In this document: positions 1 through 52,622 of the stretch, one piece after another | How the letters are laid out: the number at the start of each line of letters is the position of its first letter | Numbering within the stretch: position 1 is the first letter of the stretch | Origin: Thermoanaerobaculia bacterium | Lineage (GTDB): Bacteria > Acidobacteriota > Thermoanaerobaculia > JALWYX01 | Length of the DNA: 52,622 bases | Assembly: GCA_027078415.1 (NCBI GenBank) | Contig: JALWYX010000045.1 | Location: 1-52,622, forward strand | Direction: 5' to 3' | Notes under the pieces: generated by a model | The model's input: the letters and a program-made list of their open reading frames with translations, nothing else | The model's database searches: none | Told to the model about the DNA's origin: nothing | Translations under genes and position numbers: made by a program

Positions 1-589
1 ATACTACTTAAATAGATAAACCCAGTCAGATAAAGCATTTAGATCTTTTGATTAATAACGTTTCAATTTGTTTTTACGCTGTGGACAAGATTTACTTGTC
101 TGGGTAGTTATAATATGCTCTTTGTTTATACTCACTTTTGGAGAGATAAAAGGGTAGTTTTATTTTCTTTTTTTAACCAAAACTGTGTATAAAGTGTTTA
201 ACTATTTGGATTGGTATATGCAAAGAATACGGAGCCATAGACAAAGTATACTAGGAAGCTTACAGATGTGGGCAGATACGTTTTAATTGACTGTTAGCCT
301 TGTAAATGAAGTGATAATAATTAGGTGTAATCTAAGGTGTATAACTTCTTTGAACCTTAGGTGAGTGAATGATGGGTAAAAGTAGATTGTTGATATATAC
401 ACTAAAAGGCGTGTTATGATTTTGTTGAACGGTACTGTATTAGATATAGGGTTTTGGTTTATAAGAGACAGAGGGAGACTTGAGTGGTTCGCAGATTTTG
501 ATAAAACTTTTTTCACGTTTTTGGTAAGGATAGATTTTTATAGATTGTAATTTATATAACAGTGGTTTGGGTATTACAGGAGGGAAAAG
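1..589. other. Unassigned AT-rich region before yjbQ
   Basis: I see no convincing gene here. There is a perfect 7-bp inverted repeat (CTAAGGT at 332-338, ACCTTAG at 354-360) and a TATAAT hexamer at 109-114 without a recognisable -35 box. A 44-codon plus-strand frame at 416-550 has a weak AAGG before its ATG and no recognisable product. A 77-codon minus-strand frame over 283-516 has low-complexity, non-protein-like composition. yjbQ has a good AGGAGGG ribosome site just before 590, so part of this stretch is probably its leader and promoter. Confidence 0.5.
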
Positions 590-1009
590 ATGAAAGTGTT
601 TCATTATAGAACTACGTATTCTACAACAGCTGCTACCGATATAGTTGATATAACTTCGGATCTTTCTAGATTTGTAAAAGACTCTGGGGTAGTGGATGGT
701 ATAGTCACAGTTTTTGTTCCAGGTTCTACAGCTTCTGTTACTACCATAGAATACGAGAGTGGTGTTCTTGAAGATTTAAAGGAAGCCGTAGAGAGGATGA
801 TCCCGAGCGACATAGAGTATAAACATAACCTTAGATGGGGCGATGGTAACGGATATTCTCATGTTCGTGCTGCTCTTATGGGCCCTTCTATTTCTGTGCC
901 TATAAGCGGTGGGAAACCTGATCTGGGTACTTGGCAGCAGGTTGTTTTGATCGATTTCGATAATAAGCCTCGTACTAGAAAAGTTATATTTACTGTGATC
1001 GGAGAATAG
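590..1009 (+). CDS. yjbQ: YjbQ/UPF0047 family protein
   Basis: A 139-residue protein, the normal length for the YjbQ (UPF0047) family, whose members can show weak thiamine-phosphate synthase activity; the physiological role is unsettled. Seen in the sequence: the PGSTAS segment near residue 45, followed by TTIEYE; the central DGNGYSH segment with the conserved His; and SGGKPDLGTWQQV followed by a basic, beta-strand C-terminus. The PGST variant replaces the PHTT found in the Escherichia coli type, a substitution I associate with one branch of the family. The start is supported by an AGGAGGG ribosome site a few bases upstream. It stands alone between an unassigned region and the convergent aroC. 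Confidence 0.93.
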   Translation: MKVFHYRTTYSTTAATDIVDITSDLSRFVKDSGVVDGIVTVFVPGSTASVTTIEYESGVLEDLKEAVERMIPSDIEYKHNLRWGDGNGYSHVRAALMGPSISVPISGGKPDLGTWQQVVLIDFDNKPRTRKVIFTVIGE

Positions 1010-1342
1010 TATTTAAAAGAAGTGTTTTTATACTTTATAGGGTATATTGGTTGTCTAGTACTTACGCTTAAGATTTAGATAAAGATTGAGCGTTGCTACT
1101 ATTTTATCTCTAGTTCGCGTGGGTAGAGGTTGGTTTGTAATTGGTGGTCTTTGTTTTATAGTTGTATTTCTCTGAAGTATATATTTTGCTTTTCTGAAAT
1201 GTTTGTTTAGATAGATAGGCTACTTTGTATAGTTTTTGTTACCGTCTTTTAGCTTTAATGGTGAAACGTTTGTTGCGTCAAAAAATCTTTTTTCTGTTAT
1301 AAGACCCCAGGTAGAGTTATCGATCATTGTTATGAGCATATC
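1010..1342. other. Convergent intergenic region yjbQ/aroC
   Basis: No gene seen. It lies between two gene ends. It holds an imperfect hairpin (ACGCTTAA at 1064-1071 with TTGAGCGT at 1086-1093, one G-U pair, and TTT/AAA pairing inside) that could act as a weak terminator for yjbQ, although the following T-run is poor. Confidence 0.4.
1064..1093 (+). terminator. Possible weak terminator hairpin after yjbQ
   Basis: Eight-base arms ACGCTTAA and TTGAGCGT (one G-U pair) enclose a 14-base loop that can pair further. The downstream bases are only moderately T-rich, so intrinsic termination is uncertain. Confidence 0.25.
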
Positions 1343-2527
1343 TTAGCTTTCTAGGAAATTTCTTTGAAGCTGTTTTGTTGTTTTGTAATGTAGTTTCATC
1401 TCTTGAAGGGAATCTCCTCCTATTTTTTCAATAAAAGCATCTGCTATAACTAGAGCTAGGGTGGCTTCTACTATAGTTGCACAAGCAGAGATAGCTGTGG
1501 TATCGCTTCTTTCGTACTTTGGTTTTGTTACTTCCTTAACCGGTATTGTAATAGAATCTCCAGGATTCACAAGTGTTGCTATAGGTTTCATATATGCGGT
1601 TACTATTATATCTTCTCCGTTTGATACTCCTCCCTCTATGCCTCCAGCGTTGTTACGGATTCTTCTTGGTTTTCCATTTTCTATTTTAAAGAAATCGTGA
1701 AACTCGCTTCCTCTAAGTGAGGCTCCCTTAACACCGTTTCCTATCTCTACCGCTTTTATAGCTTGGATAGAGAAAACTGCTGCTGCTATTCTAGCATCCA
1801 ATTTTTCGTTCCATTGTGTATGACTTCCTAAGCCTATAGGTACTCCGTGTGCTATAGCGCATACTCTACCTCCGAGAGTATCACCTGATTTTCTAGTTTT
1901 ATCTATCAGCTCTATCATCTTTTGCTCTTCACTTTTGTCAATAGCTCTTAAAGGTGAAAAATCATCTACACTTTGTATTTCTTCCCATGTTGGTATTTCT
2001 CTTTCTTTTCCTATCGATCCTACTTGCAATACAGCACTTTTTAGTTCTATTCCGAACTCTCTTAACAGCATTTTAGCAAATGCTCCTGCTGCTACTCTTG
2101 CTACAGTTTCACGAGCTGATGCTCTTTCTAGGGCGTTGCGTAGATCTTTGTATAAGAACTTTACTCCTCCAGCAAAATCTACATGCCCTGGCCTGGGTAC
2201 CGTTATCGATCTTTTGTCAGCTAAAGTTTTATCTATTTTGTAAACTCCCATAATACTTTTCCATTTGGCAAAATCTTTATTTTCTATCCATATAGATATA
2301 GGGGATCCTAAAGTTTTACCATCACGTACCCCTCCTAGGATCTCTATTTTGTCTTTTTCTATAGATGTTGCTCTGCGTCCTCTGCCATAGCCTACCCTTC
2401 TTTTGTACATATCTTTCTCTAAGAGCTCAAAGTCCACCTTTAGACCTGCAGGAAACCCGGATATTATGCAGGTTATACCTTTCCCGTGGCTCTCTCCCGC
2501 TGTTACAAAGAGTATTTTTCTAAACAT
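1343..2527 (-). CDS. aroC: Chorismate synthase
   Basis: Catalyses the last shikimate-pathway step, 5-enolpyruvylshikimate-3-phosphate to chorismate, with reduced FMN. The 394-residue length is normal. Visible family motifs: GESHGKG at residues 11-17, a GRGRR segment near residue 50, RPGHVDFAGG near 112, RASARETVARVAAG near 136, GIEGGVSNGEDI, and RSDTTAISACA near 340, all parts of the FMN and substrate sites. The gene follows tsaB on the minus strand with 14 bases between them, so the two are probably co-transcribed. No other shikimate genes are in the window. Confidence 0.97.
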   Translation of the reverse strand: MFRKILFVTAGESHGKGITCIISGFPAGLKVDFELLEKDMYKRRVGYGRGRRATSIEKDKIEILGGVRDGKTLGSPISIWIENKDFAKWKSIMGVYKIDKTLADKRSITVPRPGHVDFAGGVKFLYKDLRNALERASARETVARVAAGAFAKMLLREFGIELKSAVLQVGSIGKEREIPTWEEIQSVDDFSPLRAIDKSEEQKMIELIDKTRKSGDTLGGRVCAIAHGVPIGLGSHTQWNEKLDARIAAAVFSIQAIKAVEIGNGVKGASLRGSEFHDFFKIENGKPRRIRNNAGGIEGGVSNGEDIIVTAYMKPIATLVNPGDSITIPVKEVTKPKYERSDTTAISACATIVEATLALVIADAFIEKIGGDSLQEMKLHYKTTKQLQRNFLES

Positions 2528-2541
2528 TTAATCTATCCTCT

Positions 2542-3168
2542 TTATTTGTTTATTGGTGGAGGACGTAAGTAGAGAGGTTTTGTAAGCCACTCTTGACCCC
2601 ATTTTACTTTTTTATACAGATGGGTATTGGTAAACAGGTAAGATATGAGTATTTTATTATACACGTACAGCTGCTTTTCTAGCGTCTCTATAGGGGTTTC
2701 AGAAACTAGATGAGTATCTTCTTCTATACTATCTAGCTTTTTTATCTTAGGAGGTGTTATATCTTCTAAGGTGCAGCTAAAAGTTTGAGTGTACCATTCG
2801 TTACGCAAAGCGTCCAATAGAGCTGTTATATTTTTTGTAGGATTTGGGAAAGTTGCAGCTATAGCTTCTAAAGTTGTTAGTGTACCTACTTTTTTCCCCG
2901 TTGAGTAATGTAATCCCATAGCTGTAGCTAATCCTACCCTTATACCTGTGAAACTACCTGGTCCTCTTATTACTACTATTTCATCTATATCTTCTAAAGT
3001 TTTTTTTGCTTTTAGTAACAGAGAGTCTATTAAAGTTATTATTTCTCCGGAAGTTCTGGATTGAGGAAAAGGTGCAACAAAAAGGGAATCAGGTTTTTTC
3101 AAGGTACCTACTGCAATTCCTCCTTTTTTACTTGCTGCATCTATTGCCAAAATGTATTTATATTCCAT
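2542..3168 (-). CDS. tsaB: tRNA threonylcarbamoyladenosine biosynthesis protein TsaB
   Basis: A non-catalytic ASKHA-fold partner of TsaD in forming N6-threonylcarbamoyladenosine on tRNAs that read ANN codons. The 208-residue protein begins with the family AIDAASKKGG segment (first beta hairpin), then GPGSFTGIRVGLA at about residues 69-81, the diagnostic TsaB signature, and DALRNEWY where family members usually have DARRxEVY. The C-terminal third is divergent. It starts 25 bases from the divergent mutS start and has no Shine-Dalgarno. On its strand a TATAAG box lies 10 bases before the ATG, so the transcript may have almost no leader. It is followed by aroC. Confidence 0.9.
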   Translation of the reverse strand: MEYKYILAIDAASKKGGIAVGTLKKPDSLFVAPFPQSRTSGEIITLIDSLLLKAKKTLEDIDEIVVIRGPGSFTGIRVGLATAMGLHYSTGKKVGTLTTLEAIAATFPNPTKNITALLDALRNEWYTQTFSCTLEDITPPKIKKLDSIEEDTHLVSETPIETLEKQLYVYNKILISYLFTNTHLYKKVKWGQEWLTKPLYLRPPPINK

Positions 3169-3180
3169 TCTTTACTATCT

Positions 3181-3193
3181 TATACTTATTGTT
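3181..3193 (+). promoter_or_regulatory. Possible leaderless promoter of mutS
   Basis: TATACT at 3181-3186 is followed by exactly seven bases and then the mutS ATG at 3194. A transcript starting from this box would begin at the start codon. No Shine-Dalgarno is present. The -35 region is weak and lies inside the tsaB start region. Confidence 0.4.
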
Positions 3194-5782
3194 ATGGGTT
3201 CTAATGTCAAGTATCCTCCTATGTTGGAGCATTACAGATCTCTCAAGAGAGAGTATCCAGATGGACTGCTTTTCTACAGGATGGGAGATTTTTATGAGTT
3301 GTTTTTTGAAGACGCAGAGATAGCAGCTCCTATTATGGAGGTTACTTTAACCGCACGTCACAAAGGTACAGCTTACGAAGCTCCCATGTGCGGTGTTCCT
3401 TATCACTCTCTGAATTCTTACGTTTCTAAAGTGCTTAAAGCGGGATATAAAGCTGTTATATGTGATCAAGTAGAGGATCCTAAAAAATCTAGAGGTCTCG
3501 TTAGGAGAGAAGTGGTACGTATATTAACTCCTGGAACACTCACAGATATAGATTTGGATAGTGCAAATGATAGTAATTATTTGGCTGTTATTGGTAGGTA
3601 TGACAACCTTTTTTTTCTTATAAGATGCGATGCTGCCACAGGAGATATCTATATAAAATCTTCTCTTACTTTGGATGAGCTTAAAGATATACTTGATATA
3701 ACTCTTCCGTCCGAAGCGTTGCTTCTTGAGTCACTGAATTCTCTTGAGCAATGGTTATCCAGAAGAGGTGTTTGTATTACCTATCCAAGCAAAAGTTGGT
3801 TACTGGACAAAGATCTAGCTGCGTCTAAAGTTAAAGATAGTTTTGGTGTTGTCTCATTAAAGGCTGTTATAGAGGATGAACACCACGGTCTTGTAATAGG
3901 GTTGGCAGCTTTGATTCTCTATTTAGAAGATACTCAGCGTGCATCTATTTCATACCTTAAATTTCCCAAAATGGATAGTAGCAACAATTATGTGGTAGTT
4001 GATTATACAACTTTACGTAATTTGGAGATTTTCCAATCTCTGGTTGGTCGAAGAGGTAAAACCCTTTTAGAGGTTTTGGATTTTACTAAAACTGCTATTG
4101 GTGGTAGGTTGTTACGTAATTGGTTACGTTTTCCTAGTAGAGATCTAAAAGAGATAGGTGAGAGGTTGGATTGTGTAGAGTTCTTTTACAGTGAACACTT
4201 GTTACGCAACGAGATAAGGGATCGTATGAGAATTGCTAGTGACGTAGAACGTATATTTACAAGAGTTTCTTTGCATAGGGCTACTCCCAAAGATCTATTG
4301 AGTTTGGCTGAAACTTTCGATATTGTTTTTCAGTTGTTTGATAGATTGCCAGATTTTTTTCTTAGAAGATTCAAACTGGAAAGAATAGAGAAAGGTAATG
4401 ATTTGAAAGATTACATATTTTCTAAGATTGTTTCCGATGCTTCTTATGTAGAGAGCGGTTATTTTATAAGAGAAGGAGTGAATGAAGAACTGGATAGACT
4501 AAGGAAGGTAGCTAAAGATGCACGAAGCGTTGTTAAGGATTTTGAGACTAGAGAACGTGAAAGGACCGGGATATCTTCCCTTAAAGTTAGATACAACAGA
4601 ATGTTAGGGTTTTATATAGAGGTTACAAAGCCTAACCTTCATCTAGTGCCTGAAGAGTATATACGCAAACAAACTTTGAGTAACGCTGAGCGTTTTGTTA
4701 CACCTGAGCTTAAGAAGATCGAAGAGGAGATTCTGTACGCTGAAGAGAAAGCAAAACGTATAGAGATGACAATATTTGATGAAATTGTAGTAAAGGTGGG
4801 TGAGTATAAAGAAACAATAGAGGAAGCTGCAAAATTTATTGCTCAACTCGATTGTTTTACCGCGTTTGCTGAAGCAGCTGTAAGAAATAACTACGTTCGT
4901 CCAGAGGTAGGTGAGTACAGTGATTTTGTTATAGTCGGCGGCAGACATCCGGTTGTGGAAAAGTTAAGTGATACGTTTATACCTAACGATTTACATTTTT
5001 CTAAAGATGAGCGGATAGCTATTTTGACAGGTCCTAATATGGGAGGTAAGTCTACTTATCTAAGACAGGTGGCACTTATAACTCTCATGGCACATTTGGG
5101 TTCTTTTATTCCTGCTAAGAGGGCTAAGATTCCTTTGATAGATAGAATTTTTACCCGCGTAGGTGCTGGAGATAACCTTTCTGGTGGTGAGTCGACTTTT
5201 CTTGTGGAAATGCTTGAAACTGCGACTATACTTAAACATTCTACCGATAAAAGTCTTGTTATTTTGGACGAGGTTGGTAGGGGCACTTCTACGTACGATG
5301 GCATATCTATAGCTTGGGCTATAGTAGAGTATCTACACAGCGGTAAAGAAGGAGTTCCCTTTGTACTTTTCGCAACCCACTATCACGAATTAACTAAATT
5401 GGGGAAAAAACTCCCTAAAGCTTTTAATTTGCACGTTAAAGTGGAGGAAAAAGAAAAGGAGATCGTCTTTCTTCATAAAATAGAGAGAGGAGAATCTGAC
5501 AAATCTTACGGAATATACGTAGCTTCTTTAGCTGGTATTCCTTCTGAAGTGATAAATAGAGCGTATGAAATTTTAGAAGATATAGAAAGAGAATTATCGG
5601 TGCGAGTTGTCTCTTCAAACGGTAACGAATGGAAAAGGGTAAAAATGAGAAAACTACCTTTTACCAAAACTACTGAAGAAGTAGTAGTTCAAATAATAGA
5701 TAAATTGGATATAAATAGTTTAACTCCATTAGCTGCTTTGAATATACTCGCTGTATTGAAAGATAGAATATATGGAAAGTAA
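3194..5782 (+). CDS. mutS: DNA mismatch repair protein MutS
   Basis: Recognises mismatches and small loops and starts repair as an ATPase clamp. From the chosen ATG it is 862 residues, typical of MutS1. The mismatch-reading Phe-x-Glu lies in GDFYE (F33, E35). The connector, lever and clamp regions follow. The ATPase has Walker A GPNMGGKST near residue 613, LSGGESTF, Walker B with VILDEVGRGTST, and FATHYHEL. The C-terminal stretch, with an alternation of basic residues and a final helical segment, resembles the MutS dimer/tetramer tail. An ATG at 3152 is in frame but adds an atypical hydrophobic extension, so I prefer 3194. The stop overlaps the nagZ start. No mutL in the window. Confidence 0.96.
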   Translation: MGSNVKYPPMLEHYRSLKREYPDGLLFYRMGDFYELFFEDAEIAAPIMEVTLTARHKGTAYEAPMCGVPYHSLNSYVSKVLKAGYKAVICDQVEDPKKSRGLVRREVVRILTPGTLTDIDLDSANDSNYLAVIGRYDNLFFLIRCDAATGDIYIKSSLTLDELKDILDITLPSEALLLESLNSLEQWLSRRGVCITYPSKSWLLDKDLAASKVKDSFGVVSLKAVIEDEHHGLVIGLAALILYLEDTQRASISYLKFPKMDSSNNYVVVDYTTLRNLEIFQSLVGRRGKTLLEVLDFTKTAIGGRLLRNWLRFPSRDLKEIGERLDCVEFFYSEHLLRNEIRDRMRIASDVERIFTRVSLHRATPKDLLSLAETFDIVFQLFDRLPDFFLRRFKLERIEKGNDLKDYIFSKIVSDASYVESGYFIREGVNEELDRLRKVAKDARSVVKDFETRERERTGISSLKVRYNRMLGFYIEVTKPNLHLVPEEYIRKQTLSNAERFVTPELKKIEEEILYAEEKAKRIEMTIFDEIVVKVGEYKETIEEAAKFIAQLDCFTAFAEAAVRNNYVRPEVGEYSDFVIVGGRHPVVEKLSDTFIPNDLHFSKDERIAILTGPNMGGKSTYLRQVALITLMAHLGSFIPAKRAKIPLIDRIFTRVGAGDNLSGGESTFLVEMLETATILKHSTDKSLVILDEVGRGTSTYDGISIAWAIVEYLHSGKEGVPFVLFATHYHELTKLGKKLPKAFNLHVKVEEKEKEIVFLHKIERGESDKSYGIYVASLAGIPSEVINRAYEILEDIERELSVRVVSSNGNEWKRVKMRKLPFTKTTEEVVVQIIDKLDINSLTPLAALNILAVLKDRIYGK

Positions 5783-6731
5783 GCCTATTATAGTTGGTAT
5801 AGAATCTGATCAACTGACAGATGAAGAAGAAGAACTTCTAAGAGAATATAAACCGTTTGGGGTTATAGTATTCTCTAGAAACATTTCCACGGTCGAGAGA
5901 TTTATCTATTTAACTCGAAAAATAAAAGCGCTTTCGAATAGCTTGATATTTGTAGATGCTGAAGGAGGAAAAGTTTTTAGGTTTGCTAAGTTTTTTAATG
6001 TCAAAATAGTAGGAGCTCAAGAATTACGTAAATTACAACCCAACTGGAGCTACATATATGCGAGAAGTTTAGGAAAGTTTTTGCGAACTTTGAGTGTAGA
6101 CGTTAATTTAGCACCTGTTTTGGATATAGATCACGGTAAGAAAAATAACGCTCTGGATGAAAGGTATTTAGGTGGAGATTGTAAAGAAGTTGTTTCTAGA
6201 GGCTTAAATTTCATAAAAGGCTTAAAGGAAGAGGGTATATTGTGTTGCGGTAAACATTTCCCAGGACTCGGCTACGCATCGGAAGATACTCATGTAAAAA
6301 AAAGCGTGGTGGACGTAAATATGCAACAAATACGCTTGGAAATAGAACCGTTTTGCCAGTTATCTGAACATATGGATTTTGTTATGGTAGCTCACTCCAT
6401 TTACCCAGCCATAGATAATAAGCCTGCGACGTTGTCTAACAAAGTGGTTAAATTTTTACGCGAGTTTTACAATGGATTTGTAATAACAGACGATTTTACT
6501 ATGAAAGCTTTGCTAGACTTTGGAGAAGTAAGTGATCTGGCTTTGCACTCTATTGAGGCTGGTTTCGACGCTATATCGATTCAAACACCTATAGCTCAAA
6601 TTGCTAACTTGCTAGATAGATTGCCTTCAAGGAGGTTCGATCTATCTAGATTCCGTTTGCCTATAGATGATTACTTGACACAATTTTCTAAGATTAATCA
6701 AAAAATTTGGCAAATTCTGCAGGAAGAGTAG
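5772..6731 (+). CDS. nagZ: Glycoside hydrolase family 3 beta-N-acetylhexosaminidase (NagZ-like)
   Basis: Probably removes N-acetylglucosamine from muropeptides during peptidoglycan recycling in the cytoplasm; no signal peptide is seen. At 319 residues it has normal single-domain NagZ length. Key segments: FVDAEGGKVFR (substrate loop; family has DQEGG.V.R), VNLAPVLDID, KHFPGLGYASEDTH carrying the catalytic His of the His-Asp dyad, AHSIYP, and ITDDFTMKAL with the nucleophile Asp. It overlaps the mutS stop by 11 bases, so translation is probably coupled. Its 3' end overlaps the 3' end of the minus-strand sulfotransferase gene by 38 bases. Confidence 0.9.
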   Translation: MESKPIIVGIESDQLTDEEEELLREYKPFGVIVFSRNISTVERFIYLTRKIKALSNSLIFVDAEGGKVFRFAKFFNVKIVGAQELRKLQPNWSYIYARSLGKFLRTLSVDVNLAPVLDIDHGKKNNALDERYLGGDCKEVVSRGLNFIKGLKEEGILCCGKHFPGLGYASEDTHVKKSVVDVNMQQIRLEIEPFCQLSEHMDFVMVAHSIYPAIDNKPATLSNKVVKFLREFYNGFVITDDFTMKALLDFGEVSDLALHSIEAGFDAISIQTPIAQIANLLDRLPSRRFDLSRFRLPIDDYLTQFSKINQKIWQILQEE

Positions 6732-7992
6732 AATATATCTCCTTTAATTTGTTTAGTAATTTTTCTATCTCTTTATCTTTTAAACTTGTGTACTCCATAA
6801 GCTTGCTGTAGTCTTCCCAAAATTTGGTGTTTTTGTCCTCTAGAAGCTTGTAAAAATTAAGCAAATTTTTGTAATGGGTGTGAGATTCCTTTATATTGGC
6901 TAGAAGAGTTTCTATCTCTTTGTTTTTGCTATCTATAATAGATAAAAGAGAGCTGCTTTCTTTAGACTTTTTTTCGAGTTGTTTAGTTAATTCTACTAGT
7001 TGTTTATCTTTTTCTTTTATTAAATTCATAAGTTCCTCGTTGAGCTTGTAATCTCTTTTTATCTGGGCTATGTAGTTTTCTATACTATTTGTAAGCTCCT
7101 CATTGACTTTTTCTTGATTCTTGTAAAGTTTGTATAAAGTGTAGTAGCTTTTGTGTTGCTCACTAATCTTTTCACTTAACTCTTCTATTTTTCTAACAAA
7201 GTAGGGGAATTCTGATAAGATTAGCTCTTCAGAAAAGGAGAGTTTTGATAGTTCAGGGTTGGGAAAGCGCTTTAAGGTGTTGCACGATAGTGATTCCCAC
7301 GAATGTTTCAGATTTTTACTAATAAGCCTATTTAAGCGCTTTTTTAATATCTTGCTTCTGTAAAGAGTTTTATCTACTATTTCGCTTAGTTTGGGTTCTT
7401 GTATATCTGTTCCTTCTATAGATTTTATATGTTCTAAAAGAGACGTTATAGTTTCCTCGGGAGCTGTTATCATTTGGAGATAATCCACTATTATAGTCTT
7501 CTCTGGTTCTATCGTTTCTGCCAGGTAAAGGTTGTAAATATGCCAAAGGGCTAAAGAGAATTGAATAGGGAATCTATCCCTTTTATTTAGAGATATTGCT
7601 ACTTCTAGCGGATTTCTTATACACCATATTACCGTTGGAGACTCAATGAACTCTTTCCAAATAGATAAGGTTACTGAAAATCTAGGATCTTTTATAGCCC
7701 AAGGTGAAGGATTGAGTTTGTTGACCACCTTTTCTATCTCTTTTTTTGTTTCTTTAGGTATTTCGATCTTTTCTGGGTCGAAGTGGAGTATATCGTACCA
7801 TTTAGATTGAGCTGCTTTTAATATTTTTTCGTTGATCTCCCATACATCTTTTCGTTCGTAGTAACCTTTTGGGTTATCTGGGCGTGGAGAGAAAAACTGA
7901 GCATCTTCTCCAGGAGAGATTCCAGCTTTATAAAGTATACTTGTTAATAGCGAAGTACCAGATCTATGCATTCCTGTAACGATTATTCCCAT
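6694..7992 (-). CDS. Sulfotransferase-domain protein with C-terminal coiled coil
   Basis: A 432-residue protein. Residues 5-14 (TGMHRSGTSL) form the 5'-phosphosulfate loop of PAPS-dependent sulfotransferases, and the CIRNPLEVAISLNKR segment near residue 130 fits the 3'-phosphate-binding motif. Roughly residues 265-425 are rich in E, K, L and I with heptad spacing, predicting a long coiled coil. This architecture (sulfotransferase plus coiled coil) occurs in polysaccharide and surface-glycan clusters, and the neighbouring glycosyltransferase gene supports that. The acceptor is unknown. A GAGG ribosome site lies about 7 bases upstream, with a TATAAG box overlapping it. It overlaps nagZ tail-to-tail and the next gene head-to-head. 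Confidence 0.8.
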   Translation of the reverse strand: MGIIVTGMHRSGTSLLTSILYKAGISPGEDAQFFSPRPDNPKGYYERKDVWEINEKILKAAQSKWYDILHFDPEKIEIPKETKKEIEKVVNKLNPSPWAIKDPRFSVTLSIWKEFIESPTVIWCIRNPLEVAISLNKRDRFPIQFSLALWHIYNLYLAETIEPEKTIIVDYLQMITAPEETITSLLEHIKSIEGTDIQEPKLSEIVDKTLYRSKILKKRLNRLISKNLKHSWESLSCNTLKRFPNPELSKLSFSEELILSEFPYFVRKIEELSEKISEQHKSYYTLYKLYKNQEKVNEELTNSIENYIAQIKRDYKLNEELMNLIKEKDKQLVELTKQLEKKSKESSSLLSIIDSKNKEIETLLANIKESHTHYKNLLNFYKLLEDKNTKFWEDYSKLMEYTSLKDKEIEKLLNKLKEIYSTLPAEFAKFFD

Positions 7993-9222
7993 AAGGAAAC
8001 CTCTTATAAAACCACGTATATTTTATATTTTTTACGTAGTTGGATTGCATTGTGGATTGTTTTTTTTGCTTTTTCCTCGAACGACAGGATTTTATGGGGA
8101 GATGAGAACTACTATATAACAGTTGCTAGAGATATAGCTGCCGGTAGAGATCCCGATCTGCTTCCTTTATGGCCTATCTTGTATCCCCTGTTTCTTTCTC
8201 TTTTTGTAAAACTAGGATTGGAAAGTTATATATTCTATTTTCAACTCCTTTTGTTTTTTTACTCGATCTATTTACTCTACGTTATGCTTTTATCTTCTGG
8301 TATAGAAAAAAAAAGAGCACAAATAGCTTCTCTTATCGCTTTAGCTACACCTGAGTTTTTATTTTTTGCTTTTTCTTTCTGGCCAGAGGTTATCTACCTA
8401 TTTTTGTTCGTTTTCTCTTTACACCTATATTTTTTTAGGAAAAACGTTGTGCTTGGACCTTTTTTTATGGGGTTGGCGGGAGGAATAAAAGAAATCGCTA
8501 CTCCTTTTTTGACTCTTTATTTCTTTTTAACTTTTTTAAAAAAACGCGGGTTGAAAAATTTTATTAGTTTTTTATCTTTTTTTGCTGGCTTATGCGTTGT
8601 GTTGTTTTTAAATCTCTACTTTTTTAAAGAGCCGTTTATTGCTGCTTCGGCTCCTTTTAATCTATGGGTAGGTATTACCGATAAAGCTACAGGTAATTTT
8701 GAAGACGATAATATAGGAGAAAAATTTTCCTTTACTCTGCAGAGAGCTTCCTCTGTTAGAGATTGGTACTTGGTTCCTCTTAATAAGGTTGTAGAGTATA
8801 TAACCGAAGGATCGTTTGATCCGATCTACCATATAAAAAAGCAGTATATGCGATTACTGGATTATTGCTCGTTTTTATGTGACATGCTCCCAGAAGGAAG
8901 AATTTGGAGTCTCGGTTATGGATGGGTATCGCTAAACAAATCTTTAGGAAGTTTACTTTCTATTTTATCGTCCTTATATTACCTTTTTGTCTTAATGTTA
9001 ATCCCCTCTGGGATGTACGAAGCGTGTAAAAAAAGAGAGGTTCCGTTTATTTGTTTCCTTCTATCTTTTGTTTTTTATACCGTATTTGTTTTTTCTATAC
9101 TTCACGTGAAAACTAGATATAGATTTCTTACTTTACTATTTTTAACTGTTTTTGTACCTACTAAAGTAAAGTACACTCACCTTCTATTTGCGATACCGCT
9201 TATTTTGCTTGCAATTTGCTAG
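7966..9222 (+). CDS. GT-C type membrane glycosyltransferase (GT39/ArnT-like)
   Basis: A polytopic membrane protein of up to 418 residues with about ten hydrophobic segments. After the first segment comes WGDENYY, with Asp46-Glu47 in the first outer loop, the position of the acidic motif in GT-C enzymes that use polyprenyl-phosphate sugars. It probably adds a sugar to a protein or glycan on the periplasmic side; donor and acceptor cannot be told. The start at 7966 makes the gene overlap the divergent sulfotransferase by 27 bases. No Shine-Dalgarno is seen, and the TTG at 8050 is an alternative start. A TATACT box at 7936-7941 could serve the 7966 start. It is followed by the secretion cassette, which has its own promoter. 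Confidence 0.7.
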   Translation: MHSCNDYSHKETSYKTTYILYFLRSWIALWIVFFAFSSNDRILWGDENYYITVARDIAAGRDPDLLPLWPILYPLFLSLFVKLGLESYIFYFQLLLFFYSIYLLYVMLLSSGIEKKRAQIASLIALATPEFLFFAFSFWPEVIYLFLFVFSLHLYFFRKNVVLGPFFMGLAGGIKEIATPFLTLYFFLTFLKKRGLKNFISFLSFFAGLCVVLFLNLYFFKEPFIAASAPFNLWVGITDKATGNFEDDNIGEKFSFTLQRASSVRDWYLVPLNKVVEYITEGSFDPIYHIKKQYMRLLDYCSFLCDMLPEGRIWSLGYGWVSLNKSLGSLLSILSSLYYLFVLMLIPSGMYEACKKREVPFICFLLSFVFYTVFVFSILHVKTRYRFLTLLFLTVFVPTKVKYTHLLFAIPLILLAIC

Positions 9223-9246
9223 TGAATAATCACATATTGCTTTTTA

Positions 9247-9280
9247 TGGTATAATTTTGGATAAAGTGAGAAGGAGGTGA
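9247..9280 (+). promoter_or_regulatory. Extended -10 promoter and strong ribosome site of the secreted-protein cassette
   Basis: TGGTATAAT at 9247-9255 is a full extended -10 element (TG-n-TATAAT), with no clear -35 box. The predicted transcript start is near 9262. A near-perfect Shine-Dalgarno, AAGGAGGTGA at 9271-9280, sits three bases before the ATG at 9284. Together they predict strong expression of the first gene. Confidence 0.7.
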
Positions 9281-9283
9281 ATT

Positions 9284-9940
9284 ATGAGAAAATTAAAGTT
9301 TGTAATATTTGTGATAGCATTGGCGCTAGTACCGGGTGCGTATGCTCAGTTAGGTCCTTTAACTGCTAACGTTGAGATAACGATAAATTTTCCAGAAGTT
9401 CTGATACTTTACTATAACTCGCCTATTACTGTAAATATCGATGCTTCTTATTTTCTAAGTCCTAATCCATATAATGAAGGTGATGTAGTTGCATTTACAG
9501 TTAATAGTGGTTCAAACGTGGGTGATGCCTTGGTGGATGGTTTACCGGAGCCTAGTGGTATAGGTTCAACACCTGCCGAGATAATATTTCAAAACTTTTG
9601 GGCTCTAAGGGGTCTTACTAACGATACTAATGGTACTATGACTTTTCAACATTCTCCAATTAATACAGGGGAATTTACACCTGGTACTGGAACTGGTAGC
9701 ATAAACTTAACTGAGATAGGAATAAGTTTGGATGAGACAGGTGGTGGTGGTTTTGTTAACGATACCGATTGCGATACAACTACATGTTCTGCTTCTGTAA
9801 ATTTTAATCCTTCAGTTACATTGTCTTTGACTACCCCTGAGATAGGGGCTGGTAGGATTGTTGTAGATTTCTCGAACGTTACAGGACCAGGGTCGTTTAC
9901 TAGTAATGGATTCCAGCTAGTCGCGCAGACTACCCCTTAA
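9284..9940 (+). CDS. Secreted beta-rich protein, candidate major subunit of a chaperone-usher-like system
   Basis: A 218-residue exported protein with a clear signal peptide (residues 1-21, ending GAYA before Gln22). The mature part is rich in Gly, Thr, Ser, Asn and Val, nearly devoid of Lys, and shows alternating hydrophobic beta-strand patterns. The segment just after the signal peptide alternates like a donor strand, and the C-terminal third (SVTLSLTTPEIGAG onwards) looks like the last strands of a pilin-type sandwich. Two cysteines near residue 165 are four residues apart. I do not recognise a named family; it could be a spore-coat-U or pilin-like subunit. The strong promoter, the terminator just after it and the downstream chaperone and usher genes suggest that it is the abundant exported subunit. 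Confidence 0.7.
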   Translation: MRKLKFVIFVIALALVPGAYAQLGPLTANVEITINFPEVLILYYNSPITVNIDASYFLSPNPYNEGDVVAFTVNSGSNVGDALVDGLPEPSGIGSTPAEIIFQNFWALRGLTNDTNGTMTFQHSPINTGEFTPGTGTGSINLTEIGISLDETGGGGFVNDTDCDTTTCSASVNFNPSVTLSLTTPEIGAGRIVVDFSNVTGPGSFTSNGFQLVAQTTP

Positions 9941-9946
9941 GTTAGG

Positions 9947-10396
9947 ATGGGTATAGGTGTGGGTAGTGGCCTTAAAAGAGCCACTACCTGTATTTTATTT
10001 TTTCTGTGTTGTTGTCTGGAGGGTGAAGAAGTAAGATTGGCCCCTGTTAAGGTTGAGGAAATAATACCTTACTATGAGGGAGAAGGGGTGTATCCTATAG
10101 AGTTGCTTGGATCGGCTTTAAATAAAGCTATTTATAGGAATTTTTCTGTTGTTCTAGATTTAAAAAAAGAGATTTGTAAAGCTTCATGTTACGTAGTTTA
10201 TCCTGAGGAAGGTAAAAAAGTTTTGTTAAGGAACGTTAAGGGATACATAGAAGCAGAGATAATAGAAACGCAGTGTAGCTGTTTAGATAAGCGTTTTATT
10301 GAGCTCAGAGTTTCTTTGAAAATTTATATAGATAATCTTGGCTATGCAGGTTTATATAGCAGTAGTACACCTTTTATTTTTGATTTTAGTCAGTGA
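9947..10396 (+). CDS. Small secreted Cys-containing protein, candidate minor subunit
   Basis: I do not recognise this family. The frame is 149 codons. Its N-terminal 26 residues look like a signal peptide: basic Lys-Arg, then a hydrophobic run with three adjacent cysteines, ending LEG. The mature part is beta-rich with Cys pairs in EICKASC and TQCSC. It ends in AGLYSSSTPFIFDF, which recalls the final strand of pilin or spore-coat-U domains. The signal-peptide codons coincide with a terminator hairpin, so this gene is expressed only by readthrough. The start at 9947 has a poor ribosome site, and GTG at 9959 is an alternative. The 3' end overlaps the chaperone start by 53 bases. Confidence 0.55.
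   Translation: MGIGVGSGLKRATTCILFFLCCCLEGEEVRLAPVKVEEIIPYYEGEGVYPIELLGSALNKAIYRNFSVVLDLKKEICKASCYVVYPEEGKKVLLRNVKGYIEAEIIETQCSCLDKRFIELRVSLKIYIDNLGYAGLYSSSTPFIFDFSQ
9962..10003 (+). terminator. Intrinsic terminator/attenuator after the major subunit gene
   Basis: A perfect 9-bp stem, GGTAGTGGC (9962-9970) and GCCACTACC (9980-9988), with a 9-base loop, is followed by a U-rich tract (9989-10003). It lies 21 bases after the stop of the first cassette gene and inside the 5' part of the next gene. It should end most transcripts there and let a fraction read through to the minor subunit, chaperone and usher. Confidence 0.85.
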
Positions 10397-11111
10397 ATTT
10401 CTGTCTGCTCAAAACCTTCCTCCTCCTGTAGTTGCAATAGCACCTATTAATTTGGTTTTACACGTTGATTCGGGATCAAAAGAGACATCAGGTAAGTATA
10501 CTCTTATAAATTTGAGCGATAGAGATATGAAAGTAAAAGTAGAGGTAAGTCACTTTGATGTAAAGAACGGTAATTTGGTAGAAATTGCTCCAGATGAAAA
10601 CTCAATAGCTCCATGGGTTTTTGTTAACCCCGCTACTTTTTATTTAAAACCGAAATCTAAGAAAGTTATACGAGTTATGGTAGCACCTCCTGAACCTTTG
10701 CGTGACGGTGAATATAGAGCTCTTATAACCTTTAGGGAGGTTCCTATCAGATCGGGGGATAACCAAATATTCTTTAGTATACGATCCCAACTCTATTTGC
10801 AAGTGGGTAATCCTGTTGACAAAGTTGAAGTTGATATTAAATACGAAGATGAAACTTTGGAGATAGCTATCTTTAATAAAGGCCAATACCATTTTGCAGG
10901 TCAAGCTTATTACTATTTCACAGATGATTCTTCAACCGAAGAACCGAAGTTGTCTGATAAAAACATTATCAAGTTAGGTAAAGTATTTCCTGCTAAAAAG
11001 AAAGTTATAAAGAGAGAGATAAATAGCGATTGTAATAAGCTACTCGTTGTTGAAGTAGTATCGATCTATACGGGGGAGGTGGTCGGTAAAAAGTTTTTTG
11101 ATTGTAAATGA
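10344..11111 (+). CDS. PapD-like periplasmic chaperone
   Basis: About 255 residues. An N-terminal signal peptide ends EFLSA before Gln-Asn. The rest fits the two immunoglobulin-like domains of pilus chaperones: first VVAIAPINLVLHVDSG (strand A), then KYTLINLSDRDMKVKVEV, and a LKPKSKKVIRVMVAPPEPLRDGEYRALITFREVP block that matches the F-G strands and the conserved acidic/basic positions of domain 1. Residues from about 155 form domain 2, with two cysteines near the end. Such chaperones hold unfolded subunits by donor-strand complementation. An in-frame TTG lies at 10338. The gene overlaps its upstream neighbour by 53 bases and the downstream usher gene by four (ATGA), so translation is probably coupled. 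Confidence 0.8.
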   Translation: MQVYIAVVHLLFLILVSEFLSAQNLPPPVVAIAPINLVLHVDSGSKETSGKYTLINLSDRDMKVKVEVSHFDVKNGNLVEIAPDENSIAPWVFVNPATFYLKPKSKKVIRVMVAPPEPLRDGEYRALITFREVPIRSGDNQIFFSIRSQLYLQVGNPVDKVEVDIKYEDETLEIAIFNKGQYHFAGQAYYYFTDDSSTEEPKLSDKNIIKLGKVFPAKKKVIKREINSDCNKLLVVEVVSIYTGEVVGKKFFDCK

Positions 11112-13495
11112 TTATCGTTCGCTTTCTTTTCTTTATTTTCTTTTCTTGTGTCGCGTTAGATGCCCTTAATATATTGTCCTTAGAAGGATGGTCAGGGGTT
11201 GGAATATACGTTAGAAACAAGGAAGCAGCTACTATAAGAGTTTTTCAAAGTAAGGACGATCTACTTATACCGTTTGCCCGAGTGTTAAATATTCTAGAGT
11301 GTGGTGTTAGTTATCTGATAGAAGAGAAGAGATACAAGGTGCTAACTGCTATAGGTGACGTCTATTTCGGTAAGGAGGAGATGCAATATTTGGACGGTAC
11401 TGGTTATATACCTCTTTCTCTTTTTAGTGACAAAATGCATATAAAATGGAGATACGATGAGGAAGAAAGTAGTATCTTTTTTTATCCTCCTTGGAGAAAA
11501 TGTAAACCTTTGAAGAAGCCCGATATAAAACCAGATGTTGTACCTAGAAAAAACCAGTTGAGTTATATTCTTGCATCTGTAGGGTTTCAGAACCAATCTT
11601 ATCGATCGGCGAATTTAGAAGTGAGAGGTAGGGTATTAGGAGGAGCTTTTTTACTACGTGGCAATTTTGGGGATAGTAGAAATCTATCCAGAGTGTTTCT
11701 CTCGTGGATCAAAATTATGAAAGGAAAGTTTTTTTGGGTAGGAAACGGTCCTCTTACCACTGATCCTCTGCTAAAGGTATCTAACTTTACAGGTGTTAGA
11801 TTTGTTAAAACCAACTTACCAACCGATTTCTTTTTACTCGAGCCTGACTATTTGCCTGTAGCGTCTAGTTTGTATCGTAGGTATCAAACTTTAAGAGGTA
11901 AAGCACCTCCAGGATCTATAGTAGTTTTGAGAGTTGGAAAAAGAGTGATAGGTAGAACGGTGGCACGTATAGACTCTACCTATACAATAGACAATATAGA
12001 ATTACCTTTTTGGTCAGTTTTAGATGCCGAAATAGCGATATTTGATCCCTACAATCCTGCAGTTCCTATTAAGATAGAAAAAGTTACACTTAGTGCTTCG
12101 CAGTATACTCTTAAAAAAGGTGAATATCTGGTTTCTTTAGGGGGTGGAGTCGAAGGTGATGAGTTGCTAAGAGTTGTAAGAGGTGATCGTAGAAAAGAGA
12201 GTTCTGAACCTACCGCTAATCTTGCTTTAAGATACGGTATGTCAGATAAAGTTACGCTGGAAACAGAAGTTGTTTATCTAGATAGGAAGTCAGAAGCTAC
12301 TGTAGGAGCAACTATTGAGCCTTTTAGAGGATTTTTTATCTCAGGAAAAGGGAAAATAGGTGAGAGAAAAGGATACTTTTTTCAGTCACTGTATCATTAT
12401 AAAAGATTTAGGCTTAACGGCCATTACTTACATAATGGTGAAGAAGAGAATTTTTCTTTTTACTCTAGTGTTTTTTTTAATAATTTTGAAACTGGGTTGA
12501 AGGGGTATACAAAAATCGATGGAGGTATAGGGTTTAAACCTTTTGTACGTTTATTTGGTAAGGGGTATTCGTTGCTTTATACTCCTATCGAGGGTGAATA
12601 TGCTACCTATTTGACCTTATATCATAGGGCTCACTCTCTTAGAGTTTCCTATTTGGATGAGCTTAATGTTAATTACTCGTTGAATTTAAAAAGGTTTGGC
12701 TTGGATGCTAGCTATTTAAAAAGCGATTTTGGAGATAGGTTTTTGATTGGTGTAGTAGGTAATTTTGATAAGTGGCGTACCAATTATTCTGTTAGGTTTG
12801 GTTTTGGTAATGGGAAATACTTGACTTCCTATCTTCGTTTCTACCCTACACCGGGAGTAATAGCGTCTTTGAGTGCTACTTTTAACAATGGAAAATGGAG
12901 CGTAGCTAGTAGTTTATCATTTGGTCTTTCGTTCTTCGGCAAAAAAGTTGCTCCGTTTGAAGTTGCTTCCCCAATTAGGCTGAAGTCTTCAATAACTGGT
13001 AGAGTTGTAGTTAAAGAAAACGGAAAATTAGTTGGTTTGGAAAATGTTAGAATAACTGTGTCGTCCCGCTATCATGCTCTTACTAGGGAAGATGGCTCTT
13101 TTCAAATTTATCAATTGGATCCTGGGGTTTATCTTGTAGAACTTGATGAAGAAACTATACCAGTTAACGTGAGGCTAATAAAGAAATATTTTTATGTTCA
13201 GGTTGAAAAAGGGTCTAATAGCTACGTAGAATTTGTATGCGAAAGAGTCTACGGTATTGTCGGCAGAGTGCTCAAAGAAGGAGAAGCGATGGAAAATATA
13301 AAAGTATCCCTTGTCTTAAATGACAAGATAGTGCAAGATACTTTCACAGATAAATTTGGGTATTTCAGATTTGGAGACGTTGTGCCAGGTGAATATAAGC
13401 TGAGCGTGGATTATAACAATCAAAAGTATGTAAAAGATGTTAAAGTAAAAGATAATTTTGTTGGAGGCATAGTCATAAATGTTGATGATCAGTAG
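11108..13495 (+). CDS. Divergent usher-like outer-membrane protein
   Basis: A 795-residue protein with a signal peptide (about residues 1-19). Residues 20-135 form a small alpha/beta module ending GYIPLSLFSDKM that resembles copper-amine-oxidase-N-like or usher N-terminal modules. From about 155 to 640 there are many amphipathic strands suited to a beta barrel. Inside this, residues around 265-345 (PPGSIVVLRVG, TYTIDNIELPFWSVLDAEIAIFD split over the plug region, LKKGEYLVSLGGG) follow the order seen in usher plug domains, and LALRYGMSDKVTLETE matches the barrel part after the plug. Two carboxypeptidase-regulatory-like beta sandwiches end the protein (about 650-720 and 722-795). It probably exports the secreted subunits handled by the upstream chaperone. 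The assignment rests on pattern and context. Confidence 0.65.
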   Translation: MIIVRFLFFIFFSCVALDALNILSLEGWSGVGIYVRNKEAATIRVFQSKDDLLIPFARVLNILECGVSYLIEEKRYKVLTAIGDVYFGKEEMQYLDGTGYIPLSLFSDKMHIKWRYDEEESSIFFYPPWRKCKPLKKPDIKPDVVPRKNQLSYILASVGFQNQSYRSANLEVRGRVLGGAFLLRGNFGDSRNLSRVFLSWIKIMKGKFFWVGNGPLTTDPLLKVSNFTGVRFVKTNLPTDFFLLEPDYLPVASSLYRRYQTLRGKAPPGSIVVLRVGKRVIGRTVARIDSTYTIDNIELPFWSVLDAEIAIFDPYNPAVPIKIEKVTLSASQYTLKKGEYLVSLGGGVEGDELLRVVRGDRRKESSEPTANLALRYGMSDKVTLETEVVYLDRKSEATVGATIEPFRGFFISGKGKIGERKGYFFQSLYHYKRFRLNGHYLHNGEEENFSFYSSVFFNNFETGLKGYTKIDGGIGFKPFVRLFGKGYSLLYTPIEGEYATYLTLYHRAHSLRVSYLDELNVNYSLNLKRFGLDASYLKSDFGDRFLIGVVGNFDKWRTNYSVRFGFGNGKYLTSYLRFYPTPGVIASLSATFNNGKWSVASSLSFGLSFFGKKVAPFEVASPIRLKSSITGRVVVKENGKLVGLENVRITVSSRYHALTREDGSFQIYQLDPGVYLVELDEETIPVNVRLIKKYFYVQVEKGSNSYVEFVCERVYGIVGRVLKEGEAMENIKVSLVLNDKIVQDTFTDKFGYFRFGDVVPGEYKLSVDYNNQKYVKDVKVKDNFVGGIVINVDDQ

Positions 13496-13653
13496 TAATA
13501 GACACGTTTGCGTATTGAATTAAAAAGTTTTTTCCAAGAATAAGTTTGGTAGAATTCGTTCTTGTTTATTGTATAAAAAGTAAATGTTAATATCTACGAA
13601 CAGTTTGCGTTTCTTTACATCTTAACTAGAGAGTTTGTGTATAGTTAAATTTT

Positions 13654-14109
13654 TTATTTTTGTTGTTTTTCATCTTTTGTTTTATCTTTTTGTTTGTCGT
13701 TTTCTTTATTTTTTTCTGCAGGTTGTCCATTGCAGCTTTTTGGTTTAGATGCTATTACGGGAGAGAATTTCTCTCTTTTACCCTCCAATGAAATAGATTC
13801 TATGTAGTAATAATAGACTGTTTCAGGTTCTATATTTTTGTCTATAAATTCGTAACTGTGTTCTACATCAGTTGTTCCAGCTCCTTTTATAGGTTCTTTA
13901 TTTATTTTTTCAAAGGGGCCATCCTTATTGGTACTTCTATATACGTTAAAACCGAAGTTGTTAAACTCGCTTGCTGTTGTCCATTTGATTTTATTCTCTA
14001 TTTTACATTTGTTCTTTTTTGCTTTATCTTTACTACCTTCTTTCGAATCGTCTGATAACGCTATTAGTGAGGTAAATAGTATCATGATAGCTGCTAAGAC
14101 CTTTTTCAT
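13654..14109 (-). CDS. Secreted fibronectin-type-III-like protein
   Basis: A 151-residue protein with a signal peptide (residues 1-18), a short charged linker and one domain at about 35-125. That domain has the FN3-like pattern IKWTTASEFNNFGFNVYRS, DGPFEKIN and TVYYYYIESISLEGK. The last 27 residues are a Lys/Asp/Gln/Glu-rich low-complexity tail. Two cysteines flank the domain (residues 35 and 125), which could be disulfide-bonded. Its GGAGG ribosome site lies within the last codons of the peptidase gene, and only two bases separate the two, so it is the last gene of the minus-strand operon. Its role is unknown; it may be a binding partner or substrate anchor for the peptidase. Confidence 0.75.
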   Translation of the reverse strand: MKKVLAAIMILFTSLIALSDDSKEGSKDKAKKNKCKIENKIKWTTASEFNNFGFNVYRSTNKDGPFEKINKEPIKGAGTTDVEHSYEFIDKNIEPETVYYYYIESISLEGKREKFSPVIASKPKSCNGQPAEKNKENDKQKDKTKDEKQQK

Positions 14110-14111
14110 AT

Positions 14112-16550
14112 TTAGCCTCCAGATTTTAATTCTCTATATCCGAATAGTTCATATCCATTTTTTCTTATACCGTAAACTATTATTTTTTCTGCTAGTTCAG
14201 GTATGTGTAGTTCTAGGTAAGGAGTTTTAGGTAAAAGTTGTTCTTTTTTATAGGAGTTATTTTTTATCCATATTACATTTACAGATCTGGTGTCGCTTGG
14301 ATAGAAAATTTTTACTTTCTTGCCGTTCAATTCTACCGATACGTTCCTTTGGATTTTAGGGATAGGTAAAGCCGGATCTCCCAGGAGGTTGAAGATCTCT
14401 ATAAATTGTTTATCGTTTATCGTTCTTTTTACGTTTTTCACAGCTTCTCCTAAAGTTTGTGAAAATGCTAGGTTTTCGTATATTTTGGAGCTAACATGGG
14501 TAGACGGTGCAATTCTCCAAGATGCGGCTATTACTCCTATTGCACCTTTCATTTTTTCTCTTAAGAGTTTTTCTCCTATAGAATCGGCTGACGGGTGATC
14601 AAATGGTGCGGAAAAGCAAGTCATAGCAACAACTATAGGTAACTTTGTAGTGGCGACAAGTTTTTCCACATCTTTTACTGTGAAAAGGTCTACATGTTTT
14701 TTCCAGTCTGGAGGTCCTGTTCTCCATATGAATCTACCTCCGTGGCCGAAAAAGAATACCGAAAATGCCCCTTTGTTCCAGTTTTCAAATATACGTTGCT
14801 TATCTTCAGGCATAGTTTTGTTCTGCGAACTAGGAAAGAGTAAAGGTCCGAAGAAACCGTATCTGGTAGCATTTTTGTATACATGTAAGGTTGAGTTTTG
14901 CATCCATCTATCTTCGCTTGCTATCCACAAAACTTTGCGTTTCCACAAATAACTATCTGATAAATGTTCTACCCACTTTATAGTTTTTTCTACCATAGAT
15001 GCTAGTTCTTTTAAGTTAGCCGCTGGAAACCTACCGACAGCTAACTCTGGTTTACCATCGTTATTTACATCTGCAAAGTAATTGTCTCCTGCTGCATGTC
15101 CGTCATACGTCGCGTAATTCCATGTAGGTACTAAGTTTCTATTCATACTTTCTGAGTATGGCTGCGCGGGGGTTATGTCGAAATATACAAAATGATCAGG
15201 TCTATAAGTACTAGCTGGGTAATTTGTTATATCTGGGTGTTCATTTTTTGGATCCCAGCTTGCATCCCCAGCCAAAAGAAGAAAACGAGGTTTTTTCTTC
15301 CATTTCTTGTAGGCAAATCTGACGAACTTCGCTATAGCCTCCGGATCTGTAGTTCCGTATGAAAAGGCATCGTAAATTGCTTCTACGTCTATAACTTTTA
15401 CCTTCAACCCTTTACTTTCATGAAAAGCTGCCAATTTATCCAATCCTCGAGCAATTTTTGGATGAGTTATCATCAAATAGTCTGCTGGAGTTGTATCTAA
15501 AGCTTTGTTTCCTTTTAGAGTTCTTATCTCTATCGGAGATAACAATTTATCTTTGCGAAATACAAATATTCTGTCCCCTTTATTAGCTTTTATTGATAAA
15601 GTACATGGGCAATTGATCAAATTGGATATACCCTTATCCTCATGAGATATAAGATATTCACCGTTGGCTTCTATAGATAATGAGGGATCGTCTTCTGTCG
15701 CTTCAAGAACTATCTTGCCACTTTTTACACTTGTTATTGGAATTATCAATTCAGCCCAATTAAAAATTACTACGTCTGGTATAAGAGTTCCTTTGTCTGT
15801 ATATCTTTTTGGTACCTCTAGTTGAAGGTTGTTTGAATCTTTTATATCTTTTAGATGTAGCTCAAAGGTTTGCTCTATAGTTTCTCTGTTTCCGTTCCAC
15901 TTTACTTGTCCTAGGGATCGACCGTTAAAGAAAACATTTACTATGTGCTGAGGTTCTCCAGGTTTTACTCCAGGTGAAGTGGACCAACCTATAAAAGAGA
16001 GTTTAAGCACCATTTTTAGATCGTCAGCAACTGTAAATTTTCCAAGTTCTACAGGTAATTTTATTGAGAAACTTTTATCTAGTGGTGTTAATTTTTCCCA
16101 AAACCACATCTCTTGGTCACGTTCAGTTTTATAAGGGTATCTGAGAAAGATTTTATCGTTCTCATAGTGCAATCTTAATATCCATACGCTTTTGTTGTTG
16201 CTAGGTGTCAGAGAGATGCTTTTAAAGTTAGTAGGTTTTTTGCTATTTTTTATAAAAGCAGCGTTATAGTAGCTATATTCGTTGTAGTAGGAGTGTTTGC
16301 CACGTAGCATCTTACCCACAAACACTAAATCTTCTCCATTCTCAAGTTCTCTGTCATTATCTCCTAAAATTGTGTAGGCTACTTCTTTACCTTGGATAGT
16401 TATTGTGGGAGTTAGATTGTCTTTAAAGTAAGTGTGTAAATCTTTATAACTTACTTTGTACAAACCGTCCTCTTGGAGTATGACTTTTACTCCCTCAGCG
16501 TTTAATATAAGAGGTATAAACAAAAAGAGATATTTTATTAGTATTTTCAT
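14112..16550 (-). CDS. Gingipain-family (C25) cysteine peptidase-like secreted protein
   Basis: An 812-residue exported protein; the signal peptide is about residues 1-18. The N-terminal half (to about residue 370) is beta-rich and resembles the propeptide/accessory domains before C25 catalytic domains. The catalytic region begins with DYLMITHPK, then RFLLLAGDASWDP and DNYFADVNNDGKPELAVGRFPA. The His is in FFGHGG (His603) and the Cys in VAMTCFSAP (Cys645), the expected dyad. A short beta domain follows. I see no type IX secretion C-terminal domain, so the export route beyond Sec is unclear. The start overlaps the stop of the upstream glycosyltransferase gene by four bases. Confidence 0.82.
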   Translation of the reverse strand: MKILIKYLFLFIPLILNAEGVKVILQEDGLYKVSYKDLHTYFKDNLTPTITIQGKEVAYTILGDNDRELENGEDLVFVGKMLRGKHSYYNEYSYYNAAFIKNSKKPTNFKSISLTPSNNKSVWILRLHYENDKIFLRYPYKTERDQEMWFWEKLTPLDKSFSIKLPVELGKFTVADDLKMVLKLSFIGWSTSPGVKPGEPQHIVNVFFNGRSLGQVKWNGNRETIEQTFELHLKDIKDSNNLQLEVPKRYTDKGTLIPDVVIFNWAELIIPITSVKSGKIVLEATEDDPSLSIEANGEYLISHEDKGISNLINCPCTLSIKANKGDRIFVFRKDKLLSPIEIRTLKGNKALDTTPADYLMITHPKIARGLDKLAAFHESKGLKVKVIDVEAIYDAFSYGTTDPEAIAKFVRFAYKKWKKKPRFLLLAGDASWDPKNEHPDITNYPASTYRPDHFVYFDITPAQPYSESMNRNLVPTWNYATYDGHAAGDNYFADVNNDGKPELAVGRFPAANLKELASMVEKTIKWVEHLSDSYLWKRKVLWIASEDRWMQNSTLHVYKNATRYGFFGPLLFPSSQNKTMPEDKQRIFENWNKGAFSVFFFGHGGRFIWRTGPPDWKKHVDLFTVKDVEKLVATTKLPIVVAMTCFSAPFDHPSADSIGEKLLREKMKGAIGVIAASWRIAPSTHVSSKIYENLAFSQTLGEAVKNVKRTINDKQFIEIFNLLGDPALPIPKIQRNVSVELNGKKVKIFYPSDTRSVNVIWIKNNSYKKEQLLPKTPYLELHIPELAEKIIVYGIRKNGYELFGYRELKSGG

Positions 16551-19393
16551 ACTTTTACCCCTATCTTATCAGCTATAGCGTAGAGCTCTTTTTTGTAAAT
16601 AGCAAGAGCTTTTTCCAGACCGAAATATTCTAGTACAAATCTTTTCCCTTCCAACGCTATCTCTTTGCTGCGTGAACTATTTTCTACTACAAATTTCATT
16701 TTCTCAACGGCGTCATCTATATCCGCTTCTGCCCACACTGCACCTTTTGGATAAGGAGAGAGCTCTCTATCTATAGATTTTAGTTTGTAAGCTACAGGGA
16801 ATCCGGTATCGCTGGTGAGATACTCGGTAACACCCCCATAGTTGGTTGCTATAACCGGTTTTCCCAACATCATACCTTCTATAGGGATTATGCCTAATCC
16901 TTCCGATCTATGGAGAGAAAGTATAGCGTCACTCGAGGCTATCATTGTTTCAACTTCTTCTCTTGTGGTTGGTTGAGTATATATTATAACGTGTGTATCT
17001 GAAGCAAGTTTACGTATTTCTGCAACTCTGTCTAAGTTCTCCGTTGCACGGGTTATTTTAAGAAATAGGCCGACTTTCTTCTGGGTTTTTTTGGTAAGTT
17101 TTTTAACGGCTTCTATAGCAGCTTCAGGATTTTTCCTATCAGGTACGCTGCGTATATCAAAGGCAAAGAAGAAATAGAACCGATCCTTCTCCATACCTAG
17201 TTTGTCTCTGTTAGCAGTCGCTTTAGGAGGCGGTATAACAACTGGCATGGTTTTAACTGGTACTGGTGATACAGTTTCGAAAGAGGATTTACAAAAGTTG
17301 GAAAAAGTCCATATTTCGTCTATTTTAGCGAATCTGTCGGTGAATTTTATCGGAAAGTGGGCTAGCTCCCACGCCCAAAAAGCTATTTTGTAGCTGTCTA
17401 CCAAAACAGATGCAGGTAGATTACTAAGTACCCACGGAATCTCATCTGCATTGCTTACTAAAATAGATATAGGGTAGCATATACCGTCGCTAAAAAGTCT
17501 TCTTCCTTCTAAATCGCTTCCTAGTAAATCTATATCTAATGGAACTAGAGAAAGAGGGAATTGCAGCTCTTTTATGGTATTTTTTACTGAACGCGCTATT
17601 ACCCCTGTACCTGTGTCTAAAATGAAATGTCCTGCTAAATTTATACCAAACGGAGCGTGGGTTAAGGGTTGAGGTTTTATAGATACTCCCTTGGTTTCTA
17701 CTTTTTCTGATATATATTCAGAATATTTAGTTAAGTGAACAGGTTCTAATCTCGGAAGAAACTTTATGGGTTTGATCTCGTATTTTTTAGCAGTTTCTTT
17801 GATTATATTTTCACGTTGAGCAATAAACTCTTCGTCTCCCAACGCCTCGAGGATAGGATGTAGAAATTTTTCGCTTAGTCCATATTCAAGCTTACCGGAT
17901 ACTATAAACCATTTAAGAAAACCTTCATAATCGGTTCCAAATATATCTGGAAAAGCTTGTTGTATATCACCTCTACCCATATATAGTAGGAGTGCCAATC
18001 TCGTTATATATTTTTTATTATCTTTAGCGTATATCTTCTCGTTTAGCCATTCTACTTGCGATTCCAGAGGGTTTGTCAAGTCTACAGTGGAGAGAATGTT
18101 TTCTATATTGGAGAAAACGTATATATCTATAGGTTGAACGTGCTCAATTGAGAGAAACGAGATTTTGTTGTTTATACTATTTTCTTCTGTTAGCTCCAGA
18201 AATATTTCGTTTATATGAAACATATCAAGTCCTACTTCGCGCACCCATTGTTTGAAAACAGGCAGATGTTCATCCCATATACGAGGGAATGTTCTTGTTA
18301 CTCCAGGAAAAGTTTCCCACAGTGCTAAGAGCAGATGGTTTATCAATCCCTGTTTAAGTTTTATAGGTTTTAATAGGTATCCTAGAAACGAGTCTTTTTC
18401 TTTTAAGGAGAATGGATTGGACCACCTTTTTCCATAAGGATCTAATTTTGCAAGTAGTCTTCTTGCTATCGGAGGAATAAATAGGGTAGTGTCTTCAAAA
18501 TAGTTGAAGGCGTATTTTATATTTCGTAAATAGGCGTGACCTGATTCTACCACTAGCTTTGAATACATTTCTAGTAAGGGTCTTATGTGATGAAGTTGGT
18601 GAGGTTGAATTCTTGTTTGATATTTACTTATATGTGTAGTATCTAATACGTTAAAGCCGCTAAAATGAAAAAAACGTAGAGGTAATCCGTCAGCGTACCA
18701 CCGATTTTCTTTAAAGGAGATCTCGCGTGTGGTTAAGTTCCAGTAAGCTACGTTGTAGTTAGGTTCACGCATTATTTTCACATTATCTATAAAACAAGGT
18801 ATAAAATCCGCCCACGATTGATCTACGAATAAACCGTGCTGGTGATCATGAAAACAGTATAGGTAGAGTCTCTTTTGCCACCATTTTATAAAATCCTTTA
18901 CGGCGGGAGTCATCTTAAATGCTCCGAAGCCCAAGTTGTAAACACCTACCATGCGTATCAAACGTTCACTGGGTACGTAGTCGTTGTCTAGCGGTTTTGT
19001 TATGTGAGGAGTTAGCACTATTTCATACTCCTCAAGGTAATTGAGAAGTTCTTCGCATCTCGAAGTAACAAGTATGTCAGGATCAAAATAGATTATTTTT
19101 TTTGCTCCTAAAGTTTTATGAAGGTATTCTATGAAAAACGGTTTTACAGCAGTATTGAACTCTAAAATGGTGTATTTAAATGCGAAATTATAAAAATTGG
19201 GTATCTCCAGTTCCTCCGCAAAAACTGTGTGGAAAGGAAATAACGAGTAGGGAATAGCTGGATCTTTTTTGTCCGCTATAAGGACTACAGTATCTATATC
19301 TGGGTGAAAGCGTTTGAAAGATTGTGCTAGTACTTTTGCTAAAGCTAAATAGTTATTTGATACTATGGTACACGCTACCGTTTCACCTTTCAT
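16547..19393 (-). CDS. Two-headed glycosyltransferase (GT8-like plus GT4-like)
   Basis: A 948-residue cytoplasmic fusion. Residues 1 to about 270 look like a GT-A domain of the GT8 type: an ACTIVSNNYLALAKVLAQSF start, the DxD motif in IIYFDPDILV near residue 103, and a conserved VYNLGFGAF. A linker of about 300 residues follows. Residues from about 590 form a GT-B GT4 domain with the hinge VIPPP, then FAFDIRSVPDRKNPEAAI, LSLHRSEGLGIIPIEGMMLGKP (the E-x7-E motif) and ATNYGGVTEYL. It probably adds two sugars in succession to a surface glycan or protein. It leads the operon with the C25 peptidase and the FN3-like protein. AGAGG lies eight bases before the ATG. Confidence 0.82.
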   Translation of the reverse strand: MKGETVACTIVSNNYLALAKVLAQSFKRFHPDIDTVVLIADKKDPAIPYSLFPFHTVFAEELEIPNFYNFAFKYTILEFNTAVKPFFIEYLHKTLGAKKIIYFDPDILVTSRCEELLNYLEEYEIVLTPHITKPLDNDYVPSERLIRMVGVYNLGFGAFKMTPAVKDFIKWWQKRLYLYCFHDHQHGLFVDQSWADFIPCFIDNVKIMREPNYNVAYWNLTTREISFKENRWYADGLPLRFFHFSGFNVLDTTHISKYQTRIQPHQLHHIRPLLEMYSKLVVESGHAYLRNIKYAFNYFEDTTLFIPPIARRLLAKLDPYGKRWSNPFSLKEKDSFLGYLLKPIKLKQGLINHLLLALWETFPGVTRTFPRIWDEHLPVFKQWVREVGLDMFHINEIFLELTEENSINNKISFLSIEHVQPIDIYVFSNIENILSTVDLTNPLESQVEWLNEKIYAKDNKKYITRLALLLYMGRGDIQQAFPDIFGTDYEGFLKWFIVSGKLEYGLSEKFLHPILEALGDEEFIAQRENIIKETAKKYEIKPIKFLPRLEPVHLTKYSEYISEKVETKGVSIKPQPLTHAPFGINLAGHFILDTGTGVIARSVKNTIKELQFPLSLVPLDIDLLGSDLEGRRLFSDGICYPISILVSNADEIPWVLSNLPASVLVDSYKIAFWAWELAHFPIKFTDRFAKIDEIWTFSNFCKSSFETVSPVPVKTMPVVIPPPKATANRDKLGMEKDRFYFFFAFDIRSVPDRKNPEAAIEAVKKLTKKTQKKVGLFLKITRATENLDRVAEIRKLASDTHVIIYTQPTTREEVETMIASSDAILSLHRSEGLGIIPIEGMMLGKPVIATNYGGVTEYLTSDTGFPVAYKLKSIDRELSPYPKGAVWAEADIDDAVEKMKFVVENSSRSKEIALEGKRFVLEYFGLEKALAIYKKELYAIADKIGVKV

Positions 19394-19429
19394 CTTTTTA
19401 GCCTCTAGATAAACTGTGGGATTTGAGAA

Positions 19430-19438
19430 AGTATATCA
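19430..19438 (-). promoter_or_regulatory. Extended -10 promoter of the glycosyltransferase-peptidase operon
   Basis: On the minus strand the bases read TGATATACT, an extended -10 (TG-n-TATACT). The predicted start near 19423 gives a leader of about 30 bases carrying AGAGG before the ATG at 19393. No clear -35 box is present. Confidence 0.5.
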
Positions 19439-19820
19439 AAACTTTTTATATTTTATCCTTTTTAAAATCATTAAAGTGGAGAATAAACAAATTACCGGTT
19501 TTTTGTAAGTTCCTTTTGGATAGTGTAAAAATTACTAGAGGTTTGTTGACTTTTAGCCTGTTTTTTCCGTAAGTTTTACTGGTTATTTAGTATAGGCTTA
19601 TACTTTAATTGAAAAACTTTTTTGGGGTTGTACGTAGAATATCTGTTTCTATTTGAGTATGTATAACTAGACTTTTGCTGTGTTAATAAAAATTCTAATT
19701 AATAGTATATTTCTAGAAGTTTTTTATTTTTGGTTTTTTATGTTGTAGGTAATACATCTTTTGGTCAAGTAGTGGGAAATTATCTCGTGCTGTTTGCTAT
19801 GTGTATTTCGATTTTTTGTA

Positions 19821-19849
19821 TTGGCAAATGAGATTTACAAGTTTATAAT
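19821..19849 (+). promoter_or_regulatory. Sigma-70-type promoter of the phoU-pst operon
   Basis: TTGGCA at 19821-19826 and TATAAT at 19844-19849 are separated by exactly 17 bases, the best consensus promoter in the window. Transcription should start near 19857, leaving a leader of about 20 bases with a purine-rich GGAAAGGG site. I did not recognise a phosphate-response box next to it. Confidence 0.75.
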
Positions 19850-19875
19850 CGGGGTAACAATGGAAAGGGTAAAAT

Positions 19876-20541
19876 ATGCTGTATAGGCATTTGGATGATG
19901 CGCTTACCAGTTTGAGAAAGAAGCTTCTTGCGATGGAAAATGGAGTATTAGAGATGATAATCTATACGCGGAAGGCTATAGTTGACTCGGAGATCGATCT
20001 AGCAAAGAAAGTGATAGAGTACGATTTAAGTATAGACAGGTTGGAAAAAGAGATAGATAATCACTGCATGAACGTATTGGCGCTATACGAACCGAAGGCT
20101 ATAGATCTACGATTTCTTGTATCTGTTATGAAAATAGTAAACGATTTGGAAAGGGTCGGTGATTGCTGTGTTAATATTTCTAGAACAGCTATAGATTTGG
20201 CTGAAGAACCTCCTCTTAAGCCTTATTTGGATTTACCGAGGATGTTCGATATCGTGTACAATATGCTCAAAAGCGCTCTAAAATCCCTTGAAGATAAGGA
20301 TAGTACTTTAGCTAGAGAAGTTATGCGTAAAGATGACGAGGTGGATGCTCTGTATCATCAGCTTTTTAGGGAACTGATAACTTTTATGATGGAAGATCCT
20401 AAGAGCGTAAAACGTGCTCTAGGACTTTTGCTAGCCGCAAGAAACCTTGAACGGATAGCTGACCATGCTACTAATATAGCCGAAGATGTTATATTTTATT
20501 TAGAAGCAAAAGACGTAAGACATCCTAAAATAGAATCTTAA
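19876..20541 (+). CDS. phoU: Phosphate signalling protein PhoU
   Basis: A 221-residue all-helical protein of normal length, with two repeated three-helix PhoU domains (about 5-105 and 115-215). Each repeat has the acidic D/E-x-x-x-D/E metal-binding pattern: VNDLERVGDCCVNIS in the first, ARNLERIADHATNIAED in the second. PhoU couples the Pst transporter to phosphate signalling and restrains uptake. Here it is the first gene of the operon, before pstS, whereas in many proteobacteria it follows pstB. The ATG is preceded by a purine-rich site and a near-consensus promoter. No phoB/phoR genes are in the window. Confidence 0.95.
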   Translation: MLYRHLDDALTSLRKKLLAMENGVLEMIIYTRKAIVDSEIDLAKKVIEYDLSIDRLEKEIDNHCMNVLALYEPKAIDLRFLVSVMKIVNDLERVGDCCVNISRTAIDLAEEPPLKPYLDLPRMFDIVYNMLKSALKSLEDKDSTLAREVMRKDDEVDALYHQLFRELITFMMEDPKSVKRALGLLLAARNLERIADHATNIAEDVIFYLEAKDVRHPKIES

Positions 20542-20610
20542 TCGTTTTTATGGGAATTGATCCCTCCAGCTTAGTTGCTAATAAGTTTAATTTTTGCAAG
20601 GAGGCATGGT

Positions 20611-21579
20611 ATGTCAAAAAGAGTTTTCTTTATATTTGTAACTGTGTTATTTGGATCTGTTGTTACTGCTCAACAATACAAAGATGTTATATCTTCTTAT
20701 CCTTCCTATAAGCCGGAAAGTATAGTGTCTGGAACTCTTACAGCAATAGGTTCAGATACACTTAACAATCTGATGACTTTTTGGGCTGAAGGTTTTCAAA
20801 AGTTCCATCCTGGAGTAAAGATAGAGATAGAAGGAAAAGGTTCTTCTACTGCTCCTCCTGCACTTATAGAAGGAACAGCTCAATTAGGACCTATGAGTAG
20901 AAAGATGAAAAGAAGCGAGATAGATAAATTTGAGAAGGTTTTTGGATACAAACCTACTGCGGTAAAGGTAGCATTGGATGGCCTAGCTATTTATGTTAAT
21001 ATGGAAAACCCGCTAGATTCTCTATCTATACCAGAAGTAGATGCGATATTCTCAAAAACTAGGTACTGCGGGTATCCTAACGATATCTCTAGTTGGAGCG
21101 ATATAGAGAGTATAAAAGGTTGGTCTTCTAGAAGAATAAGTCTATACGGTAGGAACTCAGCGTCAGGAACTTATGCGTTTTTTAAAAAGGTAGCTCTTTG
21201 CAAAGGAGATTTTAAAGATCAAGTTAAAGAGCAACCTGGATCCTCTTCTGTGGTGCAATCAGTTGTAGCTGATAAGTTTAGCATAGGGTATAGCGGTATA
21301 GGTTATAAAACCTCGGGAGTTAAAGTGTTAGCTCTAGCTAGAGAGAAAGGAGGTAAACCTTACACTGTTTCCTACGACAATGTGGTGTCAGGTAAATATC
21401 CACTTGGAAGATTCCTATACATTTATATCAACGATCCCCCTACGAAACAGGTCGATAAGATGATAAAAGAATTCTTCAGATTTATATTTAGTAAGGAAGG
21501 ACAGAGTTTGGTAGTACAAGCCGGGTATCTGCCTATTCCCTTTAAGGTGGCTGTTAGAGAGTTAGGGAAAATAAAATAA
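20611..21579 (+). CDS. pstS: Phosphate-binding protein PstS
   Basis: The periplasmic phosphate receptor of the Pst ABC transporter. The start at 20611 is set by AAGGAGG (20598-20604) and gives 322 residues with a signal peptide (1-20, ending VVTA before Gln-Gln). Phosphate-binding segments are visible: AIGSDTLNN, KGSSTAPPALIEG, and GRNSASGTYAFF, the loop that wraps phosphate. A pair of cysteines (TRYCGYP and ALCKGD) could form a disulfide. It is separated from phoU by 69 bases with a small GGGA/TCCC hairpin but no clear terminator, and from pstC by 15 bases. Confidence 0.94.
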   Translation: MSKRVFFIFVTVLFGSVVTAQQYKDVISSYPSYKPESIVSGTLTAIGSDTLNNLMTFWAEGFQKFHPGVKIEIEGKGSSTAPPALIEGTAQLGPMSRKMKRSEIDKFEKVFGYKPTAVKVALDGLAIYVNMENPLDSLSIPEVDAIFSKTRYCGYPNDISSWSDIESIKGWSSRRISLYGRNSASGTYAFFKKVALCKGDFKDQVKEQPGSSSVVQSVVADKFSIGYSGIGYKTSGVKVLALAREKGGKPYTVSYDNVVSGKYPLGRFLYIYINDPPTKQVDKMIKEFFRFIFSKEGQSLVVQAGYLPIPFKVAVRELGKIK

Positions 21580-21594
21580 TATAGTAAAACCGTG

Positions 21595-23718
21595 ATGTTA
21601 AGCAGGAGAAGAGAAGATAAAGTTTTTTCCGTGTTAATAAAATCAGGTGGTATAGCAACTATATTTGTTATACTTTCTATTTTTTTCTTCCTTTTTTGGG
21701 AAGTGTTACCTATTTTTGTACCTGCTCGGATAGAGACTTTAAAGATTACAACTGTCAAACAGACTTTGAAAGGTGAGGTGTTCTTGCTTGATGAATATAT
21801 GAACTATCTAATTTCGGTCGGAAATGATGGATTTAAGATAGTAAATGCACGCGAAGGAGATGTGGTAAGTACAGAGATTATAAACGATCTGCACGCATTC
21901 TACCTTGATCCTTTAACTTACGTTCTATTTTTGGTTAGAGATGATGCTACCGTTGATATATTTGATATATTGTGGGTAGAGAAATTTACTAAATTTGGCA
22001 AACGTTTTGTTGAACCTTCTATAGACAAAGTAACCTCTTTTAAGCTACCTTCAAAAGTAGATCTTATAAGAGGAGTTAAACTCCCTGAAGATGAAGGTTA
22101 TCTGTTTATAGGATCCAGTAAAGAAACTTTATATTTTGTTAATTTGGAGACAGAAGAGGATTTTTTAACTGAGGAGATAACGTATTCACCTCGTCTTTCA
22201 TCCTTTAAAGTGGAGCATAATGTAGTGGATGTAGCTATCAGTAGAGACGGGAAATTTATTTGTGTAATATCGGGATTTTATCTCTCATGTTTTGAAAGAG
22301 AAAATTTGTTATCTGAAAAGTTACTTTCTTATACTTTGTCATCGAGGGCTGTTGCTTTTGATTTCCTCGTTGGTGATAGAGCCTTAGTGTTGTTAGAAGA
22401 TGGAAAACCCCCTGTGGTTTGGATAACTGCAAAAATAGGTAGCGAAGTTAGGTTTGTTAACGCTAAAAATTTTAGTAGGGGATGTAAGGAGTATATAAAC
22501 CTTTCTGTGTCTCCGATTAATAGAACTTTTTTGGCACAGTGTGGGAATGGAACCTTTTATGCTTACTACTCTACAAACGAAAGACTGTTACTTGAAAGTC
22601 CAGCTCCCGTACTGAGTTCTCCTATTTTTATAACACCCAGAGGAGATCACCTTTTTTGGGTTACGAAAGATGAAATCTATACGGTAAGATTTGTAAATGA
22701 TTATCCAGAGATATCGTTAAAGTCTCTATTTGGTAAGGTATGGTACGAGGGTATGGATTCTCCCTCATACGTTTGGCAGTCTACTGGAGGAACCGACAGT
22801 TTTGAACCTAAGCTTAGTTTGATACCTTTGTTGATGGGTACTTTGAAGGGCGTTGTATACTCGCTCATTTTTGCTGTACCCATTTCTGTACTGTCGGCAC
22901 TTTTAGTTTCTCAATTTATGAATAGTAAACAGATAAATCTGATAAAGCCAGCTGTAGAATTTATGGCTTCTATACCTACGGTTATTCTAGGTTTTTTGGC
23001 AGCATTGTGGTTAGCTCCACTTATTGAGAGAAACCTTTTTTCTTTTTTGGTAATATTCGTTCTTTTACCTTTTTACATATTAGTGTTTTACTTTGTTTTT
23101 ACAGTATTACCATCTGATTCTAAGTGGAAAACTATTGGTTTAGCAGCTGTTTTTATTTATAGCTTGGGCCCCCTTTTTCATATGACCAAACGTTTGGAAT
23201 ATTTATGGTTTGAAGGCGGATTCGTAGAGTGGTTAAGTGAAAATGGTGTCTATTACGATCAGAGGAATGCATTAATAGTAGGATTAGCCGTTGGTTTCAC
23301 TATAGTTCCTATCATTTTCTCCATTGCAGAAGATGCTTTTAGTAACGTTCCTAAATCTATATTAGTGGGCGCCATGGCTCTTGGTGCTAGTAGAATTCAA
23401 GCTGTTTTTAAAGTTGTTCTACCAGCTGCATTGCCAGGAGTATTCGCAGGTATAATTCTAGGGTTTGGTAGAGCTGTAGGGGAAACTATGATAGTACTTA
23501 TGGCTACAGGAAATACTCCTATTTTAGATTTTTCTCCATTTACAGGCTTCAGGACTATCTCGGCTAACATAGCTGTCGAATTACCTGAAGCTCCTCTAGG
23601 TTCTTCTCTTTATAGGGTACTGTTCCTCTCTGCATTGTTGCTTATGGTTATAGCGCTTGTTTTTAACGGGGTAGCTAACTATATAAGAATGAGATTACAC
23701 AGAAAGCTTAAGTTTTGA
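21595..23718 (+). CDS. pstC: Phosphate ABC transporter permease PstC, long form
   Basis: About 707 residues against about 320 for the Escherichia coli protein. The first membrane helix (about 18-38) is followed by a soluble insert of about 350 residues, beta-rich with repeats such as YLFIGSSKETLYFVN and VAISRDGKFICVIS that suggest a propeller-like fold. The permease domain starts near residue 410 and has six further membrane segments. It carries the ABC-contact loop, FSNVPKSILVGAMALGAS followed by LPAALPGVFAG and GRAVGETM. Long PstC proteins of this sort are known in Pseudomonas and Vibrio. GTG at 21592 is an alternative start; no Shine-Dalgarno is visible. PstA follows after one base. Confidence 0.92.
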   Translation: MLSRRREDKVFSVLIKSGGIATIFVILSIFFFLFWEVLPIFVPARIETLKITTVKQTLKGEVFLLDEYMNYLISVGNDGFKIVNAREGDVVSTEIINDLHAFYLDPLTYVLFLVRDDATVDIFDILWVEKFTKFGKRFVEPSIDKVTSFKLPSKVDLIRGVKLPEDEGYLFIGSSKETLYFVNLETEEDFLTEEITYSPRLSSFKVEHNVVDVAISRDGKFICVISGFYLSCFERENLLSEKLLSYTLSSRAVAFDFLVGDRALVLLEDGKPPVVWITAKIGSEVRFVNAKNFSRGCKEYINLSVSPINRTFLAQCGNGTFYAYYSTNERLLLESPAPVLSSPIFITPRGDHLFWVTKDEIYTVRFVNDYPEISLKSLFGKVWYEGMDSPSYVWQSTGGTDSFEPKLSLIPLLMGTLKGVVYSLIFAVPISVLSALLVSQFMNSKQINLIKPAVEFMASIPTVILGFLAALWLAPLIERNLFSFLVIFVLLPFYILVFYFVFTVLPSDSKWKTIGLAAVFIYSLGPLFHMTKRLEYLWFEGGFVEWLSENGVYYDQRNALIVGLAVGFTIVPIIFSIAEDAFSNVPKSILVGAMALGASRIQAVFKVVLPAALPGVFAGIILGFGRAVGETMIVLMATGNTPILDFSPFTGFRTISANIAVELPEAPLGSSLYRVLFLSALLLMVIALVFNGVANYIRMRLHRKLKF

Positions 23719-23719
23719 T

Positions 23720-25252
23720 ATGACTAATTCAAAGTACTGGGAAGATCTTATTCTTTGGTACCTGAGAGTATCTCTTCTTTTACTGCTTCTATTACTTATA
23801 GGTGTATTATTAGTCATTTTCAAAAACGCTCTTGCAGCTTTTAGTGTTAAAGATTTATACCTGTTGGAAACAAAGAGTGGCAAGAAGTTTCTAGGGGAGA
23901 TATGGCTTAATTCAAGAGTTGCTGAAGATAATTTACGTTTGCGTGTGGGAAACAGGGATATCTATGGCAAGGAGTTTATTGTTGTAAAAAAAGATGAAAT
24001 AGAGTCTATTAGGGTGGACAAAGATGCTGTACTTGTAGAAAGAGTAAAGTGGGGAGTTTTTATAGGGTATCTAAAAGAGCTGATAATAGGAAACAGGAGA
24101 GTAGATCCAGAGATATCGATTGTTGAAAAGACTATTAAAAAGGTAGAGAAACTTAGAGAAAAAGAACATGAATTGTCTAGAAACATTGCTCGATTGAGTA
24201 ATGAACTAAGAGTTGTGCAAGAAAAGTCATCGCCATCACCGTACGTGTTAGAAGAGCTTAAAAAAAGAATTGAGACTCTTTTTAAGGAACTGGATAATGT
24301 TAGAGCGGAAATTTCGCAATATAAGCTTGTAGCCAGTACAGTTGAGGGTGATATATCTACCTTGGATATGGGAAACGTAGTTAGAGTGGTAGCTTCAGGA
24401 AAAATTAGCTATTTTAAGAAGAGCAAAATTTACTTATCGAGAATATGGGATTTTTTGAGCGAATATCCCGCAGAATCTAATACTGCGGGTGGCATTATGC
24501 CTGCAATATTTGGCACCGCCGTTCTGGTTTTTGTAATGACAATTATGGTTTTGCCTTTTGGAGTGATAGCTGCAGTTTACATGCATGAGTATGCTCAGGA
24601 AGGTTGGTTGATAAATTTAGTAAGAGTAGCTGTTAGCAATCTAGCGGCTGTGCCTTCTATTGTGTTTGGTATGTTTGGATTGGGATTTTTTATCTATAGA
24701 ATTGGAGGCACTATAGATTCAGTTTTTTTCCCCTATAAACTTCCACATCCTACATTTGGGACAGGGGGGTTGCTCTGGGCAAGTGCTACTTTGGCTATAT
24801 TGACCTTACCTGTTGTAATAGTTGCTACTGAGGAGGGATTAGCTTCTGTCCCCCGCGTGGTTAGGGAAGGTGCTTTAGCCCTGGGAGCTACGAAATGGGA
24901 GGTTATAAAAGGAGTGGTGTTACCAGGCGCTATACCTGGTATACTAACAGGTGCTATATTAGCTATCTCTAGAGCGGCAGGCGAGGTTGCACCGCTTATG
25001 CTTGTAGGAGTTGTAAAAATGGCTCCTGAGCTTCCTATATCTGGAGAGTTTCCTTTTATACACCTTAATAGAAAGTTTATGCATTTGGGGTTCCATATAT
25101 ACGATTTGGCTTTCCAGAGCCCGAATGTGGAAAGTGTAGAACCACTTATATTTGCTACATCTGCTGTTTTACTCGTTATAGTGCTACTATCTAATGCAGT
25201 GACTATATCTCTTAGAAATTATTTAAGGAAAAGGTATACACACGGCTTATGA
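23720..25252 (+). CDS. pstA: Phosphate ABC transporter permease PstA, long form
   Basis: A 510-residue partner of PstC, compared with about 300 in Escherichia coli. The first membrane helix (about 15-38) is followed by an insert of about 200 residues. Its first part is beta-rich and its second part (about 135-215) is a predicted coiled coil with many Glu, Lys and Leu. The permease domain from about 255 has five more membrane segments and the EAA loop [22 protein letters not shown], then [11 protein letters not shown] and [12 protein letters not shown]. The stop overlaps the pstB start by four bases (ATGA), so translation is probably coupled. Confidence 0.93.
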
Positions 25253-26025
25253 AACAGAAAGATAAAGTTACAGATCCTATTTTCGAGATAAAAGACCTCT
25301 CTTTCTGGTATGGGCAAAATAAAGCTTTAGATTCGATCACTTTTGACATTCAGAAAGGTGATATAACAGCTATAATAGGTCCATCTGGTTGTGGCAAATC
25401 TACGCTTCTTCGCTGTCTCAATAGAATGAATGATCTTATAGAAGGTGTACGTGTAGAAGGAGATATACTTTTTGAAGGACAGAGTATATATAAGAAAAAT
25501 ATAGATCTCATAATGCTTCGTAAAAGAGTGGGAATGGTTTTTCAGAAGTCCAATCCTTTTCCTAAATCTATATATGAAAACGTAGCTTTTGGTCCTCGTA
25601 TACACGGTGTTAAGAATAAAAATATACTTGATGAAATAGTGGAAAAGAGCTTGAGGGATGCAGCTCTTTGGGACGAAGTTAAAGATAGGTTACACCATAG
25701 CGCTTTGAAGCTTTCAGGAGGCCAACAACAACGATTATGCATAGCTAGAGCTATAGCTGTAGATCCAGAGGTTATTCTGTTTGATGAACCTTGCTCTGCG
25801 TTGGATCCCGTTGCTTCAGCTAAGATAGAAGAACTTATGTTAGAGCTGAAAGGAAAGTATACCCAGGTTATAGTTACTCACAATATGCAACAGGCTTCTA
25901 GAGTTTCAGACTGGACCGCATTTTTACTTATGGGCAAGATGATAGAATTCGGTCCTACAGAACAGATATTCCTAGCCCCACGTAATAAAATTACTGAAGA
26001 GTATGTCACAGGGAGATTCGGTTAA
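25249..26025 (+). CDS. pstB: Phosphate import ATP-binding protein PstB
   Basis: The ATPase of the Pst importer, 258 residues, as usual. Walker A is GPSGCGKST near residues 44-52, then the Q-loop [11 protein letters not shown] typical of PstB, the ABC signature LSGGQQQR, Walker [14 protein letters not shown] and the switch His in VTHNMQQA. The [12 protein letters not shown] segment after Walker A is a PstB hallmark. It overlaps pstA by four bases and is followed after 12 bases by a small unknown gene. Confidence 0.97.
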
Positions 26026-26037
26026 AGAGGAGGATTT

Positions 26038-26337
26038 ATGAATGACGCACGTGCTTATATAATATTTACCGGTGGAGGACCTATCCTTGTGGTCTCTACA
26101 TTTGAGTCCATACTTAATCCTGAAGTAACTAAACGTTTCAAAAGCAAAGGAATTGAAAAATTTATAGCTTATGAGGTAGAAAAAGAAGCTGTCAGAGATA
26201 TTTATGGAGACAGATTTGAAAAAGTTGTAGCAGAACTTGAGGGTGAAGATATTACTGTACTGGATTTTAATGGTCACTATATACTCTCAAGGTTTTCTGT
26301 AAGTAAACTGGGTGAACCTATAAAATTTGAGGGTTAG
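26038..26337 (+). CDS. Small unknown protein at the end of the pst operon
   Basis: A 99-residue soluble protein that I cannot assign to a family. It has a good AGAGGAGG ribosome site and is 12 bases after pstB, so it belongs to the phosphate operon by position. The sequence alternates beta and alpha: ARAYIIFTGGGPILVVST, a helix around residues 30-40, GIEKFIAYEV, a helix, then ITVLDFNGHYIL. It ends SKLGEPIKFEG. No signal peptide or membrane segment is present. The 3' end overlaps the convergent maf by 20 bases. It may be a small cytoplasmic regulator, but nothing in the sequence proves this. Confidence 0.75.
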   Translation: MNDARAYIIFTGGGPILVVSTFESILNPEVTKRFKSKGIEKFIAYEVEKEAVRDIYGDRFEKVVAELEGEDITVLDFNGHYILSRFSVSKLGEPIKFEG

Positions 26338-26917
26338 ATATATATTCATAAATATCTATCCCTGCTTTGCTAAACAGACTTCTTAAAGAGAACAGAGAGA
26401 GCCCCATGATAGCAAAAAAATCTCCTTCTATTTTTTCTATAAATAGGGATCCTAACCCTTGAATTCCGTAGCTACCGGCTTTATCTAGAGGTTCTCTCGA
26501 TCTTACATACCACTCTATTTCACCCTCACTAAGCTCTTTGAAAGTTACTTTACTTACTTTGCACTCGTGGAACACGCTACCCGTTTTTATACGCCTTAGA
26601 GCTGTAGCAGTGTAAACATAGTGACTTTTACCAGATAGTTTACTTAGCATTAAAATTGCTTCCTTTTCGTCTTTCGGTTTCCCGAGAATTTCTCCCCTTA
26701 AAACTACTGTAGTATCTGCAGCTATAACTATACTGTTGTTGGGTACCGAAGGCGATAGTGCTTTTTCTATGGCTAAACGGGTAGTGTAGCTCTCTGGATT
26801 TTCACCTTCCACCAAACTCTCATCTATTTCGGTAGAACAGACGGAAAATCTCATTCCTAGCATTCTCAGTAATTGACTTCTTCTGGGAGATTTGGAAGCT
26901 AGTATTATCCGTTCCAT
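26318..26917 (-). CDS. maf: Maf-family nucleoside triphosphate pyrophosphatase
   Basis: A 199-residue house-cleaning enzyme that hydrolyses non-canonical or modified nucleoside triphosphates (dTTP/UTP or methylated forms) to monophosphates. The N-terminal LASKSPRRSQLLRMLG signature is complete, followed by AADTTVVLRGEILGKP with the catalytic Asp, then YVYTATALR and LDKAGSYGIQGLGSLFIEKIEGDF near the C-terminus. The DxxAGxYxIQG pattern points to the dTTP/UTP-specific (YhdE-like) type. It lies downstream of the MFS/spermidine-synthase gene, 54 bases apart, with no Shine-Dalgarno. Confidence 0.94.
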   Translation of the reverse strand: MERIILASKSPRRSQLLRMLGMRFSVCSTEIDESLVEGENPESYTTRLAIEKALSPSVPNNSIVIAADTTVVLRGEILGKPKDEKEAILMLSKLSGKSHYVYTATALRRIKTGSVFHECKVSKVTFKELSEGEIEWYVRSREPLDKAGSYGIQGLGSLFIEKIEGDFFAIMGLSLFSLRSLFSKAGIDIYEYISNPQIL

Positions 26918-26971
26918 ATGGTTATATGTAATTACGGTGGTTTTGTAAAAGTTACTCTAATTATTTCTCTT

Positions 26972-29380
26972 TTACGGTTCATTCTTAACCATCTTTTTTA
27001 GTAACTCCAAATGCTGATAGAGTTTTTTTTCTGTTGCTAAATATTTGGAAATTATCTCTTTGTTTTCCCCATCTACAAGATAAGGTGGAGGAGTTTTGCT
27101 TCTTAATTGAAGCAAGATAGAAAACGTTGTGAGCCACGGTATATTTCTTACAATAAGTGTTCCGCTTTCATACTCTACAGCCGGTATATCGTCTATATGT
27201 GGAGGAACTCTGGATAGAATGGATTTTAGTGAGTTCTGATCCGCTAAATGCATTGCTACTATGTCTGCTGCTGAATATATATCTATAGACTCTAGTTCTT
27301 TTTTGATCCTATCTGTATTAAAAAGGGAATAGATGTTGTTTATTTTCGGCTGTCTAAAACTCCCTGTTACTATTGTGAAGGAATTGGGAGTGGATAATTC
27401 GTACCAAACGTTTATATAAGGAAAAACTTCGTTAAAAGATTTTAAGATCATAAAGAAATTTTGAGAAGTTAGAGAGTACATAGGTAACCACATCGATGCT
27501 ATACCGTCTTTTTCTAAATTGTCTGCTAGTATCTTGAAGTATTCAAGGGTGTAAAGTGTACTGTTTCCTGCGTAGCGGGGATGGATAGAGTCTGATAAGA
27601 TACAATCAAATTTTTCTCTTGAAGCAAGTAGAAAGTTCCTCCCATCATTTATAACGGTTCTAACTCTACTGTCGGCTAATACACCGTGGTTTATATGTCT
27701 AAAATAGATATTGGATACCTTTAAAACCAAAGGGTTTATTTCAACTATTTTTATAAGGTTGACTTTGTGCAGAGAAACTGCCCATGCGGTCCCACCGCTG
27801 CCAAAACCTATATGAAGAATTTTTTTTGGTTTATCTGCGAGAGCTAGAGGTATGTGTCCTTGAAGCATCTGTATAGCGTAGAGGTCAGGAGAAGTACCTG
27901 CAACGTTTACTCCGTTTATCTCAAGTGATAGATATTTACCCATCAAATCTTTAAGTTCACGCACTACTACTGTTCCTGATACATCTTCTTCGAAATGTAT
28001 AATTCTTTGATCCTTTTTTTGGTAAGTACCTGCAGAGAATAAAATCATATTTTTAGGTAGAAAAATAAAGGATAAAAGAATAATAACTGGTACTAACAGC
28101 GAAGTTAAAGGTATTTTTTTTGCTGTTTTGTATAAAAACGCTAATCCCGTTGCGAAGTTTAGTATGGATAGAAGAAGTAGAGAATTTTGAGTACCTAGTG
28201 TGGGTATCAATAGAAATCCAGTAAGAATGGATCCTGCTATTGAACCTATGGTGTTGAAACTGTATACGGCACCTACTGCTTCTCCACTATTTTTGAAATC
28301 TAAAAAAACGTCCACAGCTAATGGAAAAGAGATACCCATACAGACAGTTGGTATAATTAAAAGTAAAGCTACTGAAAGAAGTTGGACTAGCAAAATTTCA
28401 CCGTAGGAGGTCGGAGCCAATATTTTAGCAAACAGGACAAGTATCTCGTTTAGTTTAGCAAATAATAGTATGTGTATAACTATCCATATTGCCAGGACAG
28501 TTTCTACTAAAAATAATAAGTAAAATTTGTTTGTATATCTTATTGAGTTCACTAGTATACTTCCTATTGCTATACCTATTAAGAAAACGGTTAGCATGAG
28601 AGAATAGGAGTATACGGATGAGCCTATGTATAAAACTAACACTCTACTCCATATAACTTCGTAACCTAAACTGGTTGCTCCCATCAGAGCAAATAGGGTT
28701 AGGTATAGATTTTTGCTTGATCTATCGGGTTGTAAAGTTTTACTGGTCTCTTTCTGCCAGCTTTTTCCTAAAAATACAATTATTACTATTAATGCCGCTA
28801 TAAAGTTAAGTATTGCCGATAGATAAAGTGTGGCTATTAACCCGAAGTTTTTTATAAAGTAAAACCCCGAAAAGGATGTTCCTGCTACAGCACCTGCTGT
28901 GTTTATGCCATAAAGTAACGCTGTTGATCGTACAGTCTCTATCTTTTCACTTCTTGTGAGAGCTTTTACTATTAGGGGTAGGGTTGCTCCCATAAGAAAT
29001 GTTGGTGGTAAAAGGAAAAAGGTCGCTAATACTATTCTAGTTAAGATAAAAATGAAGCTTTGATCTCCAAATGTTTGGAAAATTTCTATATAAGCTTTTT
29101 CTATAATTTTGAAAAAATATGGAGAACTTATAGCTAGAATACCGATTACTATTTCTGCTACCACGTAAATAATATGTGGTTTACTACTCTTGTCTGCCCA
29201 TTTTCCTCCCCATAAAGATCCAAACCCTAATCCCGCCATAAATATTGCAAGGAGCGTTGATGTTGCTTGTGTCGTGTTACCAAATATAAGACCTAGATAA
29301 CGTAACCAAACCACCTGATCCATTAGGGAAGCAAATCCTGTGAGAAAGAAGGCTAATGGTATAGCTATTGTTCTGGTCAT
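26972..29380 (-). CDS. Membrane-fused spermidine synthase-like protein (MFS/SpeE fusion)
   Basis: An 802-residue fusion. Residues 1-440 hold about twelve membrane segments in two blocks (1-210 and 220-440), each with the FLPPTFLMGATLPL or IIPTVCMGISFPL motif of MFS-like proteins. Residues from about 460 form a Rossmann domain with ILHIGFGSGGTAWAV (SAM-type site), IVEINPLVLKVS, DGRNFLLASREKFDCILSDS and TLYTLEYFKI, as in spermidine synthase. Fusions of this kind are widespread but of unproven substrate; some may not use polyamines at all. On its strand a TATAAA box lies five bases before the ATG and there is no Shine-Dalgarno. The divergent gene starts 50-70 bases away. Confidence 0.85.
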   Translation of the reverse strand: MTRTIAIPLAFFLTGFASLMDQVVWLRYLGLIFGNTTQATSTLLAIFMAGLGFGSLWGGKWADKSSKPHIIYVVAEIVIGILAISSPYFFKIIEKAYIEIFQTFGDQSFIFILTRIVLATFFLLPPTFLMGATLPLIVKALTRSEKIETVRSTALLYGINTAGAVAGTSFSGFYFIKNFGLIATLYLSAILNFIAALIVIIVFLGKSWQKETSKTLQPDRSSKNLYLTLFALMGATSLGYEVIWSRVLVLYIGSSVYSYSLMLTVFLIGIAIGSILVNSIRYTNKFYLLFLVETVLAIWIVIHILLFAKLNEILVLFAKILAPTSYGEILLVQLLSVALLLIIPTVCMGISFPLAVDVFLDFKNSGEAVGAVYSFNTIGSIAGSILTGFLLIPTLGTQNSLLLLSILNFATGLAFLYKTAKKIPLTSLLVPVIILLSFIFLPKNMILFSAGTYQKKDQRIIHFEEDVSGTVVVRELKDLMGKYLSLEINGVNVAGTSPDLYAIQMLQGHIPLALADKPKKILHIGFGSGGTAWAVSLHKVNLIKIVEINPLVLKVSNIYFRHINHGVLADSRVRTVINDGRNFLLASREKFDCILSDSIHPRYAGNSTLYTLEYFKILADNLEKDGIASMWLPMYSLTSQNFFMILKSFNEVFPYINVWYELSTPNSFTIVTGSFRQPKINNIYSLFNTDRIKKELESIDIYSAADIVAMHLADQNSLKSILSRVPPHIDDIPAVEYESGTLIVRNIPWLTTFSILLQLRSKTPPPYLVDGENKEIISKYLATEKKLYQHLELLKKMVKNEP

Positions 29381-29448
29381 AATAATTTATAATTTATATC
29401 AAATTCCCGTATAATTTCCTTATAATCTTAGTGATAATTTGCGTAACA

Positions 29449-31587
29449 ATGAATTTACGTAGTCACGGTTATATATACCTGTGGTCTTTCTTTTTAATTG
29501 GATTGGGGAGTTACTTAGCTTTTTTACCTAAGCCAGGTATTCCTATTGCTATGAAATCTGATGAACCTGCTTACTTTCTTGCTGCTGTTAGTTTGGTAAA
29601 AGATTTCGATATCCGATTCGATGAAGTTGATCTCGAGAGAGGGTTTAAATATTTTCCGTTTACTCCTATAAATAACCTTATACTGGCAAGTGATGACGGA
29701 TGGGAGACTGTATATTACGGCAAACCTTTCTTATACTCTTTCTGTGCTGCACCTTTCGTTGCTCTATTAGGAGCTAATGGAATACTGTTTTTTAATTTTA
29801 TCCTTTTTATGGGAATGATATTGTGTGGAGGTATATGGCTATCACAATTTTTAGATAGAAATATAGCTTTTTTGTTATCTTTTCTCTTTTTCAGCTTTTC
29901 TAATCTGGCCGCTTATGTAACTTGGATGCATCCTGAAGTATTTATGGCATCTTCTCTTTTTTTTTCGCTCCTTATATTGATTTGGAAAAAGGATAGCAAT
30001 TTGTTTCTTTTCTTAAGTGGGGCTATTCTAGCTATGGGAACGTATCATAAACCTATGCTTGTTGCATTTATACTAGTACCATTTGCATTAGCACTATCTA
30101 TGAAAAAAGCAAAGATAGTTATCTTATGGTTAATAGGTTTTACCTCTTCTCTAATTCTGTGGTGTTCTCTGTCTATCTTGTTTATGGGGCATCCTAACGC
30201 TTATCTAGGTTTGGATAGAGCGGGGTATAAGTTTGATACCTCAGACGATTATGAAAAAGCTTTTAGCAGCGTTAGAGAAGAGTATAAAAAATCGCTGGTA
30301 CCCAAAAAGGGTGAATCTGAAGGCGAACATAAAAGGACTCCTAAGAATTCTTGGGAATGGTTGTTGTTTGTTCCTTCATTCCCTCTCTCTCTTTTCGGAG
30401 AAAATCTTAAGTACTTTTTCCTAGGTCGTCACACTGGAATGGTTGTCTATATGCCTTTTGCTGTAGCCGCTGTTTTGACTTTTGTCTTCTCTAAAAATAA
30501 AAACTTTTGGAAATTAGCTGTGTTGGTATCTATATTATCTGTAGCACTGTTTTTTTTGATTTGGTTGTATTTTAATTGGCACGGAGGTGGAGGCTTTATT
30601 GGTAATAGATACTTTGTTATAGTTTATCCAGCTTTCTTTTTCCTAATATCGGATAGTAGATATACTTTACCTTTATTGGGTTCTGCAGCTATTTGGAGCG
30701 CATTGTTCGCGTTCCATTACCTTCTTCATCCTTTTGGTATACCAGTACATAGACCTACATTACAGTACCATGTCCGATCTCCTATTTTTCAATTCTTCCC
30801 TTTAGAACTTACAATGTTGGACAGGATTCCTGGTTATCATGGACAAAAATTTAAAGATTTGTGGTTTCTAGGTAGAAAAGATCAACTGTTATTTAGTAGA
30901 GAAGAGATACATCTTTTTGGAACAGCCAAGTCTGAACTCTACCTCTATTCTGAAAAAAAATTAAAAAAGCTAGGTTTTCTAGTTTACACTCCTAAAGTAC
31001 CTAATAAAGTGTACTTTAAGGTGGGAAAGAAAAAAGAAGTTTCGCTTTTACATCCTCGCCATACGATGGTTACTATAGAATCTCCTGAAGTTTATAAGAT
31101 TCTGGTCAACAATACGTATGTGTATAAATTAATAATTAAAGCTGATAGAGCAGGTTTTGTTCCCGATTTCAATGGATATCTGGGAGTTACTATAGTTCCT
31201 GTAACAAACTATGGAATATTGGATAAAGATATATTCGCCATTAAATGGATATCGGTTAGTTTGCCAACTGTATTGAGTAGGGAGACAGATATTGAAGTGG
31301 AAGTAAGAGTTGCGAACTTGAGTAGGTACACCTGGCCTGGTTCTGGTAATCCCAATGTTAAGATAGGATGTTGGTGGAAAAAAGATAAATTGCGGGTAGG
31401 AGAAGTGTTTCGTGGTGCTCTGCCTAGCGATCTTCCCTCCGGAAGGAGGAAGGCTGTAGTTTTGAATGTAATAACTCCTAAGGATCCAGGTGAATATTTG
31501 TTTGTGTGTGATGCGTTGTTGGAGTACATTAGCTGGTTTTCCCATAAGGGTGCAAGTAGGATTGAGACTGAGGTTACTGTTGAATAG
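29449..31587 (+). CDS. GT-C type membrane glycosyltransferase with C-terminal Ig-like domain
   Basis: A 712-residue protein from the ATG; GTG at 29431 is an in-frame alternative. About ten hydrophobic segments fill residues 8-440. After the first, an MKSDEPAYF loop carries Asp38-Glu39, the GT-C acidic motif. Two hydrophilic segments follow, around 255-310 and 470-560. From about 590 a beta-rich domain contains VEVRVANLSRYTWPGSG and VVLNVITPKDPGEYLFVCD, resembling an immunoglobulin-like domain such as those that bind glycans or partner proteins. It probably glycosylates a protein or lipid-linked glycan on the periplasmic side. It heads a long same-strand gene run, two bases before accA. Confidence 0.72.
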   Translation: MNLRSHGYIYLWSFFLIGLGSYLAFLPKPGIPIAMKSDEPAYFLAAVSLVKDFDIRFDEVDLERGFKYFPFTPINNLILASDDGWETVYYGKPFLYSFCAAPFVALLGANGILFFNFILFMGMILCGGIWLSQFLDRNIAFLLSFLFFSFSNLAAYVTWMHPEVFMASSLFFSLLILIWKKDSNLFLFLSGAILAMGTYHKPMLVAFILVPFALALSMKKAKIVILWLIGFTSSLILWCSLSILFMGHPNAYLGLDRAGYKFDTSDDYEKAFSSVREEYKKSLVPKKGESEGEHKRTPKNSWEWLLFVPSFPLSLFGENLKYFFLGRHTGMVVYMPFAVAAVLTFVFSKNKNFWKLAVLVSILSVALFFLIWLYFNWHGGGGFIGNRYFVIVYPAFFFLISDSRYTLPLLGSAAIWSALFAFHYLLHPFGIPVHRPTLQYHVRSPIFQFFPLELTMLDRIPGYHGQKFKDLWFLGRKDQLLFSREEIHLFGTAKSELYLYSEKKLKKLGFLVYTPKVPNKVYFKVGKKKEVSLLHPRHTMVTIESPEVYKILVNNTYVYKLIIKADRAGFVPDFNGYLGVTIVPVTNYGILDKDIFAIKWISVSLPTVLSRETDIEVEVRVANLSRYTWPGSGNPNVKIGCWWKKDKLRVGEVFRGALPSDLPSGRRKAVVLNVITPKDPGEYLFVCDALLEYISWFSHKGASRIETEVTVE

Positions 31588-31589
31588 GT

Positions 31590-32531
31590 ATGATGGAAGA
31601 ATATTTTAATAAGCTAGATCTTTTGAAGGAAAAGATAGATAGGTATAAAGCTCTGGGTTCTTCTACCGGTGTAGATAAAGAGTTGGAGAAGGTAAGAAAA
31701 GAAGTCATTGAGCTTTATCAAAAATATAGAAACAAACTTTCTAGATGGGATAGGGTTATATTAGCTCGTTATCCAAACCGCCCTTATACGTTAGATTTTG
31801 TTAAAGCGATATTCTCAGATTGGGTGGAACTGCATGGAGATAGATTTTTTGCGGATGATCCTGCGATCGTTGCAGGAATTGCTAAATTTAAAAATAGAAG
31901 CGTAGCTATAATTGGGCATCAAAAGGGGAGTAACACTAAAGAAAGGGTGTATAGAAACTTTGGTCAACCTCGCCCTGAAGGCTATAGGAAAGCTGTAAGG
32001 ATTATGCAGTTGGCAGAAAAGTTTAATCTTCCGTTGATAACATTTATAGATACTCCCGGAGCTTATCCTGGTATAGGTGCTGAGGAGAGAGGGCAAGCTG
32101 AGGCTATAGCTAGGAGCTTAGAGGTTATGGCACTTCTTAGAACACCTATAGTTGTTGTAGTTACCGGAGAAGGAGGAAGTGGGGGAGCGTTAGCCCTTAG
32201 CTTGGGAGATAAAATATTTATGCTAGAAAATGCCATATATTCAGTTATTTCTCCAGAAGGATGTGCAGCTATATTATGGAGAACCCAAGATAAAAAAGAG
32301 GAAGCCGCTGAAAATCTTCATCTAACATCGTATGATCTGAAGAAATTAGGAATAATAGATGATATTATACCTGAGCCTCCCGGAGGAGCTCATATGTACC
32401 CTGAAGAAGTTTTCTTGAGCGTAGAAAAGTACATAGATAAATCTTTAAGAGAACTTTGCGAAAAAAGAATAGAAACTTTGATCCAACAACGAGGCGATAG
32501 ATTTCGCAGTATTAAGTTCTATAAAGAATGA
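31590..32531 (+). CDS. accA: Acetyl-CoA carboxylase carboxyltransferase subunit alpha
   Basis: Transfers carboxyl from biotin to acetyl-CoA together with AccD to make malonyl-CoA for fatty acid synthesis. 313 residues, normal length. The N-terminal helix hairpin is followed by DWVELHGDRFFADDPAIVAG, FGQPRPEGYRKA, FIDTPGAYPGIGAEERGQ and VTGEGGSGGALAL, which form the crotonase-like fold and oxyanion holes. ISPEGCAAILWR is conserved. Two adjacent ATGs (31590 and 31593) could both start translation. AccD is not in the window. The stop overlaps the recJ start by four bases. Confidence 0.97.
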   Translation: MMEEYFNKLDLLKEKIDRYKALGSSTGVDKELEKVRKEVIELYQKYRNKLSRWDRVILARYPNRPYTLDFVKAIFSDWVELHGDRFFADDPAIVAGIAKFKNRSVAIIGHQKGSNTKERVYRNFGQPRPEGYRKAVRIMQLAEKFNLPLITFIDTPGAYPGIGAEERGQAEAIARSLEVMALLRTPIVVVVTGEGGSGGALALSLGDKIFMLENAIYSVISPEGCAAILWRTQDKKEEAAENLHLTSYDLKKLGIIDDIIPEPPGGAHMYPEEVFLSVEKYIDKSLRELCEKRIETLIQQRGDRFRSIKFYKE

Positions 32532-34183
32532 AAGGTTATCCAGATAAAACGTTAACAAATGACAGTTTTGAAGATAAAGTGCTGGATCTATTTTGTAGAG
32601 AAGGAATACCCTATTGGACAGCTAAGTTACTTATAACAAGAGGGATAAGGGAGTTAGATTTAGCTAAAAAATTCCTTTCGCCTGATATGTCTCTTATAAA
32701 AAGAAAAAATTTGTTAAATTTCGCAAAGGCTTTGGAAATAGTTAAAAAAACAACAGATATAGATAACTTTATGATAGTTGCTGACTACGACGTAGATGGT
32801 ATAACTTCTGCAGCTATACTCTATGCAATGCTGAGCTTTTTAGGAAAACGTAATGTGGAAGTTTTTATTCCTACTAGAGAAGAAGGGTATGGATTATCTG
32901 AACGTCACTTGAGAGTTGCACTTGAGAAAAAAGTTAAAATTGTTATAGCCCTTGATTGTGGTACAAACGCTGTTGAACTTATAAAAAAATTCAAACAAAA
33001 CGGTATAGAAGTAATAGTAATAGATCATCATATTCCTCTGATTCCTATTCCAGAACAACTAGTGGTAGTAAATCCTAAACAGAGCAACTGTTATTACCCT
33101 TTCAAAGATTTTGCTACCGCCGGTATAGCGCTTAAATTTGCTCTAGAGTTAGCAAAAATACATGGTAAGTATTACGGAGAGCTTCCTATCCAACTTATGC
33201 GTATAGCGGCTATAGGTACTATCGCTGATGTCGTTCCCCTTTTAGATGAAAACAGAGTTATCGCTTATCATGGCCTTAAGAATCTAGGATACACTAAATC
33301 CCCAGGGATAAAAGAACTTATACGTTTTGCACCTAAAAAGAGTATCGATTCTGAATGGATCTCTTTTTATGTAGCTCCTAAGATAAATGCGGCTGGTAGA
33401 TTAGGTGATCCTAAAATTGCTTTCGATTTTTTGCTTACACGTGACAGTAAAGATGCTTCTGTACTCTATTGGAAGATAGATAAGCTTAATAAACTGCGAA
33501 AAAAGTTAGAAAGAAAGATAGTACAGGATGCACTATCTATATATGAGAAAGATGCAACCGAAAACTCTTTTTTTGTCGCTTGGAGCGATAAGTGGCAAAG
33601 AGGTCTGTTAGGGACAGCAGCGTCTAAAGTAGCAAAAACAATCAAGTCACCCGTAGCTCTATTTGCAGTAGAAGGAGAAATTGCTGTAGGGTCTGCAAGA
33701 AGCTATGGAGAAATAGAACTTTTACCTGTTTTGCAAAAGATGAAAAGAGTTTTTTTAGAATTTGGTGGGCACTCTAAAGCTGCAGGGTTGAAGGTAAAAA
33801 CTGTGTCACTTTGTGATCTCAAGAAGGAACTTTCCAGATTTAAATTTTTGCCAGAAAAAAACTTTTTTAAATACGAATTGTTTGTATCACCTTCTGTTTT
33901 AACAACTGTAGATTTTTTCGAACAGATAAATTTGCTAGAACCCTTTGGCGAGGGCAATCCTCCTCCTCTTATTAAAACTTCTCCTTTGCTAGTTGAATCG
34001 ATTATGAAAAAAAATTTCTTGAGCGGGTTAAAGTTAATTACACCTGATGGTAAAACACTCGATGTTAAATGTTGGGAAGAATCTGTAAAGCTTCCTAAAG
34101 TAGGTGATACAATTACTGCTGTTTTTAGAATTAGGAGTCGATCTTCAATAGAAATAGTATATTGGGAAGAAACTAAAAAGTGA
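32528..34183 (+). CDS. recJ: Single-stranded-DNA-specific exonuclease RecJ
   Basis: A 5'-to-3' single-strand DNA exonuclease of the DHH family used in recombination and mismatch repair. 551 residues, near the normal 560-580. Motifs: VADYDVDGITSAAILY near residue 87 (motif I), ALDCGTNAVE, VIDHH (the DHH motif), AAIGTIADVVPL, and FGGHSKAAGL in the DHHA1 domain. A C-terminal OB-like domain follows from about residue 430. It overlaps accA and the next gene by four bases each, so the three genes are probably translated together. Confidence 0.95.
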   Translation: MKGYPDKTLTNDSFEDKVLDLFCREGIPYWTAKLLITRGIRELDLAKKFLSPDMSLIKRKNLLNFAKALEIVKKTTDIDNFMIVADYDVDGITSAAILYAMLSFLGKRNVEVFIPTREEGYGLSERHLRVALEKKVKIVIALDCGTNAVELIKKFKQNGIEVIVIDHHIPLIPIPEQLVVVNPKQSNCYYPFKDFATAGIALKFALELAKIHGKYYGELPIQLMRIAAIGTIADVVPLLDENRVIAYHGLKNLGYTKSPGIKELIRFAPKKSIDSEWISFYVAPKINAAGRLGDPKIAFDFLLTRDSKDASVLYWKIDKLNKLRKKLERKIVQDALSIYEKDATENSFFVAWSDKWQRGLLGTAASKVAKTIKSPVALFAVEGEIAVGSARSYGEIELLPVLQKMKRVFLEFGGHSKAAGLKVKTVSLCDLKKELSRFKFLPEKNFFKYELFVSPSVLTTVDFFEQINLLEPFGEGNPPPLIKTSPLLVESIMKKNFLSGLKLITPDGKTLDVKCWEESVKLPKVGDTITAVFRIRSRSSIEIVYWEETKK

Positions 34184-36036
34184 ACAGACCATTTAAAATC
34201 GTAGTGTATCTGTCTATAGTGCTGCTTATCGCTTTTAGTGCTTTGTATGTTATAGGTAAAAATTTTGAAGCTGTGTTTTACAAGACAGAGCCTACTTCTC
34301 TTTTGGATGTTCTTGAAATAGGAAAAGGTTTTGAGCAGAGTGTTTACAAGGGTGATCAGATTATAGCTGTTGTTAAGGGTAAACTTACTCTTCGTAGAAA
34401 AGATAAGAATGTTGAACTATCAGAAGCTTTTTTTACCTATTTGTCTCCAAGGGGTGAAAAGTATAGATTAGAGAGCAAAAAAGCGGTTTTCAATTTTGAA
34501 AGTAACAGCGGCTATCTCAGTGGGGGGGTGAGGATAGCTTTGCCTGATAAGTTTACTATACTAACAGAACAGCTGGAAATTAAAGGAAGGGAGGCTCGTA
34601 GTAAGGATAAGGTAGTGTTCACTAATCGAGAATTGGGTATATACGGTAGGAGTGATAATCTCATTGTTTATATGGAAGAGGAGCTAGTTATTCTAAAGGG
34701 TGCAGTGGAGGTAGAAGGCCGATTGGCAAACGGTGATAAATTTAGTTTCATAACCGATAGGGTTATTTTGAACGAAAAAGAGAAACGTATAGAGATACCT
34801 TCTTACTTTAAATTTGTTTCTGATAGCTCTAACTTGAGCGCTAATAGAGCTACTGTTTTTTGGGATAAAGATAGCTATACGGCATTTATCAGGAGCAACG
34901 TGTACGCTAGCGTTACTTATATACAGAACTGGTCAAACACCGAATTTGATCTATGGGGTGGAAAGTTGTACGTTACATACTCAGCTACGGGAGGGGGAGG
35001 TATAGATAAGGTGTTACTAGAAGGTCAAGGTAAAGCTCCGGCAGTTGTTAATTTGAAGGATGGTTATTTGGAAAGTACTGTAATAAGAGGAAAGGTAATA
35101 GAGTTGTATAGAGTTGGAAGCGGTTTTTCTCTGCAGATAGCTGTTAAGGGTACTGTAGAAAGATTTGTGGGGGATGAAGGATATAGGAGAGAACTACTCC
35201 TTTTGTGTTCAGATAAGATGAGAATAGAAACAGATTCAAACTTTGATCCTAAAGTTGTATTTGTTGAAAACGGATTCGATTTTCACGTGCCTTCTTACCA
35301 AATTTCTGGCGATACAGGAATTTTTAATTTTAAGGAGAAAGCAATAAAGATCTTGTCAGAAAAGTATACCTATGTTTTAGCTCCTTTATTGGAGATTAGA
35401 GCAAAAAACGTTTTTCATAAAAGAAGGGTAGTGGAGTTTTTTGATAATGTACATTTAAGAATCCTCTCTTCAAGAGAGGAAGGGAAATACCTGTTTATTA
35501 GATCTAAAAAGAGCAAGTACGATCTTGAACAAAGGGTTTTTTATTTTAATGTTGGTGTAGAAGCCTGGGATGAAAGATTTATTCTTCGTAGCGATTCTCT
35601 TATATATTACCTGAAAGAGGAAAAGATCACAGCTGGAAAGCCCGTAAAAGTTAAAATAGAGCATGAAGAAGATGTGATACATTTAAGCTCTTCAACTATG
35701 GAAATAGATCAGAGGTCAAAGGTTGTTAAATTTTTTGGCGATGTGGAGATGAGATCTTCCGATGGTTTAGTTAAGACCGATATGTTGATAGCAAAGTATT
35801 ATGAAAGTATAGAGGAGATAGAATTTATAGAGGGTAAAGGGAACGTTGAATGGAAAGCTGAGCAGCAAGGGATAGAAGGTTACGGAGATTATTTTTTACT
35901 GAAAATGGAGGAGAAGGTGGTTGTTATAGAGGGTAATCCTGCGAAATTTTATAAAGGGAAGAACACTTCCGTCTCTGGGCCGAGGATTATTTATAATTTT
36001 GATCGAGACAACATTAACGTTCTTAAAGATGTCTAG
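34180..36036 (+). CDS. Long LptC/LptA-type LPS transport protein
   Basis: A 618-residue protein with one N-terminal membrane helix (about 8-26) and an extended all-beta periplasmic part. Several segments follow the OstA/LptC jelly-roll pattern of short alternating strands (for example [65 protein letters not shown]). LptC and LptA are normally about 190 residues each, so this single chain is much longer and probably fuses both. It starts with GTG overlapping the recJ stop, and its 3' end overlaps lptB by eight bases. LptB directly downstream supports a role in LPS transport. The domain count is an estimate. Confidence 0.75.
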
Positions 36037-36760
36037 AGAACCGATCCTGTATACTGAAAATTTGAGGAAAAGTTACGGTACAAAAGAAGTTGTAAAAGGA
36101 GTTAATCTCCTTCTTAGAAAAGGTGAAATAGTAGGTCTTCTAGGTCCTAACGGTGCGGGGAAGACAACAACGTTTCATATGATAGTTGGATTTGTTAGGC
36201 CAACAGCTGGAAAGATCTATTTAGGTGACCAGGATATAACTGAGCTACCTGTTTACAAACGAGCTAAGCTAGGTATCACATATCTTCCTCAGGAGCCGTC
36301 TGTTTTTAGAGGGTTGTCTGTTCGTGAAAATATAGAGGTTGTTTTAGAGGAAAAAGGAGTTGGTATAGCTGAGAGAAGGAGAATAGTTACCTCTCTTCTT
36401 ATCGACTTCGGTTTGGAAAGAGTAAAAGATACCAAAGGTGGACATTTGTCTGGGGGTGAAAGGAGGAGAACGGAGATTGCTAGAGCTTTAGCTACTGATC
36501 CTAAATTTATTCTTTTAGATGAACCGTTTGCGGGTATAGATCCTATAGCTGTTGATGATATCCAGAAAATTATAATCTCCTTGAAAACAAAAGGTATAGG
36601 AATACTTATAACTGATCATAACGTTAGGGAGACGTTGAAAATCACTGATAGAGCTTATATCATCAGAGAAGGAGAACTTTTTAAAGAAGGTTCTCCAAGT
36701 GAGTTGTCGGAAGATGAAGAAGTCAGAAATACTTACTTAGGAAAAGAGTTTGTACTGTAG
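36029..36760 (+). CDS. lptB: LPS export ABC transporter ATPase LptB
   Basis: The ATPase that powers LPS extraction by LptFG. 243 residues from the ATG. An in-frame TTG at 35999 would add ten residues that do not look like the family. Walker [17 protein letters not shown], the Q-loop [14 protein letters not shown], signature [16 protein letters not shown], Walker [17 protein letters not shown] and the switch His in [11 protein letters not shown] are all present, and the FAGIDP and GITYLPQE segments are LptB hallmarks. It overlaps the lptC/lptA-type gene and precedes rpoN by 14 bases. lptF/lptG are not in the window. Confidence 0.95.
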
Positions 36761-36763
36761 CGT

Positions 36764-36777
36764 AGGAGGCGATTTTG
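36764..36777 (+). promoter_or_regulatory. Ribosome site fixing the TTG start of rpoN
   Basis: AGGAGG at 36764-36769 is five bases before TTG at 36775. The next in-frame ATG lies inside the conserved activator-interacting region, so TTG is the start. Confidence 0.75.
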
Positions 36778-38181
36778 GAGTTTAGACAAGATATAAAACT
36801 TAGCCAGGTCCAAAAACAGAAACTTACAATTACGCAGTCTCTTGCTATATCTCTTAAAATTTTACAAATGACTCGCGTGGAACTGGAAAAGGCTATAAAC
36901 GAAGAGATCCTCGAAAACCCGGTGTTGGAAGAGTTAGAGCAAAGTCATGCTACTATAGATGATTACTTAAAGAAAGATTATAGTGAAGAGAGTGGATATT
37001 TGGAAAATTTTTTGAGAAATATTTCAGACAGCGGCGGGTACTTTTCGTTTAGTTGGGGCGAGGGTGGTTATGAAAAGAAAAAGGAGAGAGAAATTAAATC
37101 GTCGGGTGAGTTTTACGATCTATCAGATTATTTACTGTGGCAACTTAGATTAAAACCTAATTTATCTAAATCCGATTTTGAACTTTGTAGAAGAGTTGTA
37201 GAGTTTTTGGATGATAGGGGCTTTATTACGGTTTCCTATGAGGAGTTAGCAAAAAATCTGAAGGTTTCTCTTACTAGACTAGAAGAGATATTAAAAATAG
37301 TAAGAGAATTGGATCCTCCAGGTGTAGGTGCTAGTAACTTGCAGGAGTCTTTACTTTTGCAGTTAGAACTGCGAGGCAGAAAAAACTCTATAGCTTATTC
37401 CATTATAGATAAGTATTGGAACTTACTTGAGAACTTGGAAATAAATAAGATACAACGTTTACTTTCATTAAGAGCGAAAGAATTGGAGAACGCCTTAGAA
37501 GAGATAAGGACCCTTGATCCTATGCCGGGCAAAAGGTTTGATAATAGAGATCCTCTCTACGTAGAACCGGATATAATTATAATGAAAGTAGGAGATGAAT
37601 ATGTAGTAGAGTTAAGTGACGAGGGATTGCCTAGATTGCGAATCAGTGACTTTTATCAAAGACTTATAGAGAATGGAAATGATCCGAGATTAGACAAATG
37701 GGTAAAAAAGAAAATAAAAGCCGCTATATGGTTTTTAAAAAGTATCGAACAACGTAACAAAACTATCTATAAGGTGGTTAACTGTATAGTTAAAAAGCAG
37801 AAAGATTTTCTTGATTTTGGGGTGGATAAAATAGTTCCTATGACATTAAGTGAAGTGGCTGCGGAGATAGGAGTGCACGAGTCAACTGTTAGCAGAGTGG
37901 TATCCAATAAGTATGTACAAACCCCTAGGGGCATTTTTCCTTTAAAATTTTTTTTCCATAGCAGGGTGGACGGAACTTTTGGTGAGGCTGTATCTTCTGT
38001 AAAAGTTAAAAAAATGATAACCGAACTTATAGAGAATGAGGATCCTAAAAAACCTCTTACCGATAGTAAGATAGCGCAGATTCTGTATGATAAAGGTATA
38101 AGAGTAGCGAGAAGAACAGTAGCTAAATATCGGGAAAGTCTAGGAATACCGTCTTCTACAAAGAGGAAAAGGTTGGAGTAG
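36775..38181 (+). CDS. rpoN: RNA polymerase sigma-54 factor RpoN
   Basis: The alternative sigma factor for -24/-12 promoters that need enhancer-binding ATPases. 468 residues starting with TTG. The Gln/Leu-rich activator-interacting region I is residues 4-50 (KLSQVQKQKLTITQSLAISLKILQM split here). An acidic linker follows, then the core-binding domain, a helix-turn-helix in TLSEVAAEIGVHESTVSRVV near residue 370, and the RpoN box ARRTVAKYRE at residues 445-454. It lies in the conserved lptB-rpoN-hpf-ptsN order. I did not find a convincing -24/-12 promoter in the window. Confidence 0.97.
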   Translation: MEFRQDIKLSQVQKQKLTITQSLAISLKILQMTRVELEKAINEEILENPVLEELEQSHATIDDYLKKDYSEESGYLENFLRNISDSGGYFSFSWGEGGYEKKKEREIKSSGEFYDLSDYLLWQLRLKPNLSKSDFELCRRVVEFLDDRGFITVSYEELAKNLKVSLTRLEEILKIVRELDPPGVGASNLQESLLLQLELRGRKNSIAYSIIDKYWNLLENLEINKIQRLLSLRAKELENALEEIRTLDPMPGKRFDNRDPLYVEPDIIIMKVGDEYVVELSDEGLPRLRISDFYQRLIENGNDPRLDKWVKKKIKAAIWFLKSIEQRNKTIYKVVNCIVKKQKDFLDFGVDKIVPMTLSEVAAEIGVHESTVSRVVSNKYVQTPRGIFPLKFFFHSRVDGTFGEAVSSVKVKKMITELIENEDPKKPLTDSKIAQILYDKGIRVARRTVAKYRESLGIPSSTKRKRLE

Positions 38182-38192
38182 GAGGAACAGTT

Positions 38193-38981
38193 ATGAATTT
38201 AGTACTTGATTTGGATAAGAAATTGAAAAATAAAGAGCTGGATGCACTTATCGATACATTTGTTAAGAATCTTGAAAACTATGTGCCATCTGATGCAGCG
38301 TTGAGGATCTCCTTCGATGAGAAGAATGAAAGTTGGAAATTGATGCTTAAACATTCCTACGGTTACCTAGCTACAGAGTCTTCGGGAGACAAAGATCTAG
38401 GTCTAAAAAAAGCTTTTGAGAAGCTTCTGAAGAAAGCTAGAAAGTTGAAAAAAGTTGACCTCCACTTCGTTAGCCGGGGAGTAGAGATTAGCGAGGAGCT
38501 TAAAGAGTTTACTTTAAAAAAACTTCCTAAGATTATTAATTTTCTTCACGATCCTATAGACATTAAAGTTATTCTGGGGAAGGAGGGGGAGTTGGACAGT
38601 TGCGAAATTATTGCTACTCACGCTTTTGGAACGTTGGTGTCTAAAGAGGTAGGCCAGGTTAATGTACTTGAAGCTATAACAAAAGCTGTAGAGAAACTTG
38701 AGAAACAGGCTCGTAGAAGTAAGAAAAAATCTACTCTTTCAAAACGTCACAACAATAGGAAGATTGCTCAACCATCAGTTGCAGATTTTGGTGATAATAC
38801 CCCTAAGATAGTAGAATTGTCACCTAATTCTCTTAAGCCTATGAATATAGAAGAAGCTTTGTTGGAGTTAGAGGAGTCAGATAGAGGTTTTGTTATTTAC
38901 ATAGATATGGAAACAGAATGCTTATCGTTGCTTTTTAAAATGGATGATGGAAATCTGGGTATAGTGAAGTTGAGGAGGTAG
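38193..38981 (+). CDS. hpf: Long ribosome hibernation-promoting factor with duplicated N-terminal domain
   Basis: Binds the ribosome decoding region and dimerises 70S particles into inactive 100S. At 262 residues it is longer than the usual long form (about 180-190). Residues 1-85 look like a degenerate extra copy of the S30AE fold (helix, strands, then a basic helix ending KLLKKARKLKK). The second copy spans about 86-182 (VDLHFVSRGVEISEELKEF to KLEKQARRSKKK). A variable basic linker is followed by the C-terminal dimerisation domain at about 203-262 (LKPMNIEEALLELEE). AGGAGG precedes the ATG. It is in the rpoN-ptsN cluster, as in many Gram-negative bacteria. Confidence 0.88.
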   Translation: MNLVLDLDKKLKNKELDALIDTFVKNLENYVPSDAALRISFDEKNESWKLMLKHSYGYLATESSGDKDLGLKKAFEKLLKKARKLKKVDLHFVSRGVEISEELKEFTLKKLPKIINFLHDPIDIKVILGKEGELDSCEIIATHAFGTLVSKEVGQVNVLEAITKAVEKLEKQARRSKKKSTLSKRHNNRKIAQPSVADFGDNTPKIVELSPNSLKPMNIEEALLELEESDRGFVIYIDMETECLSLLFKMDDGNLGIVKLRR

Positions 38982-38988
38982 TGGTTTG
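38973..38988 (+). promoter_or_regulatory. Ribosome site fixing the TTG start of ptsN
   Basis: AGGAGGT at 38973-38979 lies six bases before TTG at 38986 and inside the last codons of hpf. The GTG at 38981 is out of frame and reaches a stop immediately. Confidence 0.7.
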
Positions 38989-39438
38989 ATTTCTCTTTCA
39001 AATGTTTTTCCTAAAGAACTTATACTTCGCAAAGTGTCGTACGATAGCAGTGAAAAGTTGATAGGAGAAGTTTCTGAAAAGATAGCGGAGTTTTTGGATT
39101 GTGGAATAAGAAAGGAAAATATAACAGAGAAAATTCTTCAGAGAGAGCAACTTGGATCTACTGCTATTGGTGAGGGTATAGCAGTACCCCACTGCAGATT
39201 GGAAGGAATGAGTAATGTTATAGGGGCTATAGTGTTACTCTCAGAGGGAATAGAATTTAACAGTCCTGATGGTAAGCCTGTTGATATATTTTTTTTTATA
39301 ATATCTCCTATAGATAAGCCTGCTATTCATTTAGAGACTATAAAGGCTATAGCTGAATGGGCACGGGATAAAGATAAAATTGCAAAATTAAAAAAGGCGC
39401 ACAGCGTAGATGATATACACTCCCTCCTTGTTTTGTGA
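38986..39438 (+). CDS. ptsN: PTS IIA-like nitrogen regulatory protein PtsN
   Basis: EIIA-Ntr, a phosphorelay acceptor of the regulatory PTS. 150 residues, normal length, starting with TTG. The active-site His is His69 in IGEGIAVPHCRLEG. Later segments GIEFNSPDGKPVDIFFFIISP and HLETIKAIAEWARD match the EIIA-fructose/Ntr fold. It probably receives phosphate from HPr (encoded 2.2 kb downstream) and may control potassium uptake or other targets. It overlaps hprK by 29 bases, and rpoN and hpf are upstream. Confidence 0.94.
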   Translation: MISLSNVFPKELILRKVSYDSSEKLIGEVSEKIAEFLDCGIRKENITEKILQREQLGSTAIGEGIAVPHCRLEGMSNVIGAIVLLSEGIEFNSPDGKPVDIFFFIISPIDKPAIHLETIKAIAEWARDKDKIAKLKKAHSVDDIHSLLVL

Positions 39439-40384
39439 AAAAAGTTATATCACCGTAGAAGAACTTTTTAAAGATCGATCGCTAAAAGATTTACGTTTAC
39501 ATCCTTCATTTGGTGATAAATATTTGGATAAGCGTATATTGAATCCTAGAATACAAAAACCTGGTCTTGCTTTTGCTGGATATTTAAAAGGGGTAAAACC
39601 CGGTAGAGTGCAGATAGTGGGTGCAAGTGAATACGGCTTTTTTACCAGCTTGGATGAGAATACACAGCGTGTAAGGTTGAAAAATATAGTGGAGGTTGAT
39701 ATACCTGTTTTTATCTTTACTAAAGATCTAAAACCTCCTTCTGCTTTTGTAGAAGTGTGTGAAGAAAAATCTATTCCTATACTTTTAACTCCTCAACTTA
39801 CCTACGTTGTTGTTCAAAAAATAAGTTTTTTTCTAGAACAAAGGCTTATGCCTTCTTTATGTGTTCACGGTGTTATGATGGCTATATTTGATATAGGAGT
39901 TCTCCTGGAAGGAATTAGTGGAATAGGCAAAAGCGAATGCGCTCTTGAGCTTATAGCTAGAGGACACACATTTATAGCTGATGATATAGTTACTCTACGT
40001 AGATTTCCTAACGGCGAGTTATGGGCATATTCTATGGAAAGACAGAGACATTTTATGGAAGTGCGGGGAATAGGTATTCTGGACGTAGAAAGACTCTTTG
40101 GATTGTCGGCTGTTGCTAATTCTCATAGGTTGGAGATGATTGTATCGTTAGAATATTGGGATAGAAGTGCATGGTGCGAAAGATTAGGGGTTGATGAAAA
40201 ATTTCGAGAGATATTAGGTGTGGAACTACCAGTAGTTAAAATACCGGTTGGAGGAGGAAGGAGTACTTCTTTACTTGTAGAGATTGCAGTTAAAAATCAC
40301 ATCCTTAAGTCACGTGGCTACAACGCTTCACAAACCTTTATCTCTTCGCATTATAGATATCTAGATGAAAAACAGAAAAAATAG
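39410..40384 (+). CDS. hprK: HPr kinase/phosphorylase
   Basis: Phosphorylates or dephosphorylates HPr at Ser46. 324 residues. The N-terminal half (residues 1-135) is the variable domain. The catalytic half has the P-loop GISGIGKSE (near 168-176), ADDIVTLRRF, the HPr-kinase signature MEVRGIGILDVERLFG (near 218), and PVGGGRSTSLLVE close to the end. The start at 39410 overlaps the ptsN end, and the stop overlaps the rapZ start by 20 bases. The HPr encoded here keeps Ser46, so the pair appears functional. Confidence 0.95.
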   Translation: MIYTPSLFCEKSYITVEELFKDRSLKDLRLHPSFGDKYLDKRILNPRIQKPGLAFAGYLKGVKPGRVQIVGASEYGFFTSLDENTQRVRLKNIVEVDIPVFIFTKDLKPPSAFVEVCEEKSIPILLTPQLTYVVVQKISFFLEQRLMPSLCVHGVMMAIFDIGVLLEGISGIGKSECALELIARGHTFIADDIVTLRRFPNGELWAYSMERQRHFMEVRGIGILDVERLFGLSAVANSHRLEMIVSLEYWDRSAWCERLGVDEKFREILGVELPVVKIPVGGGRSTSLLVEIAVKNHILKSRGYNASQTFISSHYRYLDEKQKK

Positions 40385-41246
40385 AATTTCTCTTGTTCTT
40401 ATAAGCGGTTTGTCAGGGGCAGGAAAAAGTAGCGCTGCTAGAGCTTTAGAAGATCACGGTTTTTTTATGATAGATAATCTACCTATGCCTTTAGTTACTC
40501 AACTTGTTGAAAATAGCGATAAGATTTTACATGATAGAGGTGAAATAGTTCTTGTAGCAGATATAAGAACCCCAGAATTTGTTGCTAAAATATCCAATTT
40601 TCTACCACAATTAAGAAGAAGAGTAATCAACTTTGTTCTTATTTTTCTAGAAGCATCTCTTGAGTCTATAGTGAAAAGATTTGCACAGACCAGACGGCCA
40701 CATACAACTTTTCCTTATCTTCCTCTTTATGAGGCTATTAAAAAGGAACGTGATCTACTTTCTGCTGTTCGAGCTGTAGCCGATATAGTTTTAGATACTA
40801 CCAATTTAAATGTTCATGAGCTGCGTTCTGTGATAGTGCAAACTATTCCTTTTATAAAAGGTAGCGAAAAAAAAATAATATCTCTTACTAGTTTCGGGTT
40901 TAAATTTGGGATACCTTTAGGTACAGATTTACTTTTTGATGTTCGTTATTTACCTAATCCTTATTACTTGGAGAATCTGAGAAAACTTTCAGGTAGAGAT
41001 AAGGAAGTAATCGATTTTCTCTTAAAAAGCGGAGAATTTACCGAGATTGTAGAGAGAGTCTACTCTTTTGTTGAATTTCTACTACCTCGTTACGAGAGAA
41101 GCGGTAAGCGAAGTTTATCAGTAGCTATAGGGTGTACGGGTGGGAAACATAGAGCTGTAGCTGTTGTTGAGAAATTAGCTTCTAAAATGCGTTCTTTAGA
41201 TGGGTGGAATATTGAGATTTTTCATAGAGATATAGATAGAGAGTGA
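40365..41246 (+). CDS. rapZ: RNase adapter/nucleotide-binding protein RapZ
   Basis: A 293-residue P-loop protein. In Escherichia coli it directs RNase E to the glmZ small RNA and so controls glucosamine-6-phosphate synthesis. Walker A GLSGAGKS is at residues 15-22. RRPHTTF is the conserved Walker-B-adjacent segment, then VILDTTNLNVHELR-like sequence (here VLDTTNLNVHELR), SFGFKFGIPLGTDLLFDVRYLPNPYY, and the C-terminal IGCTGGKHRAVAVVEKLA. Overlaps hprK by 20 bases. In many non-enteric bacteria RapZ (YvcJ) has other roles, so the RNA target here is unknown. Confidence 0.95.
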   Translation: MKNRKNRISLVLISGLSGAGKSSAARALEDHGFFMIDNLPMPLVTQLVENSDKILHDRGEIVLVADIRTPEFVAKISNFLPQLRRRVINFVLIFLEASLESIVKRFAQTRRPHTTFPYLPLYEAIKKERDLLSAVRAVADIVLDTTNLNVHELRSVIVQTIPFIKGSEKKIISLTSFGFKFGIPLGTDLLFDVRYLPNPYYLENLRKLSGRDKEVIDFLLKSGEFTEIVERVYSFVEFLLPRYERSGKRSLSVAIGCTGGKHRAVAVVEKLASKMRSLDGWNIEIFHRDIDRE

Positions 41247-41248
41247 TA

Positions 41249-41674
41249 ATGGAAGAAGATAGAAAAGTGGAAGTTATAATAGTCTCAAGGGGTGAGCTTG
41301 CTAATGTGCTTCTTAACACCGCTAAGAGGATAGTTCCTAGGACTTTTCCGTGGATACGAGCTGTTACCTTCGATTGGGATACAGAGATGGAAGATATGAA
41401 AAAAAGGCTAAAGGAGGAAGTTGAAAGAATTGTAAATGATGGTAAAGAAGTTCTTATACTCGTTGACCTTTTTGGTAGCAGCGAAGCAAACGCCGCGCTA
41501 TCTTTAACTCGCAAAAATGTAGGAGTAGTATCTGGTGTTAATCTCCCTATGGTTCTTAGTATTATGTGCAGCAGGCTTATCGACTTGAATATGGAGGAAC
41601 TTGCGTTTATAGTTATGCAAAAAGGACGAAGCTCTATTGTGTACCACAACCTTAAAAGGGGGGTTACAGGTTGA
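41249..41674 (+). CDS. PTS mannose-type EIIA domain protein lacking the phospho-His
   Basis: A 141-residue single EIIA-Man (PF03610-type) domain. A GTG at 41243 is an alternative start. The first strand reads VEVIIVSRGELANVLL; the family has THGxLA at this place, and its His is the phosphorylation site. Here Arg14 replaces it. The later ILVDLFGSSEANAALSL segment matches the family LVDLFGGSPSNAA. So the fold is clear but phosphotransfer at the usual site is unlikely. It lies between rapZ and ptsH, where deltaproteobacterial-type clusters carry an EIIA-Man gene. A regulatory, non-enzymatic role is an inference. Confidence 0.8.
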   Translation: MEEDRKVEVIIVSRGELANVLLNTAKRIVPRTFPWIRAVTFDWDTEMEDMKKRLKEEVERIVNDGKEVLILVDLFGSSEANAALSLTRKNVGVVSGVNLPMVLSIMCSRLIDLNMEELAFIVMQKGRSSIVYHNLKRGVTG

Positions 41675-41931
41675 TTTCGAAGGAGGTTGAGGTTGTAAAT
41701 GAGTATGGTTTGCACGCTAGAGCAGCTGCCAAATTGGTAAATGTAGCAAATAAATTTACTTCTAAGATAACTTTAGAAAAGGAAGGAATGGTAGCTGATG
41801 CCAAAAGTATACTGGGTATACTTATGCTAGCTGCTTCGAAGGGGTCAAAAATAAAAATAATGTGCGATGGAGAAGATGAAAAGGAGGCTTTAGAAGCTGT
41901 AGAAAATTTGTTTAACCAAGGTTTTAGTTAG
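41671..41931 (+). CDS. ptsH: Phosphocarrier protein HPr
   Basis: An 86-residue HPr. His15 in EYGLHARAAAKL is the EI phosphorylation site and Ser46 in AKSILGIL is the HPr-kinase site; both are intact. Translation starts at a TTG that overlaps the stop of the EIIA-like gene (positions 41671-41674). A G-rich run lies upstream as a ribosome site. It directly precedes ptsI. With PtsN and HPr kinase nearby it forms a complete regulatory PTS, and no sugar permease is encoded here. Confidence 0.96.
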   Translation: MISKEVEVVNEYGLHARAAAKLVNVANKFTSKITLEKEGMVADAKSILGILMLAASKGSKIKIMCDGEDEKEALEAVENLFNQGFS

Positions 41932-41940
41932 TTGAGAAGT

Positions 41941-43704
41941 ATGAAAGTAGAAGAGAAGATATTTAAAGGTACATCGGTTGTTCCAGGGATAGGAGTAGGA
42001 AAAGCAGTTGTTCTTATTATAACGGATGCGGATCTTTACAGGATGCAGATACCCGACTTTAGGGTAGAGAACGAGATAGAAAGACTTAGAAAAGCCGTTG
42101 ATATAGCATCTGCACGAGTTGAAAAGATGAGAAATAAAGTATCTAAACAGTTGGGTACCGAACTGGCTGGTATTTTTGAAGCGCATATTCAGTTACTAAA
42201 AGATCGTAATTTTTTTATAAAGAGAGTTGAGAAAAAAATAAAGCAAAATTACCTGAATGCAGAAGGTGCAGTTTGGGAAGTTGTTGAAGAGCTTATAAAA
42301 GATTTAAAAGGGCTTGCAGATAGAACTTTTTACGAGAGAACTCGGCAAGATCTAAATAACGTTGCTATATATTTAGTAGAAGCCCTGCAAGGCGTTTCTC
42401 ATCATGAAATAAACGAAGTTGGAGAAGATGTAGTAGTAGTAGCTGACGATATAGCTCCTTCACTTGCTATACATTTGGGTAGAAAAGGAGTGAAAGGTTT
42501 TGCATTAGAACATGGAGGAGTAACATCGCATACCTCTATAATAGCTAAATCTCTTAATATACCTATGGTCATAGGTGTTCACGGTATTACTAAATCTGTT
42601 CGTCCTAACGATCATGTGGTGGTAGATGGTCGGAGAGGCGAGGTGATAGTTAGACCCACACAGGAGCATAAGGAGGAATATCTTACAATAGTAAAGATAC
42701 ACAAAAGAAGAGAAGTAGAGTATCTCGACGAACTTGTTTCACTACCGGCTGTTACTTTAGATGGAATAGAAGTTGCACTGTTGGCTAACATAGATTTGGC
42801 TGAGGAGATAAACTTAGCTAAAAAAGTAAATGCCCAAGGTGTTGGGTTGTATCGGAGCGAATTTATCTTTATCGAGAAACATCCCTATACACCTACCGAA
42901 AATGATCATTATAACGTTTACTCAAAGTTACTTAAAGAATTTTCTCCTAATAGAGTTATTATCCGTACACATGATCTGGGAGGAAAGAAAGTAGCACAAG
43001 ACGTTATAGAGACACACGAAGATAATCCAGTTTTGGGTTTAAGAGGGATAAGATTGTTTCTAGCACATAAGGACATACTTGAGACCCAGCTTAGAGCTCT
43101 TTTAAAAGCTGGCTGCGAGACTGATAATTTATGGATAATGCTTCCTCTTGTCTCCAGCGTGGATGAAATAATTATTTTTAAAGAGATTCTCAGAGATACC
43201 GTTAAAGACGTGGAGGAGCAGACCGGTAAACAATGTAAATTCAAGCTCGGTACGATGATAGAGGTACCATCGGCAGCTCTTACAGCAAAACATATAGCTG
43301 AAGAGGTAGATTTTTTTTCAATAGGAACTAACGACCTAACACAATATACTCTAGCAGTTGATAGAAACAACGAACACGTAGCTTATCTTTTTGATTCTCT
43401 TCACCCTTCTGTGCTGAAACTTATAAAGGAAACTTTCATTGCTGCTCAAGAGAAGGGGATTGAAACAAGTGTCTGCGGAGAGATGAGTTGTGATCCTAAA
43501 GGTGTTGTGTACTTGCTATCTCTTGGCATAAGAACTTTATCTATGAATCCTCGTAATATTTTACACGTTAAAAGAGTTATACGGAATTTGAATATAGGGG
43601 AGATAAAGGATGATATTATGAAAGTTTTACAACTCTCCAATGCTAAGGAGGTATCCAGTTTTATATCGAATGTAGTTAAGGATAAAATAGGCTTAAAGTT
43701 ATAA
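41941..43704 (+). CDS. ptsI: Phosphoenolpyruvate-protein phosphotransferase (PTS enzyme I)
   Basis: Transfers phosphate from phosphoenolpyruvate to HPr. 587 residues from the ATG; TTG at 41932, just after the ptsH stop, is an alternative start. The phospho-His is in GGVTSHTSIIAKSL (near residue 197). The PEP-binding barrel shows LYRSEFIF, LGLRGIRLFL, GTMIEVPSAAL, GTNDLTQYTLAVDRNNE and the catalytic Cys in VCGEMSCD. It lacks the GAF extension of PtsP, so it is of the general EI type. The N-terminal HPr-binding helical domain is present. Confidence 0.96.
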   Translation: MKVEEKIFKGTSVVPGIGVGKAVVLIITDADLYRMQIPDFRVENEIERLRKAVDIASARVEKMRNKVSKQLGTELAGIFEAHIQLLKDRNFFIKRVEKKIKQNYLNAEGAVWEVVEELIKDLKGLADRTFYERTRQDLNNVAIYLVEALQGVSHHEINEVGEDVVVVADDIAPSLAIHLGRKGVKGFALEHGGVTSHTSIIAKSLNIPMVIGVHGITKSVRPNDHVVVDGRRGEVIVRPTQEHKEEYLTIVKIHKRREVEYLDELVSLPAVTLDGIEVALLANIDLAEEINLAKKVNAQGVGLYRSEFIFIEKHPYTPTENDHYNVYSKLLKEFSPNRVIIRTHDLGGKKVAQDVIETHEDNPVLGLRGIRLFLAHKDILETQLRALLKAGCETDNLWIMLPLVSSVDEIIIFKEILRDTVKDVEEQTGKQCKFKLGTMIEVPSAALTAKHIAEEVDFFSIGTNDLTQYTLAVDRNNEHVAYLFDSLHPSVLKLIKETFIAAQEKGIETSVCGEMSCDPKGVVYLLSLGIRTLSMNPRNILHVKRVIRNLNIGEIKDDIMKVLQLSNAKEVSSFISNVVKDKIGLKL

Positions 43705-43717
43705 ATGGTATGTGGAT

Positions 43718-44080
43718 ATGGGTAACGCAGAGTTTGTAAAACCTACAAAAGTAGAGAAACCGTGGGGTTATGAGCTTATTTTTGCTTCCACAAAGTATTA
43801 TTTAGGGAAATTACTGATTGTACGAAAAGGTGAGAAACTTTCGTTACAATATCACCAAATTAAGGAGGAGACCCTGTTTCTACGTAAAGGAGAAGCGTTA
43901 CTTACTGTAGAGTTAAACGGAGAGTTGAAAAAAATCGTAATACATTCTGGTGAAGCGTGCCATATACCGCCTAGAACTAAACATAGGATTGAAGCTATTG
44001 AGGATTGTGAGTTTTTTGAAGTATCAACCCCTCACCCGGATGACGTTGTAAGGCTGGAGGATTTATATGGTAGGGTTTAG
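43718..44080 (+). CDS. Cupin protein, mannose-6-phosphate isomerase-like
   Basis: A 120-residue single cupin domain; GTG at 43712 is an alternative start. It resembles the C-terminal isomerase domain of type II phosphomannose isomerase/GDP-mannose pyrophosphorylase: KPWGYELIFA, YYLGKLLIVRKGEKLSLQYHQIKEET with metal ligands His46 and Glu50 or Glu51, and IPPRTKHRIEA with a further ligand His. It ends DVVRLEDLYGRV, the usual ending of this group. It may isomerise mannose-6-phosphate and fructose-6-phosphate or another sugar phosphate. It overlaps the lipoprotein gene by 14 bases. Confidence 0.85.
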   Translation: MGNAEFVKPTKVEKPWGYELIFASTKYYLGKLLIVRKGEKLSLQYHQIKEETLFLRKGEALLTVELNGELKKIVIHSGEACHIPPRTKHRIEAIEDCEFFEVSTPHPDDVVRLEDLYGRV

Positions 44081-44894
44081 AAATATTTCACTTTTGTTTG
44101 TGCTTGTCGCTATCTTGGGGTGCTATAAAAAGAAAGAGAGTTTCGTAGAGAAAATTGTTGTTCCCGAGGAGGAGGTAACTAAAGATCAAAAACGTAAGGA
44201 GATATGGGAAAGAATAGAAAACCTTAATAGAGAGATGGAAGAGGAGATAGGGAAGGAAAAGAGTGTTGATTTACCGTCTAACGAAGCTGTGTTAATAGAT
44301 TATCCAACGGTAGAGGTAAAAAATGAACTGTATGAGGCCTCTATTAGAGAGAAAATAAGAAGGCGCCATACTAGACCGCCGGTGTTGGTAATAACAGATA
44401 AAAATCTAAGTGAGTTGGCTAAAGGTGGAAAACTTACCTATGCTAAAGACCTTGGGGAAGGCGGTTTTTATTCTTCCGCAAAAAAAATTAAAGGTGATAG
44501 AGAAAGATACTATAGACGTAGAGTTGTGGAACTAAGATTGGCTTGGAGAGAAGCAGTTAGGAAAGTTAAAAAGTTGGAAGAAGAGATTGCTTATTTGAGA
44601 AGACGTTTTTACGAAGAAGATGATCCATACGTTAGAGATAGAAATATAAAACCTTTGTGGGATAGCGCTTTGGATAAACTTGAGGCTGCTAGGAAAGAAG
44701 CATACAATAGAGAGATGGAGTTAAAGCGTTTTATAGAGAAAGCTAGAAAAGAAGGAGCTTTGCCAGGATGGTTAAGGGAAGGCAAGCATCTAGAACCGGA
44801 GGATAGACCTTACGGTGAAGGTGGGAGTGCTCCTAAAAAGGAGTTGATAATAGAGGTTCCTAGCAAAGATGATTATGCCCGTGAACCTGAATGA
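44067..44894 (+). CDS. Lipoprotein with charged helical domain
   Basis: A 275-residue protein of unknown function. The lipobox ILGC places the lipidated Cys at residue 19, followed by KKKE. The rest is strongly charged: an acidic/basic region at 30-75, then from about 140 to 235 a helical stretch rich in Arg, Glu and Lys (for example LRLAWREAVRKVKKLEEEI), likely coiled coil. The residue after Cys19 is Tyr, not Asp. GGAGG sits seven bases before the ATG. It lies between the cupin gene and miaB, and the miaB start lies inside its last codons. Confidence 0.75.
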   Translation: MVGFRNISLLFVLVAILGCYKKKESFVEKIVVPEEEVTKDQKRKEIWERIENLNREMEEEIGKEKSVDLPSNEAVLIDYPTVEVKNELYEASIREKIRRRHTRPPVLVITDKNLSELAKGGKLTYAKDLGEGGFYSSAKKIKGDRERYYRRRVVELRLAWREAVRKVKKLEEEIAYLRRRFYEEDDPYVRDRNIKPLWDSALDKLEAARKEAYNREMELKRFIEKARKEGALPGWLREGKHLEPEDRPYGEGGSAPKKELIIEVPSKDDYAREPE

Positions 44895-46227
44895 AGTTTT
44901 GAGTAGTAAAAACAGGTTCTTTATCGAGACCTGGGGCTGTCAGATGAATGAGCTCGATTCGCAACGTATTGCTGGAAAACTTATGGAAGTTGGATTTTTG
45001 CCTACTTCTTCTCCAGAAGATGCAAAGATAATAATACTGAACTCGTGTGCAGTGCGAGAGAAGGCAGAAAGTAAAGCTTTCTCTAGGCTAGGGGAGTATA
45101 AAAAGCTAAAAAAAAGCAAAGACGTTTTAATAGGTTTTTGCGGGTGTGTAGCTCAGGAAGTTGGAAAAAAGGCTTTTAGAGAAGATATAGCCGATTTTAT
45201 AGTGGGGCCTGGACGTATAGAAGAGATAGGAGATGTAGTCAAAAAAGCTTTAAAAGGCGAAAGAGTAGTAGCGGTTGGTTTTCCGGATGTTAGATATTAC
45301 TCTTTTGATACCGTTGTTAGAGATTCTTCATATAAAGGTATAGTTACTGTTATAGAGGGTTGTAACCAGAAATGTACCTTTTGTATAGTGCCTTTTACTA
45401 GAGGTAAAGAAGTTTGTAGACCCATAGATAGTATACTGGCAGAGGTTAAGTACTTAGTTGATCGGGGTTTTGAAGAGATAGAACTGTTGGGACAAACGGT
45501 TAATCACTGGAAAGACCCTAGCGACGAGAAGAAAGATTTTGCGTACCTTCTCTCTAAAGTAGCTTCTATTGAAGGGGTGAAAAGATTGCGATTTATAACC
45601 TCTTATCCCCGCGACTTTTCTGATGAGACAATAGAGGTGATAAGTAAATTTGGCAATATCTGTCCCTATATTCATATACCCGTTCAAAGTGGATCTAATA
45701 AGATACTTAAGCGTATGGGTAGATTGTATACAGTTGAGGAGTATCTCTCTTTAATAGAGAAAATAAAGTGCGCTATACCTGGAGTAGCCATCTCTACCGA
45801 TATAATAGTTGGTTTTCCAGGAGAAGATGAGAAAGATTTTGAAGACACTCTATCTTTAGTCTGTGAGGTTGGTTTTTCCCAACTATACGCTTTTATTTAC
45901 TCACCTAGACCTTATACGGCTGCTACCAAGTTAAAAGGAAGAGTAGATAAGGCGATTGCTAAAGAGAGAGTCAATAGACTTTTGGAAATTCAAAAGCGGA
46001 TTCAATTGTCTCTTAATAGACGTTTAATTGGAGAAGAAAAGGAAGTGGTCATTACAGGGTGGGGCAAGGAAGTTGGTCAGTTGTCAGGTAGAACTAGATG
46101 CCATAGGGTAGTTAATTTTCCTTATCCTAGTAGAGGTGGAGTAAAATTTGGTAAGAGTGTTAAGGTTGTAATAGAGGAGGCTTTTCCTTACAGTTTAAAA
46201 GGGAAGTTTGTTGGGTATGTCAGCTGA
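44869..46227 (+). CDS. miaB: tRNA-2-methylthio-N6-dimethylallyladenosine synthase MiaB
   Basis: A radical SAM methylthiotransferase acting on i6A37 of tRNAs that read UNN codons. 452 residues. The N-terminal UPF0004 domain contributes three Cys to the auxiliary cluster (WGCQMNELDS, NSCAVREKAESK, GFCGCVAQ). The radical SAM site is CNQKCTFCIVPFTRG (near residue 167). VPVQSGS-type sequence (here IPVQSGSNKIL) and the C-terminal TRAM domain follow. It overlaps the upstream lipoprotein gene by 26 bases and the downstream nuclease gene by 11 bases. GTG at 44881 is an alternative start. Confidence 0.95.
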   Translation: MIMPVNLNEVLSSKNRFFIETWGCQMNELDSQRIAGKLMEVGFLPTSSPEDAKIIILNSCAVREKAESKAFSRLGEYKKLKKSKDVLIGFCGCVAQEVGKKAFREDIADFIVGPGRIEEIGDVVKKALKGERVVAVGFPDVRYYSFDTVVRDSSYKGIVTVIEGCNQKCTFCIVPFTRGKEVCRPIDSILAEVKYLVDRGFEEIELLGQTVNHWKDPSDEKKDFAYLLSKVASIEGVKRLRFITSYPRDFSDETIEVISKFGNICPYIHIPVQSGSNKILKRMGRLYTVEEYLSLIEKIKCAIPGVAISTDIIVGFPGEDEKDFEDTLSLVCEVGFSQLYAFIYSPRPYTAATKLKGRVDKAIAKERVNRLLEIQKRIQLSLNRRLIGEEKEVVITGWGKEVGQLSGRTRCHRVVNFPYPSRGGVKFGKSVKVVIEEAFPYSLKGKFVGYVS

Positions 46228-46726
46228 AGATAAGAAAGATAGTATGGTAGAGGTAAAGCTACGTGCTATAGTAGTTGAGCAAGATACACAGGCTCCTGTG
46301 ATTTTGCTTGGAGAAGAAGGTAAAAATGAAGTTGTTCCTATATGGATAGGTATAGCAGAAGCACGCTCTATAGCTCTGGGTGTTCAAGGTGCAAAGCTAC
46401 CCAGACCTCTCACTCATGATCTACTTAACAATGTTATAAAAGAGTTAGGAGCTTTTATAGAGAAAATAGTTATAAACGACCTTAGAGACGATGTATATTT
46501 TGCTGAGATATATTTGAATTACTCTAATGGGAAGAAGGTTATCGATTCTCGTCCTAGTGATGCAGTAGCATTAGCAGTTAGGACGGGAGCTCCTATCTAC
46601 ATAAGCAATACAGTTATGGATAAAGCTTCTACTTTGGATATACGAAACCTTTCTTCTAGAGGAGAGGGTGGTTCTTCTCCTCAATCACCGTTGAATCCCG
46701 ATGATTTTAGTAAGTACACTATGTAG
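46217..46726 (+). CDS. Bifunctional nuclease family (DUF151) protein
   Basis: A 169-residue protein from the ATG; TTGs at 46208 and 46211 are alternatives. The core (about 12-140) matches the DUF151/bifunctional nuclease family: VVPIWIGIAEARSIAL, PRPLTHDLLNNVIKELGA, YFAEIYLN and IDSRPSDAVALAVRTGAPIYI. Family members degrade DNA and RNA in plants and occur next to miaB in many bacteria, which fits this position. The last 30 residues are Ser/Gly/Pro-rich. It is the last gene of the long plus-strand run, ending one base before the convergent neighbour. Confidence 0.9.
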   Translation: MSAEDKKDSMVEVKLRAIVVEQDTQAPVILLGEEGKNEVVPIWIGIAEARSIALGVQGAKLPRPLTHDLLNNVIKELGAFIEKIVINDLRDDVYFAEIYLNYSNGKKVIDSRPSDAVALAVRTGAPIYISNTVMDKASTLDIRNLSSRGEGGSSPQSPLNPDDFSKYTM

Positions 46727-47137
46727 TTATTTTTTGAGATACTTTACGTACATATAACCTTTTTTAGCGGGTTTTGCCGTTTCGCATCTATCTACTATAG
46801 CGATTTTCTCAGGAAAAGTTAGGCTACTTATTTTTTCTAAAAGTTCTTTTGGTTCTACGTGCCATTTCTTATCCAATCCTTTTTTTCTTATTTCTCTAGC
46901 TATTCTAGCTTCTAAGTGTTCTATACTCCACGTTTCTTCTATTCCGTCTTGTAGAATTTCTTCGAGTAAGGACCATTCGCGTTCGGAAAAGGGAAGGTTT
47001 TGTAAGTAGTATTCTACTAGGCTTTTATATCTCTCTATAATTTTTCGTAACGATGCAGATCTGTTATCGTTTCTGCTGTTAAGCCAATCTATAGATTCTT
47101 TATCTAAAGCAAACGATATGGTGACTACATTTCCCAT
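46727..47137 (-). CDS. Ribbon-helix-helix-like protein
   Basis: A 136-residue protein of unknown function. The N-terminal 45 residues, VVTISFALDKESIDWLNSR then RSASLRKIIERYKSL, fit the ribbon-helix-helix DNA-binding fold (a beta strand, two helices). A helical middle (FSEREWSLLEEILQDG) and a basic C-terminus follow. A strong AAGGAGG site lies before the ATG. The gene lies 17 bases downstream of the membrane glycosyltransferase gene on the same strand, so the two may be one transcript. It could be a small regulator; no partner toxin is seen. Confidence 0.6.
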   Translation of the reverse strand: MGNVVTISFALDKESIDWLNSRNDNRSASLRKIIERYKSLVEYYLQNLPFSEREWSLLEEILQDGIEETWSIEHLEARIAREIRKKGLDKKWHVEPKELLEKISSLTFPEKIAIVDRCETAKPAKKGYMYVKYLKK

Positions 47138-47154
47138 ATTTCCTCCTTATATTT

Positions 47155-49164
47155 TTATTTCCATAATAATAACATTTTATCAAATACTATAGAATTTTCT
47201 AATATATCGTCTATACTAGATAGATTTGTTATTATTAAATCTTGGCACTTTGTCTGTTCGATAAGTAAGGTTTCTTCTCTCCATCGAGTGGTTTTAGGTA
47301 AGGAGAATATTTTCTCGTTTATTTTTATTAGGGAATAACGTTCATTTGTGTTTGTTAAATGTTTATATGTTATCTTTGCCGATACTATTCTTTTTGTTGG
47401 AAAGCATACTATAGGGATTCTTATTACCGCCTTGGGCCAAATTGTCCATCCGCTTTTAAATCGGACCCTGTTTTCTATCCATCTCTCCGGATATATAGTT
47501 CCACCACTTTTCTCTATCCAACTGTCCTCAAATTCCACTAATCTGGTAGGTAATATGTTTGGCAAAATGAATGTAGTTACAATTATAGTGCTAATAATAA
47601 TATACGATGATAACATTATTTTTTTATTAAATATTCGTGATTTTGTGAATATTAATATAAATAAAACAGCTATCCATACTAGATTGCTGGTACGCCATCT
47701 TATAAAACTAGGAAAAATCGAGATAAAATCACGTTTGAAGTAGAAAGATATATACTCCAAAGGTGTGCTGGATCCAGTAGCTAAGCTGTAACCCAGTTGG
47801 GGAAATATAGAAAATAGAGCGGAAAGGAAATAACTTATATAAAGTAGCGATAACATTATGTTTTTGTTTTTCTTTTTTAATGTATAAAATGTAGTAGCTG
47901 TTATTATTGATAAAATAGGCACAGTAACGTAACCGTATCTAAATGGAGGTGACCATCCTCCGTACCACTCTTGGCGAGAAGCTATTAAAAGAAAGTATAC
48001 TACTATCCCAGGAATATAGGGTTTAAGCTTAATATAGATTCTCTTTTGGCCTGTAAAGCCGAGGAAATATATAGGAGCAAACGGTAACAGTCCAAAAGCA
48101 CAGTCTAAGAAAAGTCCTATTAAGCCGTTAAGTGTGGATAGGGCAAATAGATTAGGTATAGCCTCCGCAAAAGTGTATACTTTAAACAGCTTGGTAAAAA
48201 ACAGTTTGTTAAAGAGCAAAATTAAACCCAACGTTGAGCCTATTAGAGTAAAGGATTTTACCGCCGTTTTTTTATCCAATAGATAGAATATCGCAAGAGG
48301 TATAAACCTTAGTTTAGCTACTATAAGAATTAAAGATAGAAATATGGAAAGAGTTATTTTCTTTTTAGTGTAATTGTATATGGCAAAAATTAGGAGTAAA
48401 GCTGCTAAACTTTCTATCCATACTTGGCTTGCGTAAAAAGGGGTCGGTAATAGAAAAGAAAACAGAAACCAAGAGTATATCCTATTTACATATTTAAGTT
48501 GTATCTGAGTTGCTAATTTGTAAATACCCAAAGATGTTAAAGAAGAGATAAGAGCTAGAATTATCAAAACGCCTTTTATTCCTCCCACTTTGTAGGGTAG
48601 AGCAGTTATAGCAGGTAACAGTAAAGAATGTCTACTGTATATCTTATTTTCGATTGTAGGATCTCCAGATTGTGGCTCTATATCTCTGGAGATGAAATTC
48701 AAGTAATCTTTGTTAAGGTAGTTGTTACTTAGCTCAAAATCTAAATCGTAAGCAAGACTGTGAGTAATAAGTAGGTAGTAGGGTTCATCACCGTCAGGTT
48801 CTCTTATTATTGCGCTCCATTGGGCCAGTGTGTTTAGGAAGAGGAATGGTGTTAGAAAAATGACAGTTTGATTTCTTTTTGCTGATATGATAAGGGATGG
48901 TAATGATTCTATTAAAATTGAATATATTATTGCGATAGCAGATATTCCTACAACAAATATGGAGTTTTCGAACGCTAGATACTCGGTAAAGGGATACAAC
49001 AAAGTTAGAATAAAACCTATTTCTCTAAGGGGCGAGGTTTTAGACTTAGTTATTGAGCCAATGTATATTAGGAAAAGGATAAACGAGATTTCGAAAGTTA
49101 TTAGTTCTGGTGCTAAGTAAACAGTTAAAAGAATAGAGAACAAAGGCAGGTAAATGTGGTACAT
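47155..49164 (-). CDS. GT-C type membrane glycosyltransferase-like protein
   Basis: A 669-residue polytopic membrane protein with at least twelve hydrophobic segments. Asp126-Glu127 in a DGDEPYYLLITHSL loop matches the GT-C acidic motif that also appears in the proteins at 7966 and 29449. The last 110 residues, after the final membrane helix (about residue 530-550), are a beta-rich periplasmic domain. It probably moves a sugar from a lipid carrier on the outer face of the inner membrane. It starts directly after the trmJ stop, so the two are probably co-transcribed. Confidence 0.7.
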   Translation of the reverse strand: MYHIYLPLFSILLTVYLAPELITFEISFILFLIYIGSITKSKTSPLREIGFILTLLYPFTEYLAFENSIFVVGISAIAIIYSILIESLPSLIISAKRNQTVIFLTPFLFLNTLAQWSAIIREPDGDEPYYLLITHSLAYDLDFELSNNYLNKDYLNFISRDIEPQSGDPTIENKIYSRHSLLLPAITALPYKVGGIKGVLIILALISSLTSLGIYKLATQIQLKYVNRIYSWFLFSFLLPTPFYASQVWIESLAALLLIFAIYNYTKKKITLSIFLSLILIVAKLRFIPLAIFYLLDKKTAVKSFTLIGSTLGLILLFNKLFFTKLFKVYTFAEAIPNLFALSTLNGLIGLFLDCAFGLLPFAPIYFLGFTGQKRIYIKLKPYIPGIVVYFLLIASRQEWYGGWSPPFRYGYVTVPILSIITATTFYTLKKKNKNIMLSLLYISYFLSALFSIFPQLGYSLATGSSTPLEYISFYFKRDFISIFPSFIRWRTSNLVWIAVLFILIFTKSRIFNKKIMLSSYIIISTIIVTTFILPNILPTRLVEFEDSWIEKSGGTIYPERWIENRVRFKSGWTIWPKAVIRIPIVCFPTKRIVSAKITYKHLTNTNERYSLIKINEKIFSLPKTTRWREETLLIEQTKCQDLIITNLSSIDDILENSIVFDKMLLLWK

Positions 49165-49977
49165 TTAATCTTTCCAACGGAAAGAGTAAAAGTTTCTGCA
49201 ATTGGGACAGTAAGATAGTAGTTGGGTTATAACTCCATGTAAAGTTTGTACCTCTTGATAAGACAGCTCCGCTCTTTTTATTATAGCTTTTAGGTTATTT
49301 TCCATAATTGTTCTTTTCTGTGGACTGGTAAAAAAATCTGCTACTTCTAATGCTTTGAAAAGATGTGTAAATAGTTGTTCAATATCTTGTACTGTAGCTT
49401 TACGAGACTTTTTATAATTTATATAACGATTTTTTTTGCTAGTTTTTCTCTTCTTTTTAAAGTATTCGTAAGCTATTATGAGAGTCGCCTGAGCTAAATT
49501 TAGAGAGGCAAAGTCTCGATTTGCAGGGATAGATATAATAGCGTCACATAAAGCTATATCTTCGTTAGTTAGACCTGTCCTTTCACATCCAAATACTATA
49601 GCTACATGTTCTCCCGAGTTTACCTTATCGAAGATTTCAGAGGCTGCTATTTCTGGAGTAAGAATTGGTTTAGCCATATACCTTATTCTTGCAGTGGTTG
49701 CGTATACGCTGTTAGCATCTGTAATGGCATCTTTTAGGGTAGGAAAAAGTAAAGCTTTTTCTAGCAGATAATCTGCACCAGCAGCTGTGGCTCTTGCTTT
49801 TCCTGAAAGGTGATTACATTCTGGGGCAACCAATACCATTTTTGTAAGAGAATAGTTGAGCATGGCTCTAGCACATGCTCCTATATTTTCATCCAATTGG
49901 GTATGTACAAAGACAAAAGTAGGAACTCCTTCTCCTCTTATTTCACTTTCCTTCTTGCAACTGCAGACTCTAACCAT
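49165..49977 (-). CDS. trmJ: tRNA methyltransferase TrmJ (SpoU family)
   Basis: A SPOUT methyltransferase that probably makes the 2'-O-methylation at position 32 of tRNAs. 270 residues. Motif 1 is QLDENIGACARAMLNY, then LVAPECNHLSGKARATAAGA, and the knot motifs VFGCERTGLTNEDIALCDAIISIPANRDFASLNLAQA are complete. A helical C-terminal extension, typical of TrmJ, ends with a CPNC pair. The ribosome site is poor. On its strand a TTACAT-n18-TACAAT promoter (49992-50021) can be drawn. The divergent GGDEF gene starts 59 bases away. Confidence 0.88.
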   Translation of the reverse strand: MVRVCSCKKESEIRGEGVPTFVFVHTQLDENIGACARAMLNYSLTKMVLVAPECNHLSGKARATAAGADYLLEKALLFPTLKDAITDANSVYATTARIRYMAKPILTPEIAASEIFDKVNSGEHVAIVFGCERTGLTNEDIALCDAIISIPANRDFASLNLAQATLIIAYEYFKKKRKTSKKNRYINYKKSRKATVQDIEQLFTHLFKALEVADFFTSPQKRTIMENNLKAIIKRAELSYQEVQTLHGVITQLLSYCPNCRNFYSFRWKD

Positions 49978-50036
49978 GTTTTTTTAAAAGTATTGTAAAA
50001 CAAGTTATCTTTTTTATGTAAAGTATAATATCTAAA
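49978..50036. promoter_or_regulatory. Divergent promoter region trmJ/GGDEF gene
   Basis: On the plus strand TATAAT (50024-50029) is followed by seven bases and the ATG at 50037, an exact leaderless spacing. On the minus strand TTACAT and TACAAT (complement of 50016-50021 and 49992-49997) have 18-base spacing and would give a leader of about seven bases. Neither gene has a Shine-Dalgarno. Confidence 0.45.
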
Positions 50037-52274
50037 ATGTATCATAAGTTTGAAAGCGCCATAAAATTATTATTTGTCGTTGTTGTATCTTTACTTCTAC
50101 TTTTTTTGGTACATATCAAGATAGACAAAGATATTGAGTTTTACAGTAAGGCTGTGGGTATGGAGATCGAACCTTTGGGTGATAAGGTAGTTGTAACCTA
50201 TGTTACTCCTAATTCACCCGCTGATAGAGCTGGTATAGAAAAAGGAGATATATTGCTAGAAATAGATGGAAATAAAGTGGATTATTACACTCAGGTTTTC
50301 AAGTTGGTACATGAGGTTTCTAAAGATACATTCCTTATTAAGGTAGAACGTGACGGTGTCGTTCACTCTTTTACTCTAACTCGTGGAATGGTATTGCCCC
50401 TTAGTAGAGTAGTCTTTGAGGTGGTTGTGATTCTTATATACGGTTGTTTAGCTATCTTGGTGATACTTGTTGGAAAATCTCCTCAACACTTTCTTTTAGC
50501 TTTGTTTGCTATATCTGTGGCAATAGAATTTGTTATATCCAGTTTTGCTTCTGCTAGTAAATATTTAGCTTTTCTGGAATTTTTACTTCTTTATATCCAA
50601 TTTGTAAGTGGATTACATTTTCTACTATTTTTTCCTAAAAAGCATTTTTTATTGAGTTATAGATCTACCTTACCTTTACTGTATTTTTTGCCAATTATGC
50701 CTGTTATATATCTATTGTGGAACTTGTTCTACTCCGACGATAAACTTTTTTACTCCACTATGGGTATTTCACGGATAGTTCTATACGCCGGAGCAGCTGT
50801 TGCAGTAGTTACCTTGCTTTATTATTCGTGGCGTAATTCAACTACCAAACGTGAGCGCACACAGATTATAGTTTTGATGTTGGGTCTATATCCTTGGGCT
50901 CTTGTATCTATATACCTTATCTTTGCGTACCTGTTGGGTATAGAAGTTTCTCCGCTTGTAGGAATGATTTACTCTATAACACTTCTTATTATACCTATTA
51001 TGGCTTTTATATCTATCTCTAGGTATAACTTTTTTAATTTGGAAGCTTTTGCTAAGAGAATTATAATCTATTTCACTTTATTCACAATAGCTATAGGTAT
51101 ATTTACGACAGTTTTAATGGTAGGGGGAGTGTTGCTGAACGTTCTTGATCCTTTAAAGAATACAACTTTAGTAGGGTTTGCTTCTTTTATTACAGGGTTG
51201 TCTATTTTGTCGTTGAAGAAGTTTATAGAGGAAGAGGTTACTAAAAAGTTTTTTGCAACAAACACCTCTGTAAGAAAAGAGATATTAAAACTAGCTATAG
51301 AATTGCCTAGTAAGGGAACTCTCCTTAATATGGGTAGGTACTTGGCTCAAAATTTGTCTAGAATACTTGGGGTAAGACCTGTTAGGATTTTGGTTACCAC
51401 GCCTGGAAGCAACGTATTAAGCATATTAGCTTCTTTTCCCTCGGAAGATAACGAGTATTTAGAACACTCTGTTCTTCTTACCTCGGAGGATAAATCGCTT
51501 AAATATTTAAAAACCTATGCGCAACCTCAGGATGCTGGTGTTCTTATTAGTATAAGCCCGCGTCTTAAGTCTAGATTGCGCAATATGGGTGCTAGTTTGC
51601 TAGTACCTTTAATTTATCAGGACAAACTGTTGGGTCTTATAGTTCTAGGTAAAAAACTAAACGGCGAGGAGTGGACCGAGGATGAGAAGGATCTGTTAGC
51701 ACTTTTTTCAAATAACGTAGCTAGCATCTTTGAAACTGCTGCTATGTTGGAATCTGTTGTGTATGATTCCCTTACAGGTGTTTTCAGGAGAGAGAAGATT
51801 ACAGAGCTTTTAGCAAAAGAGCTTCACAGAGCTAATAGGTATAGAAGGCCTTTAGCTGTTGCGATGGTAGATTTGGATCATTTTAAAAAGATCAATGACA
51901 CTTATGGACATTTGGTTGGAGACGGTGTACTTAAGTGGGTTGCTCATCTTATGAAGAAAACTATAAGGAAAACCGATTATATAGGTAGATACGGTGGTGA
52001 AGAGTTTCTTTTGGTTTTTCCTGAAACTGCACTTAAAGGAGCGTTGGTGGTTGCAGAGAAAGTGAGGTCGGTTGTGGAGTCCAACCCGTATATAACTCCA
52101 GAGGGTGAGGAGATAAAAGTAACGATTTCTATAGGTGTAGCTGTTGCCAACAGGGATCCTTCTAAGAGAGATTTTTTGGATACTATTGATAGTATAGTTA
52201 CTCGTGCTGATAAGGGGCTTTACAGATCTAAAAGAGAAGGGCGTAATAAGGTTAGTACGGTTGAAGGTGTATGA
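50037..52274 (+). CDS. Membrane diguanylate cyclase with PDZ, multi-pass, GAF-like and GGDEF parts
   Basis: A 745-residue protein. A membrane helix (about 8-25) leads to a PDZ domain at about 36-118 (VTPNSPADRAGIEKGDILLEIDG), probably periplasmic. Seven or so membrane segments follow (about 125-375). A GAF-like domain lies at about 410-560 (ILVTTPGS, LLVPLIYQDKLLGLIVLG). The GGDEF domain is about 565-738 with YDSLTGVFRREK, DLDHFKKINDTYGH and GGEEF at 653-657, so the catalytic site is intact. An RKTD at 644-647 fits the inhibitory c-di-GMP site. It probably makes c-di-GMP in response to a periplasmic cue. The stop overlaps the next gene by four bases. Confidence 0.88.
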   Translation: MYHKFESAIKLLFVVVVSLLLLFLVHIKIDKDIEFYSKAVGMEIEPLGDKVVVTYVTPNSPADRAGIEKGDILLEIDGNKVDYYTQVFKLVHEVSKDTFLIKVERDGVVHSFTLTRGMVLPLSRVVFEVVVILIYGCLAILVILVGKSPQHFLLALFAISVAIEFVISSFASASKYLAFLEFLLLYIQFVSGLHFLLFFPKKHFLLSYRSTLPLLYFLPIMPVIYLLWNLFYSDDKLFYSTMGISRIVLYAGAAVAVVTLLYYSWRNSTTKRERTQIIVLMLGLYPWALVSIYLIFAYLLGIEVSPLVGMIYSITLLIIPIMAFISISRYNFFNLEAFAKRIIIYFTLFTIAIGIFTTVLMVGGVLLNVLDPLKNTTLVGFASFITGLSILSLKKFIEEEVTKKFFATNTSVRKEILKLAIELPSKGTLLNMGRYLAQNLSRILGVRPVRILVTTPGSNVLSILASFPSEDNEYLEHSVLLTSEDKSLKYLKTYAQPQDAGVLISISPRLKSRLRNMGASLLVPLIYQDKLLGLIVLGKKLNGEEWTEDEKDLLALFSNNVASIFETAAMLESVVYDSLTGVFRREKITELLAKELHRANRYRRPLAVAMVDLDHFKKINDTYGHLVGDGVLKWVAHLMKKTIRKTDYIGRYGGEEFLLVFPETALKGALVVAEKVRSVVESNPYITPEGEEIKVTISIGVAVANRDPSKRDFLDTIDSIVTRADKGLYRSKREGRNKVSTVEGV

Positions 52275-52622
52275 GTAAATTTTTTGACGTAACAGTTGTA
52301 GGAGCAGGTATAGCAGGTGTCTGTGCTGCTTGTGAGTTAACTAAAAAGGGTTTAAAAGTTGCACTTCTTGAAGCGAGAGCAAGAGTTGGTGGCAGGATTT
52401 ATATGCAAAAAGTAACTACTAATTTTGGAGTAGATCTAGGGGCTTCATGGATAGAAGGAGAGAAAGATAATCCTTTAAGAGAAATAGCCAAGTCTATCGG
52501 TTTAAAGATTTTGCCCACTCCCTATGGTGCTATAAACCTGTTTAAAGGCTGGGAGAAGTTGGACGATACTTTTTTGATAACACTGGAAAAGTTTTACAAA
52601 GACTTAGAAAATAAAATATTAC
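52271..52622 (+). CDS. Flavin-containing amine oxidase (partial, cut by window end)
   Basis: An open frame running off the window; 117 residues are visible. It starts with a beta-alpha-beta FAD-binding fold: VTVVGAGIAGVCAACEL, the glutamate in LLEARARVGGRI, and LGASWIEG, which is typical of monoamine/polyamine oxidases. The start ATG overlaps the GGDEF gene stop, so translation is probably coupled. The substrate cannot be told from this part. It could oxidise polyamines or act in carotenoid-like desaturation, but the ASWIEG segment favours the amine oxidases. Confidence 0.85.
   Translation, partial: MSKFFDVTVVGAGIAGVCAACELTKKGLKVALLEARARVGGRIYMQKVTTNFGVDLGASWIEGEKDNPLREIAKSIGLKILPTPYGAINLFKGWEKLDDTFLITLEKFYKDLENKIL

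Follow-up and report, generated by a model that had tools for sequence, protein, structure and literature searches.

The window analysed here is a stretch of 52,622 nucleotides from the genome of a Thermoanaerobaculia bacterium (contig JALWYX010000045.1), and between its positions 9284 and 13495 four open reading frames follow one another on the + strand. They encode a major pilin-like subunit (9284..9940, 218 aa), a small secreted protein (9947..10396, 149 aa, the true start of which may be somewhat downstream), a periplasmic PapD-like chaperone (10344..11111, 255 aa) and an outer-membrane usher (11108..13495, 795 aa). The chaperone was taken to start at the ATG at 10344, the ORF finder having placed its start at the TTG at 10338, and the spacings between the four frames are +6, -53 and -4 nt, in agreement with the initial annotation, which had described four genes in line with overlaps. 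No adhesin gene lies within the four-gene cassette. The source genome contains one PapD_N gene and no second copy of the 9284 subunit, and the Pfam Usher family (PF00577) has no match anywhere in it.

The AlphaFold model of the 11108 protein places along the + strand an N-terminal domain (residues 28-126, 11189..11485), barrel strands 1-6 (residues 150-235, 11555..11812), a plug domain with the motif RGKAPPGSIVVLRVGKRVIG (about residues 240-313, 11825..12046, from the model and the profile comparison), the remaining barrel of about 18 strands (residues 316-610, 12053..12937) and two C-terminal transthyretin (TTR)-like or carboxypeptidase-regulatory-like domains (residues 627-791, 12986..13480). 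These last domains, which match PF13620 with 54.6 bits in two stretches, occupy the place of the usher domains CTD1 and CTD2. The confidence of the model is moderate (pLDDT 70.6, with part of the barrel below 50) and its exact strand count is uncertain. In the structural search performed with this model, the 17 best PDB matches are all FimD or PapC, the first of them with an E-value of 1.6e-21, a probability of 1.00 and a TM-score of about 0.48, and the best usher is 12 orders of magnitude ahead of the best non-usher. Single-sequence hhalign comparisons of the usher with FimD and EcpC were uninformative, and the family profile of the ushers decided the matter: it aligns with Pfam-Usher-positive ushers at 99.3% (E 1.4e-20, 673 columns) and still at 98.1% (E 1.1e-13) when the C-domains are left out, while the negative controls with TonB receptors gave E-values of 0.18-0.19. 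PF00577 finds no match over its curated cut-off in the window usher or in its seven aligned homologues, and the TcfC, CooC_C and PapC domains are absent from the window-type ushers scanned by Pfam (n=8), all eight of which carry the TTR-like C-terminal domains. Homology and architecture, both established by computation, show that the 11108 protein is an usher; the usher-like plug order read earlier from the sequence is borne out, the plug being predicted after strand 6, as expected for the 24-strand usher barrel with its plug between strands 6 and 7, and the best structural matches being FimD/PapC and not porins.

The chaperone matches PF00345 (PapD_N) with 26.5 bits for a Pfam cut-off of 23, a PapD_N match is found in 9/9 chaperone homologues, and the chaperone profile aligns over both domains with archaic-type chaperones (E 1.5e-18). 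These computed homologies uphold the assignment of a two-domain PapD-like chaperone, the Ig fold being represented by the PapD_N domain. Archaic and alternative chaperones possess an invariant Pro in strand D1 and a super-conserved Arg89 in strand F1 (PMC4654587). In the chaperone homologues studied here, P96 and the Arg of the motif GE[YH]RA are invariant (9/9), this Arg being displaced by two residues from its archaic counterpart when the sequences are aligned without gaps, and in strand A1 the window chaperone has an Asn where its homologues carry Arg or Lys. The residues that anchor the carboxylate in known chaperones cannot be made out clearly in the window chaperone.

The 9284 protein has a signal peptide and a mature N-terminus with alternating hydrophobic residues (VEITINFPEVLILYY), a feature found across the major-subunit family, with homologues in seven loci. 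Profile comparison shows that the 9947 protein is homologous to it (90%, E 1.5e-6), the similarity being located at the C-terminus of the 9284 subunit, and both proteins start with alternating hydrophobics and end in a strand of the type 'lDls.a..aGtYsGtltvta'. The small protein therefore appears, at the level of sequence, to be a minor subunit (minor pilin) homologous to the major one. Its earlier description as a small Cys-containing secreted protein stands as far as secretion is concerned, but the cysteines are missing from the Thermoanaerobaculum-type homologue. Searches of Pfam, NCBIfam and the PDB with the major and minor subunits gave no match, the Pfam pilin families, spore-coat-U included, match neither subunit family, and the subunit profile compared with FimA gave an E-value of 0.35, in line with the earlier remark that no known fimbrial subunit family is recognisable. 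The similarity of the major-subunit family to DUF4402 is weak (2/7 homologues at E 0.011, profile 49.7%) and no DUF4402 subunit over the cut-off is present in the source genome. The AF2 model of the 9284 subunit is a low-confidence beta-sandwich (pLDDT 60) with residues 15-35 disordered; its best structural match, a carbohydrate-binding module, is not significant (E 0.012), and nine of its first 35 matches, none of them significant, are fimbrial-subunit chains. Both proteins are probably subunits, and their fold may be an unfinished Ig-like one.

Upstream of the major-subunit gene, a strong ribosome-binding site (AAGGAGGTGA, 9271..9280, + strand) was read from the sequence, and purine-rich ribosome sites also precede the homologous genes in other loci. 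A putative extended -10 element (TGGTATAAT, 9247..9255, + strand) was recognised by eye and is absent from the list of the consensus scan, which returned 16 promoter sites versus 15.9 in shuffled sequences, that is, the number given by chance, with none listed just upstream of 9284. The shared promoter claimed in the initial annotation is accordingly not above chance. The number of terminators found by scanning the sequence is also at chance level. Just 3' of the major-subunit gene, where the small gene is annotated to begin, lies an RNA hairpin with a T-rich tail (9956..9994, + strand; -19.7 kcal/mol, z -3.7). A hairpin follows the major-subunit gene in 6/7 loci tested (the window and 5/6 others), those of the other loci occupying the same place but being of unrelated sequence. 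This hairpin is likely a partial terminator or a 3'-end stabiliser, and since it is strong and follows the first gene, the four genes need not have equal expression.

With the window usher alone as query, scanning genomes gave no match, whereas the family alignment recovered seven loci. Eight genomes have the four genes in the identical order (seven Acidobacteriota and one Candidatus Fermentibacteria), and because the flanking genes differ among them, this conservation of the gene set is more than chance. In all loci with a window-type usher, the chaperone gene adjoins it. The loci L041-L043, in which a shorter barrel with TTR domains lies beside a chaperone-like gene, were considered as wider relatives; their matches are limited to the TTR domains and they are consequently not counted as members.

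Gene sets composed of DUF4402 proteins, a chaperone and a 'carboxypeptidase regulatory' protein were found in Acidobacteriota and in Proteobacteria (Polaromonas, Sphingopyxis, Novosphingobium and Pseudoalteromonas), and they constitute the sister type of the window cassette. As in the window, the order is subunit, second subunit, chaperone and usher, and the usher has the plug motif and the TTR C-domains, with a profile E-value of 6e-18 to the window-type usher. The subunits of these sets are clear DUF4402 proteins, whereas those of the window type resemble this family only weakly, and in some of these sets an additional DUF4402 gene lies behind the usher gene. In the usher tree, which is fragile at identities of 11-20% and has a long branch for the window row, the window-type and DUF4402-type ushers group away from the Pfam-positive and EcpC ushers with 95/95 support.

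The published diversity of chaperone-usher systems comprises three groups and six clades (PMC9452303). With the archaic systems (sigma, e.g., Csu), which are also known beyond Proteobacteria, the window type has in common the chaperone, homologous over both domains, and a homologous and collinear usher, but it differs from them by the lack of PF00577 and of a spore-coat-U subunit, by the TTR C-domains and by a strand F1 Arg out of register with the archaic 'E..YR' motif. The alternative systems (alpha, CS1/ECP), for which beta- and gamma-Proteobacteria are the only reported hosts (PMC9452303), have the same order of subunit, chaperone and usher, and EcpC has a C-terminal CooC_C domain with a weak carboxypeptidase-regulatory-like score of its own (E 1.2e-4); however, TcfC and CooC_C, both present in EcpC, are lacking in the window usher, and its profile match to EcpC is marginal (51%). 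The classical FimD and PapC ushers have the same fold and domain order, but the identity is 11%, no FimA-like subunit is found by profile and the classical chaperone anchor pair is not evident. The literature searched on ushers of Acidobacteria/Acidobacteriota, carboxypeptidase-regulatory ushers and DUF4402 held no description of such systems. There is about an even chance that ushers of the window type and the DUF4402 type make up a fourth major group beside the classical, alternative and archaic ones, characterized by TTR-like C-domains and occurring in Acidobacteriota, Fermentibacterota and the alpha, beta and gamma classes of Proteobacteria; such a group would have escaped notice because annotation gives its ushers no other name than carboxypeptidase-regulatory proteins.

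The lack of Pfam Usher, TcfC and PapC domains, the frequency of carboxypeptidase-regulatory domains on other outer-membrane proteins and the presence of porins further down among the structural matches (E 2e-5) could suggest an ordinary porin, TonB receptor or two-partner transporter merely lying beside a chaperone gene, an explanation that is hardly credible given the distance separating the usher matches from all others, the profile homology to ushers and not to TonB receptors, and the chaperone gene adjacent in every locus. Some chaperone-usher systems make capsule-like coats, and the cassette, with just two small subunits and no gene for a two-domain adhesin, might export single secreted subunits or a surface coat that is not a pilus. 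We consider this improbable, since the donor-strand-like N-termini of both subunits and a hairpin favouring an excess of the major one suit a polymer; a coat would still be the same kind of polymer, so that this explanation differs mainly in shape. It is rather unlikely, although less far-fetched, that the cassette is a very diverged archaic (sigma) system and no separate lineage: the chaperone aligns well with the archaic type, reports from many phyla exist for archaic systems alone (PMC9452303) and the usher tree is fragile, but the grouping obtained in this tree, the TTR-like C-domains in every scanned member and the occurrence of archaic-type systems in the same phylum, in one case at a distinct locus of the same genome, all argue against it.

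Taken together, these data make it very probable that the 9284-13495 region encodes a member of an undescribed chaperone-usher lineage, which would build a fibre composed mainly of the 9284 subunit. The diverged chaperone-usher cassette proposed at the outset was correct, and the homology of the second subunit to the first, the DUF4402-based sister type and the hairpin after the major-subunit gene are new. In the proposed mechanism, both subunits would cross the inner membrane by Sec and be bound in the periplasm by the PapD-like chaperone, the G1 strand of which would complete their unfinished Ig-like fold. The N-terminal domain of the usher would take the chaperone-subunit complexes, the plug would swing aside, and the complexes would be handed on to the two transthyretin-like C-terminal domains, the usher letting the chaperone strand give way to the donor strand at the N-terminus of the following subunit. 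The fibre, whatever its shape, would grow outward and might serve in attachment. The 9947 protein would be a minor subunit at its tip or base or an adaptor, and an excess of the major subunit would be maintained by the hairpin that follows the first gene.

Among the machines that assemble fibres at the outer membrane, chaperone-usher pili are understood best, and the present lineage is one that automatic annotation has missed, its outer-membrane pore and putative fibre subunits having diverged beyond recognition by standard databases. A lineage with an usher and subunits that Pfam fails to detect would add to the chaperone-usher map, extend it to phyla where these fibres are hardly known and provide a natural test of which parts of the usher are essential. 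It would also give a likely function to DUF4402 and to proteins labelled only by a regulatory-like domain.

The cassette consists of four co-directional genes on the plus strand, with intergenic gaps of +6, -53 and -4 nt. The first two genes specify secreted proteins: gene 1 (9284-9940), which has a ribosome site of very good quality, one of 218 aa, and gene 2 (9947-10396) one of 149 aa. The product of gene 3 (ATG 10344 to 11111) exceeds the cut-off for Pfam PapD_N (26.5 bits against 23). The sole Pfam and NCBIfam matches of the gene 4 product (11108-13495) are two C-terminal carboxypeptidase-regulatory (transthyretin-like, TTR) domains, the Usher domain being found in it with neither database. 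Gene 3 is the only PapD_N gene in the 1.96-Mb source genome, where neither a Pfam Usher nor a second copy of gene 1 was found. On the minus strand lie a small secreted protein with weak Ig/CHU_C resemblance (13654-14109), the adjoining Peptidase C25 gene (14112-16550; PF01364, 259 bits), whose product is a relative of PorU, the type IX sortase, scoring 202 bits against a cut-off of 420, and a 948-aa protein (16547-19393) with a glycosyltransferase group 1 domain confined to its last quarter and no Pfam match to residues 1-700. Downstream, PhoU, PstS and ABC-transporter genes (19876-26025, +) form a phosphate uptake set, to all appearance an ordinary one by sequence.

Gene 4 encodes an usher. 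Its AlphaFold2 model, built from an eight-sequence alignment (mean pLDDT 70.6, pTM 0.55), comprises an N-terminal domain (residues 28-126), six barrel strands (150-235), a small beta domain (~259-313) placed between the sixth strand and the remaining barrel, about 18 more strands (316-610) and two beta domains (627-791). In a structural search of the PDB, matches 1-17 were all FimD and PapC, the best of them (E 1.6e-21, probability 1.00) spanning 875 columns at 11% identity; the best non-usher match (E 1.9e-9) was one to TTR-type domains, and porins reached E 2e-5. Independently of this search, the window-type usher profile matched a profile of FimD and seven Pfam-Usher-positive Acidobacteriota ushers collinearly, from the N-terminal domain through the plug (99.3%, E 1.4e-20), and still did so with the C-domains removed (98.1%, E 1.1e-13). 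As a negative control, the profile of five likewise plug-bearing TonB receptors of E. coli K-12 matched neither the window type (0.3%, E 0.18) nor the known ushers (E 0.19).

All nine homologues of gene 3 matched PapD_N, and the family profile aligned with archaic-type chaperones of Acidobacteriota over both domains (E 1.5e-18). The study defining archaic and alternative chaperones (PMC4654587) takes an invariant Pro, together with a super-conserved Arg89, as their hallmarks. Pro is likewise invariant in the window family, and so is the Arg of GE[YH]RA, a candidate counterpart of the archaic Arg that lies two residues off register in a gap-free alignment. Of 11 archaic-type loci, 10 contain ORFs with the 'YR' motif typical of the archaic chaperones. 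Close to where strand A1 begins, Asn stands in the window chaperone in place of the Arg or Lys of its homologues.

The gene 1 homologues at the six other aligned loci (20-25% identity) share the patterns 'A.G...I.I.FP.V.ILYY.S.I' after the signal peptide and 'GD..L.LD.S.A...G.Y..G...L.A' at the C-terminus. Since the gene 1 and gene 2 family profiles match over the C-terminal 92 columns (90.2%, E 1.5e-6), the gene 2 product is a second subunit; the cysteines noted in it by the initial annotation are absent from the Thermoanaerobaculum-type homologue. The gene 1 model, a beta-sandwich with a disordered mature N-terminus, is poor (pLDDT 59.6) and its structural matches are not significant, fimbrial subunits (CS20, FimI and FimG among them) making up 9 of the first 35, so that we infer an incomplete Ig fold.

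The same four-gene order was found in genome G023 (locus L004), Thermoanaerobaculales SMBSF41 (L048), two Acidobacteriota MAGs (L049, L050), MAG Bpl_9 (L052), an uncultured Thermoanaerobaculum (L053) and a Candidatus Fermentibacteria MAG (L054), with unlike flanking genes between lineages; a third Acidobacteriota MAG (L051), whose contig begins ahead of the small gene, holds the last three genes. In L049 (2943-4124) and L050 (3135-4273), a pseudopilin-like gene and an outer-membrane-barrel-like one precede the cassette. Directly 3' of gene 1 the window carries a strong RNA hairpin (-19.7 kcal/mol, z -3.7) with a T-rich stretch behind it; a simple scan for terminators left the hairpin unlisted. 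Among the six other loci compared, hairpins of differing sequence occupy the same place in L004, L048, L049, L050 and L053 (z -3.8 to -4.6), and none was found in L054. These hairpins fit a role in terminating transcription partially or in protecting the message of the major pilin, as is known from classical pilus operons. As the hairpin of the window and the annotated beginning of gene 2 overlap, this gene may start later.

Among 396 sampled Acidobacteriota genomes, a full-length usher relative occurs in 7, Pfam Usher in 10, PapD_N in 30 and DUF4402 over its cut-off in 22; one genome (G031) holds both a Pfam-Usher and a window-type locus. DUF4402 was touched by two of seven gene 1 homologues (best E 0.011). 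The Acidobacteriota DUF4402 genes adjoin PapD_N genes and the gene of a large barrel protein, which shares the plug-type motif and TTR C-domains of the window usher (E 6e-18 against the window type, 1e-11 against known ushers). Polaromonas, Sphingopyxis, Novosphingobium and Pseudoalteromonas plasmids carry relatives of this protein, annotated as 'carboxypeptidase regulatory-like domain-containing protein' or hypothetical; the genes there run DUF4402, (hypothetical), DUF4402, molecular chaperone or hypothetical, large protein. One DUF4402-type usher (L121, 3149-7087; 1312 aa) has a long repetitive C-terminal tail resembling SPOR repeats, and SPOR-domain genes lie near the usher gene of a Pseudoalteromonas locus (L138). 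Three further loci (L041, 4570-10970; L042, 4468-7793; L043, 4160-8447), which combine a chaperone gene of WxLIP-like or PapD-like type with a shorter, TTR-domain-bearing barrel and with small subunit-like proteins that are secreted, may be a further variant and third relative. In a 22-usher tree the window type (94/93) and the DUF4402 type (100/100) were joined as sister types (95/95), apart from Pfam-positive ushers and EcpC; this grouping is likely rather than proven, given low identities, the long branches of EcpC, FimD and the window row, and a sample covering only part of the known clades.

Published chaperone-usher groups are the classical, alternative and archaic, archaic systems alone occurring outside beta- and gamma-Proteobacteria (PMC9452303); no description of the window-type lineage was found in open-licence papers. 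Since the window cassette qualifies as a chaperone-usher system in all tests that could be applied, its subunit fold being modelled at low confidence, yet differs from each named group in lacking the PF00577, TcfC/CooC_C and spore-coat-U markers, it represents a new variant within a known kind. Supported by the homology of its parts, it most likely works by standard chaperone-usher assembly: the chaperone would hold the subunits, the usher N-terminal domain would act as receptor, the plug would be displaced, and donor-strand exchange would link major subunits into a fibre that has the minor subunit at an end or as an adaptor. We infer the exchange step and a fibre that may serve in attachment or biofilm.
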